Assembly (NCBI GenBank): GCA_012518555.1
Contig: JAAYRW010000097.1
Span: 1 to 55,152 of the forward strand
Source: Tissierellia bacterium
Lineage (GTDB): Bacteria; Bacillota; Clostridia; Tissierellales; Sedimentibacteraceae
Direction of reading: 5' to 3'
Length of the DNA stretch: 55,152 bases
The notes under the pieces were generated by a model. The model worked only from the letters and a program-made list of their open reading frames with translations. It was not told the DNA's origin and ran no database searches. Every line of letters starts with the position of its first letter. Position 1 is the first letter of the stretch. Position numbers and translations under genes: made by a program. Shown piece by piece: positions 1 to 55,152 of the stretch.

Positions 1-60
1 AAGACAGAGAAAGAAAAAACAAATAGCGTATATGCAGACTACAGCTGCTCATATTTTTAA
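1..60 (+). CDS. Possible C-terminal codons of the intron-encoded reverse transcriptase/maturase
   Basis: Frame 1 is open from the first base for 19 codons and stops at TAA 58-60, 17 nt before domain V. Maturase genes of bacterial group II introns usually end just before domain V, so position and strand fit. The 19 residues carry no motif I can recognise, and an open frame this short can occur by chance. The call rests on placement only. Confidence 0.3.
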   Translation, partial: KTEKEKTNSVYADYSCSYF

Positions 61-153
61 ATGAGTTATGAATGCTTGAGCGGTATGACTTCGAAAGTGT
101 CACGTACCGTTCTTAGACGAGTCGGGAACAGCGATGTTCTCGACTTAGTCGAC
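1..153 (+). mobile_element. Group II intron, 3' end (domains V and VI), cut by window start
   Basis: Positions 78-112 form a domain V. The outer arm GAGCGGTA (78-85) pairs with TACCGTTC (105-112), the catalytic AGC follows the first G, a two-base CG bulge sits at 103-104, and the inner TGAC/GTCA stem carries a GAAA loop. Domain VI follows: 121-130 pairs perfectly with 135-144 around a GCGA tetraloop, and TTAGTCGAC ends at 153. A147 is a good bulged branch-point candidate, seventh from the 3' end. The local base composition is clearly more GC-rich than the AT-rich flanks. The istA reading frame begins directly after C153, which fixes the splice site. The intron lies in the sense orientation of istA, as splicing requires. 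The 5' part and the bulk of any maturase gene lie outside the window. Confidence 0.85.
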
Positions 154-926
154 AGCGAGGTGTAGAGTATGTTAGAAGAAAAGCCTTTTCAGTTAAAACT
201 GACTTTGAATCTTTACAAGAAGCGAATAAATGGTTACAGAAAAAATTATTTGAATTGAATTCTAAAAAAAGAAAATGGTTAGAAAACAATAGTCCTATTG
301 ATATATTAAATCAGGAATCTGCTTATCTATTACCTTTGAAACCATCTTATGATACTTCAAGAAGAGTAGAATCTAGGGTTAATAAGTATAGCGTAATAAA
401 CATTGATCAAAACAAGTATTCAGTACCAGATTATCTAGTGGGAAAATTTGTAATGGTTAAAATATATCCAGAAAACATAGAAATATATTACAAGGAACAA
501 AAAATAGCTGAACATAAAAGATCATATTCAGCTCACTACTGGACAGTAGACATTAATCATTTTATTCATACATTAAAAAAGAAGCCTGGAGCATTGCATT
601 CTAGTGTTGGTAGACACCAGCTGTCCCCAGAACTTCAAGAAATATATCATAAATATTATATCAATAATCCTAAAGATTTCATAGTACTTTTAGAATTAAT
701 AAAAGAAAAAGATTTAGAATGTGTAATTAAAGCCATTACTGAATTAGCAAAAATAAAAAAAGAAATAGTAAATACTGATAATATTAAAAATATAATTTTC
801 AAACTTCCTAGAGAAGAAAACTCTTTAAAAGAAAAGGATATATCAATACAAAAGGCATCAATTGAACAAATATCAATATTAAATGATATGTTTAATTTGA
901 AAAACATAGGAGGTTATGAACATTGA
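154..926 (+). CDS. istA: IS21-family transposase IstA, 3' exon (C-terminal part)
   Basis: This is the C-terminal part of the DDE transposase of an IS21-type element, which carries out strand transfer together with IstB. From 156 the frame reads RGVEYVRRKAF followed by a segment with SLQEANKWL, the usual sequence just after the IS21 catalytic core. It then runs through the beta-barrel and C-terminal region (SRVNKYSVINIDQNKYSVP) to TGA at 924-926. A TTG at 255 could be taken as a start, but the frame is open back to 154 with IstA-like residues, so the real gene begins upstream of the intron. The upstream catalytic part is not in the window. The gene overlaps istB by 4 nt. Without intron splicing IstA could not be made whole. 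Confidence 0.85.
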
Positions 927-1681
927 ATGAAACAATAACTGAGATAAAAAAATATATAAAGGAATTAAAAATACCTGGCATAAATCAAGGATTGAAAATG
1001 AAAATTGAAGAAGCATATAAATTAGATAAATCGTATGAAGAGTTCTTAAGAGATATATTTGTTGAAGCTTACGATGTAAGAAAAGAAAATGGCAAGAAAA
1101 ATAGGATTAAGAATGCTCGTTTCCCATATAAAAAATACTTAGATGAACTTCAGGTAGACTATCTCCCAGAAGATGGGAGAAGGAAGTTTAAAGAGCTTAA
1201 AACCCTAAGTTTTATTGAGGAAGGAAGAAATATAATTTTAGCTGGAAACCCTGGTACAGGCAAAACTCACATGTCAATAGGTCTTGGTATAGATGCTTGT
1301 AATAAGGGGTATAAAGTGTTTTTTACAACAATATCGTCATTAATAAATGAATTAAAAGAATCTAGAAGTGAAAAGAAATTATATACATTTGAAAAAAGAT
1401 TTGGGAAGTACGATTTGATCATAGCTGATGAATTGGGATATATTTCTTTTGATAAAGAAGGCAGTGAATTATTGTTTACATTTCTCTCCCTTCGATCAGA
1501 GAGAAAATCCACAATAATTACGACTAATTTATCATTTGATAGATGGAATGAAGTCTTTAATGATGCTGTGTTAACAGCTGCACTAATTGATAGATTAACC
1601 CATAAATCTTACGTAATTAATATGAATGGTGATTCTTATAGAATAAAAGAAACTAAAGAATGGTTAGAAATGACCAATTAA
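923..1681 (+). CDS. istB: IS21-family helper ATPase IstB
   Basis: IstB is the AAA+ ATPase that helps IstA select targets. The 252-residue protein has the family's normal length. It has a DnaC-like N-terminal part, Walker A GNPGTGKT at about 108-115, Walker B LIIADELGY with D169-E170, and a C-terminal segment with DRLTHKSYVINMNG typical of IstB. It starts at TTG 923, overlapping the istA stop (TTGA), with AGGAGG at 908-913. That overlap is the usual translational coupling of IS21 elements. The gene looks intact. Confidence 0.93.
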   Translation: MNETITEIKKYIKELKIPGINQGLKMKIEEAYKLDKSYEEFLRDIFVEAYDVRKENGKKNRIKNARFPYKKYLDELQVDYLPEDGRRKFKELKTLSFIEEGRNIILAGNPGTGKTHMSIGLGIDACNKGYKVFFTTISSLINELKESRSEKKLYTFEKRFGKYDLIIADELGYISFDKEGSELLFTFLSLRSERKSTIITTNLSFDRWNEVFNDAVLTAALIDRLTHKSYVINMNGDSYRIKETKEWLEMTN

Positions 1682-1695
1682 TTTTTTACACTAAG

Positions 1696-1730
1696 TGGTA
1701 CAGTTTTCGATTATTAAATGGTACAGTTTT
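1696..1730. repeat. IS21 terminal direct repeats (two 12-bp copies)
   Basis: TGGTACAGTTTT occurs at 1696-1707 and again at 1719-1730, a 23-bp period (about two helical turns), between the istB stop and the inferred IS right end. Repeated sites of this kind near the termini are known transposase-binding sites in IS21 elements; binding here is inferred. Confidence 0.75.
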
Positions 1731-1739
1731 AAATTGACA

Positions 1740-2180
1740 AATACATGAAGTTCTTAATTTAAGGTATCTTGTTTATTATATTTACTTTTATATAACATAA
1801 GTAATGAACTATTGTCACAACCTATGTAGGTGTAAATGAGTAGCTTTACCTCCCAAGTAATAGGATGTAGCTTGGTATTAATACTTTGTTGAAGTTTCAA
1901 TTGTTTTAAATTATAGGAAATGTATTTACTTACCTGTTTTTATACTCTTTTCCAATAAAAAATATCCTGATTATTTTAAAAAATCTTTAACAAAAAAATC
2001 CGATTCAGTGCAGGCACCTCCTCGGTAAAGACTTTCGTTTTTGTTCTTCACTAATATTATATGAATAAATCATAGAAAAAGTCAACAATAATTTATATAA
2101 ATTTATAATAATCTTACATTCTTCTGCCACACAAATTGGAATTTGTCATTAACCTTATTTATGAATCACGTAAACGCTAT
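1740..2180. other. Gene-free stretch right of the IS element
   Basis: No convincing gene is present. The stretch contains a 17-nt exact copy of a spoIIID coding segment (1838-1854 matches 2841-2857), a well-formed minus-strand promoter (2056-2085) with a ribosome-binding-site-like GAGGAGGTG (2015-2023), and the decayed toxin end of a toxin-antitoxin pair near its right margin. It reads as eroded mobile or duplicated DNA. Confidence 0.6.
2056..2085 (-). promoter_or_regulatory. Sigma-A-type promoter reading leftward into a gene-free region
   Basis: On the minus strand TTGACT (2085-2080), an 18-nt spacer and TATAAT (2061-2056) form a near-consensus promoter. About 25 nt beyond the expected start lies GAGGAGGTG (2023-2015). 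A GTG there opens only a 12-codon frame. The promoter therefore drives either a very short peptide, a small RNA, or the remains of a lost gene. Confidence 0.5.
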
Positions 2181-2197
2181 CTAAACCTTATACCGCT

Positions 2198-2505
2198 TCA
2201 TTTGTGTGTCTTCCTAAATCTATCAAAGGCATCAGATGCATCCTGTACATTACCTTTTTCGATATCCTTATATCCTTCTTTTAACTTGGCATGAATTTCG
2301 TCTACTGTCATCAAATCAGCATTTACGGAAACCGGTATCTTTGGTAGCGTTACATCAAAAGCTATTCCACCAGTCATTGAAATTTGCTTCAGATAAATAT
2401 CTGTCGCCGTGGACATAGGTATACCCAGCGCTGTGAAAGGACTTCCTCAGCTCTTCTTTTTACATCAGGATTAACTCTTAAATTTAAAGTCGTAGTTTTT
2501 TTCAT
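2198..2505 (-). pseudogene. RelB/DinJ-type antitoxin, frameshifted, with toxin start remnant
   Basis: Reading leftward from ATG 2505-2503 (with GGGGA upstream), the first part gives MKKTTTLNLRVNPDVKRRA, a ribbon-helix-helix start typical of RelB/DinJ antitoxins. The frame is lost around 2430-2445, where two extra bases (or one missing) separate EEVLS from ALGIPMSTA. The rest (TDIYLKQISMTGGIAFDV and onward) continues in another frame to TGA at 2200-2198. That stop overlaps an ATG (ATGA) opening MKRYKV then TAG (2201-2181), which looks like the first codons of a RelE/ParE-type toxin that has otherwise decayed. The module appears dead. A sequencing error could mimic the antitoxin shift, but not the toxin loss as well. 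Confidence 0.7.
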
Positions 2506-2743
2506 GTTAATCATCCCCTTTAATAACATTGTAACGACTTTGTAATTACTTTTCAATGGAAATTTTACTATTATAAGCTTTTCTACAAAAGTGCTTGATT
2601 CATAATATGTTTATACGAAATAAAATTTATAAAGGTCTTTTAAAATAAGCTTTTAAAAAATTTGCCCAGGATTTGCCCGAGAGGTCTTTTTCACTTATAT
2701 ATTTCGCCGATTGTTACTATTTATCAACTCACCAACAAAATTT
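2506..2743. other. Intergenic stretch between antitoxin remnant and spoIIID
   Basis: No intact gene is seen. On the minus strand an open segment of 29 codons without a start (2713-2627) contains DLSGKSWANFL. This loosely resembles the short tails of clostridial tyrosine recombinases, and the DNA shows a TTTGCCCAGGATTTGCCC near-repeat at 2662-2679. I treat it as a possible integrase remnant only. Confidence 0.3.
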
Positions 2744-2774
2744 AAAAAGACACCAACCCACTGAAGTTAGTGCC
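2744..2774 (-). terminator. Rho-independent terminator of spoIIID
   Basis: Read leftward, a 9-bp stem (2774-2766 with 2757-2749, two G-U pairs) is followed by a T run complementary to 2744-2748. It lies 17 nt beyond the spoIIID stop. Confidence 0.75.
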
Positions 2775-2790
2775 TTTCATCATTTAGTTT

Positions 2791-3066
2791 TTACATACTG
2801 CTTGCTTTTTCATTGTCTTGTGCTTCTTTATATTTTAAGCGAGTAGCTTTACCTCCCCTAATGTGTCTTTCAGACTTGTTTTTAAGTAAAACTTTTCTTA
2901 CTTCTTTTGCAGCTGGAGGGTTCAATTTGGGAAGACGTTCTGTTACATCCTTATGGACTGTGCTTTTACTGACGCCGAATTTCTTAGCTGTCTGTCTTAC
3001 GGTAGATTGAGTACTTATAATATATTCCGCAATTTCCATGGCCCTGCGTTCTATGTAATCTTTCAT
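2791..3066 (-). CDS. spoIIID: Sporulation transcriptional regulator SpoIIID
   Basis: SpoIIID is a small DNA-binding protein of the mother cell that modulates the sigma-E regulon and helps switch on sigK. The 91-residue product matches the family size. It has the conserved N-terminal helix-turn-helix (TVRQTAKKFGVSKSTVHKD) and the basic C-terminal segment with GGKATRLKYK. The start has a strong AAAGGGGG ribosome site. It lies upstream of nothing in the same direction except the broken toxin-antitoxin region and has its own terminator. spoIIQ is encoded just behind it on the same strand. In Bacillus, spoIIID is linked with mbl and spoIIQ; here mbl lies about 12 kb away. Confidence 0.95.
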   Translation of the reverse strand: MKDYIERRAMEIAEYIISTQSTVRQTAKKFGVSKSTVHKDVTERLPKLNPPAAKEVRKVLLKNKSERHIRGGKATRLKYKEAQDNEKASSM

Positions 3067-3141
3067 GTTTAACCCCCTTTGGCATTATACCGTCTTATTT
3101 ATACTTTTATGCGTTTATCTGTCCTATTAGAACCTAAATTC

Positions 3142-3861
3142 TTATTCGATGGTAATATAGTCCAAAGGATTAACATTTTTCCCATCTACAATCAGTTCAA
3201 AATGGAGGTGTGCTCCATCGGTAGATTCAATACTTACTGTTTTTCCTACATTTCCAATTACCTGACCTTTTTCAACAGAATCACCGATTTCTACATTTGC
3301 TGATACTAAGTTACTATATAGTGTTTTTACATTATTCCCATGATCAATAATTATTTCAGTTGCTGTAATTTCTGAATTGTTTACAGCTTCAACTTTTCCA
3401 GCTAAAGCTGACTCGATAAACAATGTATCCTTTGGTTTAATATCGATTCCTTTATGTACCCTCCATTCGCCTATGGTTTCATAATAAACTAAGTCATCCA
3501 TTGTAAATTCTCTCAACAATTCCCCTTGCAATGGTAGATGCATACTACTTAAATCTGCGCTATCATTCTGACCTTCTTTTTCATCAACATCTTCTTCAGT
3601 GTCTTTTTCTGCGCTTTCATACTCTTCGATTATACCTTGTACTAAATCTTCATAAGGATCTTCGTGTGCTGCAACACCATCGTTTGGATCATCGTATTCT
3701 GAAATACGGTTTTCATTATTTGAGTTGTATCTCCAAACTACTGCTGTTGCCAAAAGAATAATGCTCAAGCCTATAATTAGGAAGCTATTATCTCTTTTTT
3801 TAACTCTAATAAAGAAATCTTTTAATTTTGTTTTTACCTTTCCAAATCTATTGTTTTTCAT
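3142..3861 (-). CDS. spoIIQ: Stage II sporulation protein SpoIIQ (LytM/M23 domain)
   Basis: SpoIIQ is the forespore membrane protein that binds SpoIIIAH across the intermembrane space to form the engulfment channel. The 239-residue protein has a cytoplasmic basic start, one membrane helix at about 28-43, an acidic linker (about 50-105) and a C-terminal M23/LytM domain. Unlike the Bacillus subtilis protein, it keeps the metal-binding set: H136 and D140 in HKGID, and HLH at 218-220. That set resembles clostridial SpoIIQ and suggests endopeptidase or at least zinc-binding capacity. AGGAGG precedes the ATG. A sigma-F-like promoter lies at 3901-3928. The gene is divergent from spoIID. Confidence 0.9.
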   Translation of the reverse strand: MKNNRFGKVKTKLKDFFIRVKKRDNSFLIIGLSIILLATAVVWRYNSNNENRISEYDDPNDGVAAHEDPYEDLVQGIIEEYESAEKDTEEDVDEKEGQNDSADLSSMHLPLQGELLREFTMDDLVYYETIGEWRVHKGIDIKPKDTLFIESALAGKVEAVNNSEITATEIIIDHGNNVKTLYSNLVSANVEIGDSVEKGQVIGNVGKTVSIESTDGAHLHFELIVDGKNVNPLDYITIE

Positions 3862-3900
3862 ATAAACCTCCTGTTTAATACTTCTTTATTATCTGAAAAT

Positions 3901-3928
3901 AGTGTGTCCCATTTTTTTTATTTAATAC
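3901..3928 (-). promoter_or_regulatory. Candidate sigma-F promoter of spoIIQ
   Basis: On the minus strand GTATT (3928-3924) is followed after 14 nt by GGACACACT (3909-3901), which fits the forespore sigma-F -10 pattern GGnnAnAnT exactly. It lies about 40 nt before the spoIIQ start. spoIIQ is a known sigma-F gene in Bacillus. The -35 is one base off GYATA and the spacing is one or two short of the usual. Confidence 0.5.
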
Positions 3929-3993
3929 AATTTTGTTCTAAATATTTCTATTTTTCATAAAATATAAAAAACTTATGATAAAGGGGTATTAAT

Positions 3994-5049
3994 ATGTTAA
4001 ACCGAATAATTTATGCTTTTGTTGTTTTTGGATTACTTTTAACTATTCCCAGCTTATCTCTAAACTTTTTTGAAAGTAAAATGAATTTAATTAGTGCAGA
4101 GGTAATTGCCGAGGAAAATAGGGAAAAACATGAAGTAAGTAAATATGAAGTAAGTAAACAGGAGGAAAAACTTGAAACTGTAGAAATGAAGGAGCCTGAA
4201 CTAATAAAGGTTTACAACAACAAAACAAATGAAGTTATGGTAATTGATTTTGAAGAATATCTTAAAGGTGTAGTAGCTTCGGAAATGCCTGCGGAGTTTA
4301 ATATCGAAGCTCTTAAAGCTCAGGCAGTAACTGCAAGAACATATCTATTATTTCGTTTGAAAAAATATCCTAACGGACAGCCGGAACATAGTGATGCTCC
4401 AATTTGTACTGATGTTCACTGCCAAGTATGGAGTTCAAAAGATACTTTACTAAATTCTCATGCTGACGGCTGGTACGATGCTTATTGGGGTAAAATCGAG
4501 GAGGCAGTTAATTCAACTAAGGGGCAAATTTTAACTTATGATGGTAAAATAATAGAGCCTTTATACCATTCTACTAGCGGTGGCAGAACTGAAAATTCAG
4601 AGGATGTCTTTTCTACTGCAGTCCCTTATTTAAGAAGTGTAGAAAGCCCTTACGAAGGAGAAGCTCCTAAATTAAATGATTCGATAAAAGTTTCGGTAGG
4701 ACATTTCATTGATAAAATTGAGTCTGTATACGGCGAGATGGATATAACAGAAAGTAATTTAGATGAAAAGATTGAACTGGGAGAAGTCAGTGAAGGTGGT
4801 AAAATCAAAACACTGCTAATTAATGGAAATGAAGTTTCAGGGCGAGAAATAAGGTCTTTATTTAATCTTAATTCTACCAATTTTAGTTTCATTCAATCTG
4901 GAAATGAAATTGAAATATTAACCACAGGCTACGGCCATGGTGTAGGCATGAGTCAGTGGGGAGCTGAGGGAATGGCAAACGAAGGTTTCAATTACAAAGA
5001 AATATTAAAACATTACTATACTGACGTTGAGATTGTAAGTATGAAGTAA
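3994..5049 (+). CDS. spoIID: Stage II sporulation protein SpoIID, peptidoglycan lytic transglycosylase
   Basis: SpoIID cleaves glycan strands during engulfment as part of the SpoIID-SpoIIM-SpoIIP complex of the mother-cell membrane. The 351-residue protein has an N-terminal membrane anchor (about 5-24), a charged linker, and the SpoIID domain. Residues 88-115 carry EEYLKGVVASEMP, where E97 corresponds to the catalytic Glu88 of Bacillus. STSGGRTENSEDVF follows, and the conserved C-terminal GYGHGVGMSQWGA. AAAGGGG precedes the ATG. The gene is divergent from spoIIQ, a pairing of functional partners in engulfment. Genes for SpoIIM and SpoIIP are not in the window. Confidence 0.95.
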   Translation: MLNRIIYAFVVFGLLLTIPSLSLNFFESKMNLISAEVIAEENREKHEVSKYEVSKQEEKLETVEMKEPELIKVYNNKTNEVMVIDFEEYLKGVVASEMPAEFNIEALKAQAVTARTYLLFRLKKYPNGQPEHSDAPICTDVHCQVWSSKDTLLNSHADGWYDAYWGKIEEAVNSTKGQILTYDGKIIEPLYHSTSGGRTENSEDVFSTAVPYLRSVESPYEGEAPKLNDSIKVSVGHFIDKIESVYGEMDITESNLDEKIELGEVSEGGKIKTLLINGNEVSGREIRSLFNLNSTNFSFIQSGNEIEILTTGYGHGVGMSQWGAEGMANEGFNYKEILKHYYTDVEIVSMK

Positions 5050-5112
5050 AATTTTATATACAATTGTATTATTCTATGATATTATTGTAAAGTAACTTTT
5101 AGAAAGGATAAT

Positions 5113-5442
5113 ATGATGATATTTATAGATAATACTGCCTATAAAGAGTTCAAGGAATTGTTAGATAAGGCAAATGTTAGGTCCTACAATGTAAGAATTG
5201 GGCTTGATCGGGTAGGATGTAGAGGGCCGATTTTCGATGTATATATAGATGAACCAACTGAAGACGATGAAGTTGAAGTAATTAATGAAATAACATTTAT
5301 TTCAGAAAAATCCTTATTGGAAGAATACGGAGGATTTATAATCGTATCTAATGAAGAAAATAAGGGCAATGGCGTTGGAATGAAACCAGTCGTAACTTCT
5401 TCTTCTGGATGCGGTGGATGTGGCGGTGGATGTAGGAAATAA
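5113..5442 (+). CDS. HesB/IscA-like protein with Gly-Cys tail
   Basis: This 109-residue protein is related to the HesB/IscA iron-sulfur carrier family (N-terminal IDNTAYKEFKELL, then VRIGLDRVGCRGPIFDVYID and a beta-rich middle). It lacks the usual closely spaced C-terminal CGCG pair and instead ends in CGGCGGGC, four cysteines in a glycine-rich tail that could hold a metal or cluster. Two adjacent ATGs at 5113 and 5116 follow AGAAAGGA. It lies 63 nt after spoIID and is followed by a terminator, so it may be co-transcribed with spoIID or have its own promoter. A specific function cannot be assigned. Confidence 0.75.
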   Translation: MMIFIDNTAYKEFKELLDKANVRSYNVRIGLDRVGCRGPIFDVYIDEPTEDDEVEVINEITFISEKSLLEEYGGFIIVSNEENKGNGVGMKPVVTSSSGCGGCGGGCRK

Positions 5443-5511
5443 GGTATGACACACCTCTATAATTGTATATTCTCTGCCAATAGTTTTTAAAGAATGTTCC
5501 CAAGACTAAAA

Positions 5512-5562
5512 GGAGCTGTGCACTAGCGGGTATTCAACCACTAATGCTGCAGCCCTTTTTTT
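5512..5562 (+). terminator. Terminator after the HesB-like gene
   Basis: A long imperfect hairpin (arms about 5512-5529 and 5538-5555) is followed by a run of seven Ts. It lies 70 nt after the stop. Confidence 0.65.
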
Positions 5563-5567
5563 GCAAT

Positions 5568-5589
5568 AAAAAACGGCCTTAGCCGTTTT
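5568..5589 (-). terminator. Terminator of the rpsF-ssb-rpsR operon
   Basis: AAAACGGC (5570-5577) pairs with GCCGTTTT (5582-5589) around CTTA. Read leftward it ends in a T run. It lies about 45 nt past the rpsR stop and can also act on the plus strand. Confidence 0.75.
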
Positions 5590-5631
5590 AAAAGAGATTC
5601 TTCAGGCTAGGCCTTCAGAATGACAATCTAA

Positions 5632-5886
5632 TTATTCTGCTACATATGGCAATAATGCAATTGATCTCGCTCTTTTTATTGCTCTAGTTACCATTCTTTG
5701 ATGCTTAGCACAAGCACCGGTAATTCTTCTTGGTAATATTTTTCCTCTTTCAGTTGTGTATTTTTTCAACCTTCCGAGGTCTTTATAATCTATATGTGTT
5801 GTCTTTTCCTGACAAAATTGGCATACTTTTTTTCTTGGTCTTCTTCTTTGGTTGTATCTTTCATTTCCGCCTTGTCTTGAACTCAT
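5632..5886 (-). CDS. rpsR: 30S ribosomal protein S18
   Basis: S18 binds S6 and 16S rRNA in the platform of the small subunit. The 84-residue sequence has the basic N-terminus ([12 protein letters not shown]), the [23 protein letters not shown] core and [18 protein letters not shown] and a later Cys make it a C+ (potentially zinc-binding) form. It is last in the rpsF-ssb-rpsR operon, the standard bacterial order. Confidence 0.97.
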
Positions 5887-5916
5887 CCTTATCCTCCTTC
5901 CGCTGTGTTAATTCCA

Positions 5917-6378
5917 TTAAAATGGAATATCTTCGTCGTCTACCGGTTGGAAAATATCATTATCTTCATCGGGAAAATCATTAAAAAAGCTGCTATCTGG
6001 CTGTACTGGTTTTCCCTGTTGTGGTGATGAAGATTGATCCCTGGAACCGATAAATTCTACTTTATCTGCTATTACTTCTGTTGTATATCTTTTTTCACCT
6101 GTCTGAGTAGTATAACTTCCTGTTGAAATTCTGCCTTGTACTGCACACTGTCTTCCTTTAGAAAGATAATTTGCACAATTTTCCGCTATTTTTCCAAATA
6201 CAGTTATGTTTATGAAATCTGCTGTTGGCTTTCCCTGACTGATTGCTTGTTGTTTTCTTTCTCCATATAAATCTCTATCTACTGCTAATGTGAATTTTGC
6301 AACTGCCATACCTGTCGACGGTATGAATCTAAGCTCCGGATCTCTTGTCAGTCTTCCTATTAATACAACACTATTCAT
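5917..6378 (-). CDS. ssb: Single-stranded DNA-binding protein
   Basis: SSB coats single-stranded DNA and recruits replication and repair proteins. The 153-residue product has a full OB fold (MNSVVLIGRLTRDPELRFIPSTG... through FIGSRDQ, about 1-110), a glutamine/proline-rich linker, and the acidic tip DDEDIPF that binds partner proteins. It is placed between rpsF and rpsR, as in most Firmicutes, so expression follows the ribosomal promoter at 6744-6772. Confidence 0.97.
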   Translation of the reverse strand: MNSVVLIGRLTRDPELRFIPSTGMAVAKFTLAVDRDLYGERKQQAISQGKPTADFINITVFGKIAENCANYLSKGRQCAVQGRISTGSYTTQTGEKRYTTEVIADKVEFIGSRDQSSSPQQGKPVQPDSSFFNDFPDEDNDIFQPVDDEDIPF

Positions 6379-6397
6379 AATACTACCTCTTTTTTAT

Positions 6398-6685
6398 TTA
6401 TTTTTCTTCTACTGTAATCATATGTCTGATAAAATTTTCGCTTATTCTGCAAATTCTGTTAATTTCGTCAACAGCATCTGAACCTGCGGTAAATTCAACA
6501 AACACATAATAACCTTCTCTTTTTTTGTCAATTTCGTAAGCAAGTCTTCTTTGACCCCACTCATTAACATTTCCAACTGTTCCCTGTCTTTCAGTTATTA
6601 TGTTTTTTACTTTTTCAATTTCCGCATTTCTTACTTCTTCTTCTAAATTTGATAGTAAGATAAAAGCACCTTCATATTTTCTCAT
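6398..6685 (-). CDS. rpsF: 30S ribosomal protein S6
   Basis: S6 pairs with S18 on the 30S platform. The 95-residue product shows the S6 ferredoxin-like fold pattern: MRKYEGAFILLSN at the start, the WGQRRLAYEIDKKREGYYVFVEF signature in the middle, and RISENFIRHMI near the end. AGGGAGGTGAC precedes the ATG. It is first in the operon, behind a sigma-A promoter and a leader hairpin with a CCG bulge that resembles the S6:S18 binding site. Confidence 0.97.
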   Translation of the reverse strand: MRKYEGAFILLSNLEEEVRNAEIEKVKNIITERQGTVGNVNEWGQRRLAYEIDKKREGYYVFVEFTAGSDAVDEINRICRISENFIRHMITVEEK

Positions 6686-6698
6686 CTATGTCACCTCC

Positions 6699-6735
6699 CT
6701 TTGGACTTCGGCTCCTGTTGTCAGGAGCAAGGATA
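6699..6735 (-). promoter_or_regulatory. Candidate S6:S18-binding leader of rpsF
   Basis: In the rpsF leader (minus strand) GCTCCTG (6717-6711 region) pairs with its complement at 6722-6728 around a 4-nt loop. The 3' strand of the stem runs into CCG and then AAG, which can pair with CTT below. A hairpin with a CCG bulge upstream of rpsF is the known hallmark of S6:S18 autoregulation in many bacteria. The match is by eye. Confidence 0.5.
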
Positions 6736-6743
6736 GCTTATAT

Positions 6744-6772
6744 ATTATAGCACTGTAATTATGCTAATTCAA
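6744..6772 (-). promoter_or_regulatory. Sigma-A promoter of rpsF-ssb-rpsR
   Basis: On the minus strand TTGAAT (6772-6767), a 17-nt spacer and a perfect TATAAT (6749-6744) lie about 60 nt before rpsF, leaving room for the leader hairpin. Confidence 0.75.
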
Positions 6773-6783
6773 GTACTTTTTTA

Positions 6784-6951
6784 TTATTCAGTGATTTTAT
6801 ATTTTGCTTTTTTATCACAATAGGTACAATTAAGCACCTTATTTGTTATAAGTATTTGAGGAGCAGCTTCGTTAAAATTTACATAGTCGTCAATTGCCTG
6901 CTCTACATGCACTGAACATGAATAAATGATTTTTCCATCTTTATTTCCCAT
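6784..6951 (-). CDS. CxxH/CxxC protein (BA_5709 family)
   Basis: This small protein has two paired metal-ligand motifs, CSVH near the start and CTYC near the end, spaced as in the CxxH/CxxC family found beside yycJ/walJ in many Firmicutes. The function is unknown, but a single bound zinc is likely. I chose the ATG at 6951 because AGGTGG lies 5 nt before it. An ATG at 6969 would add six residues overlapping the upstream gene and has no ribosome site. It follows the walJ-like gene directly on the same strand, so the two form an operon. Confidence 0.8.
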   Translation of the reverse strand: MGNKDGKIIYSCSVHVEQAIDDYVNFNEAAPQILITNKVLNCTYCDKKAKYKITE

Positions 6952-6958
6952 ATTCCAC

Positions 6959-7747
6959 CTATATTTCATATACCTTGCTGGCTTTATCTCTAAAAGTCAT
7001 GTCCAAACGAACGCCCGGATTTACTTCTATTGAATTTTCCATTAATATTGATTCCACTGTTTTATAAGCTAATTGGGGAAAATTATTCTCCTTGCTTAAA
7101 TGACCTAAAAGTACTATTTCAGTTCCTTTTTTTATTATTTTGGATATAAGTTCCCCAGCCATATCGTTTGACATATGACCAAATTCACTTAGTACCCTTT
7201 TTTTCAGTGGCCAAGGATAAGGACCTATCATTACCAAATCTTCATCATGATTTGATTCAATAAGTAATAAATCTGAATCCATAATATTATTAGTAATACT
7301 ATCATTTGCACAGCCTGTATCTGTAACTAGGCTGATTTTTTTATTTTCAAAAAATATATTATATCCTACTGGGTCAGCAGCATCATGGGATATATTAAAA
7401 GACTTTATAAATAAGTCCCCAATTTGAGCACCGCCGTTTAATATTTTAATATTGTAGTCCTTTATAGTTCCTATGTAGGGTGTCATTGCTTCCCAGGTTT
7501 TTTCATTAGCATAAATAGGAATATCTAAACGTCTTGACAGTACTCCTGCACCTTTAACGTGATCAATATGCTCATGAGTTATAAATATGGCATCAATTTT
7601 TTTAGGATCTTCTCCAATATTTTCAATTCCCTGCTGAATTCTCTTACCGCTTAATCCTGCATCAACAATTACAGTTGCATTTTCCGTCTTAATATATTGG
7701 CAGTTTCCACTGCTGCCACTATACAATGAACAAAATTTAAGTTTCAT
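6959..7747 (-). CDS. walJ: MBL-fold metallo-hydrolase WalJ/YycJ
   Basis: A metallo-beta-lactamase-fold hydrolase of the YycJ/WalJ type, reported to be a DNA exonuclease linked to the walRK locus in Bacillus. The 262-residue protein has LYSGSSGNCQYI at the start, the metal motif THEHIDHVKG, NISHDAADPVGY, and LLIESNHDEDL, with a later GHLSKEN histidine. It starts at ATG 7747 with GGGAGGACG ahead. The walK/walR genes are not in the window, so the usual operon is broken up here. It is followed by the CxxH/CxxC gene. Confidence 0.88.
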   Translation of the reverse strand: MKLKFCSLYSGSSGNCQYIKTENATVIVDAGLSGKRIQQGIENIGEDPKKIDAIFITHEHIDHVKGAGVLSRRLDIPIYANEKTWEAMTPYIGTIKDYNIKILNGGAQIGDLFIKSFNISHDAADPVGYNIFFENKKISLVTDTGCANDSITNNIMDSDLLLIESNHDEDLVMIGPYPWPLKKRVLSEFGHMSNDMAGELISKIIKKGTEIVLLGHLSKENNFPQLAYKTVESILMENSIEVNPGVRLDMTFRDKASKVYEI

Positions 7748-7909
7748 CCGTCCTCCCTGTGCTCTTGCACATTTGTAATTTATAATAACACAAATATATG
7801 CTTTTTACAATTGCTATTTCATTTTCTCAGCCATAGGGAGTATAAACTTATAAAACCTTAACACTAATATAATGTTCTAACTAAACATATTTTGCATAAT
7901 ATTTATAGT

Positions 7910-7970
7910 GGAAGGAGGGACACACTTCCTTTTAGTTGAATTCGAATACTCTGTAAAACAGAGGAGTATT
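7910..7970 (+). promoter_or_regulatory. Leader hairpins before the M23 peptidase gene
   Basis: Two inverted repeats lie in the 87 nt before the gene. GGAAG (7910-7914) pairs with CTTCC (7925-7929) and is followed by TTTT, a weak terminator shape. AATACTCTG (7945-7953) pairs with CAGAGGAGTATT (7959-7970, one G bulged). The second sits 27 nt before the ATG. Attenuation or mRNA protection is possible. Confidence 0.4.
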
Positions 7971-7996
7971 CCCTAAATTAAAATTTGAGGATACCT

Positions 7997-9037
7997 ATGA
8001 TTATAAAAATTAGACGGAAAATAGCTTTAGTAATTATATCTTTTGTACTTTTAACAGGACTTATCAGTCTTCATATTCATAGATCTAAGTCAGTTTCAGC
8101 AGATCAACAAGAGGACTTTATTAAATGGGTGGATTTCAGGGTTTCTTATGAAGCTATGGACAAAGCTCTAAGAGCTGATATTAACAGCATCGATGAAGAA
8201 GTTAAGTTAAATTGGATTGAATTATTGGCATATTTAGGAACTAGATATGGAGGCGATTTTTTTTCCAGGTATAAAGCCAAGGACATGGATAATTTAATAG
8301 AACGGCTACGAAGCGGGGAAAGTATCGAATTTATTACAAAGGATCTTCAGCACTATGATTACTACTACCAAGCATACTCTGCAGTTTTGGAAGGATTTGT
8401 GGGACCTTTTGAAATAGAGGAAAAAGATGAAGAAAGCGGTGAAAAAGTTTGGGTAAATAAATATGGTTTAAAAGTTTTCTCCCCTATAGCCGCCGGTTAT
8501 CATTATGGTCACTATGACGATTTTGGAAATTCTCGCAGTTATGGGTTTAGAAGAGTCCACTTAGGAAACGACTTAATCGGTTCTGTAGGAACTCCTATAA
8601 TTGCCGTTGAAACAGGAAGAGTTGAAGCACTAGGTTGGAATCAATATGGAGGATGGCGTATAGGAATACGTAGTTTAGATAATAAAAGATACTATTATTA
8701 TGCCCATTTAAGAAAAGACCACCCTTACGTTAAAAGTCTAAAAGAAGGAGATATTGTTTTTGCAGGAGATGTAATAGGTTACTTAGGAATGACCGGTTAT
8801 TCTCGAAAAGAAAATGTTAGCAACATAAGAACTCCTCATTTGCATTTTGGAATGCAGTTAATTTTCCATGAATCTCAAAAGGATGCTTTAGCTGAAATTT
8901 GGATTGACGTTTATAGAATTGTAAAACTTTTAAGCAAAAATAAATCCCCTGTATCTTACGATCCGGATACAAAGGAATTTAATAGAATTTATGATATTAA
9001 GTTCCACAATTTGGAAAGGCAGCCAAAGCCTCAATAA
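7997..9037 (+). CDS. Secreted M23-family metallopeptidase
   Basis: A membrane-anchored or secreted peptidase of the LytM/M23 type, probably cutting peptidoglycan cross-bridges. The 346 residues comprise a signal/anchor helix (about 8-25), a helical N-terminal domain of about 130 residues, and a C-terminal M23 domain. That domain has the metal ligands H188 and D192 in HLGND and the H281-L-H283 pair in PHLHFG. A tail of about 60 residues follows. I prefer ATG 7997 because GAGGA lies just before it; an upstream TTG at 7985 lacks spacing to a ribosome site. It ends 4 nt from the convergent SLH gene. The exact cell-wall role (growth, sporulation or germination) cannot be told. Confidence 0.85.
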   Translation: MIIKIRRKIALVIISFVLLTGLISLHIHRSKSVSADQQEDFIKWVDFRVSYEAMDKALRADINSIDEEVKLNWIELLAYLGTRYGGDFFSRYKAKDMDNLIERLRSGESIEFITKDLQHYDYYYQAYSAVLEGFVGPFEIEEKDEESGEKVWVNKYGLKVFSPIAAGYHYGHYDDFGNSRSYGFRRVHLGNDLIGSVGTPIIAVETGRVEALGWNQYGGWRIGIRSLDNKRYYYYAHLRKDHPYVKSLKEGDIVFAGDVIGYLGMTGYSRKENVSNIRTPHLHFGMQLIFHESQKDALAEIWIDVYRIVKLLSKNKSPVSYDPDTKEFNRIYDIKFHNLERQPKPQ

Positions 9038-9041
9038 CAAA

Positions 9042-10472
9042 CTAGCGTACATATTTGTTAACTAGGTTTGCCATAATTACTGCTGCCTCAGCTCTCGTTA
9101 AGTATTCATTAGGACAAAATGAATTTAATTGTTTTCCTGCTACGATACCGTTTAAATATGCGGTTTTTATTGCTAAAATTTCTTCTTCATCTAATTGATT
9201 TAAATCCGAAAAAATACTTTTTATATTTAAAGGGCTATACTTGTCACTGCTGACTAATAAATCTTGAATTAATAAGGTTGTTTCTTTTCTTGTGATTTTT
9301 TTAAGAGGGTTTAATATTTCTTTTTTCTCTAATAGTCCTCTATAATATAAATTTTTAACATATTTTAGTGCCCAGGAACTAATATTGGAAACATCCTTGA
9401 AAGGCAAGTTTTTTTCAAGGTATAACTTTCTTTGACCATTACTACTCTCTATAAAATCTAATGTCTTGCTCAAAAACGCACAAAATTCTTCTATAGTTAC
9501 ATCTCTATTTGGATTATATAAAGATGCTTGGCTTATTATACCTTTGCCGTATAGGTTCATTATTGTTTTTCTTGCCCAATGGAAGGATATATCATCAAAG
9601 ATGTATCTTCCATGCTCGATATCTCCGGTTCGAAGAAGCCAATTTCTTTCTATCCAACCTTCTCTATTTCCATCTATATATACTTTGTACCAATAGTGTC
9701 CCTTTTCTAAAACAGGACCTTCTTTAATTGTTCCCAGCTGATTAACATTAAGTTGGTGTATATACCTTCCTGCAGGAACATCCCTTAAATGAAAGTTTGT
9801 TCTTATGCCATCTGTACGAACATAATCTCCCTTTTCGTAAAAAATTATATTTCCGCTACTAGAATTATTAGGAGTAGGTACGACTAATGACCTGCTTGGT
9901 GTAGTATTGGCTGGCAAGTATGAAAAGTCTATATTATTTATTTTGCTGCCATATTCTTTCTCTATAACATCATAAACTAATTGCTGATAGGTATATTTTT
10001 TAGCGTAAGGTGAAAGAGGATTGTTGCTTTGAGCCCAACCGTTATAGGCCCATAGAGCAAAGTACCAATTTTCCAAGATATTAGGATCCATATTTCCTAC
10101 ACTGGAAATATTTTGATAGGAGCTCATACTCCACTTATTTAAAAGCACATCTGCTCCAGCTTCAATATTATACCTTATATTATATTTAAGTTTATAATCT
10201 TCGTAGCCACCATGTATATTATTTATCTGCATAAGTCCTATACTAGTTCCACTAACTTTAGGACTTCCATCATTGTTAAAATGCTTATATACTGATTCAA
10301 CTCTAGCTATTCCTTTCAGCAGAATGGCAGGAATTCCTCTCTTTATTGCAACTTCTTCGATCATTAATTCAATTTCTTCTCTAGAAGGGTTAACTCCCCC
10401 AAAAACATTAATATTAATGGTTAATAAAAATATAGATATAAGCAAAACTATTTTCCGGGTTATGTTCTTCAA
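9042..10472 (-). CDS. Transglycosylase-SH3-SLH cell-wall protein, copy 1
   Basis: An exported wall enzyme of 476 residues. It has a signal peptide (about 1-25), then a lysozyme-like transglycosylase domain (about 30-185) with the catalytic-type E59 in ARVES, GLMQINN and YNIEAGADVLLNKW. A bacterial SH3-like segment follows (about 210-285, YVRTDGIRTNFHLRDVPAG). Three S-layer-homology repeats run to the end (about 300-476; HWARKTIM, SWALKYVKNLYYRG, YLTRAEAAVIMANL). The SLH repeats should tether it to secondary wall polymers. It is a tandem paralogue of the next gene upstream: the transglycosylase parts are nearly identical and the SLH parts more diverged. Confidence 0.85.
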   Translation of the reverse strand: MKNITRKIVLLISIFLLTININVFGGVNPSREEIELMIEEVAIKRGIPAILLKGIARVESVYKHFNNDGSPKVSGTSIGLMQINNIHGGYEDYKLKYNIRYNIEAGADVLLNKWSMSSYQNISSVGNMDPNILENWYFALWAYNGWAQSNNPLSPYAKKYTYQQLVYDVIEKEYGSKINNIDFSYLPANTTPSRSLVVPTPNNSSSGNIIFYEKGDYVRTDGIRTNFHLRDVPAGRYIHQLNVNQLGTIKEGPVLEKGHYWYKVYIDGNREGWIERNWLLRTGDIEHGRYIFDDISFHWARKTIMNLYGKGIISQASLYNPNRDVTIEEFCAFLSKTLDFIESSNGQRKLYLEKNLPFKDVSNISSWALKYVKNLYYRGLLEKKEILNPLKKITRKETTLLIQDLLVSSDKYSPLNIKSIFSDLNQLDEEEILAIKTAYLNGIVAGKQLNSFCPNEYLTRAEAAVIMANLVNKYVR

Positions 10473-10600
10473 TCTACATACCTCTCTGTTCTACTAAATT
10501 TACGTCAAAATGTACTAGATGTATTCATTTATTCGATATTGTAAATATTCCCATATTAATGAAAAATATACCTTAGTTTTTACTTTTAACAAAAAACGTA

Positions 10601-10629
10601 AAAAAATCCTCCTTGTTGAGGATTTTTTT
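10601..10629 (-). terminator. Terminator between the two SLH-transglycosylase paralogues
   Basis: A perfect 11-bp stem (AAAAAATCCTC at 10601-10611 with its complement at 10618-10628), loop CTTGTT, T runs on both sides. It ends transcription of the upstream paralogue, so the two copies have separate transcripts. Confidence 0.85.
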
Positions 10630-10646
10630 ATTACATTGAAAATATT

Positions 10647-12122
10647 TTAATTTAATTTTTCAGAAACTTTATCCATTATTACGGCAGCTTCTGCTCTTGT
10701 GAGAAATTCTTCAGGGTTAAATCTTCCTTGAGATTTTCCAGACATAAGTCCGTTAGTATATACTACCTTAATTGCTTTAACTTCTTCTTCACTTAAATTA
10801 TCTATATCTATAAATATCGATTCTATATCTAATGAAGTATATTCTTCATCGATTTCAAACATTTTTTCAACCATTAAGGCTGCTTCTTTTCTTGTAAGAT
10901 TTCCTAAGGGATTATGCAAATCCTCTTCTGCTACTAAACCAATTTCATATATACTCTCTATATGTTCAACAGCCCAAGGGTGTAGATTTGCTAAAATTAC
11001 AGGTGAACCTGAAATTTCTAGATTTTCTTCTACTGTATTGACCTCATCTGTTAATCTGTCTTTAATGCTTTCTTTATCAATATCCGCATACTCCAAAGAT
11101 TTATTTAGCATAATACAATATTCTTCTTTTGAAATAAAATTATCGGGATGAAAATATTCTGCTTCACTTACTATATTCTTGCCGTACAAATCCATAATTA
11201 TTTTTCTTGCCCAATGGAATGATATATCTTCAAAAATATATCTTCCCCGATCTATATCCCCCGTTCTAAGTAGCCAGTTTCTTTCAATCCAACCTTCGGT
11301 ACTACTGTCTACAGATACTTTGTACCAATAGTATCCCTTTTCCAATACAGGACCATCAACTATGATAGCTAATTGACCTAACCCTAACTCATGAATATAC
11401 TTTCCTGCAGGATTATCTCTTAAGTGGTAACTGTTACCTACACCGTCAGTCCTTACATAATCTCCCTTTTCATATAGTACTATCTTGCCGCTATTTGTAT
11501 GTGCAGGCGTAGGTACAACTAAGGATCTACTTGGTCTTCCGCTAGAAGGAAGATATGAAAAATCAATGTTATTTATTTTTTCGCTATATTCCTCTTCTGC
11601 AATATTATAAATCAGTTGCTGGTAAGTGTATTTCTTTGCGTAGTTTGACAACATATTTGGATTATTGCTTTGAGCCCATCCATTATACGCCCAAAGGGCA
11701 AAATACCAGTTTTCTAAAATATTAGGATCCATATTTCCTACACTGGAAACGGACTGATATGAACTCATACTCCATTTATTAAGCAATACATCTGCTCCTG
11801 CCTCGATGTTGTACTCTATATTGTATTTCAATTTTTCACTGTCATAGCCTCCATGCTTGTTGCAAACCTGCATAAGACCGATATTTGTTCCATTGATTTT
11901 CGGTGTACCGTTAGGTCTATAATGTTCGTAGACAGATTCTACTCTGGCTATTGATTTCAACAATACACTGGGGATTGCTCTTTTTTCAGCAACCTTTTCA
12001 ATCATTTGTTCAATTTCTTCTCTTGGCGGATTAACTCCGGCAAAGACTAATGAATTGAACAGTTGTAACAAAATTAAAGTTGTTAAAATTATTCTTCGGA
12101 CAGTGGTTTTAAATATTTTCAT
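10647..12122 (-). CDS. Transglycosylase-SH3-SLH cell-wall protein, copy 2
   Basis: A 491-residue paralogue of the adjacent gene with the same order: signal peptide (about 1-28), lysozyme-like domain with E62 in ARVES and GLMQVCNKHGG, SH3-like segment (YVRTDGVGNSYHLRDNPAG), and three SLH repeats. A stretch of about 20 extra residues (around 355-375) lies between the first and second SLH repeats. It has its own terminator downstream. Wall anchoring through SLH repeats plus glycan cleavage suggests a role in wall turnover, separation or S-layer insertion. No specific substrate can be named. Confidence 0.85.
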   Translation of the reverse strand: MKIFKTTVRRIILTTLILLQLFNSLVFAGVNPPREEIEQMIEKVAEKRAIPSVLLKSIARVESVYEHYRPNGTPKINGTNIGLMQVCNKHGGYDSEKLKYNIEYNIEAGADVLLNKWSMSSYQSVSSVGNMDPNILENWYFALWAYNGWAQSNNPNMLSNYAKKYTYQQLIYNIAEEEYSEKINNIDFSYLPSSGRPSRSLVVPTPAHTNSGKIVLYEKGDYVRTDGVGNSYHLRDNPAGKYIHELGLGQLAIIVDGPVLEKGYYWYKVSVDSSTEGWIERNWLLRTGDIDRGRYIFEDISFHWARKIIMDLYGKNIVSEAEYFHPDNFISKEEYCIMLNKSLEYADIDKESIKDRLTDEVNTVEENLEISGSPVILANLHPWAVEHIESIYEIGLVAEEDLHNPLGNLTRKEAALMVEKMFEIDEEYTSLDIESIFIDIDNLSEEEVKAIKVVYTNGLMSGKSQGRFNPEEFLTRAEAAVIMDKVSEKLN

Positions 12123-12161
12123 ATTTATAGCCTTCCTTTTTCTTCGTTAAATAGTTAAATC

Positions 12162-13871
12162 TTAAAAATTAATTTGTATACGTTCAATAATACTTAGTAT
12201 CTCACCTTTAACTTTTTCCAATGTTTTCAGTGAGCAATCTTTATTTTTTCCCTTTATTGAAAAATATACTTTTAATTTAGGTTCTGTTCCTGAAGGTCTT
12301 AAAACCAACCAGGAACCGTCTTCAAAACAAAATTTCAGAACATCAGATTTTGGATAATCAAGTTTTTTGGTAGTTCCCTCTACAAGGTTAAAGGAACTAC
12401 TCATTTTATAATCTTTAATTGCAGGTATATTTTTATCTGCTATGGAATTTAGTTTGTTTTCTCTGAAATATTCCATTATAGATTTCATCTTGCTTTGTCC
12501 TGCAATACCTGTAAAGTTTAATGAAACAGTTTCTTCTATAAAGTAACCCTGTTCCTCATATATTTCACCTAAAATATCTATTAATGTTTTACCTAATTTC
12601 TTGTAATAAGCAGCCATTTCACATATTAACATAGAAGCAATTACTGCATCCTTGTCTCTTACAAATGTACCTGCTAAGTATCCATAACTTTCCTCATAGC
12701 CAAATAGAAAGCTATAGTCTTTATTTTCTTCAAATTGCTGCATCAGTTCGGCAATATACTTAAAGCCTGTTAATGTATCGAAAACAGTAACATTGTATTT
12801 AGCTGCAATTCCATTGGCAACTTCACTAGTTACAACCGTTTTAACTATTGCCGAATTTGAGGGAATTGTTCCCTCTTCACTCTTAGCTTCTAATATGTAA
12901 CTTAAAAGCAATGCTCCTAGTTGGTTACCGTTTAATGGAAGATATTTGCCATTGTGGAGTACTACTGCTCCTACCCGGTCACAATCAGGATCCGTAGCTA
13001 TAATAATATCCCCTCTTACATTTTCAGCTTTTTTTATTGCTAACTCAAAAGAATTTATATCTTCAGGATTAGGAGATTCAACAGTTGAGAATTCAGGATC
13101 TGGTTCTTCCTGTTCACTAACAACAAATACATTGCTATATCCCATTTCCTCCAATAATCTCCTGACCAATTTGTTGCCGCTACCATGGAGAGGAGTATAT
13201 ACTATATTTATATCTTTATTGACACTATCTCTTAAACTTAATTTTTTTATTTCATTTATGTAAGATGTATCTACATCCTTTCCGATTATTTGAATTTTTT
13301 CATTATTTTCAAATTCAGTTGATTTTATATCTTCTAATTTGACTTCTTTTATCCTATCAATAATATTATCGGCATCCTTCACCACTTGTCCCCCAAATTC
13401 ATCATATACTTTATATCCATTATATTCAGGAGGGTTATGGCTTGCCGTAACAACAATTCCTGCTTTGCAGTTAAAATACCTTACTGTATAAGACAATTCA
13501 GGTGTAGGTCTTAAACTATCGAAAAGATAGACCTTAATATTATTTGCAGCAAGTACACATGCAGCCCTTGCAGCAAACTCCTTAGACATATGCCTTGAAT
13601 CATAGGCTATTGCTGCACTTATTTCTTGGTTTGTATATTTATCATTTAAATAATTTGCTATTCCTTGAGTTGCTTTTCCAACAGTAACGAAATTCATTCG
13701 ATTAGTTCCTGCACCAATCTTCCCCCTCATGCCTCCCGTACCAAACTCTAAGTCCTTGTAAAATCTGTCTTCAATTTCGATATCAATTTTTTCGATTTTC
13801 TTTAACTCTTCCTTTAATTCTACATCTACATATTGACTATTCAGCCAGATTTTATACTTTTTCCTATACAT
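12162..13871 (-). CDS. pgcA: Phospho-sugar mutase (phosphoglucomutase type)
   Basis: An alpha-D-phosphohexomutase, most likely interconverting glucose-6-phosphate and glucose-1-phosphate (and perhaps mannose forms). At 569 residues it has the length of Bacillus PgcA. The phosphoserine loop is TASHNPPEYNGYK with S144, the metal loop DPDCDRVG, the sugar-binding loop GYEESYGYL and the phosphate-binding RPSGTEPKLKVY. It is followed upstream by galU on the same strand (11 nt apart). Together they would make glucose-1-phosphate and UDP-glucose for wall polymers or glycolipids, matching the neighbouring envelope genes. Confidence 0.92.
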   Translation of the reverse strand: MYRKKYKIWLNSQYVDVELKEELKKIEKIDIEIEDRFYKDLEFGTGGMRGKIGAGTNRMNFVTVGKATQGIANYLNDKYTNQEISAAIAYDSRHMSKEFAARAACVLAANNIKVYLFDSLRPTPELSYTVRYFNCKAGIVVTASHNPPEYNGYKVYDEFGGQVVKDADNIIDRIKEVKLEDIKSTEFENNEKIQIIGKDVDTSYINEIKKLSLRDSVNKDINIVYTPLHGSGNKLVRRLLEEMGYSNVFVVSEQEEPDPEFSTVESPNPEDINSFELAIKKAENVRGDIIIATDPDCDRVGAVVLHNGKYLPLNGNQLGALLLSYILEAKSEEGTIPSNSAIVKTVVTSEVANGIAAKYNVTVFDTLTGFKYIAELMQQFEENKDYSFLFGYEESYGYLAGTFVRDKDAVIASMLICEMAAYYKKLGKTLIDILGEIYEEQGYFIEETVSLNFTGIAGQSKMKSIMEYFRENKLNSIADKNIPAIKDYKMSSSFNLVEGTTKKLDYPKSDVLKFCFEDGSWLVLRPSGTEPKLKVYFSIKGKNKDCSLKTLEKVKGEILSIIERIQINF

Positions 13872-13882
13872 AAGTCCACCCC

Positions 13883-14749
13883 TTATTTTAAGTTTACTCC
13901 TTTCAAATAGTTTATGAAGCTATCTCTTAAATCATCTCTTTTTAGTGCATAATCCACCGTTGCTTCAAGAAAACCTATTTTACTGCCTACATCATATCTT
14001 CTGCCCTCAAATATATATGCATAAACTTCTTCAATATTACAGAGTTCTTTTAAACCGTCTGTAAGCTGTATTTCTCCCCCTACGCCTTTTTTTGTATTCT
14101 CAAGTATGTCAAATATTTTTGGGGTTATTATATACCTGCCTAAAATAGCAATGTTTGTGGGAGCATCTTTTCTAGTAGGCTTTTCAACTAAGTCATTTAC
14201 ACTATATATTTTTTCATGGATTTTGTTCCCCTGAACTATGCCATATTTGTTGACATTTTCCCATTCTACCGGCTGAACTCCTAATATTGTAGACTTATAC
14301 TCTTCGAAAACTTCAAGCATTTGTTTAAGACAAGGCTTTTTAGAATCTACCACATCATCTCCTAAAAGTACTGCAAAAGGTTCATTTCCTACAAATGATT
14401 TAGCACAAAAAACGGCATGACCTAATCCCAAGGGATTTTTTTGTCTTACCGTATGAATATTTATCATCTTGGAAATTTGTCGTACTTCTTCTAACAGCTC
14501 TTCCTTGTCATTATTTTCTAAATTATATTCAAGTTCTACTGATCTATCGAAATGATCCTCAATAGACCCTTTATTTCGCCCTGTAATTATTAAAACATCC
14601 TCAATGCCGGATGCTATTGCTTCTTCAACTATGTACTGTATTGTTGGCTTGTCCACAATGGGCAACATTTCTTTAGGTATTGCCTTCGTTGCCGGTAAGA
14701 ATCTTGTACCTAAACCTGCAGCAGGTATTACTGCCTTTCTTACTTTCAT
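13883..14749 (-). CDS. galU: UTP-glucose-1-phosphate uridylyltransferase
   Basis: GalU makes UDP-glucose from UTP and glucose-1-phosphate. The 288 residues show the nucleotide-binding start KAVIPAAGLGTRFLPATKA, the KEMLPIVDKPTIQYIVEEA core, HTVRQKNPLGLGHAV and GEIQLTDGL. I start at ATG 14749, six bases after AGAGG. A TTG six bases upstream would add two residues and has no better site. It is first in a galU-pgcA pair. A long inverted repeat (14771-14818) sits between it and mbl. Confidence 0.94.
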   Translation of the reverse strand: MKVRKAVIPAAGLGTRFLPATKAIPKEMLPIVDKPTIQYIVEEAIASGIEDVLIITGRNKGSIEDHFDRSVELEYNLENNDKEELLEEVRQISKMINIHTVRQKNPLGLGHAVFCAKSFVGNEPFAVLLGDDVVDSKKPCLKQMLEVFEEYKSTILGVQPVEWENVNKYGIVQGNKIHEKIYSVNDLVEKPTRKDAPTNIAILGRYIITPKIFDILENTKKGVGGEIQLTDGLKELCNIEEVYAYIFEGRRYDVGSKIGFLEATVDYALKRDDLRDSFINYLKGVNLK

Positions 14750-14770
14750 AATCAACCTCTTATTTTATTT

Positions 14771-14818
14771 AGGGACAACCCTTTAAGAGCTTATCTCATT
14801 CCTTAAAGAGTGTGTCCC
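14771..14818. repeat. Inverted repeat between mbl and galU
   Basis: GGGACA (14772-14777) and TGTCCC (14813-14818), plus CTTTAAG (14781-14787) and CTTAAAG (14802-14808), form a two-part hairpin in the 75-nt gap between mbl and galU. There is no long T run, so it may be an attenuator or processing site rather than a full terminator. Confidence 0.45.
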
Positions 14819-14824
14819 CAACCA

Positions 14825-15856
14825 CTAATTTACACTATAATTTGTTTTTATATTATCTGAAATTAATGCATCTTTCAACATATCCATATGTTCCAATGCC
14901 TGGCCTGTTCCTATGGCTACACAGGATACGGCATCTTCTGAAATAGTTACCGTCAAACCGGTTCTTTTTTCAATTAACTTATCCATTCCATGAATTAGAC
15001 AGCCGCCTCCCGTCATTACTATTCCCTTTTCACTAATATCTGCCGCCAGTTCCGGTGCTGTTTTTTCTAAAACAGAATGAACTGCATCAGCAATAGAAGT
15101 AATTGTTTCTTCCATTGCTTCTAGCAAATCCGAAGATGAAATAGTTAAATTAACTGGAAGACCTGTTACTAAATTTCTTCCCCTTACTTCCATATATTTT
15201 TCTTCTTCTACAGGGAAAGCAGTGCCTATTTTTATTTTAAGCTCTTCTGCGCTTCTTAAACCTATCATTACATTGTATTTTTTTCTTACGTATCTTACAA
15301 TTGCATCATCGCATTTATCGCCGGCAACCTTGATCGATCTACTTACTACTATTCCTCCAAGGGAAATTACCGCTATATCTGTAGTTCCTCCGCCCATATC
15401 GATAATCATATGTCCTGATGGTTTTGTAATGTCCAATCCGGCTCCTATAGCTGATGCAACGGGTTCCTCAATGAGATATGTCTTCTTGGCACCTGCATTG
15501 TTGCTAGCTTCTAAAACAGCCCTTTTCTCAACTTCTGTTACACCGCTTGGAACACAAATTATTACCCTTGGCTTTATAATAGAGTTTCCTACTGCTTTCT
15601 TTATGAAATATTTCAATAATTTTTCCGTTATATCAAAATCTGAAATAACGCCATCTCTGAGAGGTCTTATTGCAACTATATTACCAGGAGTTCGTCCAAG
15701 CATTTTTCTTGCTTCTTCTCCCACTTCAAGGATTTTATTTGTATTTATATCTATAGCCACGACAGAAGGTTCATTTATAACTATACCCTTGTCTTTTATA
15801 TAGACTAAAACGCTGGCAGTACCAAGGTCGATTCCAATATCCGTTCTGAAACCCAT
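14825..15856 (-). CDS. mbl: MreB-like rod-shape cytoskeletal protein (Mbl type)
   Basis: A bacterial actin that guides lateral-wall synthesis. The 343 residues carry the actin-fold ATP motifs: DIGIDLGTASVLVYIK, NNAGAKKTYLIEEPVASAIG, IIDMGGGTTDIAVISLGG and GIVMTGGGCLIHGM. It starts at ATG 15856 behind GGAGGAAAAT; a TTG at 15868 overlaps the ribosome site itself. It lacks mreC/mreD next to it, as expected for Mbl rather than MreB. In Bacillus, mbl sits beside spoIIID; here other genes are interposed. The distinction between Mbl and MreB is by context only. Confidence 0.85.
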   Translation of the reverse strand: MGFRTDIGIDLGTASVLVYIKDKGIVINEPSVVAIDINTNKILEVGEEARKMLGRTPGNIVAIRPLRDGVISDFDITEKLLKYFIKKAVGNSIIKPRVIICVPSGVTEVEKRAVLEASNNAGAKKTYLIEEPVASAIGAGLDITKPSGHMIIDMGGGTTDIAVISLGGIVVSRSIKVAGDKCDDAIVRYVRKKYNVMIGLRSAEELKIKIGTAFPVEEEKYMEVRGRNLVTGLPVNLTISSSDLLEAMEETITSIADAVHSVLEKTAPELAADISEKGIVMTGGGCLIHGMDKLIEKRTGLTVTISEDAVSCVAIGTGQALEHMDMLKDALISDNIKTNYSVN

Positions 15857-15945
15857 ATTTTCCTCCAAAATGATCGTTTCTTTTTAGTTGTAATTAATGA
15901 TTGAAATTATACCATACAACTTATTATAATTCAATTAACAAGGAC

Positions 15946-17100
15946 TTATTTTTTTAGTAATTTCTTTATTTTCTGAACAGGATCCAATAATTCACTTAAA
16001 GAACTATCATAATTTAATGTATCTATAATATTTGCAATATACTTTGACATATCAACTTCCGTATACCATGACCTATCCTTAAGTTCAGGTTTTCTATAAA
16101 TCATATTAGTAGTGAAAACTCGGTTAAATATACCGTCTTTATATGCTTGATCAAATTTATCCAAGCCTTCTGTAAACAATCCAAATGAAGCAAATAAATA
16201 GACATTTTTTGCTTTTCTTTCCTTCAATTTAATCGCTACATCAATCATTGAATCTCCTGAAGCTATCATATCATCTACAACAATAACATCCTTACCATCT
16301 AAATTATCACCTAGAAATTCATGACTGATAACGGGATTTTTTCCATTTACTATAGATGAATAATCTCTTCTTTTGTAAAACATTCCTAAATCTAATTCCA
16401 TAACTGATGAATAATATATACATCTTGACATTCCACCTTCATCAGGGGAAATAATCATCATATTTTCTCTGTCAATTTTAGCATCGGGAACTGTTCTTAC
16501 GAAAGATTTAATCATTTGATAGTGAGGATGGAAGTCTTCAAATCCATGAAGGGGTATTGCGTTTTGTACTCTCGGATCGTGAATATCAAAAGAAATTATA
16601 TTTTCAACACCCATAGAAGTAAGCTCCTGCAATGCCAAAGCACAATCTAAAGATTCCCTCGTAGCCCTTTTATGCTGTCTACCTTCGTAAAGCATAGGCA
16701 TTATAACAGTAATACGTTTGGCTTTCCCATTCATTGCAGCAATTATTCTTTTTAAATCCTGGTAGTGGTCATCGGGACTCATTGGCACTTCCATGCCATA
16801 CATTTTATAAGTTACTCCATAGTTAAAAACATCTGATATAATAAATATGTCATGTCCTCTTACAGTTTCATTTATTACACCTTTGGCCTCACCGGAGCCA
16901 AATCTAGGACAAACGGCATCCAAAAGAAATGTTTGTGTAGGAGCTGAACTATCTGAATATATTACACCGTTTGAATCCTTTCTCCATTCTTTTAAATAAT
17001 AGTCTATCTTTGAAGCTATTTCTTCACAGCCTTTCATTGCAATTATAGACAATTTTCCAAATGGATTAGGCTCGGTAAATGTAAATTCATTTATATCCAT
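15946..17100 (-). CDS. prs: Ribose-phosphate pyrophosphokinase, long divergent form
   Basis: A PRPP synthetase-like enzyme making phosphoribosyl pyrophosphate from ribose-5-phosphate and ATP. The protein has 384 residues against about 315 for the usual Prs. Conserved pieces include RITVIMPMLYEGRQHKRATRE, SFDIHDPRVQNAIP, MMIISPDEGGMSR and the PRPP loop VIVVDDMIASGDSM. The N-terminal region and the ends differ from the standard enzyme. It probably belongs to a Firmicute side branch. Whether it is the only prs of the cell cannot be seen. It is a single gene with AGGAGG ahead and no clear partner in the neighbourhood. Confidence 0.82.
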   Translation of the reverse strand: MDINEFTFTEPNPFGKLSIIAMKGCEEIASKIDYYLKEWRKDSNGVIYSDSSAPTQTFLLDAVCPRFGSGEAKGVINETVRGHDIFIISDVFNYGVTYKMYGMEVPMSPDDHYQDLKRIIAAMNGKAKRITVIMPMLYEGRQHKRATRESLDCALALQELTSMGVENIISFDIHDPRVQNAIPLHGFEDFHPHYQMIKSFVRTVPDAKIDRENMMIISPDEGGMSRCIYYSSVMELDLGMFYKRRDYSSIVNGKNPVISHEFLGDNLDGKDVIVVDDMIASGDSMIDVAIKLKERKAKNVYLFASFGLFTEGLDKFDQAYKDGIFNRVFTTNMIYRKPELKDRSWYTEVDMSKYIANIIDTLNYDSSLSELLDPVQKIKKLLKK

Positions 17101-17221
17101 TTTTTCCTCCTGTTAAAAACTTGCTTTATTTTCATGTAACATTCTATCAAAAAATTATTAATTGTCAAAAGAATATGAATTTTATATTGTTAAATTATCT
17201 TAACAATGTATCTTCCAAAAT

Positions 17222-17244
17222 AAAAATCCATAAGGACTATGGAT
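17222..17244 (-). terminator. Terminator of the hybrid histidine kinase gene
   Basis: ATCCATA (17226-17232) pairs with TATGGAT (17238-17244) around a 5-nt loop. Read leftward it ends in TTTTT. It lies 9 nt after the stop. Confidence 0.75.
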
Positions 17245-17252
17245 CTTATAAT

Positions 17253-18428
17253 TTATCTATATATGTGGGCAATTTTTTCCGATAACTCTTCGTAAGTAAA
17301 GGGTTTTTCGATAATCGGCAATCTTCTTTTCTTCAATTCTTCATATTCAGCTTGTTGAGCAAATCCGGTTATAAAAATTGCTATAACATCTTTATTAAGG
17401 TACTGCATTTCTTCAAACAAGTCTTTGCCACTAAGTTCTGGCATCAATATATCTATGACAGAGAAGGAAATATTTTTCCATTCCTTTTTATAGTATGCCA
17501 AGGCTTTTTTAGGATCATTAAATTTAACTATTTCATAACCTAAATCTTCTATCATTTCAGCCTCTACGTCCAAAACATTTATATCATCATCTACGATCAT
17601 TACCATATCGCTTTTTATTTCCCTATTTGCTTTTTTAGAAGTAACTTCATTATTATATACAGGTATGTGAATTTCAAATTTCGTTCCTACATTAACTTGA
17701 CTTTTAGCATCTATATATCCACTATGCCATTTAACCGTGCCAAATACTACAGATAGCCCTAATCCCGTCCCCTTTGATTTGTTTTTAGTAGTAAAATATG
17801 GTTCGAAAACCCTTTTCAGAGTTTCTTCTTCCATACCTGAACCATTGTCCTCAATATAAATAGTTATATATTTACCCGGCTTAATTATTTCCCCGTGGCT
17901 TAGTAGCTTTTCCTCTTCAATTACAGTATCCTTCGTTCCAATTTTAATTTTTCCATATTTATAACCTATTGCATCTTTTGAATTTAATATCATATTTACA
18001 ATCATACTTTCCAGTTGAGATTCATCTCCTGATATTATTTTGCCATTTGCCTCATAGCTATAAATTAATTCTATTTCTTTAGATAGTATACATTCCATCA
18101 TATTATAAGTAGTATCTAATATATTTCTTAAGTTAACAGGCTTATTGATGCTACTTTCTTTTTTTGAAAACATGAGAATTTTTTTAGTAAGACTGGCTGC
18201 AATTTGTGATATATGTATTATTCTTTCTGCATAGTCCTTTATCCGGTCTATATCATTGGTTTTTTGAATCATAGTAGCATTACCTATTATACTCATTAAG
18301 TAGTTATTAAAATCATGGGCTATTCCCCCTGCCATCTGACCTAGTGCGGCCATCTTCTCTCCCTGTCTTATTGCAATTTCCTTCTTTCTTGCTCTAATCA
18401 TATCTTTACTTCTCTCTTTTGTTTTCAT
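17253..18428 (-). CDS. Cytoplasmic hybrid histidine kinase with receiver domain
   Basis: A 391-residue signalling protein with no membrane helix or sensor domain. It opens with a short basic coiled segment. The HisKA domain has H38 in GGIAHDFNNYLMSI, and the HATPase domain has the N box NMILNSKDA, DNGSGM and GTGLGLSVV. The C-terminal receiver begins VMIVDDDINVL, with the phospho-acceptor Asp in SVIDILMPELSG, a Thr in FITGF and a Lys in IEKPFT. The HDFNN-type kinase fused to a receiver usually passes phosphate to a further protein; no partner regulator is beside it. Input may come from a bound partner or a lost N-terminal sensor. The start at 18428 has a weak, distant ribosome site. Confidence 0.85.
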   Translation of the reverse strand: MKTKERSKDMIRARKKEIAIRQGEKMAALGQMAGGIAHDFNNYLMSIIGNATMIQKTNDIDRIKDYAERIIHISQIAASLTKKILMFSKKESSINKPVNLRNILDTTYNMMECILSKEIELIYSYEANGKIISGDESQLESMIVNMILNSKDAIGYKYGKIKIGTKDTVIEEEKLLSHGEIIKPGKYITIYIEDNGSGMEEETLKRVFEPYFTTKNKSKGTGLGLSVVFGTVKWHSGYIDAKSQVNVGTKFEIHIPVYNNEVTSKKANREIKSDMVMIVDDDINVLDVEAEMIEDLGYEIVKFNDPKKALAYYKKEWKNISFSVIDILMPELSGKDLFEEMQYLNKDVIAIFITGFAQQAEYEELKKRRLPIIEKPFTYEELSEKIAHIYR

Positions 18429-18554
18429 TATATTATCTTTTTCCCCTTTAATTTACTATTCATGTATAATATACGATTTAGAAGCATTGTGTTTTGTAGA
18501 ATTTTGTTGAAAATAAAAATAATTATTTCGCAAAACACTTAAAATTTCATTATA

Positions 18555-18598
18555 GAAAAAAAGCAACATTCAACGTCGCAGAAGATCGTCAAATGTTG
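18555..18598 (-). terminator. Terminator of tRNA-Lys
   Basis: A 12-bp stem (18587-18598 with 18564-18575) followed on the minus strand by a long T run (complement of 18555-18562), 8 nt after the tRNA CCA end. Confidence 0.85.
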
Positions 18599-18605
18599 TT
18601 TATGA

Positions 18606-18681
18606 TGGTGATCCATCGGCGATTCGAACGCCGGACTCCTTGATTAAAAGTCAAGTGCTCTGCCAGCTGAGCTAATGGATC
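18606..18681 (-). tRNA. tRNA-Lys (anticodon UUU)
   Basis: A full cloverleaf on the minus strand: acceptor GATCCAT/ATGGATC, D-loop AGCTCAGCTGGCAGAGC, anticodon loop CTTTTAA with UUU, T-arm GGCGTTCGAATCGCC, discriminator A and an encoded CCA (18608-18606). It stands alone with its own terminator. Confidence 0.97.
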
Positions 18682-18816
18682 TATATTTACTAACTTTTAT
18701 ATGATACACTTCTTGTCTATTTTTGTCAACACTTTTTTGTTTTATTTATCAAATTTATAAATATTCATTTTGTCTAAAAATATAGAATGTTCAGGAGGCT
18801 TAGAATATAAATGATA

Positions 18817-18845
18817 TTGACTTATATTTTTAGGGATGGTAGAAT
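18817..18845 (+). promoter_or_regulatory. Sigma-A promoter of the aminotransferase gene
   Basis: TTGACT (18817-18822), 17-nt spacer, TAGAAT (18840-18845). The expected start is about 15 nt before the AGAGGTGG ribosome site of the gene at 18871. Confidence 0.7.
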
Positions 18846-18870
18846 TAAGAAAAACTAAAGAGGTGGTATA

Positions 18871-20112
18871 ATGGCTTTTAATATGGTTGCAGATCATGCA
18901 AAGTGGCCTATGGCAAACGATCCGATTTTCGGACTGGCGGCAAAAGCGAAGGAAGCAATTGATAAGTACGGCAAAGAAAATGTAATTGATTCAACTTTAG
19001 GAGCATTAGTAGATGATGAAGGTAATCTTATATGCTTAAACACAGTATATAATGAGTTGAAATCAATGCCTAATGCAGCTATCGCAGCCTATGCACAGGT
19101 AGCTGGTCAACCGGATTTCCTGGAAGCTGTACAAAAAGTATGTTTTGGAAAATACAAACCCGATGCACATATTAGAGTAGTTGCAACTCCTGGCGGAACA
19201 GGGTCTGTAAGGCACGGTATATGGAATTATACAAACCCTGGAGATTCCATCTTGGTAAGTGATTGGTATTGGTCTCCCTATGTTACAATCTCAGAAGAAT
19301 TTAATAGAAAAGTTACAAACTATGAATTGTTTGATGATAAAAATGAATTTAACATAGCTTCTTTTAAGGAAAAATTTGAAGAATTATTGAACAAACAAAA
19401 AAGGCTTGTTACAGTTATAAACACTCCTGCCAACAACCCTACGGGATATAGCCTTTCTGATGAAGAATGGGATGAAGTTTTAAATATAGCAAAAGAAAAT
19501 GCAAAAGATCCTGAAAACAAAATAATAATACTTGTCGATTGTGCTTACATAGATTATGCCGGAACAGGAGATGAAAGAAGGAAATTCTTTAAAAAGTTTT
19601 CTAATTTGCCTGAAAATATTTTTGTATTAGTAGCATACAGCATGTCAAAAGGTTACACTATGTATGGAATGCGTTCAGGAGCTGCTATAGGAATATCTTC
19701 AAATAAAGATATTGCAGATGAGTTTTTCTATTCATGTATGCATTCAAACAGAGCAAATTGGTCAAACGGAACGAGAGCAGCCATGGAAGTATTAACACGA
19801 ATAGCCAATGACCCAGAAAAAACCAAAGCTTACGAAGATGAACTTTATGAAACAAAAACAATGCTAAAGAAACGTGCAGAAGCCTTTGTTAATGGTGCTA
19901 AAGAAGTAGGTTTAGATATTTTGCCCTACAGAGACGGATTCTTCGTAACTATTCCTTGTGAAAATGCGAAAAAAGCATCTGATGAACTGACTAAAGAAAA
20001 TTTATTTGTAATTGCATTGAAAAAAGGCTTAAGATTTGCCGTATGTGCCGTTTCAGAAGAAAAATGCAGAACTGCACCGGCAAAAATTAAAGAAGTATTA
20101 GAACGGGTATAA
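18871..20112 (+). CDS. Class I/II PLP-dependent aminotransferase
   Basis: A fold-type I aminotransferase of 413 residues. Key parts: ATPGGTGSVRHGIW (cofactor phosphate side), NTPANNPTGYSL, the Asp of VDCAYIDYAG that contacts the pyridine nitrogen, and the Schiff-base lysine K260 in SMSKGYTMYGMRSG. A conserved Arg near the C-terminus (LRFAVCAV) should hold the substrate carboxylate. The sequence style is nearer to clostridial aromatic/aspartate-type enzymes than to AspC proper. It is monocistronic, between two tRNA genes. An amino-acid fermenter would use it to deaminate amino acids to 2-oxo acids; the substrate cannot be fixed from sequence. Confidence 0.85.
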   Translation: MAFNMVADHAKWPMANDPIFGLAAKAKEAIDKYGKENVIDSTLGALVDDEGNLICLNTVYNELKSMPNAAIAAYAQVAGQPDFLEAVQKVCFGKYKPDAHIRVVATPGGTGSVRHGIWNYTNPGDSILVSDWYWSPYVTISEEFNRKVTNYELFDDKNEFNIASFKEKFEELLNKQKRLVTVINTPANNPTGYSLSDEEWDEVLNIAKENAKDPENKIIILVDCAYIDYAGTGDERRKFFKKFSNLPENIFVLVAYSMSKGYTMYGMRSGAAIGISSNKDIADEFFYSCMHSNRANWSNGTRAAMEVLTRIANDPEKTKAYEDELYETKTMLKKRAEAFVNGAKEVGLDILPYRDGFFVTIPCENAKKASDELTKENLFVIALKKGLRFAVCAVSEEKCRTAPAKIKEVLERV

Positions 20113-20243
20113 GAAGACATACTTTTATATAGATAAGTAATTAAAAATTGTTCTCAAAATAAAAGGGATATACCTCTATCATATCTCCGTGAAACAAATA
20201 GAGGATGTCCCTTTAAAGTTTTCGTAAAAAATTTCAAGCAAAT

Positions 20244-20269
20244 AAAAAAAGATGAGTATATACTCATCT
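20244..20269 (-). terminator. Terminator of tRNA-Val
   Basis: A 20-nt palindrome (20250-20269) immediately after the tRNA 3' end, followed leftward by a seven-T run (complement of 20244-20250). Confidence 0.85.
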
Positions 20270-20273
20270 AAAA

Positions 20274-20346
20274 TGGGAGCTATAGGGCTCGAACCTATGA
20301 CCCCCTGCTTGTAAGGCAGATGCTCTCCCAGCTGAGCTAAGCTCCC
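20274..20346 (-). tRNA. tRNA-Val (anticodon UAC)
   Basis: A minus-strand cloverleaf: acceptor GGGAGCT/AGCTCCC, D-arm TAGCTCAGCTGGGAGAGC, anticodon loop CTTACAA with UAC, T-arm with GGTTCGAGCC, discriminator A. CCA is not encoded, unlike the neighbouring tRNA-Lys. Confidence 0.97.
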
Positions 20347-20438
20347 TTTGAACAAAATAAATATACCACAATCTTAGAAAGATGTCAAACATTTTTATTT
20401 TGCCAAATTAAACCATATAGAAAGAGGATGAATGATGA

Positions 20439-20590
20439 ATTCCCGCACTAGGCCCTGGAATTCTTACTTTATTTGACGTAATCGCCCTTGGAAGCATTAC
20501 CCTTTATAATATGATAACTATTTCAACAATTCAAAATTCAAATAAAATTATAGTAATGCACAAAGGTCAAATAAGAGATGAAGGTAGTAT
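20439..20590 (+). pseudogene. Remnant of an ABC exporter with internal deletion
   Basis: One frame from 20439 reads IPALGPGILTLFDVIALG, like a transmembrane segment of an ABC exporter subunit. It continues without a break (near 20517) into STIQNSNKIIVMHKGQIRDEGS, the stretch just after the H-loop of an ABC ATPase. The Walker A, signature and Walker B segments that should lie between are absent, so a large in-frame deletion is inferred. There is no start codon (TGA precedes), and the frame ends at a hairpin terminator. Upstream and downstream parts are missing. It is non-functional. Confidence 0.6.
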
Positions 20591-20612
20591 GAAAATGAGA
20601 CTACCTTTTTTT
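20582..20612 (+). terminator. Terminator after the ABC remnant
   Basis: AGGTAGT (20582-20588) pairs with ACTACCT (20600-20606), followed by seven Ts. It probably belonged to the lost transporter gene. Confidence 0.65.
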
Positions 20613-20781
20613 ATGCATATTTTAATTATAAGTCTCTTCCCACTACTCCTAATAAAATATATGTCAATATATATACAAGATTTATATAAAGACGTCACTT
20701 TTTATCTTTAAGAGAATACTATAATTATAAACTATTTCATCTATGAAATGGATAAATATTTGTAAGAAAGGAATGAAGATA

Positions 20782-20988
20782 TTGAAAAGACGATATAGTG
20801 ACAGATATGATGACAATTATATACCTATGGTTCCATATATGCCTGAAAACCCGTTGGCTGGCTATGGATATGTACCATATCAAATAAACCCACGATATTT
20901 TAATAATTTAACTGAAGCTTTCGTACAGGGTACTGTATTTCCGGAGTTAGTTACTCCATATTCAGAATTTCTTCAAAGAGGGGTGTAA
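20782..20988 (+). CDS. cotJA: Spore coat associated protein CotJA
   Basis: The first gene of the cotJ operon. The short product has the CotJA pattern of Pro/Tyr-rich sequence (IPMVPYMPENPLAGYGYVPYQ followed by LTEAFVQGTVFPELVTPY). I take TTG 20782 as start, 10 nt after AGAAAGG. An ATG at 20773 touches the ribosome site and an ATG at 20743 precedes it. In Bacillus the operon is transcribed by sigma-E in the mother cell and the proteins enter the inner coat. cotJB follows after 2 nt. Confidence 0.88.
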   Translation: MKRRYSDRYDDNYIPMVPYMPENPLAGYGYVPYQINPRYFNNLTEAFVQGTVFPELVTPYSEFLQRGV

Positions 20989-20990
20989 CT

Positions 20991-21266
20991 ATGGTTAACT
21001 ATAATTTAACAAATCAAAGATTAAATAAACAGCAGGAAATGCTATTAGAAATACAAAAATTACAATTTGCTGCCTTAGATATAGCTCTGTTTTTAGACAC
21101 CCATCCTAACGATCCAGTTGCATTATACAGACACAAAATGTACACTGAAAGGTTAAGACAAGTAAAAGATGCCTATGAAATGGAATTTGGACCTATGACT
21201 ATAATGGGTCATGAGGTTGGAGATAGCTGGCGTTATATAAACGGTCCATGGCCATGGGAAAGTTAG
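20991..21266 (+). CDS. cotJB: Spore coat protein CotJB
   Basis: A 91-residue protein with the CotJB features: LLEIQKLQFAALDIALFLDTHPND and, near the end, FGPMTI then WRYINGPWPWE. It starts at ATG 20991 with AGAGGGG just ahead, inside the end of cotJA. CotJB is a small partner of CotJA and CotJC in the coat; its biochemical role is not known. Confidence 0.93.
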   Translation: MVNYNLTNQRLNKQQEMLLEIQKLQFAALDIALFLDTHPNDPVALYRHKMYTERLRQVKDAYEMEFGPMTIMGHEVGDSWRYINGPWPWES

Positions 21267-21303
21267 AATGACTATAATATTTAGAAAGGAATGATTATAC
21301 TCT

Positions 21304-21876
21304 ATGTTTATTTATGAAAAGAAATTACAATATCCTGTTAGGGTATCAAATAAAGACGTAAGAATGGCTAAGGCTGTTTTAACCCAGTACGGAGGACCTG
21401 ACGGCGAATTAAGTGCAAGTATGAACTATTTAACTCAACGATTCAGTATGCCGCTAAATGAATTAAAGGCTATACTGACAGACATCGGCACTGAAGAACT
21501 TGGCCATATGGAAATGGTAGCTACCTTGTTTAAAAAATTAATAAAAGGTGCAACAAAAGATGAATTAATTGCAGCAGGAATGGGTGGTTACTTTGCAGAC
21601 CATGAAACTTGTCCATTTTTAGTAGATGCAGAAGGTGAACACTGGGATTCAAAATTTACTCAAGCGAAAGGAGATCCTATAGCAGATTTGTACAATGATA
21701 TGGCAGCAGAACAAAAAGCAAGAGCCACCTATGAAAACTTAATCGTTCTTACAGATGACCCCCTTGTAAAAGATACATTGAGATGGCTTAGAGAACGTGA
21801 AATTGTACACTTCCAAAGATTCGGCGAAGGTCTTCGCCTATATGAAGAATACTCCAACAGCAAGAAATATTTTTAA
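21304..21876 (+). CDS. cotJC: Spore coat manganese-catalase-like protein CotJC
   Basis: A 190-residue ferritin-like protein of the manganese catalase family. The helices carry the metal-ligand pattern: an early Glu in the first helix, ILTDIGTEELGHMEMVA with E and H ligands, then AAEQKARATYENL and LREREIVHFQRFGE with further E and H. The coat catalase may protect spores from peroxide. AGAAAGGA precedes the ATG. It is last in cotJA-JB-JC and shares a bidirectional terminator with etfA. Confidence 0.93.
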   Translation: MFIYEKKLQYPVRVSNKDVRMAKAVLTQYGGPDGELSASMNYLTQRFSMPLNELKAILTDIGTEELGHMEMVATLFKKLIKGATKDELIAAGMGGYFADHETCPFLVDAEGEHWDSKFTQAKGDPIADLYNDMAAEQKARATYENLIVLTDDPLVKDTLRWLREREIVHFQRFGEGLRLYEEYSNSKKYF

Positions 21877-21881
21877 TTAAG

Positions 21882-21928
21882 AATAAAACACCTAAAGATA
21901 CTGTTAAAAGTTCTTCAGGTGTTTTATT
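21882..21928. terminator. Bidirectional terminator between cotJC and etfA
   Basis: A 12-bp stem (21882-21893 with 21917-21928) with A/T-rich flanks on both sides, placed between two convergent genes. Confidence 0.8.
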
Positions 21929-22968
21929 TAAGGAAAATTATCAAAATATCGTTGTTGCTTTTTATTAATTTCTTCAATTAATGCAGGAATCACTTCATAT
22001 AAATCTCCTACTATCCCAAAATCACAGATTTTAAATATTGGAGCATAAGGATCTTTGTTAATTGCAATTATACATTTTGAGTCATATATGCCGGATTGAT
22101 GTTGAAAAGCTCCTGATATTCCACAAGCTATGTACAAATCAGGTCTTACAATAGTTCCAGTTTTCCCTACTTGATGTCTACTATCTATCCATCCTGCTTC
22201 AACAGCAGCTCTTGATGCACCTACTATCCCGCCTAAGGTATCCGCTAGCTGACGAATTAATTTAAATCCTGAAGGCTCTCCTAATCCTCTACCGCCGGAT
22301 ACAATAATCTTAGCATCAGCAAGATTCACTTTTTTATCTTCTAATGGAATTTTTTTAATAAATTTAACCTTATAATCCTCACATAGTATCTCCGGATTTA
22401 TTATTTCTACTTGTCCGAAAATTTTCTCATTGTAATTGGCTGGTCTATAAATATTAGGTATTAGGGTAGACATTTGTGGTCTATTTCTTGGGCATATAGT
22501 TGTAGTTATTAAATTACCGCCTAATCCCTGCTTTGTTCGAAGTAACTTGCCGTCCCTTTCATCTATATCCAATTTAATACAATCTGATGTTAATCCCGTA
22601 TCTAACTTAGCAGCAAGCCTGGGAGCTATATCTCTAGCCATTGAAGTTGCTCCGAATAAAACAATTTCAGGTTTTCTTTCCTCAATCAATTTATATATAG
22701 CTTCTGTATACCCCATTACGTTAAAGTTTCTAAGAATTTTATGCTCTATGTATAAAACTTTATCTACTCCATAATTAAGTAACTTAGTTACCCTATCTTT
22801 TTCTCCATAACCTACTATTACTACTATTGTATTTTTATTTAATTTGTTGGCCAATTTTTTGCCAACATTAATTAACTGAAGGGTTACCGGACTAATATTA
22901 CCATCAATTAACTCACCGATTACCCATACATCACTATACTCCTTAATATCTACTTTTGATTTCTTCAT
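21928..22968 (-). CDS. etfA: Electron transfer flavoprotein, alpha subunit
   Basis: EtfA with EtfB forms the FAD-containing carrier that passes electrons to or from the acyl-CoA dehydrogenase. The 346 residues include an N-terminal nucleotide-binding-like domain (about 10-190) and the C-terminal FAD domain with GGRGLGEPSGF, SRAAVEAGWI, QVGKTG and an ISGAFQHQSGI segment. There is no N-terminal ferredoxin extension. It is last in an operon with etfB, crotonase, acyl-CoA dehydrogenase and CoA-transferase. Clostridial Etf pairs of this type can bifurcate electrons to ferredoxin; whether this one does is not shown. Confidence 0.93.
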   Translation of the reverse strand: MKKSKVDIKEYSDVWVIGELIDGNISPVTLQLINVGKKLANKLNKNTIVVIVGYGEKDRVTKLLNYGVDKVLYIEHKILRNFNVMGYTEAIYKLIEERKPEIVLFGATSMARDIAPRLAAKLDTGLTSDCIKLDIDERDGKLLRTKQGLGGNLITTTICPRNRPQMSTLIPNIYRPANYNEKIFGQVEIINPEILCEDYKVKFIKKIPLEDKKVNLADAKIIVSGGRGLGEPSGFKLIRQLADTLGGIVGASRAAVEAGWIDSRHQVGKTGTIVRPDLYIACGISGAFQHQSGIYDSKCIIAINKDPYAPIFKICDFGIVGDLYEVIPALIEEINKKQQRYFDNFP

Positions 22969-22984
22969 TGCTTTACCGCCTAAA

Positions 22985-23785
22985 CTAAATGTAGTTCAAT
23001 TCAGATAATTTATTTATTAATATACTAGCTTTCTCTTTAGCCTTATTGCCTTCAATCATTTCTGAAGTTTTACTTTTTTTTGACATGCAAAAATCATATA
23101 TATTAGTCGGAGAACCTTCTAATCCAACCTCTTTAGGATTAATGTTTAAATCCTTACCACTTAATATACTTATTCTTTTATTGCCATTTTCACCATAAGC
23201 TTTATTAATGCCCATCATCGTTGGACTTCTCGGATTATTAATTTCTGTGGTAGTAGTTAATAAAATAGGTGTTTCAGTTTCTAATAAATATGCTCCATCT
23301 TCAGTAGCTTTAACAATTTCAAGTTTATTACCTTTAATTTTTATATCCTTAACATTTGTAACCTGAGGTAGATTTAATAATTCAGCAATTTGAGGACCAA
23401 CTTGTGCCGTTCCTCCGTCAATAGCCTTTTGCCCACAAAATATAATACTATAGTCTGCAATTTTATTTATTGCTGCTGCAAGTACTTTTGAAGTTGCTAA
23501 AGTATCTGAGCCTGAAAAGGCTTCATCATTTATTAATACACCTTCATCTGCTCCCATTGAAATAGCTTCCTTTAATACATCAACAGCTTGGGGTGGCCCC
23601 ATAGTAATTACTATTACTTCTGCATCAAATTTATCTTTAATTATTAAAGCTTCTTCTAAAGCATTTTTATCATATGGGTTCATTATATTTTCAATATTTT
23701 CTCTAATCAGTGTACCTTTTTCTTGCTTTATTCCAATTTTATCTGTTTCCGGTACTTGTTTAATGCAAACAATTATCCTCCTCAA
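22985..23785 (-). CDS. etfB: Electron transfer flavoprotein, beta subunit
   Basis: The EtfB partner, 266 residues, with the N-terminal IIVCIKQVPETDKI, MNPYDKNALEEAL, the adenine-nucleotide-binding region around MGADEGVLI and GQKAIDGGTAQVGPQIAELL. The start is TTG 23785, six bases after GGAGG. No better ATG exists, and the family's residues begin right there. The gene is 16 nt ahead of etfA and separated from crotonase by a gap of about 75 nt holding a strong hairpin. Confidence 0.93.
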   Translation of the reverse strand: MRRIIVCIKQVPETDKIGIKQEKGTLIRENIENIMNPYDKNALEEALIIKDKFDAEVIVITMGPPQAVDVLKEAISMGADEGVLINDEAFSGSDTLATSKVLAAAINKIADYSIIFCGQKAIDGGTAQVGPQIAELLNLPQVTNVKDIKIKGNKLEIVKATEDGAYLLETETPILLTTTTEINNPRSPTMMGINKAYGENGNKRISILSGKDLNINPKEVGLEGSPTNIYDFCMSKKSKTSEMIEGNKAKEKASILINKLSELNYI

Positions 23786-23808
23786 AATAAACCTCCTAGC
23801 AAATAGAT

Positions 23809-23829
23809 ACCACCGACAAGGTCGGTGGT
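23809..23829. repeat. GC-rich hairpin between crotonase and etfB genes
   Basis: ACCACCGAC (23809-23817) and GTCGGTGGT (23821-23829) form a perfect 9-bp stem with a 3-nt loop, conspicuous in AT-rich DNA. No T run follows on the minus strand, so it is more likely an mRNA processing or stability element than a terminator. Confidence 0.55.
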
Positions 23830-23860
23830 TATTAAATTTTATAGCTATACTATTTGAAGT

Positions 23861-24670
23861 CTATTTATTGCTGAAAACAGCTTTTCTCTTTTCAACAAAA
23901 GCGTTCATTCCTTCATCCTTATCTTCTGTAGCAAACACTAAAGCCCCTAAATCCTTCTCTAGCTCTAAGCCCTTTTGTAAATCCATTTCTAATCCCTTGT
24001 TAATAGCTACCTTAGCATACCCAATAGCCTTAGAAGCATTTGTTAGTATAGTTTTCATCATATTTAATGATTCTTCCATTAATGACTCCGGTTCTACTAC
24101 TTTGTTTACAAGACCAATAGTCAAAGCTTCATCTGCCTTTACTTGTCTACCTGAAAAAATTAATTCCTTTGCTAATCCAGGACCAATTAATCTAGGTAAT
24201 CTTTGTGTACCTCCAAAGCATGGGATTATACCAAGACCAACTTCCGGTTGACCAAATACAGCCTTAGTTGAGGCTATTCTAATATCACAGCTTAAAGCTA
24301 ATTCACTACCACCACCTAGTGCATAACCATTAACTGCCGCTATTACAGGCTTCTCCAAATTTTCTATTTTATTAAAAATACTTTGGGCAAAACCTGCATA
24401 TTGTCTTCCTTCTATACTTTTGTAATTTTGCATTTGAACTATGTCAGCACCTGCAACAAAACCCCTTCCTTCTCCTGTTACAATTACACCTCTAATTGCG
24501 TCTTCTTCTTTTATCGCATCAAAAATACTAACAAGTTCATTTAGGGTATCATTATTAAGTGCATTTAAAGCTTTTGGTCTGTTCATTTTTACAACAGCGA
24601 TTTCATCTTCTACTATATTAACTTCTATATTATTTAATTCTTTTGCTAATTCCAATAATAAGTTTGACAT
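23861..24670 (-). CDS. Enoyl-CoA hydratase/isomerase (crotonase family)
   Basis: A crotonase-fold enzyme of 269 residues, likely hydrating a short-chain enoyl-CoA. The family signatures are MNRPKALNALN, GRGFVAGADI (oxyanion loop), NGYALGGGSELALSCD and FGQPEVGLGIIPCFGGTQRL. The catalytic-type glutamates lie in GGGSELAL and QPEVGLGI. I start at ATG 24670, four bases after AGGAGG; an ATG nine codons upstream has no site. It lies between the acyl-CoA dehydrogenase and etfB. The partner enzymes point to a short-chain acyl-CoA route. Confidence 0.92.
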   Translation of the reverse strand: MSNLLLELAKELNNIEVNIVEDEIAVVKMNRPKALNALNNDTLNELVSIFDAIKEEDAIRGVIVTGEGRGFVAGADIVQMQNYKSIEGRQYAGFAQSIFNKIENLEKPVIAAVNGYALGGGSELALSCDIRIASTKAVFGQPEVGLGIIPCFGGTQRLPRLIGPGLAKELIFSGRQVKADEALTIGLVNKVVEPESLMEESLNMMKTILTNASKAIGYAKVAINKGLEMDLQKGLELEKDLGALVFATEDKDEGMNAFVEKRKAVFSNK

Positions 24671-24737
24671 ATATCCTCCTAATAAACTATTTTTCATGAA
24701 TGAGTTTCATAGTATATATAACACTTATTTAGCAAAT

Positions 24738-25877
24738 CTATCTAAATAAACCACCGCTTACAATTAGCTTCTGAATTTCATTTGTTCCTTCATAAATTTG
24801 AGTTATCTTGGCATCTCTCATCATTCTTTCTACATGATACTCTCTCATGTATCCATTTCCTCCATGCATTTGAACAGCTTCAGTAGTTACTTCCATAGCA
24901 AGATTTGTACATGCATATTTTGCTTTTGCAGCCGAGGTAGTGTATGACCTTCCTGCATCTTTATCGCAAGCTGCTTTATAAAGTAACAATTTTGCCTGCT
25001 CTATTTTTATATTTAATTCTGCCATTTTGAAAGATAGGTATTGGTTTCTATATAATGGTTTTCCAAATTGTTCTCTTTCCATCAAATATTTTCTCGCTAA
25101 TTCATATGCACCTTCTGCAATTCCAAGAGCTTGAGCAGCAACACCCATTCTTCCTCCATCAAGAGCTTTCATTGCGAGGAAGAATCCTTTTCCTTCTTCT
25201 AATATTAGGTTTTCTTCAGGTACCATAACGTCATTAAATATTACTTCTGAAACTTGAGCTGAGCGAATACCCATTTTATTATCAACTTTACCTATTGTTA
25301 CGCCTGGGAATGACTTTTCTACTATGAATCCTGATAAGCCCCTTGTTTTTTGTTCAGAATCTGTACTGGCTACTACGAAAAAGTAATCTGCTAAGGGACC
25401 ATTTGTGGAAAAACACTTCAATCCATTTAATAGATAGTGATCACCTTTCTTTTCTGCCCTCGTTATAACGCCTGCAGCATCCGAACCTGCATTTGGTTCT
25501 GTCAAGTTAAAAGCGCCAAGTGAATCACCTGATAGTACAGGGGGTAAGTATTTTTTCTTTTGTTCTTCTGTTCCATAATCTGCAATCGGACCACCATATA
25601 ATGAAGTAGCAACTGAATAAGCTATAGCTAAAGAGGCATCAACTTTGGCAATTTCTTCTACTGCTAAAACATACTCTAAATAACCTGCATCTGAACCGCC
25701 ATATTCAGATGAATAAGGTAATCCGATAAAACCAAGTTGTCCTAGCTTTTTATAGCCATCCATTGGAAAGGTACTTGTTTCATCTCTTTCTATTACTCCA
25801 GGTAATAAATAATTCTCTGCTAAATCTCTAGCATTTTTAATAATCATTTTTTGCTTTTCATTAAACTCAAAATTCAT
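24738..25877 (-). CDS. Short-chain acyl-CoA dehydrogenase (butyryl-CoA dehydrogenase type)
   Basis: A flavin enzyme of 379 residues that reduces an enoyl-CoA or oxidises an acyl-CoA, with electrons passed through Etf. It has FNLTEPNAGSDAAG, CFSTNGPLADYFFV, the FAD-binding MGVAAQALGIAEGAYELA and the C-terminal YEGTNEIQ, where E363 is the expected catalytic base. The adjacent etfBA and crotonase make a redox module as in clostridial butyrate or propionate pathways. Chain-length preference cannot be read here. AGGAGAATG precedes the ATG. Confidence 0.92.
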   Translation of the reverse strand: MNFEFNEKQKMIIKNARDLAENYLLPGVIERDETSTFPMDGYKKLGQLGFIGLPYSSEYGGSDAGYLEYVLAVEEIAKVDASLAIAYSVATSLYGGPIADYGTEEQKKKYLPPVLSGDSLGAFNLTEPNAGSDAAGVITRAEKKGDHYLLNGLKCFSTNGPLADYFFVVASTDSEQKTRGLSGFIVEKSFPGVTIGKVDNKMGIRSAQVSEVIFNDVMVPEENLILEEGKGFFLAMKALDGGRMGVAAQALGIAEGAYELARKYLMEREQFGKPLYRNQYLSFKMAELNIKIEQAKLLLYKAACDKDAGRSYTTSAAKAKYACTNLAMEVTTEAVQMHGGNGYMREYHVERMMRDAKITQIYEGTNEIQKLIVSGGLFR

Positions 25878-25897
25878 TTCACATTCTCCTTTAATTT

Positions 25898-27454
25898 TTA
25901 TTTATTAGCTATCCCCATGACTTCATCCCTAAAAATGGCTTCTGCCATTATTTTTGGCTGGCCGTCCATTTTGGGCATAAAGTCCATAAGGTCAAGAACC
26001 TGTGTTTTTAAATCTATTCCCGGAGCTATTTCCGTTAAATACAATCCATCTTGTCTTAACTCAAAAGCAGCTCGTTCTGTTATATACATTACCGGTTGAT
26101 TTACTTTTCTTGCATAATCACCACTAAATGTTATATGTTCTACATCTTTAATAAACTTCTTATACTTTCCTTCTTTTTCTATTATAAGTTTTCCATCTTT
26201 TATAGTGGTTTCTAGTCCACCGGCAGTAAATGTTCCGCAAAAATGTACACTTTTAGCGTTTTGTGTAATATTTATAAACCCGCCACAACCTGCAAGTCTT
26301 GGTCCAAATTTACTAACATTTATATTCCCATGGGAATCGGCTTCAGCTAATCCTAAAAATGCTTGGTCCACACCTCCACCATCGTAAAAGTCAAACTGCA
26401 TATGTTGTTCTAAAATACATTCAGGATTAATAGAAGCGCCAAATTGAGAGCCACCGGCTGGAACACCACCAATTGGTCCCGCTTCTACTGTAAGGGTCAT
26501 ATAATCACCAATACCCTCTTCATTAGCTACCATAGAAATGTACTCCGGAATTCCAATTCCAAGGTTGACTACAACGTCTTCTTTTAACTCCATTGCAGCC
26601 CTTCTGCCAATTATCTTTTTAGTAGATAATGGGGGTATTGAAATAGTATCAAGGGGCACTTGAACTTCACCTGTTAAGGAAGGGTCAAAGGAATGTCCAA
26701 AGCATTGCTCATGATCATCCGGCTTAGCTATTATTATTCCATCTACATAAATTCTTGGGATTTTTACCAACCTTGGGTCTAAACTACCTGCTTTAACCAT
26801 CCGTTCAACTTGTACAAATACCTTACCACCGGAATTTTTAACTGCTTGAGCCATTGAAGTAACTTCTGTTGGAGCTACTTCTCTATGAACAGTCACATTT
26901 CCTAATTCATCAGCATAGCTACCTCTAATGAATGCAATATCAATTGGCATTGACTTATATAAGAGCCTTTCTTGTCCATTTATATTTATTAACTCTACGA
27001 TATCTTCTTTAGTAATCTCATTCAATTTTCCGCCCTGATTTCTTGGATCAACAAATGTATTTAGTCCAACATGGGTAATAGTCCCCACTTTATGAGCTGC
27101 AATATCTCTCAATAATTGAGACAAAGTTCCCTGAGGTAAATTGTAACCTTCTATTTGATTATCAATAACTAATTTACCAAGGCGGGGAGCCATATTCCAA
27201 TGTCCTGCAATTACACGTTTCGTCATACCTACATGAGCAAAATGTTCAGCGCCGCTACCATCTCTATTACCTTGAGCAGCAGCATAAAACAAAGTAAGGT
27301 CTTTGGGAGCTCCAGTGTTAATAAATCTGTTTTCTAAAGCTTTCGTTAATGATTCTGGACATCCGCTTCCAACAAACCCGCTTGTTACAACCGTTTGCCC
27401 ATCCTGAACAAACTTAGCAGCTTCATCTGCTGACATAACAGTTACTTTTTTCAT
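25898..27454 (-). CDS. Acyl-CoA:acetate/propionate CoA-transferase
   Basis: A family I CoA-transferase with both half-domains fused (518 residues), closely resembling propionate CoA-transferase of Clostridium propionicum in memory. Landmarks are SADEAAKFVQDGQTVVTSGF at the start, GAEHFAHVGMTKR, ATDVTSMAQ-like VAPTEVTSMA, and the catalytic glutamate in LTVEAGPIGGVPAGG, with FDFYDGGGVDQ and GTFTAGGLETT beyond. It activates a carboxylic acid by CoA exchange. It is first in the operon, downstream of a sigma-54 promoter. Acetate, propionate, butyrate or a branched acid are all possible substrates. Confidence 0.9.
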   Translation of the reverse strand: MKKVTVMSADEAAKFVQDGQTVVTSGFVGSGCPESLTKALENRFINTGAPKDLTLFYAAAQGNRDGSGAEHFAHVGMTKRVIAGHWNMAPRLGKLVIDNQIEGYNLPQGTLSQLLRDIAAHKVGTITHVGLNTFVDPRNQGGKLNEITKEDIVELININGQERLLYKSMPIDIAFIRGSYADELGNVTVHREVAPTEVTSMAQAVKNSGGKVFVQVERMVKAGSLDPRLVKIPRIYVDGIIIAKPDDHEQCFGHSFDPSLTGEVQVPLDTISIPPLSTKKIIGRRAAMELKEDVVVNLGIGIPEYISMVANEEGIGDYMTLTVEAGPIGGVPAGGSQFGASINPECILEQHMQFDFYDGGGVDQAFLGLAEADSHGNINVSKFGPRLAGCGGFINITQNAKSVHFCGTFTAGGLETTIKDGKLIIEKEGKYKKFIKDVEHITFSGDYARKVNQPVMYITERAAFELRQDGLYLTEIAPGIDLKTQVLDLMDFMPKMDGQPKIMAEAIFRDEVMGIANK

Positions 27455-27606
27455 GATATCATCCTCCCTTTTATATTAATAAATATAATTGTTAACTTTT
27501 CGACCACTTTTACTACTATTTTGATACTTTATAGTAAGTGTTCCAGCCTCTAAATTCATAATATTATCTGGAACTCTTGGATTAATGAGGAAGCTAGTTA
27601 ATAATA

Positions 27607-27623
27607 TTGCATAAAGCGTGCCA
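27607..27623 (-). promoter_or_regulatory. Sigma-54 (RpoN) promoter of the CoA-transferase operon
   Basis: On the minus strand TGGCAC (27623-27618) and TGCA (27611-27608) place GG and GC exactly 10 nt apart, the -24/-12 rule of sigma-54 promoters. The sequence between is CACGCTTTAT. It faces the CoA-transferase gene, and a sigma-54 activator is encoded immediately upstream, which strongly supports the call. Confidence 0.85.
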
Positions 27624-27735
27624 ATCAAATTTGTTATATTTTAAACGCTTTCTTCTAAGATGCTGTTACATTTATTTACACTTCAATTATAAAATCCCTA
27701 TTATGTACTAAGTATCCCCTTAAATTAAAAGGAAA

Positions 27736-27790
27736 TAAGCAAACCTATATACTATTATAACAGTGTAATAATAGTATACAGGTTTGCTTA
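27736..27790. repeat. 23-bp-arm palindrome between activator gene and sigma-54 promoter
   Basis: Arms 27736-27758 and 27768-27790 match at 22 of 23 positions around a 9-nt centre. It lies 35 nt past the activator stop and about 115-170 bp upstream of the -24 element. It can serve as a terminator of the activator gene, as an upstream activator-binding site, or both. Confidence 0.7.
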
Positions 27791-27825
27791 TAGTTTCCAG
27801 GCTAGCAATAGCCTTCTATATTTGT

Positions 27826-29232
27826 TTACTCATATTTCTTTAATTTTTGATATAAATTGGCTCTGCTTATTCCAAGTATTCTAGCGGTTTTACTTTTATT
27901 TCCACCGCACATTTCTAGTGTTTCAAAAATTATATTTTTTTCATAATTATTAAGTTTGTTATTTAAATCTCCTTCGTAAAAATACCTTTTTTCTTTTGTT
28001 ATCTTTTCAGGAAGTTGCTCTTTAGTAATAATATTGGAATCAACAAAATTATAGGCCCTTTCGATAACGTTTTCTAATTCGCGTATATTTCCCGGCCATG
28101 AATAGTTCTTAAGATATTCCATTGCTTCATCTTCTATTTTTTCGATATATATACCAAATTTATAATTGAATTGTTTTATAAAATATTCACATAAAACTGG
28201 TATATCATCAAGCCTTTCCCGCAATGGCGGAATTTCTATAGGTATGACATTTAGCCGAAAATACAAATCTTCGCGAAAACTACCCTTATTTATTTTCTCA
28301 ATAAGATTTTGATTTGTAGCTGCAATTATTCTTACATCAATATTTATAGGTTTGCTGCCACCTACTTTATCAACTACTTTTTCTTGTAATACACGCAGCA
28401 ACTTTGATTGCATATTCATTCCCATATCACCAATTTCGTCAAGAAAGATAGTTCCTTGATTTGCCAGTTCAAATTTTCCAATTTTGCCGCCCTTTTTAGC
28501 ACCAGTAAAGGCACCTTCTTCATAACCAAAAAGCTCCGATTCCAAAATAGTTTCAGGTATAGCTGCACAATTTACTTTAACAAATTTATTATCTCTTCGG
28601 TTGCTCATTTCATGAATGGCATTAGCAAAAACCTCTTTACCTGTACCGCTTTCTCCAGTTATTAATATAGTAGAATCCGAAGTTGCTACTCTCTTAATAG
28701 TATTCTTTAATTTGATAATTTTGCTGTTATTGCCAATTATGTCGTCTATTGCTAAATAGTTTTTTTGAACCCTCCTAAGACGTTCTTTATAGTTGTCAAG
28801 CTCTATATTAGCTTCTTTAATTTTCTTATAGAGCATATTTACTTCCATGGAATTACGAAATATAACCATACCAACAGCCCCAATAATCTTTCCATTATTA
28901 AATAGGGGAATCCTTGAAGTTATAGATTCATGTCCGTTTATCCACTGAATTTGTCCTATTTCACTTATACCTGTTTCGATAACAATATGTAATCGCGTAT
29001 TTTCTATTATTTCAGTAACATGCTCACCAATTGCATCTACTATTTCAATACCCAGGAAATTTGCATATGCTTTGTTCATCTTTACAATAAAACCATTTTG
29101 ATCTATCATAACCAGACATTCAGAAATATCATTAAAAAAAATTTTTAGAGCTTGATTTTCAAACCTAAGCTTATCTATTTCATCTAATAGTTTTGTATTA
29201 TTATAAGTATCATAAGAGTTATAAGTATTCAA
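27826..29232 (-). CDS. PAS-domain sigma-54-dependent transcriptional activator
   Basis: A 468-residue enhancer-binding protein. A coiled start is followed by a PAS domain (about 25-135), which should sense a small ligand or redox state, then a short helix. The AAA+ domain (about 158-390) has Walker A GESGTGKE, the sigma-54 contact loop GAFTGA and the FLDEIGDM Walker B. A Fis-type HTH ends the protein (GNKSKTARILGISRANLYQKL). There is no receiver domain, so it is controlled by ligand rather than phosphorylation. It lies directly upstream of the sigma-54 promoter of the CoA-transferase operon on the same strand and is its obvious regulator. RpoN itself is not in the window. Confidence 0.93.
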   Translation of the reverse strand: MNTYNSYDTYNNTKLLDEIDKLRFENQALKIFFNDISECLVMIDQNGFIVKMNKAYANFLGIEIVDAIGEHVTEIIENTRLHIVIETGISEIGQIQWINGHESITSRIPLFNNGKIIGAVGMVIFRNSMEVNMLYKKIKEANIELDNYKERLRRVQKNYLAIDDIIGNNSKIIKLKNTIKRVATSDSTILITGESGTGKEVFANAIHEMSNRRDNKFVKVNCAAIPETILESELFGYEEGAFTGAKKGGKIGKFELANQGTIFLDEIGDMGMNMQSKLLRVLQEKVVDKVGGSKPINIDVRIIAATNQNLIEKINKGSFREDLYFRLNVIPIEIPPLRERLDDIPVLCEYFIKQFNYKFGIYIEKIEDEAMEYLKNYSWPGNIRELENVIERAYNFVDSNIITKEQLPEKITKEKRYFYEGDLNNKLNNYEKNIIFETLEMCGGNKSKTARILGISRANLYQKLKKYE

Positions 29233-29343
29233 TATTAATCTCCCTTCACTTTAAAATTTATGCTGGCGATTATGGTTTAATATTGCTGTTATGTATTTAA
29301 CAAAATAACAAGTCGAAGTTCCTTGTGAAAAGGTATTACTTAT

Positions 29344-29372
29344 ATTATACCATATTAATGTTAATTAGTAAA
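29344..29372 (-). promoter_or_regulatory. Sigma-A promoter of the sigma-54 activator gene
   Basis: On the minus strand TTTACT (29372-29367), 17-nt spacer and a perfect TATAAT (29349-29344), about 110 nt ahead of the activator start. Confidence 0.5.
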
Positions 29373-29564
29373 CATTCTATGGTAGTTATTCCCTATCTTG
29401 AGTTTAAAAGATCTTTATGATATTTTCTTATTTGTCGCATACTAGGAACAATTAGAAAAGGATTTAGGATCTAATGACAGATTAGGCTATTTATTTCGAT
29501 TTGTTTGTTAATTTTTCTCTAAGTTAAATCAAATCCTGAGGGCGTGACATAGGTTTGCTATATA
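29373..29564. other. Gene-free stretch between the activator and rrf2 promoters
   Basis: I see no gene. A 21-codon open piece without a start at about 29448-29513 (reads EQLEKDLGSNDRLGY...) looks faintly coding but matches nothing I recognise. Confidence 0.35.
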
Positions 29565-29593
29565 TTGACTTTTGAACTGGGCAATGCTACTAT
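29565..29593 (+). promoter_or_regulatory. Sigma-A promoter of the rrf2 regulator gene
   Basis: TTGACT (29565-29570), 17-nt spacer, TACTAT (29588-29593). The -10 lies inside a 34-nt element shared with the cysK upstream region, so a regulator bound there would block the promoter. Confidence 0.7.
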
Positions 29594-29620
29594 TAAAACA
29601 TATCGAATCAATATGAATTA
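29587..29620 (+). promoter_or_regulatory. Putative Rrf2/CymR operator at its own promoter
   Basis: This 34-nt element matches 30184-30217 upstream of cysK at 28 of 34 positions (CTACTATTAA, ACA, ATCGAA, AATAT and ATTA shared). It covers the -10 box and start point of rrf2, which suits an autorepressor. Confidence 0.55.
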
Positions 29621-29654
29621 GCGGTCTAACTATACTTAGAAAGGAATGAAAATA

Positions 29655-30095
29655 ATGAAAATTTCTGCTAGAGCCAGGTACGGTCTTGCTGCGGTAATAA
29701 CTATGGCAGAAGAACAAACAGATGATGAATTAGTAACAGTAATCAGCCTATCTGAAAAACTTAAAATATCAAAAATTTACCTAGAACAAGTATTTGCACT
29801 TTTGAAACGAGGAGATATTGTTACTTCTACCAAGGGAGCAAAGGGAGGATATAGCTTATCAAGACCTGCAGACAAAATTACTTTATATGAGGTGCTTTTA
29901 TCTATAGAAAACTCCCTTTTTGAAGAAACAGAAGAAACAGTGAAAGAAAGTGATCCTCAATTAGAAAATTGCATGCAGGAAAATATATTTAAGATTCTCG
30001 ATAACACCATAAAAGATACATTAACTAACATTACTATTGAAGACCTTGTAGATAACTTAAGTCAATACAGAGGTAACTACATGTACTATCTCTAA
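29655..30095 (+). CDS. cymR: Rrf2-family regulator, CymR-like
   Basis: A 146-residue winged-helix regulator with the Rrf2 N-terminus (MKISARARYGLAAVI), the recognition region LKISKIYLEQVFALLKRGDIV and KGAKGGYSLSRP. It lacks the three-cysteine cluster of iron-sulfur sensors such as IscR (only one Cys, in ENCMQEN). In Bacillus and Staphylococcus the cysteine-free Rrf2 protein CymR represses cysteine genes in complex with CysK; here cysK is the next gene. I start at ATG 29655, nine bases after AAAGGA; an ATG at 29646 overlaps that site. It has a terminator before cysK. Confidence 0.78.
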   Translation: MKISARARYGLAAVITMAEEQTDDELVTVISLSEKLKISKIYLEQVFALLKRGDIVTSTKGAKGGYSLSRPADKITLYEVLLSIENSLFEETEETVKESDPQLENCMQENIFKILDNTIKDTLTNITIEDLVDNLSQYRGNYMYYL

Positions 30096-30138
30096 AACAA
30101 ATGAAGTTACTTTTAAAGAGTTACTTCGTTTGTTTTTT
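30095..30138 (+). terminator. Terminator of the rrf2 gene
   Basis: A 13-bp stem (30095-30107 with 30123-30135, one G-T pair) and a T run. The stem begins at the stop codon. Confidence 0.85.
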
Positions 30139-30183
30139 CTTTTATAAAATTCCAATCTATAATAATATTCTGCTGTTTACAGT

Positions 30184-30217
30184 CTACTATTAAGACAAAT
30201 CGAAAAAATATCGATTA
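30184..30217 (+). promoter_or_regulatory. Putative Rrf2/CymR operator upstream of cysK
   Basis: Second copy of the 34-nt element found at the rrf2 promoter (28 of 34 identical). It contains AATCGA (30199-30204) and TCGATT (30211-30216) as an inverted pair. It lies about 50 nt upstream of the cysK -35 box. Confidence 0.5.
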
Positions 30218-30267
30218 TTTTATAATCCAATGTTTAAATCTTTTTATTTGGTATATAAAAATATTAA

Positions 30268-30296
30268 TTGACAAAACTTAATTAAGAGAATATAAT
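30268..30296 (+). promoter_or_regulatory. Consensus sigma-A promoter of cysK
   Basis: TTGACA (30268-30273), 17-nt spacer and TATAAT (30291-30296): a perfect match to consensus. Confidence 0.88.
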
Positions 30297-30302
30297 ATAT
30301 TT

Positions 30303-30331
30303 ATAAAGCATATATGATATATATGCTTTAT
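30303..30331 (+). repeat. Stem-loop at the 5' end of the cysK mRNA
   Basis: Perfect 13-bp arms 30303-30315 and 30319-30331 around GAT. The predicted transcript starts at about 30303, so the hairpin is at the extreme 5' end, directly before the AGGAGGT site (30335-30341). Confidence 0.7.
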
Positions 30332-30345
30332 ACAGGAGGTCGTAT

Positions 30346-31275
30346 ATGTCAAAGATTTATTCATCAATAACTGATTTAATAGGAAGAACACCCTTATTAA
30401 AACTTAGCAAATATAAAGAGTCAATAGGTATAGGTGGAGAAATTTTAGCAAAGCTAGAATACTTTAATCCTGCAGGAAGTGTAAAAGATAGAATTGCAAA
30501 AGCCATGATAGAAGTTGCAGAAGAAAAGGGTCAACTCAAGTCAGGTTCCGTTATTATTGAACCAACCAGCGGAAATACAGGAATCGGTCTTGCAGCAGTA
30601 GCAGCTGCTAAAGGATACAAAGTTATACTTACAATGCCTGAGACCATGAGTATTGAAAGAAGGAATTTACTTAAAGCTTACGGTGCGGAAGTAGTTCTTA
30701 CGGAAGGTTCCAAAGCTATGAAAGGTGCCATAGCAAAAGCTGAAGAACTTTCAAAAGAAATACCTAATTCATTTATACCAGGACAGTTTGTAAACCCCGC
30801 AAATCCAGCAATTCACAAAGCTACAACAGGACCTGAAATTTGGGAAGATACAGAGGGTAAAGTAGATATATTTGTTTCAGGCATTGGAACAGGTGGAACA
30901 ATCACAGGTGTAGGCGAATATCTAAAGTCACAAAATCCTGATATTAGGGTAATTGCTGTTGAACCTGTTGATAGTCCAGTACTTTCCCAAGGAAAAGCCG
31001 GTCCTCACAAAATACAGGGAATAGGGGCAGGTTTCGTACCAGACACTTTAAATACAAATATTTACGATGAAATAGTTACGGTTTCCAACGAAGATTCTTT
31101 CCAAACAGGTCGATTAATATCTAAAACAGAAGGAATACTTGTAGGAATATCATCAGGGGCAGCTCTTCACGCTGCAACAGAAATAGCAAAACGTCCTGAA
31201 AATGCTGATAAAACCATTGTCGTCTTGTTACCAGACACTGGAGAGCGCTATTTATCAACAGATTTATTTAATTAA
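30346..31275 (+). CDS. cysK: Cysteine synthase A (O-acetylserine thiol-lyase)
   Basis: A PLP enzyme making cysteine from O-acetylserine and sulfide. The 309 residues have the family signature [10 protein letters not shown], the PLP lysine K47 in AGSVKDRIA, the phosphate loop [12 protein letters not shown], the [11 protein letters not shown] active-site loop and [20 protein letters not shown] precedes the ATG. In Bacillus the same protein acts as co-regulator with CymR, and the gene order here (regulator then cysK) fits. A bidirectional terminator follows. Confidence 0.95.
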
Positions 31276-31312
31276 AATTAGTAACTTAGGAAAATATGAT
31301 TAATTCTATATA

Positions 31313-31344
31313 AAGGGGACTGTCGTTCTTAGCGACAGCCCCTT
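31313..31344. terminator. Bidirectional terminator between cysK and sdaAA
   Basis: A 12-bp stem with one bulged A (31313-31325 with 31333-31344) between two convergent genes. Confidence 0.75.
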
Positions 31345-31364
31345 ATTACCATTCTGATACCATG

Positions 31365-32240
31365 TTAATTTTCAAAAATTCCCTTTTTTAATTTAAGAGC
31401 TGTAGGTGTTATAGCTATTCCTCCCTGAGCCGTTTCCCGTAGTTCTGAAGGCATTTGTTTTCCGATTTTGTACATGGCCTCTACTACTTCATCAAAAGGA
31501 ATTTTACTATATACCCCGCTCATAACTAAATCTGCTGTAGTTAATGCACTTACAGTACCTGCAATATTTCTTTTAGCACAAGGCACTTCAACTAAGCCGG
31601 CCACCGGGTCACAAACCAGGCCTAAAACATTTTTAATAACTATTGCAGCTGCTGTTAATGCCTGTTCCGGAGATCCACCCATCATTTCCACCACTGCAGC
31701 CGATGCCATTGCAGCAGCAGAACCACATTCCGCCTGACATCCTCCTTCAGCTCCAGCTAAAGTTGAATTTTTCGCTATTAAAATCCCCACTCCTGCTGCG
31801 GTAAATAAAGCATTTAACAGTTCATCTTCGGATTTATTAAGTTTTTCTCCTGCAGATAAAACTACTGCAGGCAAAATACCACAGGAACCTGCCGTTGGAC
31901 ATGCTACTATTCTACCCATTGCTGCATTAACCTCTGAAGAAGATAAAGCCCTTGCCATTGCTTTATTCATTAATTCTCCCGTCAGGGTTTCTCCCTTGTC
32001 AGAATAATTTTTAATTTTATATGCATCTCCTCCGATTAAACCACTTACTGATTTTACTTCATTATCTTGTGCATATTGAGAGGAATTCATCATAACGTGG
32101 AGAGTGCTTCTCATTTTCTCTATAACTTTCTCTCTATTACTTTCACTGGATTCAATTTCTTCCCTTATAGTGTACTCCCAAATGGGAATATTCTTTTCAT
32201 TGCATTTTTCCAGTAAGTCTTTACCACTCGAAACAAACAT
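31365..32240 (-). CDS. sdaAA: L-serine dehydratase, iron-sulfur type, alpha subunit
   Basis: The catalytic subunit of the oxygen-sensitive 4Fe-4S serine dehydratase (serine to pyruvate and ammonia). The 291 residues include VACPTAGSCGILPAV, AEGGCQAECGSAAAM and CDPVAGLVEVPC, which give the cluster cysteines of the family. It is translationally coupled to sdaAB (stop and start share a base at 32240). With cysK nearby on the other strand, serine can go either to cysteine or to pyruvate. Confidence 0.95.
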   Translation of the reverse strand: MFVSSGKDLLEKCNEKNIPIWEYTIREEIESSESNREKVIEKMRSTLHVMMNSSQYAQDNEVKSVSGLIGGDAYKIKNYSDKGETLTGELMNKAMARALSSSEVNAAMGRIVACPTAGSCGILPAVVLSAGEKLNKSEDELLNALFTAAGVGILIAKNSTLAGAEGGCQAECGSAAAMASAAVVEMMGGSPEQALTAAAIVIKNVLGLVCDPVAGLVEVPCAKRNIAGTVSALTTADLVMSGVYSKIPFDEVVEAMYKIGKQMPSELRETAQGGIAITPTALKLKKGIFEN

Positions 32241-32923
32241 TAAATTACTCCTTCCACAATAGGATTAATATACTTGACATTATCTATTTCACTGATGTTT
32301 TTTATTTTATTCATTACTTCTTCCGTAATAATGCTGTCTGTTTCCAATGCCATAGTTGCCATTTTACCCTTTCCATTTCGATAGACACGCATATTAGCAA
32401 TATTTATATTTTCCTCGTACAAAATAGAAGATATCTTTGATATTACTCCCGGTAAATCTCTATGATGAGTAAGTAGGGTAGGACGTTCTCCGGTAAATTC
32501 AACTGCCTGGTTATCAATATCAAAAATAAATATATTTCCTCCGCCTATAGATGATCCTGTTACCTGCCTTATACTTCCATCCTCTTTCCCAATAATAAAT
32601 TTTACTGTATTAGGATGTACTTCCCCTAAATCAGCAGGTGTGAATACAATCTCTATTCCTTTTTCCTGGGCAATTTTAATAGAGTCTTTCAAATTTTCAT
32701 CCCAAGGCTCCATATTTAATATTCCGGCAACTAATGCTTTGTCTGTTCCATGTCCTACATATGTTTCAGCAAAGGAACCGTGAAGTAAGAACTCTACTTT
32801 TACAATTTTGTCTCCTGAAATTGAAGCTGCAACTTTAGCTAGTCTTGCAGCGCCAGCAGTATGGGAGCTGGATGGTCCTATCATTATAGGACCAATTATA
32901 TCAAAAACACTATAATTTCGCAT
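32240..32923 (-). CDS. sdaAB: L-serine dehydratase, iron-sulfur type, beta subunit
   Basis: The regulatory/structural beta subunit (227 residues): YSVFDIIGPIMIGPSSSHTAGA at the start and a C-terminal ACT domain (about 150-227; RDLPGVISKISSIL, NIANMRVYRNGKG) that may bind serine. I start at ATG 32923, behind TAGGAG; a longer frame to 32956 has no ribosome site. Two-chain enzymes of this type are usual in Firmicutes. Confidence 0.94.
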   Translation of the reverse strand: MRNYSVFDIIGPIMIGPSSSHTAGAARLAKVAASISGDKIVKVEFLLHGSFAETYVGHGTDKALVAGILNMEPWDENLKDSIKIAQEKGIEIVFTPADLGEVHPNTVKFIIGKEDGSIRQVTGSSIGGGNIFIFDIDNQAVEFTGERPTLLTHHRDLPGVISKISSILYEENINIANMRVYRNGKGKMATMALETDSIITEEVMNKIKNISEIDNVKYINPIVEGVI

Positions 32924-33034
32924 ATTAACTCCTATTCTAAACTCTCGCAGTCTCATTCACCAAAATATTTATTCCTATGGTCGCATATTTTGGGTATAAA
33001 TGACCTTCCAGACATTTTTCCTTTAATAATGGGC

Positions 33035-34051
33035 TTAGAGCATCTTAAATGTTTCTACTGCATGTTTCAATTTATCTACTATGGGAAGATTGTAAGGACA
33101 CTTTCCTTCACACTTGCGGCAGCGTACGCATTCATCTGGTTTTACCTCTAAGGAATCGTATTTAAGCTTTGCATATTCTGACATATTATACCTTAAGGCG
33201 TAACCTTCATAAATAAATACACTTGGTATGTCTATTCCTTCGGGGCAAGGCTTACAGTATCCGCACCTCCTGCAAAATTCCGTACCTAAACTTTCAACTT
33301 CCTTGTTAATTATATCCTCTTCCTCTTCTGTAAGAGCTTCTAAATTAATTCCAATTTCTGAATTTTGAATAACTTGTTCTATAGAATCCATTCCCGGTAT
33401 GGCAATAGTTACAAGATTACTGTTTAAAATATACTTCAATGAAATTAAAGGATTGTCCAAGGCCCCTCCTGCCAAGGGTTTCATTGCAATAGTGCCTAAG
33501 CCTTTATTAAGAGCCTTTAGAAATAACTCTGTCCCCTGGGGTTCCACCGGATTAAAAGGAAATTGAACTGTTTCGATTTCGTCATTGTCAATGGCCTCTA
33601 TTAATAATTCCCTTATATGTCCGGTAATTCCTATGTGCTTAATTAGGCCCTTTTCTTTTGCTTCTTTCAATGCTTTAAGAGCTCCCTCTTCAGAGAAAAT
33701 TTCTTCCAATTGCTCTTTACTTCTCACATTGTGAATTTGATATAAATCTATATAGTCAATATCCATAGTTTTTAAACTTTCTTCAATTGAACTTTTCATT
33801 GAAGTATAACTATAGCTCATGGCCTTTGTAGCAATATAAAAATTTTCACGGCCAGCAACTTTTAAACCTTTACCAATATATTCTTCGCTTACAGTGTAAG
33901 CTCTGGCAGTATCTATAAAATTAATTCCGCGATTTTTACACTCAACTATTAAATCGATTGCTTCCTCTTCACTTATCCGCTGTATTGGTATTCCACCTAA
34001 TCCTATTACAGATACTTCCATATCCGTATTACCTAAAAATTTCTTCTCCAT
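33035..34051 (-). CDS. Aldo/keto reductase with C-terminal 4Fe-4S ferredoxin domain
   Basis: A 338-residue oxidoreductase. The TIM-barrel aldo/keto reductase part (about 1-250) has the catalytic-type Asp and Tyr in DTARAYTVSEEYIGKG, Lys in ATKAMS and His in YQIHNV. The C-terminal part has two cysteine clusters, CRRCGYCKPCPEG and CVRCRKCEGKCPYN, for two 4Fe-4S centres. This fusion is common in anaerobes and may couple the reductase to ferredoxin; the substrate is unknown. The gene has its own promoter at 34079-34107. Confidence 0.9.
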   Translation of the reverse strand: MEKKFLGNTDMEVSVIGLGGIPIQRISEEEAIDLIVECKNRGINFIDTARAYTVSEEYIGKGLKVAGRENFYIATKAMSYSYTSMKSSIEESLKTMDIDYIDLYQIHNVRSKEQLEEIFSEEGALKALKEAKEKGLIKHIGITGHIRELLIEAIDNDEIETVQFPFNPVEPQGTELFLKALNKGLGTIAMKPLAGGALDNPLISLKYILNSNLVTIAIPGMDSIEQVIQNSEIGINLEALTEEEEDIINKEVESLGTEFCRRCGYCKPCPEGIDIPSVFIYEGYALRYNMSEYAKLKYDSLEVKPDECVRCRKCEGKCPYNLPIVDKLKHAVETFKML

Positions 34052-34078
34052 AACTACCTCTATAAATTTAATGCCCTA

Positions 34079-34126
34079 ATTATATAATAAATGTCTATTG
34101 ACGTCAATCTTAAGCAAAAATCTAAT
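34079..34126. promoter_or_regulatory. Divergent promoters sharing a palindromic -35 region
   Basis: TTGACGTCAA (34098-34107) is a 10-bp palindrome that supplies the -35 TTGACG on both strands. Plus strand: spacer 17 nt, TCTAAT at 34121-34126, toward the YtvI-like gene. Minus strand: spacer 17 nt, TATAAT at 34084-34079, toward the aldo/keto reductase. The two -35 boxes overlap by two bases (34102-34103), so the promoters must compete for polymerase. Confidence 0.75.
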
Positions 34127-34144
34127 AAGGGTTACAAAAAAACA

Positions 34145-34164
34145 TCCCGCAATGTTCCGCGGGA
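34145..34164. repeat. Hairpin in the leader of the YtvI-like gene
   Basis: TCCCGC (34145-34150) pairs with GCGGGA (34159-34164). On the minus strand it is followed by a T run (complement of 34134-34142), so it could stop leftward transcription before the divergent promoter. On the plus strand it sits in a leader of about 155 nt. Confidence 0.5.
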
Positions 34165-34290
34165 GTTTATATAATTTGGAAGAAGATAAAAAAAGTATTA
34201 TCACTATGATTATTACCTGAAAAAAATATATTATTCATAAATTTCAAAAATATTTAATATTAATTAGCAATAATGTTAAAGGGTGATTCT

Positions 34291-35340
34291 TTGAAAAAAA
34301 ATTTTGTTGTTTTACCAGCTTTCATTTTATATATTGCAATTTTTAGGTTTATATATTTAGAAAATGGACTATCTTTAATAATTCAAACTTGCTATCCTAT
34401 TTTTGCAGGAATACTTTTGGCTGCTATTTTAAATCCTATTTTAGTATTTTTCCAAAAAACTTTAAAAATAGAAAACAGATACATTGCCGTTACAATGACC
34501 TATATCATTATTCTTTTATTAGTATCGATTATAGTTACGACTATTGCGCCTAATATATCTGAAAGCATTTGCCAATTATCACGAGATGTACCTAAACTTT
34601 ATCGTAAAGCAAATAATTTATTATCCTTCTTAGGGGATAATTTATTTATAAAAATATATTTTGCAGAAATTGCCCAAAAACTATCTTCTCTCTTAACTGA
34701 CTTAGTTAACAATGCCCTTACGAAAGTAATTAATATATTTATAGTATTCTCCAATATTATCTTATCTATAATAATATCTGTATATATATTGGTCGATAAG
34801 GAGGGAATTGAAAATTGGATTGAAGAATTCTCTAGTATTTCCTTAGGTAAAAAAACTGCAAAGGATATTGTTAAAATAAGTCACCATCTTTACCACAATC
34901 TTTCTAGCTACATATCAGGAAAGGCTTTAGCCTCTCTTATTATAGGTTTACTAACTTATTTCGGTTCAAAGTATATTATTAAATGTCCTTATCCTACTAT
35001 TGACGGAATCGTCATAGCTGTTACAAACATGATTCCATACTTTGGAACATACATCGGCGGTATTCCTATCGTTTTAATAAATATTTTATATAACCCACAG
35101 AAAGGATTTCTTTTATTTATATTAATTCTTTTCTTACAGCAGGTAGAAAGTCTAATTATAGATCCAAAGATTACAGGCAGTCAATTGTCAATAAGACCTC
35201 TTTTAGTAATTATCTCCATAGTAATCGGCGGAGGATTGTTCGGTCTTTTAGGATTATTATTTGCTGCCCCTGTAGCTGCATTAATTAAATCAATTATCGA
35301 TGTCTACATTTTCAAAAAATCAGAAAATGATATGGACTGA
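34291..35340 (+). CDS. AI-2E family membrane protein (YtvI-like)
   Basis: A 349-residue integral membrane protein with about seven to eight hydrophobic segments and the pattern of the AI-2E/PerM family: GNxxT-like PYFGTYIGGIPIVLINI, then the LQQVESLIIDPKITGSQLSIRPLLVII signature and GLLGLLFAAPVAALIK. In spore formers members such as YtvI are sporulation-linked; others are exporters or Na+/H+ antiporters. The start is TTG 34291, after AAAGGGTGAT; an ATG at 34273 overlaps that site. The function is not provable from sequence. Confidence 0.82.
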   Translation: MKKNFVVLPAFILYIAIFRFIYLENGLSLIIQTCYPIFAGILLAAILNPILVFFQKTLKIENRYIAVTMTYIIILLLVSIIVTTIAPNISESICQLSRDVPKLYRKANNLLSFLGDNLFIKIYFAEIAQKLSSLLTDLVNNALTKVINIFIVFSNIILSIIISVYILVDKEGIENWIEEFSSISLGKKTAKDIVKISHHLYHNLSSYISGKALASLIIGLLTYFGSKYIIKCPYPTIDGIVIAVTNMIPYFGTYIGGIPIVLINILYNPQKGFLLFILILFLQQVESLIIDPKITGSQLSIRPLLVIISIVIGGGLFGLLGLLFAAPVAALIKSIIDVYIFKKSENDMD

Positions 35341-35365
35341 TAAATCTTGTTAAAATGTGCACATT

Positions 35366-35514
35366 TGTGGATAATTCTGTTGACAAGTGCTAAAAAAACC
35401 ACTAAATCTGTTTATAACTTCCTTAGACAACTTTTGAAAACTGTGGATAAGTCCAAAAAAATATATAATCTTGCCACTTCTAGAAGATACTCTTATTTAT
35501 AAAATTGTTGACAA
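35366..35514 (+). promoter_or_regulatory. Cluster of DnaA boxes
   Basis: TGTGGATAA, the complement of the perfect DnaA box TTATCCACA, occurs at 35366-35374 and 35442-35450. TGTTGACAA, a two-mismatch relative, occurs at 35378-35386 and 35506-35514. All four point the same way within 149 bp of a gene-free AT-rich region. The last overlaps the -35 of the SLH gene promoter. Confidence 0.6.
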
Positions 35515-35536
35515 GTAAACAGCTGTCCAATGTAAT
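35508..35536 (+). promoter_or_regulatory. Sigma-A promoter of the SLH protein gene
   Basis: TTGACA (35508-35513), 17-nt spacer, TGTAAT (35531-35536), about 97 nt before the gene. Its -35 box is part of a DnaA-like site. Confidence 0.6.
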
Positions 35537-35633
35537 GTTAATGTAATACTACTTAAATTATTTTATTATATAATTAATTATGAGAAATACTATCTTTAAT
35601 GGTATTTTTTAATTGTATGTAAGGATTGATAAA

Positions 35634-37952
35634 ATGAAAAAAATATTATTTTTAATAATAATTTTTATACTTATTATGTCTACCAATGTACTTGCCGTAG
35701 ACCTTTATGACATAAGCGATCCTCAACTTGAAGAAGCGGTAGGGGTTTTGGCAGCTTATAAAATTATTTCCGGATACCCGGACAATAGTTTTAAAGCTAG
35801 TAAAATTGTTACCAGGGCAGAAATGGCCAAGATGGTAATGGTTGCAGCAGGCTATTACGATTATTCTCAAAATATGACTTCCGTTTATAAAGATATGGAT
35901 GGTCATTGGGCTGAAAATTATGTTGAATTGGCAAATGTTTTAGGAATTGTTAAGGGAATTTCCCCTAGCTTGTTTGGACCTGATAATTTAATAAAATTTG
36001 AAGAAGCATATACTATGGTACTACGTCTTTTAGGATATAGCGATGAAGTACTTCTAGGCAACTGGCCTTCTAACTATCATGAAAAAGCTATAGAACTAAA
36101 TCTATTTGAAAATATTGATCCAACTTCAGAGTTTGCATCTAGGAGAGATATATCCATAATGCTATATAATGCCCTTGAAAAGAATCTAGTTACAGTAAGG
36201 GAAAACAATAAAGTAAATATTACCAATAAACAGCTAATTTCAAATTTAGGAAAAAAAGAAACAAAGGAAATAACTATAAATAAGTTAAATGTTGATAACT
36301 TTGACTATACTGATTATTTGTTTAATAAATGGGATGTATACTATGATATAAAGGGCAATACCGTCCACCTAACTAACCCTCAATACAATGAATTTACGGG
36401 AACTGTTACAAGTTTACTAACGAACAGAGTAATCTTTGTAACAGATGATTACGGTAACGTGCGAGTTTTCAAAGTTCCTACTATACCTATAGTTATTAAC
36501 GGAGAAAGGGGAAACTTTAAGGACTTAATTGACTCTAAAATAAAAATTGTTTATGAAGATGATTCCTTTAAAGGAGATGTTATTGGAATTATCGCATACA
36601 AAACAACTGATATAGTTGTCTTAGAGAAAAAGGATTTATATGAGGAAGGAAGCAAGCAATTTGCCGGCAAATATCTTCCCTTAATAAATTCAGAAATTAA
36701 CTACAATAAATTACATATCCACGGAGATGCAAAAACCTTGGAAGATATAGAGCTACATGATCTAGTATACTTCTATGAAACACAATCAAACAGAAATAGT
36801 AGGTTAACATTAAAAGTATTAAGATCAAAGACTAATGGAATTGTAACTAATGTTCAAACTGTGGATGACAAAACTTTTTATACTGTTAATAATATAAGTT
36901 ATATGACTGCTAGTGACTTTATCTTCACTGAGGAAGCTAATGTAAATGATCATGTAAGTTTAATATTAGATGAAAACAATAATATTATTAAATTATATAT
37001 TAATAAGTACGGAAAAGAACCTTCTACTTATGGAATTGTAGTAAGTTCAGCTAATGGGACCAATGGCCAAGCCTCTGCAAGAATACTTGACCAATATGGA
37101 GGTCTTAAAACCTATTCCCTAGCGGATAATTCAAAGGTAGTTAATGTTTATGAAAATGAATCTCAGGATTTAAAACAAGTATTAATAAAAAGTAGGGATT
37201 TAATAAAGTTTGATCCCGTATCTAAAGGAGCAGTGAAAATAATCAATGCCTTACCTACAAAAGCTATTTCAAGCTCCTATAATAACCAAACACGTACCTT
37301 AGGAAATGGATACTATATTTCATCAGATACATTTATCGTTTATGAGAGTAACAACAAATATCAAATTTTAGATATTTCTCAACTTAACTCCTATCTGGAA
37401 GGAAAAGCAGTTATTAATTACTTAGGTCATGTAGATGCTATTTATCTTACTAAGGGATTGAAAACTTCCAGTGTAGGACCTATAGTTCCTAGTGTACAAA
37501 ATTATAATGGAACTATATATGGCATAATAAGAGGGGTTACGAAAATTGACAATACAACCAGTCATGTGCAATTCTTTAACGACAGTAATGTATTTTCAAT
37601 TACAAATAATTCTACAGCAGGTAAAAGAATTCCATCTCTGATGAATTCCTACCTAAGAGCTGTTATCGCTAACGGTGTAATTACAAATATAGAAAGAGTT
37701 ACACCAGAAACAGAAAGAGTTAAAATTACTCAAATTTATACTAACCAACTCTTAATTGATGATATTACTTACATGGAATATGCATCAAATTTAGAAGTTT
37801 ATATATGTACCCTAGATAGTTCCGGAAATATAATAGCTTTTAAAGAAGGCAGTAAAACAGATATAAAAGCTGGAACTAAGGCTCAACTATATGATTTATA
37901 CGGGGGATTTGACGGCATAATCGACGTAGTACTTCTATTCCTTACACCCTAA
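35634..37952 (+). CDS. SLH-domain cell-surface protein of unknown function
   Basis: A large exported protein of 772 residues. It has a signal peptide (about 1-22, ending near VLAVD), then two S-layer-homology repeats (about 28-140: AAYKIISGYPDNSFKASK, VTRAEMAKM, DGHWAENYVELANVLGIV, FGPDNLIKFEEAYTMVLRLLGY). About 600 residues follow that are rich in Val, Asn, Tyr and Lys with predicted beta character. They contain recurring short units (VTSLLTNRVIFV, GIVTNVQTVDDK, GIVVSSANG, GTIYGIIRGVTK) that suggest repeated small barrels. There is no catalytic motif. It may be a structural S-layer or wall-associated protein. I start at ATG 35634, behind AAGGA. Confidence 0.8.
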   Translation: MKKILFLIIIFILIMSTNVLAVDLYDISDPQLEEAVGVLAAYKIISGYPDNSFKASKIVTRAEMAKMVMVAAGYYDYSQNMTSVYKDMDGHWAENYVELANVLGIVKGISPSLFGPDNLIKFEEAYTMVLRLLGYSDEVLLGNWPSNYHEKAIELNLFENIDPTSEFASRRDISIMLYNALEKNLVTVRENNKVNITNKQLISNLGKKETKEITINKLNVDNFDYTDYLFNKWDVYYDIKGNTVHLTNPQYNEFTGTVTSLLTNRVIFVTDDYGNVRVFKVPTIPIVINGERGNFKDLIDSKIKIVYEDDSFKGDVIGIIAYKTTDIVVLEKKDLYEEGSKQFAGKYLPLINSEINYNKLHIHGDAKTLEDIELHDLVYFYETQSNRNSRLTLKVLRSKTNGIVTNVQTVDDKTFYTVNNISYMTASDFIFTEEANVNDHVSLILDENNNIIKLYINKYGKEPSTYGIVVSSANGTNGQASARILDQYGGLKTYSLADNSKVVNVYENESQDLKQVLIKSRDLIKFDPVSKGAVKIINALPTKAISSSYNNQTRTLGNGYYISSDTFIVYESNNKYQILDISQLNSYLEGKAVINYLGHVDAIYLTKGLKTSSVGPIVPSVQNYNGTIYGIIRGVTKIDNTTSHVQFFNDSNVFSITNNSTAGKRIPSLMNSYLRAVIANGVITNIERVTPETERVKITQIYTNQLLIDDITYMEYASNLEVYICTLDSSGNIIAFKEGSKTDIKAGTKAQLYDLYGGFDGIIDVVLLFLTP

Positions 37953-37957
37953 CCTAC

Positions 37958-38017
37958 AAAAAAATAAGATTCTTCCTGGTTCATAGTACCGAACCATAGA
38001 AGAATCTTATTTTTTTG
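37958..38017 (+). terminator. Terminator after the SLH protein gene
   Basis: A 17-bp perfect stem (37959-37975 with 37999-38015) ending in a seven-T run. Confidence 0.9.
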
Positions 38018-38083
38018 TAATATTGCTTTAATCAAATTGATTTGTTATAATTAATCCTAACGAAAACTATGGGAGAAAAAATT

Positions 38084-39214
38084 ATGGACAAAAAGCTAAG
38101 GCCTGCTTGGGTGGAAATAAACAAAAAAAATGCTGCCCATAATCTATTAGAAGTAAGACGAGCTGTAGGTCCTAATAGGAAAATCTGTGCAGTAGTTAAA
38201 GCAGATAGCTACGGAATGGGAGCTATTGAATTGTCGAAAATATACCTAGAACATGGTGTAGACATGTTGGCAGTGGCAGTAATTGGAGAAGCTTTAGAAT
38301 TAAGAAAAGAAATAAAAAACAAAGACATATTAGTTCTCGGTTTTACTCCAGAAGAATTCTATGTTGACGCAATAGAAAACAACATAACCTTGACCATATA
38401 CAATTATGACCATGGGGTAAAATTAGATACAACTGCTAAGACATTAAATAAGAAAGCAAAAATCCATATAAAAGTAGAGACTGGTATGAACAGGCTGGGT
38501 TTTATGCCTACAGAAAAAAATGCAGATAAGGTAGCCCAACTATCAAAACTTCAAAATATTATAATTGAAGGCGCTTATTCTCATCAAGCCAGAGCCGACG
38601 AAAAAGATAAAACTACTGCCCATATGCAGGCAAGTAGGTTTATAAAGTTTATGGAAATGCTTAATAAAAGAAAGGTAAAAATTCCTACTAAGCATATAGC
38701 TAACAGTGCTACTATAGTAGAAATGCCTGAATACTATTTTGACATGGTTAGACCAGGGATTATATTAACTGGGTTCTACCCTTCAGATGAGGTAAATAAA
38801 GAAGAATACAAGTTTAAAATTTGTCTTACCTTAAAAGCAAAACTTGCCAATGTAAAAACCGTTGAAGCCGGCGAAGGGGTAGGATATGGACATCTTTACT
38901 CAACTAATAAACCTACAGTAGTAGGAACTGTACCCTTGGGATATGCCGACGGATATTCAAGACTTTTGTCCAACAAAGCCTATGTGGTAGTTAAAGGTAC
39001 TAAATGCCCTATAGTAGGTAGGGTGTGCATGGACCAATTTATGATTGATTTATCAAATGTAGATTCTCCTAAAATAGGGGATGAAATAATTATTTACGGC
39101 GACGGTACCGACGGAGCAATGACAGCAGAAGATGTGGCTAAAATGAGAGCTACTATTTCATATGAGGTACTTACCAATTTAGCAGTAAGAAGGCTTCCAA
39201 AAATATATGTATAA
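38084..39214 (+). CDS. alr: Alanine racemase
   Basis: A PLP enzyme giving D-alanine for peptidoglycan (and for control of spore germination in spore formers). The 376 residues include the PLP lysine K39 in [32 protein letters not shown], the second-site region [21 protein letters not shown] and [15 protein letters not shown] 38084 follows GGGAG; an ATG five codons upstream lies ahead of that site. glyA follows after 10 nt, so the two are probably one transcript. Confidence 0.94.
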
Positions 39215-39224
39215 GGAGAAATAT

Positions 39225-40448
39225 ATGAACTTTGATTTAGTTGACAAAAATGACAAAGAACTGTTTGACTACATGATGGAAGAAAAAGAAAGACAAAATA
39301 TCAATATTGAATTGATAGCATCGGAAAATTTTGTATCGGAAACTGTACTACAAGCAATGGGCAGTCACTTAACCAACAAATATGCAGAAGGATATCCTGC
39401 CAAAAGATATTATGGCGGATGTGAATTTGTTGATAAGATTGAAAAACTTGCAATAGACAGAGCTAAAAGGTTATTTGGTGCAGACCATGCCAATGTCCAA
39501 CCTCATTCCGGCTCAAATGCCAACTTCGGTGTATACTTTGCCGTATTAAAACCAGGAGATAAAATATTAGGCATGGATTTATCACATGGCGGTCATTTAA
39601 CTCATGGAAGTCCTGTAAATATGTCTGGTTCTTACTTTGACGTAGTTTTCTATGGAGTAGACAAAGAGAAAGAAATAATAGATTACGACCAAGTTAGAGA
39701 GATTGCTAAAAAAGAAAGACCTAAAATGATAGTAGCTGGTGCTAGTGCATATTCGAGAATTATTGATTTTGAAATCTTTAGAGAAATAGCCGATGAAGTC
39801 GATGCTTACTTCATGGTTGATATGGCCCATATAGCAGGACTTGTAGCTGCAGGACTTCATCCAAACCCGGTAGATTGTGCAGACTTCGTTACTACAACCA
39901 CTCACAAAACATTAAGAGGCCCAAGAGGCGGAATGATACTATGTAAAAATAAATTTGCAAAAAAAATTGATAAAGCAATTTTCCCGGGAATACAAGGAGG
40001 ACCCTTAGTACACATAATTGCTGCTAAAGCTGTTTGTTTCAAAGAAGCTTTAGATGATAGTTTTATCTTATACCAACAGCAAGTTCTAAAAAATGCTAAG
40101 GCATTATCCTCTGAGTTAAGGAATAAAGGATTTAGAATTGTATCCGGTGGAACCGACAACCACCTTATGCTAGTAGACCTTAGAAATAAGAATCTAACCG
40201 GTAGGGAAGCTGAAAAAATCTTAGATGCTATCCATATTACTACTAACAAAAATACTATTCCTTTTGACCCACAAAGTCCTTTCGTTACAAGCGGATTGAG
40301 AATAGGAACTCCTGCTGTTACTACAAAGGGTATGAAGGAAGCTGAAATGATAGAATTAGCCCACATAATGGATGCAGCCCTCAGCAAAACTCATGATGAA
40401 AATCTATTAAAAGAACGAGTATTAAATTTAACTTCAAAATTTAATTAA
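39225..40448 (+). CDS. glyA: Serine hydroxymethyltransferase
   Basis: GlyA interconverts serine and glycine with tetrahydrofolate as one-carbon acceptor. The 407 residues show [45 protein letters not shown], the [17 protein letters not shown] signature and the PLP lysine K228 in [14 protein letters not shown]. The start at ATG 39225 is set by AAGGAG in the end of alr. Together with sdaAB/AA and cysK this gives the region a serine-centred theme. A terminator follows. Confidence 0.95.
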
Positions 40449-40458
40449 GAATAAATTC

Positions 40459-40496
40459 ATCAAGCTGCTAATATATTGTAGCAGTTTGATTTTTTT
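40459..40496 (+). terminator. Terminator of alr-glyA
   Basis: A 12-bp stem (40459-40470 with 40479-40490, one G-T pair) and a seven-T run. Confidence 0.85.
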
Positions 40497-40590
40497 ATTT
40501 TTGATCATGAAAACAGTTTCATAATTAGAAACAAATCAATTGTTTTGTAATCAATTATGAGACTGTTGTATTTATACGGCGGAAAACTTC

Positions 40591-40619
40591 TTGCAAAAAA
40601 ATGTTTTCAGTGTTATAAT
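40591..40619 (+). promoter_or_regulatory. Sigma-A promoter of the liv operon
   Basis: TTGCAA (40591-40596), 17-nt spacer, perfect TATAAT (40614-40619), 34 nt before livJ. The livJ ribosome site AAGGAG lies between. Confidence 0.75.
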
Positions 40620-40652
40620 CATAAAAATTTTATAAATTGCAAGGAGAAGTTT

Positions 40653-41822
40653 ATGAAAAGAAAATTATCACTATTTATTTGTATTTTAATGCTGCTGTCT
40701 TTAATAACAGCTTGTGGAGGAAGCCAGGACAGCAGCGCAACGGCAGATGAAGATGTTATAAAAATAGGTGTTTTTGAGCCTCTTACAGGTATGAATGGCG
40801 GTGGCGGTCTTCAGGAATTAGGCGGAATCGAATATGCAAACAAAATCTATCCTGAAGTATTAGGCAAAAAAATTGAATTATTTGTACATGACAACAAAAG
40901 TGATCAAGGGGAAGCAACTACTGTAGTAACTCGTCTGGTTGAGCAAGATAAAGTTGTTGCAATAATTGGTTCTTACGGTTCAGCCGTTTCTATTGCAGCC
41001 GGTGATATTATAAGAAATGCACAAATACCTACAATGGCTGCTTCGGCTACAAACCCTATGGTAACACAGGGCAATGACTTCTACTTCCGTGCATGTTTCC
41101 TAGACCCCTTCCAAGGAGAAGTTATGGCTAACTACGCCATAGAACAGGGTGCAAAGACTGCGGCTGTAATAATGCAGAATGGAGATGACTACTCAGTAGG
41201 TCTTGGAAACTTCTTTATTAACGCCTTTAAGGAATTAACAGGAGACGATAACAGTATAGTAGATATTTCCGAATTTCAGTTAAACGAAGCTGACTTTAAT
41301 GCAATTCTTACAAATATTAAAGCAAAGAATCCAGACGTTATATTTGCACCAAGTGCAGCAACTACAGCTCCATTAATAATTAAACAAGCAAGAGATCTTG
41401 GTGTTGAAAGTTTAATAATGGGCGGTGATACATGGGAAAATCCTGCTGTTATCGATGTTGCAGGGGCAGATGCAGAAGGTATTGTCCTTTCAACATTCTT
41501 TGATGAAAATGACCCTGCTACGGAAGAAGCAAGAAGATTTGTAGAAGGATATAAGGAAGAATTGGCAGGCAGCGAACCTATAATTCCTGCAGTTGCAGCC
41601 TTAGGTTATGATGCATACATCTTGCTAAGAGATGCTATCGAAAGAGCTGGCTCCACGGATGGGGTAGCAATACGAGATGCCCTAAGAGAAACAAAAGATT
41701 TTGAAGGCGTTACCGGAATAATAAACTTCACTGAAGAAGGAGACGCAGACAAAAACATAGCCGTTATAAAAACAGTTGAAAATGGACAGTTCGTATACAT
41801 TGATACAGTTGAAGTAAAATAG
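40653..41822 (+). CDS. livJ: Branched-chain amino acid ABC transporter, substrate-binding lipoprotein
   Basis: The extracellular receptor of a LivFGHMJ importer for leucine, isoleucine and valine. The 389 residues have a lipoprotein signal with lipobox LITAC (C21 lipidated). The Leu/Ile/Val-binding fold follows: IGVFEPLTGMNG, GAD/GEATTVVTRLVEQDKVVAIIGSYGS-like regions, and AAVIMQNGDDYSVG. I start at ATG 40653, behind AAGGAG; a longer frame from 40557 overlaps the promoter. An amino-acid fermenter would feed these to oxidative or reductive pathways. The substrate could be another amino acid. Confidence 0.92.
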   Translation: MKRKLSLFICILMLLSLITACGGSQDSSATADEDVIKIGVFEPLTGMNGGGGLQELGGIEYANKIYPEVLGKKIELFVHDNKSDQGEATTVVTRLVEQDKVVAIIGSYGSAVSIAAGDIIRNAQIPTMAASATNPMVTQGNDFYFRACFLDPFQGEVMANYAIEQGAKTAAVIMQNGDDYSVGLGNFFINAFKELTGDDNSIVDISEFQLNEADFNAILTNIKAKNPDVIFAPSAATTAPLIIKQARDLGVESLIMGGDTWENPAVIDVAGADAEGIVLSTFFDENDPATEEARRFVEGYKEELAGSEPIIPAVAALGYDAYILLRDAIERAGSTDGVAIRDALRETKDFEGVTGIINFTEEGDADKNIAVIKTVENGQFVYIDTVEVK

Positions 41823-41837
41823 GAATTAATAAATTCA

Positions 41838-41858
41838 GGGCGAACTATTCGTTCGCCC
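41838..41858 (+). terminator. Intra-operon hairpin after livJ
   Basis: GGGCGAAC (41838-41845) pairs perfectly with GTTCGCCC (41851-41858) around TATTC and is followed by TTT only. In binding-protein operons such partial terminators let the receptor gene be expressed above the membrane genes. Confidence 0.65.
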
Positions 41859-41891
41859 TTTACAGTTTTATAGATATTTGGAGGAATAAAT

Positions 41892-42785
41892 ATGACTAGT
41901 CAGCTTTTCATGCAGCAACTTGCCAATGGTATTTCCTTAGGAAGTCTGTATGCCCTCTTGGCAATAGGATATACCATGGTTTATGGAATTTTAAGACTTA
42001 TTAACTTTGCCCACGGAGATATTTTTATGATGGCAGCCTACTTTATGACATTCAGCATTGTTACTTTTAAACTACCCTGGTATATTGCTATTATAGTTGT
42101 AATAATAGCAACAGTTGCCCTTGGTGTTTTGCTTGAGAAAGTAGCTTATAGGCCTTTAAGGGATGCCCCTCGTATGTCCATTATGATTTCTGCTATAGGA
42201 GCATCATTCCTTTTTTCAAATTTAGCAACCTATTTGTTTACCGGTGTTCCAAGAGGATTTCCAGACATTAAAGTTTTAACTACCACAGTGAAAGTAGGAA
42301 GTATTTCATTGTCTGTCGCCACATTAATTACACCTTTTATTACACTAGTTCTTTTATATCTTGTGCTCTTCATAACAAATAAAACTAAAATTGGCATGGC
42401 AATGAGGGCAGTTTCAAGGGATTTTGAAACAGCCAAACTGATGGGAATAAACATTAATCGAGTAATATCCACAACTTTTATTATCGGATCCGCTTTAGCG
42501 GCAATTGGAGCAATTCTCTGGGGCTCAAGGTATCCTTCCATAATGCCTCTTATGGGTGTTATGCCGGGGCTTAAATGCTTTATAGCGGCAGTATTGGGTG
42601 GTATCGGTAATACAACAGGTGCAGTTATTGGAGGATTCATACTTGGCATGTCTGAAATAATGCTTATTACCTTCCTTCCATCACTTACCGGTTACAGGGA
42701 TGCAATTGCATTTATTATATTAATAGTTGTCCTCTTGGTTAAGCCCACAGGACTTCTTGGAGAGAAGGTGACGGATAAGGTATGA
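41892..42785 (+). CDS. livH: Branched-chain amino acid ABC transporter permease LivH
   Basis: One of two permeases of the importer, 297 residues with about eight membrane helices. It has the LivH hallmarks SLGSLYALLAIGYTMVYG near the start, INFAHGDIFM, AMRAVSRDFETAKLMGIN (the cytoplasmic coupling loop) and AAVLGGIGNTTGAVIGG. TTGGAGG precedes the ATG. It overlaps livM by 4 nt. Confidence 0.95.
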   Translation: MTSQLFMQQLANGISLGSLYALLAIGYTMVYGILRLINFAHGDIFMMAAYFMTFSIVTFKLPWYIAIIVVIIATVALGVLLEKVAYRPLRDAPRMSIMISAIGASFLFSNLATYLFTGVPRGFPDIKVLTTTVKVGSISLSVATLITPFITLVLLYLVLFITNKTKIGMAMRAVSRDFETAKLMGININRVISTTFIIGSALAAIGAILWGSRYPSIMPLMGVMPGLKCFIAAVLGGIGNTTGAVIGGFILGMSEIMLITFLPSLTGYRDAIAFIILIVVLLVKPTGLLGEKVTDKV

Positions 42786-43861
42786 TAATTAATAAAAAAA
42801 ATAAATTAATCTTAAATATATTGCTTTTTCTTGCATTTGCAACAATTATAATACTTTTAGATACAAACAAAATTGGTGATCCATATATAAAACGTGTATT
42901 GAATTTATCTGCAATTTATGCAATAGTTAGTGTATCAATGAACTTGGTCAACGGTTTTACGGGATTGTTCTCTTTGGGACAGGCAGGTTTTATGGCTATC
43001 GGTGCTTACACAGTTGCAATATTCACTGTTCCCCTAGCTGACAGGGCTAAAATATTTTATATTACCCCCCAGAATCCTATTTTAGCACAAATTGAATTGC
43101 CCTTTGTTATTGCCCTTATATTAGGAGGACTTTTAGCAGCCCTTGTGGCAATTTTAATAGGTATGCCGGTTCTCAGATTAAAAAGTGACTATTTAGCCAT
43201 AGCAACCTTAGGCTTTTCTGAAATAATTCGTATTGTTTTTACAAATACAAAATCGATTACAAATGGTGCATTAGGAATTAAAAGTATACCTCAAATGCCG
43301 ACCATGTGGGTTTTCTTTGGCGTGGCCCTTTTAGCCATATTTATAATATGGCTCTTAATAAACTCAAGCTACGGGAGAGCTTTTAAAGCAATAAGAGAGG
43401 ATGAAGTTGCAGCAGAAGCTATGGGTATTAATTTATTTAAACACAAGGTTATGTCTTTTAGCATAGGCGCATTTTTTGCCGGAATCGGCGGTGGATTATT
43501 GGCAACACTCTTAGCTACTGTAAACCCTAATCAATTTTATTTCACCTTTACCTACAACTTTCTCTTAATTATAGTCTTAGGGGGAATGGGAAGCCTATCA
43601 GGTACTATTATAGCCTCTTTTGTGGTTACGGTAGGTCTTGAGCTATTGCGATTTTTTGACTCTCCTCTTACATTATTCGGAGTAAACATTCCTTTGTTCC
43701 GTCCGGGACTAAGAATGGTAATATTCTCCCTCCTGTTGATGGTACTGGTACTGTTTTTCCGAAACGGACTGTTAGGGCAGAAGGAATTATCATGGAAAGT
43801 TATTTGCGATTGGTTTAATAGGAAGAAGCGTAAAAAACCCGCCGAAGGAGGTAGAGCATAA
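42782..43861 (+). CDS. livM: Branched-chain amino acid ABC transporter permease LivM
   Basis: The second permease, 359 residues, about ten hydrophobic segments. It includes NLVNGFTGLFSLGQAGFMAIGAY, RLKSDYLAIATLGFSEI, the coupling loop FKAIREDEVAAEAMGIN and IIVLGGMGSLSGTIIASF. The basic tail ends in RKKRKK. ATG overlaps the livH stop and the stop overlaps the livG ATG, so translation is coupled along the operon. Confidence 0.95.
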   Translation: MIINKKNKLILNILLFLAFATIIILLDTNKIGDPYIKRVLNLSAIYAIVSVSMNLVNGFTGLFSLGQAGFMAIGAYTVAIFTVPLADRAKIFYITPQNPILAQIELPFVIALILGGLLAALVAILIGMPVLRLKSDYLAIATLGFSEIIRIVFTNTKSITNGALGIKSIPQMPTMWVFFGVALLAIFIIWLLINSSYGRAFKAIREDEVAAEAMGINLFKHKVMSFSIGAFFAGIGGGLLATLLATVNPNQFYFTFTYNFLLIIVLGGMGSLSGTIIASFVVTVGLELLRFFDSPLTLFGVNIPLFRPGLRMVIFSLLLMVLVLFFRNGLLGQKELSWKVICDWFNRKKRKKPAEGGRA

Positions 43862-44631
43862 TGGGTGTTATAAAAGTAGAAAATGTAACTATGCAATTTG
43901 GCGGTGTTACTGCTGTTAACAACCTTAATATAGAAGTTGAAAAAGGAAGAATAGAAGCATTAATAGGTCCAAACGGTGCAGGAAAAACTACAGCCTTCAA
44001 CGTTATAACTGGTGTATATGCGCCTACCAAGGGAAATGTACTTTACAAAGATGAAAATATAACCGGTCTTACTCCGGATAAAATAACTAAAAAGGGTATT
44101 GCAAGAACCTTTCAAAACATTCGTTTATTTAAAAACTTAACGGTACTTGACAACATATTGATTGCCAATCATTTAAGGATAAAAAGTAATTTTATGTCAT
44201 CTACCTTTAGAATGCCCTGGTCTAAAAGGGAAGAAAAACAAATGCGGGAAAAATCTGAAATGCTTTTAGATAAATTAGGATTGCTAACTTTAAAAAACGA
44301 AATAGCACATTCTCTACCCTATGGTGAGCAGAGAAAGTTAGAAATAGCTAGGGCTCTTGCTACCGATGCAAATGTGCTGCTCTTAGATGAGCCAGCAGCA
44401 GGTATGAACCCATCAGAAACAATGGAGTTGTCTTCATTTATTTATAATATAAGAGATGAGTTTAATCTAACCATTTTTATGATTGAACATCATATGGACT
44501 TGGTAATGGAAATTTCAGAAAAAATTTACGTCTTGGATTTCGGTCAGCTTATTGCTCAAGGAACTGCTGATGAAATTAAAAATAACCAAAGAGTTATTGA
44601 GGCTTACTTGGGGGTGGATGAAGATGCTTAA
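43861..44631 (+). CDS. livG: Branched-chain amino acid ABC transporter ATPase LivG
   Basis: An ATP-binding subunit of 256 residues with Walker A GPNGAGKTT, RTFQNIRLF (Q-loop), the long LivG-specific insert (about 100-135), PYGEQRKLEIARAL (signature region) and Walker B LLLDEPAAGMNPSE, H-loop in IEHHMDLV. It pairs with LivF. It starts at 43861, sharing a base with the livM stop. Confidence 0.95.
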   Translation: MGVIKVENVTMQFGGVTAVNNLNIEVEKGRIEALIGPNGAGKTTAFNVITGVYAPTKGNVLYKDENITGLTPDKITKKGIARTFQNIRLFKNLTVLDNILIANHLRIKSNFMSSTFRMPWSKREEKQMREKSEMLLDKLGLLTLKNEIAHSLPYGEQRKLEIARALATDANVLLLDEPAAGMNPSETMELSSFIYNIRDEFNLTIFMIEHHMDLVMEISEKIYVLDFGQLIAQGTADEIKNNQRVIEAYLGVDEDA

Positions 44632-45331
44632 AATTAACAATCTACACGTTAACTACGGAGGAATATCTGCAGTTAAAGGTATCGATATCCATGTACCAGA
44701 AAAATCAATCGTTACTTTAATCGGTGCTAACGGTGCCGGCAAATCTACTACCTTAAGAGCTATAGCAGGCCTTGTAAAAGCAAGTGCCGGAGAAATACTT
44801 TTCCAGGATGAAGATATACTTGGCAACGATACTATAGATATTGTAGCAAAGGGAATTACCCTAGTACCAGAAGGAAGGAAAGTCTTTGCAAACTTAACCG
44901 TTTTAGAAAATTTAAAAATAGGAGCATATCTTAGAAATGATAGAATTGAAGAGGACATAAACAAAGTTTATGAATTATTTCCTCGATTAAAAGAGAGAGC
45001 CTGGCAATTTGCAGGAACCTTATCTGGTGGTGAACAACAAATGTTAGCAGTAGGTAGAGCATTAATGGCAAAACCTAAACTAATTATGATGGATGAACCT
45101 TCTTTAGGTTTAGCTCCCTTAGTTGTAAATAATATTTTTGAAATAATAGAAGAAATTAATAAACAAGGAACCACAATATTACTGATAGAACAAAATGCCA
45201 ACAAAGCATTAAAAATTGCCGACTATGGGTATGTACTGGAAACAGGAAATATAACTTTCCAAGGAAAAGGTATGGAATTGTTACAAGATAAAAAAATAAT
45301 CGACGCATATTTAGGAACTTCGAAAAGGTAA
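44624..45331 (+). CDS. livF: Branched-chain amino acid ABC transporter ATPase LivF
   Basis: The second ATPase, 235 residues: Walker A GANGAGKST, VPEGRKVFANLTVLENL (LivF hallmark), signature LSGGEQQMLAVGRAL, Walker B LIMMDEPSLGLAPL and H-loop region LLIEQNANKAL. I choose ATG 44624, six bases after GGGGGTGG inside the end of livG (8-nt overlap). The operon ends with a bidirectional-type terminator. Confidence 0.95.
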   Translation: MLKINNLHVNYGGISAVKGIDIHVPEKSIVTLIGANGAGKSTTLRAIAGLVKASAGEILFQDEDILGNDTIDIVAKGITLVPEGRKVFANLTVLENLKIGAYLRNDRIEEDINKVYELFPRLKERAWQFAGTLSGGEQQMLAVGRALMAKPKLIMMDEPSLGLAPLVVNNIFEIIEEINKQGTTILLIEQNANKALKIADYGYVLETGNITFQGKGMELLQDKKIIDAYLGTSKR

Positions 45332-45348
45332 ATGCTCTAAGCCAATTT

Positions 45349-45401
45349 ATGAGACTGCGGGTCTAACACCTTAAGGCAGAAAACTGCGCGGTCTCATTTT
45401 T
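45349..45401. terminator. Terminator between livF and the exporter gene
   Basis: An 11-bp stem (45349-45359 with 45387-45397, one T-G pair) then TTTTT, between two convergent genes. Confidence 0.8.
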
Positions 45402-45406
45402 AATCT

Positions 45407-46249
45407 TTACACTATTATTTGAATGAGTAAACCACTTAATACAGAAACTATGTAAATATATGTAATAATTTTAATGTTTTCTTTTAGATTTTGATTTGCC
45501 TTAAATAAAACCATCAATCCTATTCCCGCTCCCGTGGAAAGACCTGCAATTACAGATCCAAAGCTAATGCTGCCATCAATAAATAACTGTGTAAGAATAA
45601 TGGATGCTGCACAATTAGGTATAAAACCTATTAGCCCTGCCAAGACAGGTTGGAAAATATTATCGTTTAAAAGTATCCTTGATAGATTTTCCTCTCCTAA
45701 AATTGAAATTAATATGCTCAAAACTAAGTTCGTAAGGAAAATAAAAACGAATATATTTAAAGTGTGTTTTAAAGCAGGTTTTATTATACCATCTTCCTCT
45801 TCACAGCCACAATCCTTACATAGATGCTGTATTGTATCTCCATTTTCCTTGCTAGCTGTTAGGAAAAATTCTTTCAGAAAGTAATCTGCACCAAAACCTG
45901 CAACTATTGCAATTAATATCTTAACCCCTATAAAAAGTAAAATAGTATTGAGCTTTCCCGGGTTTGACAATAGTATAGGTATGGCTTCATCGGATGTGGA
46001 AATAAATAGGGCTATTAAAGTACCTGTAGTTATTATTCTGCCAGCATATAAATTTGATGCCGCAACGGAAAACCCGCACTGAGGTAGACATCCAAGAATT
46101 GCTCCGCCTAGGACTCCAAATTTTCTTAAACCTTGGATTAATTTACCTGATGACTTATGCTCAATATATTCAATAACTAAGTATGCTGCAAATAAGAAAG
46201 GTAACATTTTAGCCGAGTCAATAAATGCATGTTCAATTAGTTCCCACAT
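45407..46249 (-). CDS. Putative manganese/heavy-metal exporter (ArsP_2-type, about 8-10 TM)
   Basis: A 280-residue membrane protein of the family described as putative manganese transporter or 10-TM heavy-metal exporter. Conserved features are [23 protein letters not shown] with paired cysteines, [23 protein letters not shown] and [14 protein letters not shown] central hydrophilic loop holds [12 protein letters not shown], a cysteine-rich stretch that may bind metal. It is transcribed alone. The metal specificity is unproven. Confidence 0.8.
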
Positions 46250-46278
46250 AACCCCTCCGCATAGATGTTTAAACTAAC

Positions 46279-46303
46279 AGGGAACATATTTAATATGTTC
46301 CCT
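46279..46303. terminator. Palindrome after the HU gene
   Basis: AGGGAACATATT (46279-46290) and its complement (46292-46303) form a nearly uninterrupted palindrome in the short gap after hup. It has no long T run; it may end hup transcription or act as a protein-binding site. Confidence 0.5.
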
Positions 46304-46323
46304 ACTAACCTTTGTATTTATGC

Positions 46324-46602
46324 CTAATTATTAACTGCTTCTTTAAGTGACTTTCCTGCTTTAAATACCGGTGCTTTTGATGCAGGAATATCTATTGTTT
46401 CGCTAGGGTTTCTTGGATTTCTTCCTTGTCTGGCTTTTCTATCTCTAACTTCAAAAGTTCCAAACCCAACTAATTGTACCTTTCCACCTGCAACCAATTC
46501 TTCTTTTATTGTTTCCATGAAACTGTTTAATGCTTTTTCTGCATCTTTTTTGGTGAAACCGGTTTTTTCAGCAACACTGGCAATTAATTCAGCTTTATTC
46601 AT
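46324..46602 (-). CDS. hup: Nucleoid protein HU
   Basis: A small basic DNA-bending protein of 92 residues: MNKAELIASVAEKTGFTKKDAE, VQLVGFGTFEVRDRKARQGRNPRNPSETI (the DNA-binding arm, with the proline at the tip), PVFKAGKSLKEAV. AAGGAGG precedes the ATG. It follows mazG on the same strand, an arrangement seen beside spoVB-type genes in other Firmicutes. Confidence 0.97.
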   Translation of the reverse strand: MNKAELIASVAEKTGFTKKDAEKALNSFMETIKEELVAGGKVQLVGFGTFEVRDRKARQGRNPRNPSETIDIPASKAPVFKAGKSLKEAVNN

Positions 46603-46650
46603 AAAATCCTCCTTAGTAAAAATGTAGTTAATTAATTTTATCTAAAATTC

Positions 46651-48087
46651 CTATTGGAACTTTGATTCTTCCCACAACTTATCCATTTCCTTCAAAGTCA
46701 TTTCTTTTAAATCTTTTCTTGAATTTTTCTCAATATATTCAAAACGCTCAATAAACTTATTGATTGTTTTGTTAAGGGCAATGTCCGGATTAATTTTCTC
46801 AAACCTTGCAAAATTAACCAGTGCAAACAACAAATCACCAAATTCTTCTTCCATATTTTCAATATTATGACGATTATATTCTTCTATAAATTCCAAAAGT
46901 TCTTCTTTAACTTTCAGTAAGGCACCCTCTGAATTAGGCCAATCAAATCCTACATCAGCGGCTCTCTTTTGTATTTTGTAACTTCTGCTTAGGGGCGATA
47001 GTGCCTTAGGAACATTTTTTAGATTTTCTGTGTATGTAGCTAAATTCTTTTCCTTAAGTTTTGAAGCTTCCCAACTATCTAAAGCCTCCCTAGTATCCTT
47101 AGCTTCTACATCTCCAAATACATGGGGATGTCTGAAAAACATTTTTTTGCAAATATTAGTTACAATATCACTAAAGTTAAAATAACCTACTTCACTTCCA
47201 AGTTCTGCATGAAACACAACTTGAAACAATAAATCGCCAAGCTCTTCCACTAAATTGTCAATATTACCATTGTCTATGGCATCAACAACTTCATAAGCTT
47301 CTTCTATAACATGTTGTCTAATAGAATGATGTGTTTGTTTCTTATCCCATGGGCATCCTTCAGGACCTCTTAAAATTTTTACAGTCCTTAAAAGATTATT
47401 AACATTATACACCTTATTTTCAGTTATTTCAATAGGCAGAATGCAAATATATGTTGAAAATCCATGATTTTTTTCTTGATCTATCATGAAAATCGGTGTT
47501 TCCTTTACACTTCCTTCTAAAACATCCACGACCAAAGCATTTACAGTAGTTGGGTACACTTCCATAAGTTTAATTTTAAGTTCAGATGCTATATCCCTAC
47601 TATATACTTGAGTAATAATATTAAAAGAATTAATATCAAAAGTAAATTCATCTACTTGGAGACAGTCTAATATAGAAATATTCTTATAATCTCCATAGCC
47701 GGAAAGTTTTAAACATTTATCTAAAAAGCTGGTCCCGTCTATTATTATTATATTTATTTTATCTTTATATTCATTTAACAGCTTTTTTGTTACTATATCA
47801 CCATAGTAAGGGCTGCCCGGAGTACAATAGTTAATTTTTCCATGCTCTTTAGATAGTTCAATTAATTTATCGGTTATTTTTTCGTAAACTTCATCAAAAG
47901 ATTCATATTTTTCGAAATATTCATCGAAACTTTCTATATGTAAATGTAAATTTCTCAATTCATTAACAATCTTTTGCCTATCTGTTCTTAGGAAAGTAGG
48001 AGTATTGTCTGTTAAAGCTTTATAGGCTTTTACAGTTAAATCTTCTATAGATCCTGTCCCCAAACCTATAATTTGAATAGTATTCAT
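46651..48087 (-). CDS. mazG: Nucleotide pyrophosphohydrolase MazG with methylase-like N-terminal domain
   Basis: A two-part protein of 478 residues like Bacillus YabN. The N-terminal half (about 1-215) is a tetrapyrrole-methylase-fold domain (IIGLGTGSIEDLTVKAY, TPGSPYYGD). The C-terminal half has two MazG units: LRGPEGCPWDKKQTHHSI, EEAYEVVDAIDN, EELGDLLFQVVFHAELG and a second set EEFGDLLFALVNFAR. The EExxE-type acidic clusters bind Mg for hydrolysing non-canonical or excess NTPs. The role of the methylase-like half is not known. It sits between spoVB and hup, one or a few bases apart from spoVB. Confidence 0.93.
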   Translation of the reverse strand: MNTIQIIGLGTGSIEDLTVKAYKALTDNTPTFLRTDRQKIVNELRNLHLHIESFDEYFEKYESFDEVYEKITDKLIELSKEHGKINYCTPGSPYYGDIVTKKLLNEYKDKINIIIIDGTSFLDKCLKLSGYGDYKNISILDCLQVDEFTFDINSFNIITQVYSRDIASELKIKLMEVYPTTVNALVVDVLEGSVKETPIFMIDQEKNHGFSTYICILPIEITENKVYNVNNLLRTVKILRGPEGCPWDKKQTHHSIRQHVIEEAYEVVDAIDNGNIDNLVEELGDLLFQVVFHAELGSEVGYFNFSDIVTNICKKMFFRHPHVFGDVEAKDTREALDSWEASKLKEKNLATYTENLKNVPKALSPLSRSYKIQKRAADVGFDWPNSEGALLKVKEELLEFIEEYNRHNIENMEEEFGDLLFALVNFARFEKINPDIALNKTINKFIERFEYIEKNSRKDLKEMTLKEMDKLWEESKFQ

Positions 48088-48088
48088 T

Positions 48089-49678
48089 TTATTTCCTCAC
48101 AAATTTCTTTAGTTTTTCGCCTTTTGGTATAAGTTCTAAATCATCTTCCGTTACAGCTCCCGTTAAGAGCAAACAAACTAGATAAACAATAGCGGCTATA
48201 GATATAGAGCCTAATGTAGCTAAACTTTGGCTTAATACTCTATTGAGAGCTACAAAGGAAATTGCAACGGCTAGGGCCATTACTGCAGATGATAATAAAG
48301 TTCTCGAAGAAACCTTTATTATATTAATTTTTATCTTAGTTTTATTTATATCACGCCAGTTTAGTAAAGCAACAACAAAATATGCTACTGTAGTACTTAC
48401 TGCCGCACCTTTAATATTTATCCTAGGAATTCCAATCAATATATAGGATAAAATTACTTTAACAATTAATCCTATAGCTAAATTTTTTACAGGATGAAAT
48501 TGCTTATCTATTGATTGAAGTATGGCTGTAAATGCTTGAACCAATGTTAAGAATATTACGCCTATTGATAGTATTTCCAAAAGTGCTCCTGAACTTGCAT
48601 GTTTTGCAGGGCCAATTGATGAATATAGTAGTGCAATGATTGGTTCTGCCAACATAAATAATCCTATTCCACAAGGAAGACCTATGATTAAGGACATCTT
48701 AACCCCGGCATTTGCCGTAACATTTAACCTTTTAATATGTTTTCGCGTATAGGCATCCGTAATTGCCGGAACTAAACTCATAGCAACTGCCGTTGAAAAT
48801 ACTTGAGGAAAATTAATTAATGTTTGAGCAGTACCGCTTAATTCACCAAACAAATCAGCAATCTCTACGCTACTATATCCTATAGAAGTCAATCTGTTAG
48901 AAACTATATACGAATCCATAATACCCATTAAAGGCGCAATTGAAGCACCAATAGTTATGGGAATAGCAATGTACAAAAGGTTTTTAACTATATGCCCTAC
49001 CGGCTCAATTTTATTTCCTGTGGAATTAGCAATTTCCCTCTTTATATTTCTTCTACTGAAAAAGAATAATATATAAATCAATATAAGAGCTGCTAGGCCC
49101 CCTGCAGAAGCACCGAATGTAGCACCTGCTGCAGCTTCTTCCAATCCCATTCCCACTAATGCATAAGCTAAGTATAAACCTACAAGGACCCTGAATACTT
49201 GCTCTATAAGCTGGGACAAGGCAATAGGAGTCATATTTTGAATTCCTTGAAAAAATCCTCTGTATGCAGATAGCAGAGGGACCGCAAATAATGCGGGAAC
49301 TAATGCAATCATTGAATAATAGGAACCTGGATAACCTAAAAAAGTAACCAGATTACGGCCAAATATAAGTACGAATACAGATGAAAGCAGTCCAATTAAA
49401 AACAAACCCCATCTAGAAACTTTATAAACTTGATAAGCTCCTTCAAAGTTATTAAGAGCCCTTCTTTCTGAAACCATCTTCGCTATTGCCGTAGGAAATC
49501 CCGACAGAGATACGACCAGCAAAAGATTATATATATTGTAGGCAGGCTGGTAGTAGCCTATTCCTTCTGTGCCGATTAAATTTGTAAGAGGTATTCTGTA
49601 AACTGCTCCCAAAATTTTTACGAGCAAACCTGCAATACTCAATATTGCAGCACCTTTTATGAAATTTTCCTTAGACAT
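48089..49678 (-). CDS. spoVB: MATE-like lipid flippase / SpoVB-family polysaccharide exporter
   Basis: An integral membrane protein of 529 residues with about 14 hydrophobic helices, of the MOP/MATE family that includes SpoVB, YabM and MurJ-like flippases. The N-terminus reads GAAILSIAGLLVKILGAVYRIPLTNLIG, followed by GYYQPAYNIYNLLL and SGFPTAIAKMVSE, the standard SpoVB signature. Linkage to mazG and hup matches the yabM-yabN neighbourhood of Bacillus. It probably moves a lipid-linked wall precursor during spore cortex or wall synthesis. The spoVB or yabM assignment is by context. Confidence 0.88.
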   Translation of the reverse strand: MSKENFIKGAAILSIAGLLVKILGAVYRIPLTNLIGTEGIGYYQPAYNIYNLLLVVSLSGFPTAIAKMVSERRALNNFEGAYQVYKVSRWGLFLIGLLSSVFVLIFGRNLVTFLGYPGSYYSMIALVPALFAVPLLSAYRGFFQGIQNMTPIALSQLIEQVFRVLVGLYLAYALVGMGLEEAAAGATFGASAGGLAALILIYILFFFSRRNIKREIANSTGNKIEPVGHIVKNLLYIAIPITIGASIAPLMGIMDSYIVSNRLTSIGYSSVEIADLFGELSGTAQTLINFPQVFSTAVAMSLVPAITDAYTRKHIKRLNVTANAGVKMSLIIGLPCGIGLFMLAEPIIALLYSSIGPAKHASSGALLEILSIGVIFLTLVQAFTAILQSIDKQFHPVKNLAIGLIVKVILSYILIGIPRINIKGAAVSTTVAYFVVALLNWRDINKTKIKINIIKVSSRTLLSSAVMALAVAISFVALNRVLSQSLATLGSISIAAIVYLVCLLLTGAVTEDDLELIPKGEKLKKFVRK

Positions 49679-49860
49679 ATTTATTCCTTTCTTACAATAT
49701 TCCTAATATATTTGAGAATATTCCTTCTATTCTCAGAGACTAGCCCTAGCAAAAAGAGGAGTTGCCATATTCAAACTGAAGTTAGTTTATCACAGTTTAT
49801 AATTCTTTTAAAGAGAAAATTGCGAATTTATTTTCTTAGTTGCTGTAGATTGTAACTTTT

Positions 49861-49890
49861 TATACCATACAAGAATTTTTATGGTATAAT
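49861..49890 (+). promoter_or_regulatory. recD2 promoter -10 within an inverted repeat
   Basis: TATACCAT (49861-49868) and ATGGTATA (49881-49888) form an inverted repeat with a 12-nt centre. The -10 TATAAT (49885-49890) overlaps the right arm and no good -35 is present, so a bound activator or repressor is plausible. Confidence 0.45.
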
Positions 49891-49917
49891 TTTATTAATA
49901 CAATAAAGGAGCATTAG

Positions 49918-52146
49918 ATGGAAAGTCTAAAAGGTTCAATAGTTGAAACTATTTTTAGAAACCATGAGAACGGATATACTGTCGCTGTGCTGGAAACTGA
50001 AAACCAACTTATAACCATAACCGGTGTTTTTGGTACAGACCCGACAGGTGAAAATATAGAATTATACGGAAAAAAAGTAAAACATCCTAAATACGGTGAA
50101 CAGTTTCAGGTAAGTATGTACAATTCTGTCTTACCAACAGATTTAGATCAAATTGAAAACTACCTGAGTTCAGGCTTTATCAAAGGTGTAGGAAAATTTA
50201 CCGCTAAAAAAATAGTGGATCACTTTAAGGAAGAAACATTTGATATTATACAAAATAATCCTAGTAAACTTACAGAAGTTGAAGGAATCGGCCAAAAAAA
50301 AGCAAGTATGATTGCAAAAAGCTTTGCAGAACAGTCAGATATTAAAGAAATAATGATGTTTTTGCAAAGTCACAACATTAGTACTAACTACAGCCTTAAA
50401 ATATATAAAGAGTATGGTATAAATACTATTTCTATAATTAAAGAAAATCCCTACAGATTATCCGAAGATATATACGGCATCGGCTTTAAGTTAGCAGACA
50501 AAATAGCTTCCTCCTTAGGAGTGGAAAAAGAATCTCCTTATCGTATATCTTCCGGAGTTAAATATATTTTGGCCGAAAATGCATCAAAGGGACATTCCTA
50601 CCTCCCATACGATACACTAGTTAAAAACTGTACCACCCTTCTTGAAACCAGCGTAGAAAATATTGAAGATGAAATTAGAAATATGGCTTTTACCGATAAA
50701 ATACATATGGAAAATATTGAAGGCAAGTCAGTAGTATACTACTTACCCTACCATAAAGCTGAAGTTAATGTATGTAAAGAACTTATAAATTTAGCAGCTA
50801 CAGACTTTGAACTTTCAAAAGAGGATATTCTTTCATATTTAAGTAATGTAGAAGAAGATTCGTCAATTACCCTTACTAAAATGCAAAGGGAAGCAGTAAT
50901 TCAATCTATATTAAATGGAGTTACAGTCATAACAGGGGGACCAGGAACTGGAAAAACCACAATTATATTGTCCATTATAAAAGTATTCGAAGCAATGAAT
51001 AAGAAAGTATTACTTTGTGCACCTACAGGAAGAGCGGCAAAACGGATTACAGAATCCTCCGGCAGAGAAGCAAAGACCATACATAGAATGTTAGAATATG
51101 CCTATGGTGAAGATGATCGTAATTTAATGTTTAACAAAAACCAAGATTCCCCTTTAGATTGTCACGTAGTGATAGTAGATGAAATGTCCATGGTAGATAT
51201 ATTGTTAATGAACAACCTATTGAAGGCTATAAAAAGAGGAACAAGGTTAATAATGGTTGGAGACGTAGATCAGCTTCCATCAGTAGGGGCAGGGAATGTT
51301 TTAGCAGATATAATCAACAGCCAAGTAATTAAAACTATAAGTTTAGATACTATATTCAGACAATCTAAGGGAAGTATGATCGTTAAGAATGCCCATTCTG
51401 TCAACAAAGGAATAAATCCTATATGTAATAAAAAAGATTCAGATTTTTACTTTATGAGAGTAAATAATGAAAACAAGATAGCTAATTTAATAGTAGAACT
51501 GTATAAGGACAGATTACCAGCTAAGTACGGTTTAAATCCTATTAAAGATATTCAAGTTCTTTCACCTATGAAAAAAGGGATTGTAGGAGTAATTGAACTT
51601 AACAAAAGAATTCAAGCTGCAGTTAATCCTCCTTCCAAATTTAAAAAAGAAAAAGCTTTCGGTAAATATGTATTTCGTGTAGGAGACAAAATAATGCAAG
51701 TTAAAAATAACTATCAAGCAGAATGGAAACTTTCTGATAATTACGATCTTACCGGAGAGGGAATTTATAATGGAGATATAGGTTCCATTGAATATATCAA
51801 TGACAATCAAGAAGAATTGTTAGTTCTATTCGATGATGATAAGGAAGTTATGTATTCTTTCAACCAGTTAGATGAGCTGATTTTAGCCTATGCTACTACC
51901 GTACATAAAAGTCAGGGAAGTGAGTTTCCCGTCATCATTATGCCAATGGTATGGGGACCTCCCATGCTTCTAAACCGAAATCTATTTTACACTGCCATAA
52001 CAAGAGCTAAGCAATTAGTTGTTCTTGTAGGTCAAGAAAGATATATGGAGGAAATGATTAAAAATAATAAAATTTATAAACGTTTTTCTGCCTTAGATTA
52101 CAGGCTCAAGTCTGCAGTGGAAACTTACCGACTTCTAACAGAATAA
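49918..52146 (+). CDS. recD2: ATP-dependent DNA helicase RecD2
   Basis: A superfamily 1B 5'-3' helicase of the RecD2 group (742 residues), involved in recombination and repair, acting without RecBC. The N-terminal OB-like domain (GSIVETIFRNHENGYTVAVLE) is followed by helix-hairpin-helix repeats (SSGFIKGVGKFTAKKIV, EGIGQKKA). The helicase core has Walker A GGPGTGKTT near residue 342, VDEMSMVD (motif II), GDVDQLPSVGAGNVL and DTIFRQS, and the C-terminal ATTVHKSQGSEFP and TAITRAK motifs are present. AAAGGAG precedes the ATG. comF follows 36 nt downstream. Confidence 0.95.
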   Translation: MESLKGSIVETIFRNHENGYTVAVLETENQLITITGVFGTDPTGENIELYGKKVKHPKYGEQFQVSMYNSVLPTDLDQIENYLSSGFIKGVGKFTAKKIVDHFKEETFDIIQNNPSKLTEVEGIGQKKASMIAKSFAEQSDIKEIMMFLQSHNISTNYSLKIYKEYGINTISIIKENPYRLSEDIYGIGFKLADKIASSLGVEKESPYRISSGVKYILAENASKGHSYLPYDTLVKNCTTLLETSVENIEDEIRNMAFTDKIHMENIEGKSVVYYLPYHKAEVNVCKELINLAATDFELSKEDILSYLSNVEEDSSITLTKMQREAVIQSILNGVTVITGGPGTGKTTIILSIIKVFEAMNKKVLLCAPTGRAAKRITESSGREAKTIHRMLEYAYGEDDRNLMFNKNQDSPLDCHVVIVDEMSMVDILLMNNLLKAIKRGTRLIMVGDVDQLPSVGAGNVLADIINSQVIKTISLDTIFRQSKGSMIVKNAHSVNKGINPICNKKDSDFYFMRVNNENKIANLIVELYKDRLPAKYGLNPIKDIQVLSPMKKGIVGVIELNKRIQAAVNPPSKFKKEKAFGKYVFRVGDKIMQVKNNYQAEWKLSDNYDLTGEGIYNGDIGSIEYINDNQEELLVLFDDDKEVMYSFNQLDELILAYATTVHKSQGSEFPVIIMPMVWGPPMLLNRNLFYTAITRAKQLVVLVGQERYMEEMIKNNKIYKRFSALDYRLKSAVETYRLLTE

Positions 52147-52181
52147 GAAGGCTGAAACTATTTCCAACATAGGGAGGATCT

Positions 52182-52904
52182 ATGAAAGAATATATAGAAT
52201 CATTTTTGGAACTTTTATACCCTGAAAAAAACACCTGCTTTATATGCAATATATATAGTGAATCGATAAAAGACCGGTACATTTGTGAAACTTGCCATAA
52301 AAAATTTAAAGTACCGGAACCTCCTCTATGTTCAAAATGTTCCAGACCGATTTCCTACGCTTCTTTTAACAAACTTTGTATTGATTGTAATACTTATGAA
52401 AGAAGCTTTGAAATATCTAAATCTCCCTTCTTATATGAGGGAGTAGTTAAAGACAGTATTTATAACTATAAATACCATAATAAACCCTACTATTACAGAC
52501 TTTTCGGTAAATGCTTATTAAATTATATGGAAGAAAATAATTATATACAATTTGATTATATAACTTCCGTTCCTCTCCATAAGTCTAAGTTGCGAACTAG
52601 AGGCTATAATCAAGCTGAATTAATTGGCAAGTATCTTTCCGATAACTTGTCTATTCCCTATGTAGATGCATTAAAAAGAATTAAAAAAACTACTAAACAA
52701 AGCCAGCAAAGTAGAGCCTCCCGAAGAAAGAATATTAAAAATGCCTTTGCAATAAAAAATCCCCATAAAAACAATATTATAAAAAATAGCAGTGTGCTGT
52801 TAGTAGACGATGTCTACACTACAGGCGCCACTGCCCAAGAATGCTCAAAAGCACTTCTAAATTATGAAGTATCAAAAGTTTATGTAGTTACTATAGCAAG
52901 ATAA
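52182..52904 (+). CDS. comF: ComF-family phosphoribosyltransferase-like protein
   Basis: ComF works with the helicase ComFA in DNA uptake in Bacillus and is also retained in non-transformable species. The 240 residues have an N-terminal zinc-ribbon (NTCFICN, CETCHKKF, LCSKCSRPI, LCIDC) and a PRTase-like domain with VPLHKSKLRTRGYNQAELIG and VLLVDDVYTTGATAQE. It is probably co-transcribed with recD2, a natural link with DNA handling. No ComFA gene is present here. Confidence 0.92.
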   Translation: MKEYIESFLELLYPEKNTCFICNIYSESIKDRYICETCHKKFKVPEPPLCSKCSRPISYASFNKLCIDCNTYERSFEISKSPFLYEGVVKDSIYNYKYHNKPYYYRLFGKCLLNYMEENNYIQFDYITSVPLHKSKLRTRGYNQAELIGKYLSDNLSIPYVDALKRIKKTTKQSQQSRASRRKNIKNAFAIKNPHKNNIIKNSSVLLVDDVYTTGATAQECSKALLNYEVSKVYVVTIAR

Positions 52905-52911
52905 CCATATA

Positions 52912-53481
52912 TTAAGATGTATCCATACCTATTATCCTCTTCTCCGTTACTAATATGTCCATTTTTATATCGTGTTCCTCTGTGGGAATTAAATCTAACA
53001 GCTGAAAATCATGAGCTACTGCAATCTTTTTAGCACTAGCTTTCAATTTAGCTAAAATTCTATCATAATAGCCTTTACCAAAGCCTATTCTGTTAAGGTT
53101 TTTGTCAAAAACTACTCCGGGAACTATAACTAAATCTATTTCTTCCACAGGAACAGAAAGGAGATTTTTAGGTTCATAATAGCCAAAAGGATTAAGAACT
53201 AAATCACTTTCTTTAAATATTTCTGAGGGAATTATAGCTGTGTTTACCGAATCTGTAAAAGGAACTAAGACCCGCTTACCTTCACTTAGCATATTTTTAA
53301 TAAGAATTGAAGTAGTAACTTCATTTTTAAAGTCCATGTATATAAAAACAGTCTTGCTTTTCTTATAAATATCTAAGTTGATAATTTTATTCCTTATAAT
53401 ACGACTGTTGTTTTCAACATCTTCTACAGTCATTTTATTTCTTATAGTTAGTATTTTTTTTCTTAATTCTTTTTTATCCAT
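52912..53481 (-). CDS. 5-formyltetrahydrofolate cyclo-ligase
   Basis: Converts 5-formyl-THF to 5,10-methenyl-THF with ATP. The 189 residues carry KKELRKKILTIRNKM at the start, VFIYMDFKNEVTT, VIVPGVVFDKNLNRIGFGKGYYDRIL (the family signature, GFGKGYYDR) and AVAHDFQLLD. The start follows the site-2 protease gene by 7 nt and both are on the minus strand. With glyA upstream it fits one-carbon metabolism. Confidence 0.93.
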   Translation of the reverse strand: MDKKELRKKILTIRNKMTVEDVENNSRIIRNKIINLDIYKKSKTVFIYMDFKNEVTTSILIKNMLSEGKRVLVPFTDSVNTAIIPSEIFKESDLVLNPFGYYEPKNLLSVPVEEIDLVIVPGVVFDKNLNRIGFGKGYYDRILAKLKASAKKIAVAHDFQLLDLIPTEEHDIKMDILVTEKRIIGMDTS

Positions 53482-53488
53482 TTTTCAC

Positions 53489-54106
53489 CTAAAAAAATAT
53501 TGAAATTAAAAACCTATAAAGCACATTAATAATGGGACTTATTATTCTTCCTATCCCTCTAAATATAATCAGAAGAATCATTAGAAATCTAAGATGGTCG
53601 TAATATTTATAATAAAAGTTCCATACTTTAGCTCCTCCTATACTTCCCAATATATGATGTCCATCAAGAGGCGGTATAGGAAGAAGATTAAATACCATGA
53701 GAACTAAGTTAATATGTACTGTACTTCTCAACACTTCAAAAATTACTTGGTTTAATAAAGTATAGGGTAAAAATGTATTTGCTAATTTCATAAAAAATGT
53801 AAATAAAAATGCAATTAAAAAATTCGATACAGGTCCTGCCAATGAAACGATAGCATCGTCTCTTCTGGGGTTTTTGAAATTCCTGGAATTAATCATAACC
53901 GGCTTTGCCCAACCAAAACCAAACAATAACAGACAGATAAAACCCATAGGATCTAAATGCTTAACAGGATTAAGAGTAAGCCTCCCTTGTAAAAGAGGAG
54001 TGTTGTCCCCCATTTTTACTGCTGCATATCCATGGGAAAATTCATGTACTGATATTCCTAACAATATTCCCGGTAAAAATAACATTCTACTTAATAAAAA
54101 ATTCAT
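53489..54106 (-). CDS. Site-2 protease family (M50) membrane metalloprotease
   Basis: A 205-residue membrane protein with the zinc motif HEFSH (H21, E22, H25) in the first helix pair and the second ligand in NLLPIPPLDGHHILG. Five to six hydrophobic helices are present. It belongs to the short M50B group without PDZ or CBS domains, similar to YwhC. The substrate is unknown. Its neighbours are CNNM and the cyclo-ligase genes. Confidence 0.88.
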   Translation of the reverse strand: MNFLLSRMLFLPGILLGISVHEFSHGYAAVKMGDNTPLLQGRLTLNPVKHLDPMGFICLLLFGFGWAKPVMINSRNFKNPRRDDAIVSLAGPVSNFLIAFLFTFFMKLANTFLPYTLLNQVIFEVLRSTVHINLVLMVFNLLPIPPLDGHHILGSIGGAKVWNFYYKYYDHLRFLMILLIIFRGIGRIISPIINVLYRFLISIFF

Positions 54107-54151
54107 AGGCCCTCCTTAATTCATAATACTAAATATTGCTTAAGAATATCT

Positions 54152-55152
54152 TTATTCTTCCTTATCATAGTTTTTATACACTAGGGCCGTTTCCAACCTT
54201 CTACCTTTAATTTCAGTAATTAGAATTTTAAGGCCATATTTCTCTAATTCCAACTTACTTCCATCTTCAGGGATTATACCAAGTAAACCAAAAACTAATC
54301 CTCCAAATGTATCAAAGTCCTCATCAGGAAGTACTACATTCAATTCATTAGCAACATCGTCTAAATATGCTGAACCTTTTATCCTCCATCTATCTTCGTC
54401 AATTTTTTCAATTTCTTTAACTTCAGGAGTTAAATGGTCATCTTCTAAATTACCTACTATTTGTTCCAACAAATCATTCATAGTTATAATACCACCCATG
54501 CCGCCGTATTCATCAAAAACAACTGCAAAGTGATTTCTTGTTTTTTGCATATTTTGAAAAAGTATATCCGTCCTTACTGTTTCTGGTACGTAGTATGCAG
54601 GTTTTACGACCTTTTTCATTATATTTTCCCTTGTACTATCTTCAATTCCGTAATAGTCCTTAATGTTAATTATTCCAATTACATTATCAGCACTTCCATC
54701 ACAGACAGGATACTTTGAATACCTGCTTTCTGCAATTTTTCTATTCCATTCTTCTTCTGTTTCATCAAGCCACAATATAACTACTTCCGTTCTATGGGTC
54801 ATTACTTCTTCTGCAGTTTTATTATCAAATTCAAAAACATTTTGAATCATTTCTTTTTCACTTTCATTAATTGAACCTTTTTCACTTCCCATATCTACCA
54901 TCATACGAATATCTTCTTCCGTTACATTGCTATCTTCTGCATTAGGATCAATTCCAATCAATCTTAAAAGGTTATTTGTTGACACTGTCAAAAGCCACAC
55001 TAATGGTGCGAAAATTTTAGATATAAAATATAAAAGGCCTGATAGTAGTAAGGCTAATTTTTCTGCATTTTTCATAGCTATCCTCTTTGGTACAAGTTCA
55101 CCTACAACCAAAGTTATATAGGACAGCAAGAGAGTTATTAAAATTACTGAAA
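54152..55152 (-). CDS. CNNM/CorC-type membrane protein (hemolysin family), 5' end outside window
   Basis: The C-terminal part of a CNNM transporter-like protein. It has the last membrane helices of DUF21 (LLLSYITLVVGELVPKRIAMKN), two CBS domains (about residues 110-240; EEVMTHRTEVVIL, YSKYPVCDG, NVIGIINIKDYY, FAVVFDEYGGMGGIITMNDLLEQIVG) and a CorC/HlyC domain (RWRIKGSAYLDDV, DTFGGLVFGLLG). The frame is open to the last base (55152), so the start lies to the right of the window. A TTG at 55129 is not the true start. It may export or regulate magnesium or other divalent ions. Confidence 0.9.
   Translation of the reverse strand, partial: SVILITLLLSYITLVVGELVPKRIAMKNAEKLALLLSGLLYFISKIFAPLVWLLTVSTNNLLRLIGIDPNAEDSNVTEEDIRMMVDMGSEKGSINESEKEMIQNVFEFDNKTAEEVMTHRTEVVILWLDETEEEWNRKIAESRYSKYPVCDGSADNVIGIINIKDYYGIEDSTRENIMKKVVKPAYYVPETVRTDILFQNMQKTRNHFAVVFDEYGGMGGIITMNDLLEQIVGNLEDDHLTPEVKEIEKIDEDRWRIKGSAYLDDVANELNVVLPDEDFDTFGGLVFGLLGIIPEDGSKLELEKYGLKILITEIKGRRLETALVYKNYDKEE

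Follow-up and report, generated by a model that had tools for sequence, protein, structure and literature searches.

What arrangement is formed by the group II intron and the IS21 transposase gene that meet at the start of the window (the whole stretch of 55,152 nucleotides analysed here), and can the gene still yield its product? Group II introns within transposase genes are an already established arrangement, of which this locus is a further example. The features on which the analysis rests are distributed as follows:

1..75, + strand: intron sequence before domain V, too short to identify; it may comprise the end of the reading frame of an intron-encoded protein and a spacer.
78..112, + strand: group II intron domain V (AGC triad at 79-81, GAAA loop, two-base bulge), from the RF00029 match and pair changes against 19 relatives.
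116..150, + strand: domain VI hairpin with a bulged branch-point A at 147, from the fold and covariation.
153..154, + strand: predicted intron 3' splice junction within a Glu codon (G/AG), from the end of the Rfam model, the start of the IstA match and the intronless site of the relative L026.
154..926, + strand: istA 3' exon, i.e. the last two bases of the predicted catalytic Glu codon, 256 codons and the stop, from Mu-transpos_C_2 and IstA homology.
923..1681, + strand: istB, AAA+ helper ATPase of IS21 (PF01695 IstB_IS21, E 1.4e-64), overlapping the istA stop.
1697..1745, + strand: IS21 right end, with two GGTACAGTTTT copies (1697, 1720) and a terminal ...AAATACA, its exact end being the probable one.

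Positions 76-153 are group II intron domains V and VI, with the intron 3' end at 153. The model RF00029 matches this region over its whole length with 50.0 bits (E 6.5e-7; gathering score 40), and the model ends at 153. The 78 bases fold at -35.3 kcal/mol, whereas their shuffles average -20.6 (z -5.32; none of 200 equal). Together with the paired changes reported below, these results bear out the preliminary description, made from the sequence alone, which had placed domain V with its AGC and GAAA loop at 78-112, followed by a domain VI hairpin and the intron end at 153. The "CG" bulge that it also proposed is present in the minimum-energy fold, whereas the centroid gives "AC": the two-base bulge has two near-equal registers. 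The GAAA tetraloop can be closed by a C-G pair, and one T-T mismatch adjoins. In group II introns the branch-point A of domain VI is bulged 7-8 bases from the 3' splice site; here the bulged A147 is the seventh base counted from the intron end.

Covariation was examined in an alignment of the window with 19 relatives, hand-chosen from 43 domain V pattern matches on 40 DNA stretches (all in genome_contigs, none in viral_contigs). The search pattern largely fixed domain V, and of domain VI covered the first six columns only, one of them free. In the 20 sequences, 12 of 28 pairs are changed on both sides while keeping a standard pair, and 98.4% of the cells pair, two choices favouring the structure here: the window's own fold supplied the domain VI pairs, and the register of the inner domain V pairs was changed after a first count of 95.0% pairing. 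No observed covariation measure was matched by any of 500 shuffles, and sliding the partners weakened every measure, pairing falling to 34.6-57.5%. Ten of the 12 doubly changed pairs are altered in the window itself (3 in domain V, 7 in domain VI). Domain VI is a 15-pair helix with 9 pairs changed on both sides and 99% of cells paired, and in the window most of its upper stem is swapped for another, equally complementary stem. At the inner domain V position where the window has its T-T mismatch, 6 of the 20 sequences are unpaired.

The exon that follows corresponds to the end of IstA. Starting at 156, the istA frame runs without internal stop to its stop codon at 924-926, as expected from the earlier proposal of an istA frame directly after the intron; it contains a Mu-transpos_C_2 domain at about 339-551. 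An intact IstA of 543 residues, from a genome in the same order, is 83% identical to it over residues 287-543. Codon differences from L026 number 62 synonymous and 43 non-synonymous. With the model NF033546 the window IstA stays below the cut-off, 61 residues being aligned; the exon holds the C-terminal 256 residues, and the N-terminal part with both catalytic Asp is absent from the contig. Homology starts at residue 287 of the intact relative, a Glu that aligns with E233 of IS5376 IstA. The catalytic triad of the latter is D124/D187/E233, according to the available text of PMC10122671. Across the same site the intronless L026 has GGTCATGTTGAAAGAGG, which reads GTT-GAA. Because the window 3' exon begins with AGCGAGG, the intron appears to split the catalytic Glu codon of IstA after its first base, that is in phase 1, G/AG. 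The junction is precise to the base and the codon phase is right, in line with the sense orientation already attributed to the intron. Upstream of 153, stops occur in every frame of the part of the intron that is visible, so that production of a whole IstA would require splicing.

To what extent this site is occupied elsewhere was evaluated by a survey of IstA matches in 249 genomes of the order (E 1e-30 or better, the best five candidates at most per genome, counted by hand). Among the 47 matches listed, 35 align across the Glu codon, a few of them with stops, and only the window starts there; empty (intronless) sites exist in relatives. The remaining 11 are other partial pieces, including three pieces at contig ends in genome G229. 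These were considered as an intron-split IstA and rejected: they end 9-10 codons upstream of the Glu, and the site itself is intact. The three pieces (L137, L138, L139) overlap by 7 bases (GTAGCTA) at the contig ends where they stop; a repeat may have broken the assembly there.

The host element resembles the IS5376/IS21 family in its IstA homology, overlapping istB and end repeats, the DDE core being conserved in the intact relative; it differs in having an intron in its istA. Its left end falls outside the contig. Its right end was placed at 1745, as the probable position, by comparison with L026, where CCTAT both follows the same terminal ...AAATACA and stands before the left end, TGTTTATG. 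The left repeat of ISEfa15, an IS21-family element, also starts with TGTTTATG (PMC6142821, available part). L026 itself (G083:C57) is an intact IS21 relative lying within an apparent CRISPR array (repeat GATTTACATTCTACTGTAGTTCTATTAATAA), where CCTAT appears as a 5-base target duplication.

The 5' half of the arrangement would lie beyond the window. The window and contig C33 share their first base, and the visible sequence starts inside the intron. The source draft genome comprises 2.09 Mb in 176 contigs and is 88% complete. Within it, the RF00029 match is unique to the window (all 85 candidates scored), and searches with RF00029, GIIM and RVT_1 detected no further intron part in other contigs; the GTGYG 5' boundary and domains I-IV would lie ahead of the contig start. 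The GIIM and RVT_1 searches of the 176 contigs gave no maturase over the cut-off, and a search of the same contigs with the intact IstA gave no istA 5' part able to join at the junction. Two matches below the cut-off were taken as chance: one to GIIM (L029, 18.7 bits), with a stop inside, and one to RVT_1 (L030, 12.6 bits), in a 148-codon frame that by eye lies directly upstream of a FlgK-like frame. IstA matches in the draft are confined to the window and a decayed remnant on C145, the IstA search finding no other intact istA of the window's family there. This remnant of a second IS21 (L032, G000:C145, 139-303) consists of 55 N-terminal IstA residues with one stop, followed by other sequence. 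Since the draft is 88% complete and split into 176 contigs, the absence of the 5' parts from it is weak evidence.

In the roughly 60 bases upstream of domain V, two of the three frames are open. Frame 2 of 1-61 was considered as a maturase C-terminus from a likeness seen by eye, and was dropped: its similarity to related intron proteins is no better than chance, 685 of 1000 residue shuffles and 263 of 1000 base shuffles scoring as high against 25 rule-picked maturase C-termini. The proposal of an intron nested in istA thus stands for its 3' part, in sense and to the base, while the draft yielded none of the upstream parts whose search had been suggested (the 5' boundary of the intron, its maturase and the 5' exon of istA).

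We consider most probable, at about 0.82, that a group II intron has retrohomed in the sense orientation into istA of an IS21 element, splitting the catalytic Glu codon, and that splicing restores IstA. An intron of the kind carrying a maturase/reverse transcriptase would have retrohomed into istA in phase 1. The istA 5' exon, ending in G, and the intron 5' end with its maturase would then lie upstream of the contig start. The precursor RNA would be spliced with maturase help and the exons rejoined as GAG, restoring IstA. Unspliced transcripts would give no active transposase, so that mobility of the IS would be limited by intron splicing, and the intron could travel with the IS and home into empty istA copies.

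Several comparable systems are known. IntA introns were reportedly described by Han in 2004 in IS3-family elements of E. coli. E.c.I4, also from E. coli, lies at specific positions of IS3-like transposases (PMC3522654, available text). Both target the IS3 family, in contrast to the window intron, located in IS21 istA. The closest parallel in architecture is RmInt1 in ISRm2011-2 of Sinorhizobium meliloti: there too a group II intron occupies an IS transposase gene and the transposase needs splicing, and low splicing, with less than 1% of correctly spliced exons cited in vivo, is proposed to restrict how far the IS spreads (PMC4238363, available sections). The two differ in their hosts, an IS630-Tc1 family element for RmInt1 and IS21 for the window, and RmInt1 is a IIB3/class D intron with demonstrated splicing whereas splicing is predicted for the window. 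In the literature naming both subjects, with most subscription papers outside the search and sources available in part, no published group II intron in IS21 or istA was found; the available text of PMC4238363 and PMC8919778 does not mention IS21.

The preliminary description proposed that transposase synthesis depends on splicing, which follows from the anatomy as a prediction, and that one mobile element would thereby control another. By analogy with RmInt1, for which the idea is already published (PMC4238363, available sections), an active intron might have been selected as a brake, inefficient splicing shielding the host from IS21. This would add to the favoured reading while leaving the anatomy the same, and the shared architecture and the splicing argument just cited speak for it. 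However, the IstA search of the draft gave no other intact istA of the family to be regulated, and neutral homing into non-essential DNA accounts for the pattern as well; we regard such selection as unlikely.

A dead 3' intron fragment in istA, produced by incomplete reverse transcription or a later deletion, would leave no IstA and an immobile IS21 copy. The draft, having yielded neither a reverse transcriptase/maturase over the cut-off nor an istA part that fits the junction, agrees with this, as does a review stating, in its available part, that most bacterial group II copies are truncated or inactivated (PMC4424553). Pointing the other way, group II introns are reported to have fewer fragmentary copies than IS (PMC4072520, available part). 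Furthermore, the contig ends inside the intron, as multi-copy introns can break assemblies, and a truncation itself is unseen; moreover domain VI, the istA 3' exon and istB are undamaged, and domain V has one mismatch only. A dead fragment is on this evidence quite improbable. As for an assembly chimera, the join does lie close to a contig end (153 bases) in a draft assembly, but it falls to the base at the Rfam-predicted intron end and the start of IstA homology with the codon phase intact, and searches of the draft gave no further copy of either part that could have been misjoined, so that we give this explanation hardly any credit.

Second cases of such nesting were also sought. A pattern combining domain V with the istA exon was found in no stretch of genome_contigs or viral_contigs; this pattern is strict and exact, matches the window once, and is limited to IstA of the (R/K..)(G/S)(V/I)E(Y/F)(V/I) type, and the searched set may lack records close to the window's genome. 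DNA searches detected no second intron/istA junction in 100 relatives, 249 genomes of the order and 391 of the class (at most the best four, three and two candidates per genome, respectively). A plasmid search returned three records, matching the istA part alone, and a phage search returned none. A second case at istA may nevertheless exist, given the strictness of the pattern and the possible exclusion of near relatives from the scan.

The domain V pattern itself leads to a lineage of similar introns, located mostly in IS3-type transposases. Its members (L097-L136 without L124 and L135, plus L022, L023, L024 and L049) come mostly from Clostridia-type genomes and are spread over many genera. 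In 34 of the 43 matches the first base of the 3' exon opens a frame that encodes an IS3-type transposase sequence with a DN..E-like motif. The other nine lack such a reading: L113, L126, L128 and L133 start like IS3 exons and miss the motif or stop early; the 3' exon was not placed in L102 and in one of the two matches in L122; and the Pedobacter copies, two in L124 and one in L135, have 3' exons unlike transposases. Among the 38 matches long enough for a domain scan (five being too short), 31 match rve_3 and 29 match rve_2. The 5' junction HSDxGxx/GTGYGACAA is seen in 14 of the 43 and not found in 13, while 16 have fewer than 1,500 upstream bases. In the 14 introns with both ends placed, the 3' ends being placed by rule (off by some bases in L102), 11 measure 2,100-2,235 bases and the others 476, 1,720 and 2,391. 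TIGR04416 identifies the one protein tested as a group II maturase; it comes from L108, which is apparently the same stretch as L022.

The window intron resembles this IS3-homing lineage but occupies a different site. They share the domain V pattern, a TYAGAYGAG-like start, the (A/G)TCGA(C/T/G) end of domain VI and a location in a DDE/RNase H-fold transposase core. The lineage inserts after HSDxGxx, in the second catalytic Asp region (the 14 matches with a 5' junction), whereas the window intron lies at the IstA catalytic Glu; none of the 43 matches has istA as its 3' exon, and the upper stem of domain VI is almost wholly replaced in the window relative to the lineage. The window intron is a candidate descendant of this lineage, retargeted to the IstA Glu codon, and descent stays at the candidate stage because the 75 bases upstream of domain V are uninformative. 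The fuller proposal, of an active lineage specialised on DDE cores that moved from the second Asp region of IS3 to the Glu codon of IS21, with a splicing-dependent transposase and the first described IS21-nested case, is in our view tentative and rather doubtful.

The locus adds IS21 to the transposase genes occupied by group II introns and offers an example of an intron that would split the codon for a catalytic residue. Considered alongside the IS3-targeted relatives, whose insertions follow the catalytic HSD, it suggests a choice of homing sites in the most conserved parts of transposases; a site of this kind would give one intron access to many different IS copies.

Within the lineage, two stretches show nesting of a further kind. 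L024 (about 3073-3849, minus strand) has two domain V copies ordered as in L023, with a FVITAN..-like stretch after the inner copy; the first part of the outer maturase is not seen in this stretch. L023 (about 3069-6408, minus strand) holds two introns, one within the other: the outer lies in an IS3-type transposase, and the inner, a group II intron that carries its own maturase, is inserted at the YADD of the outer maturase.
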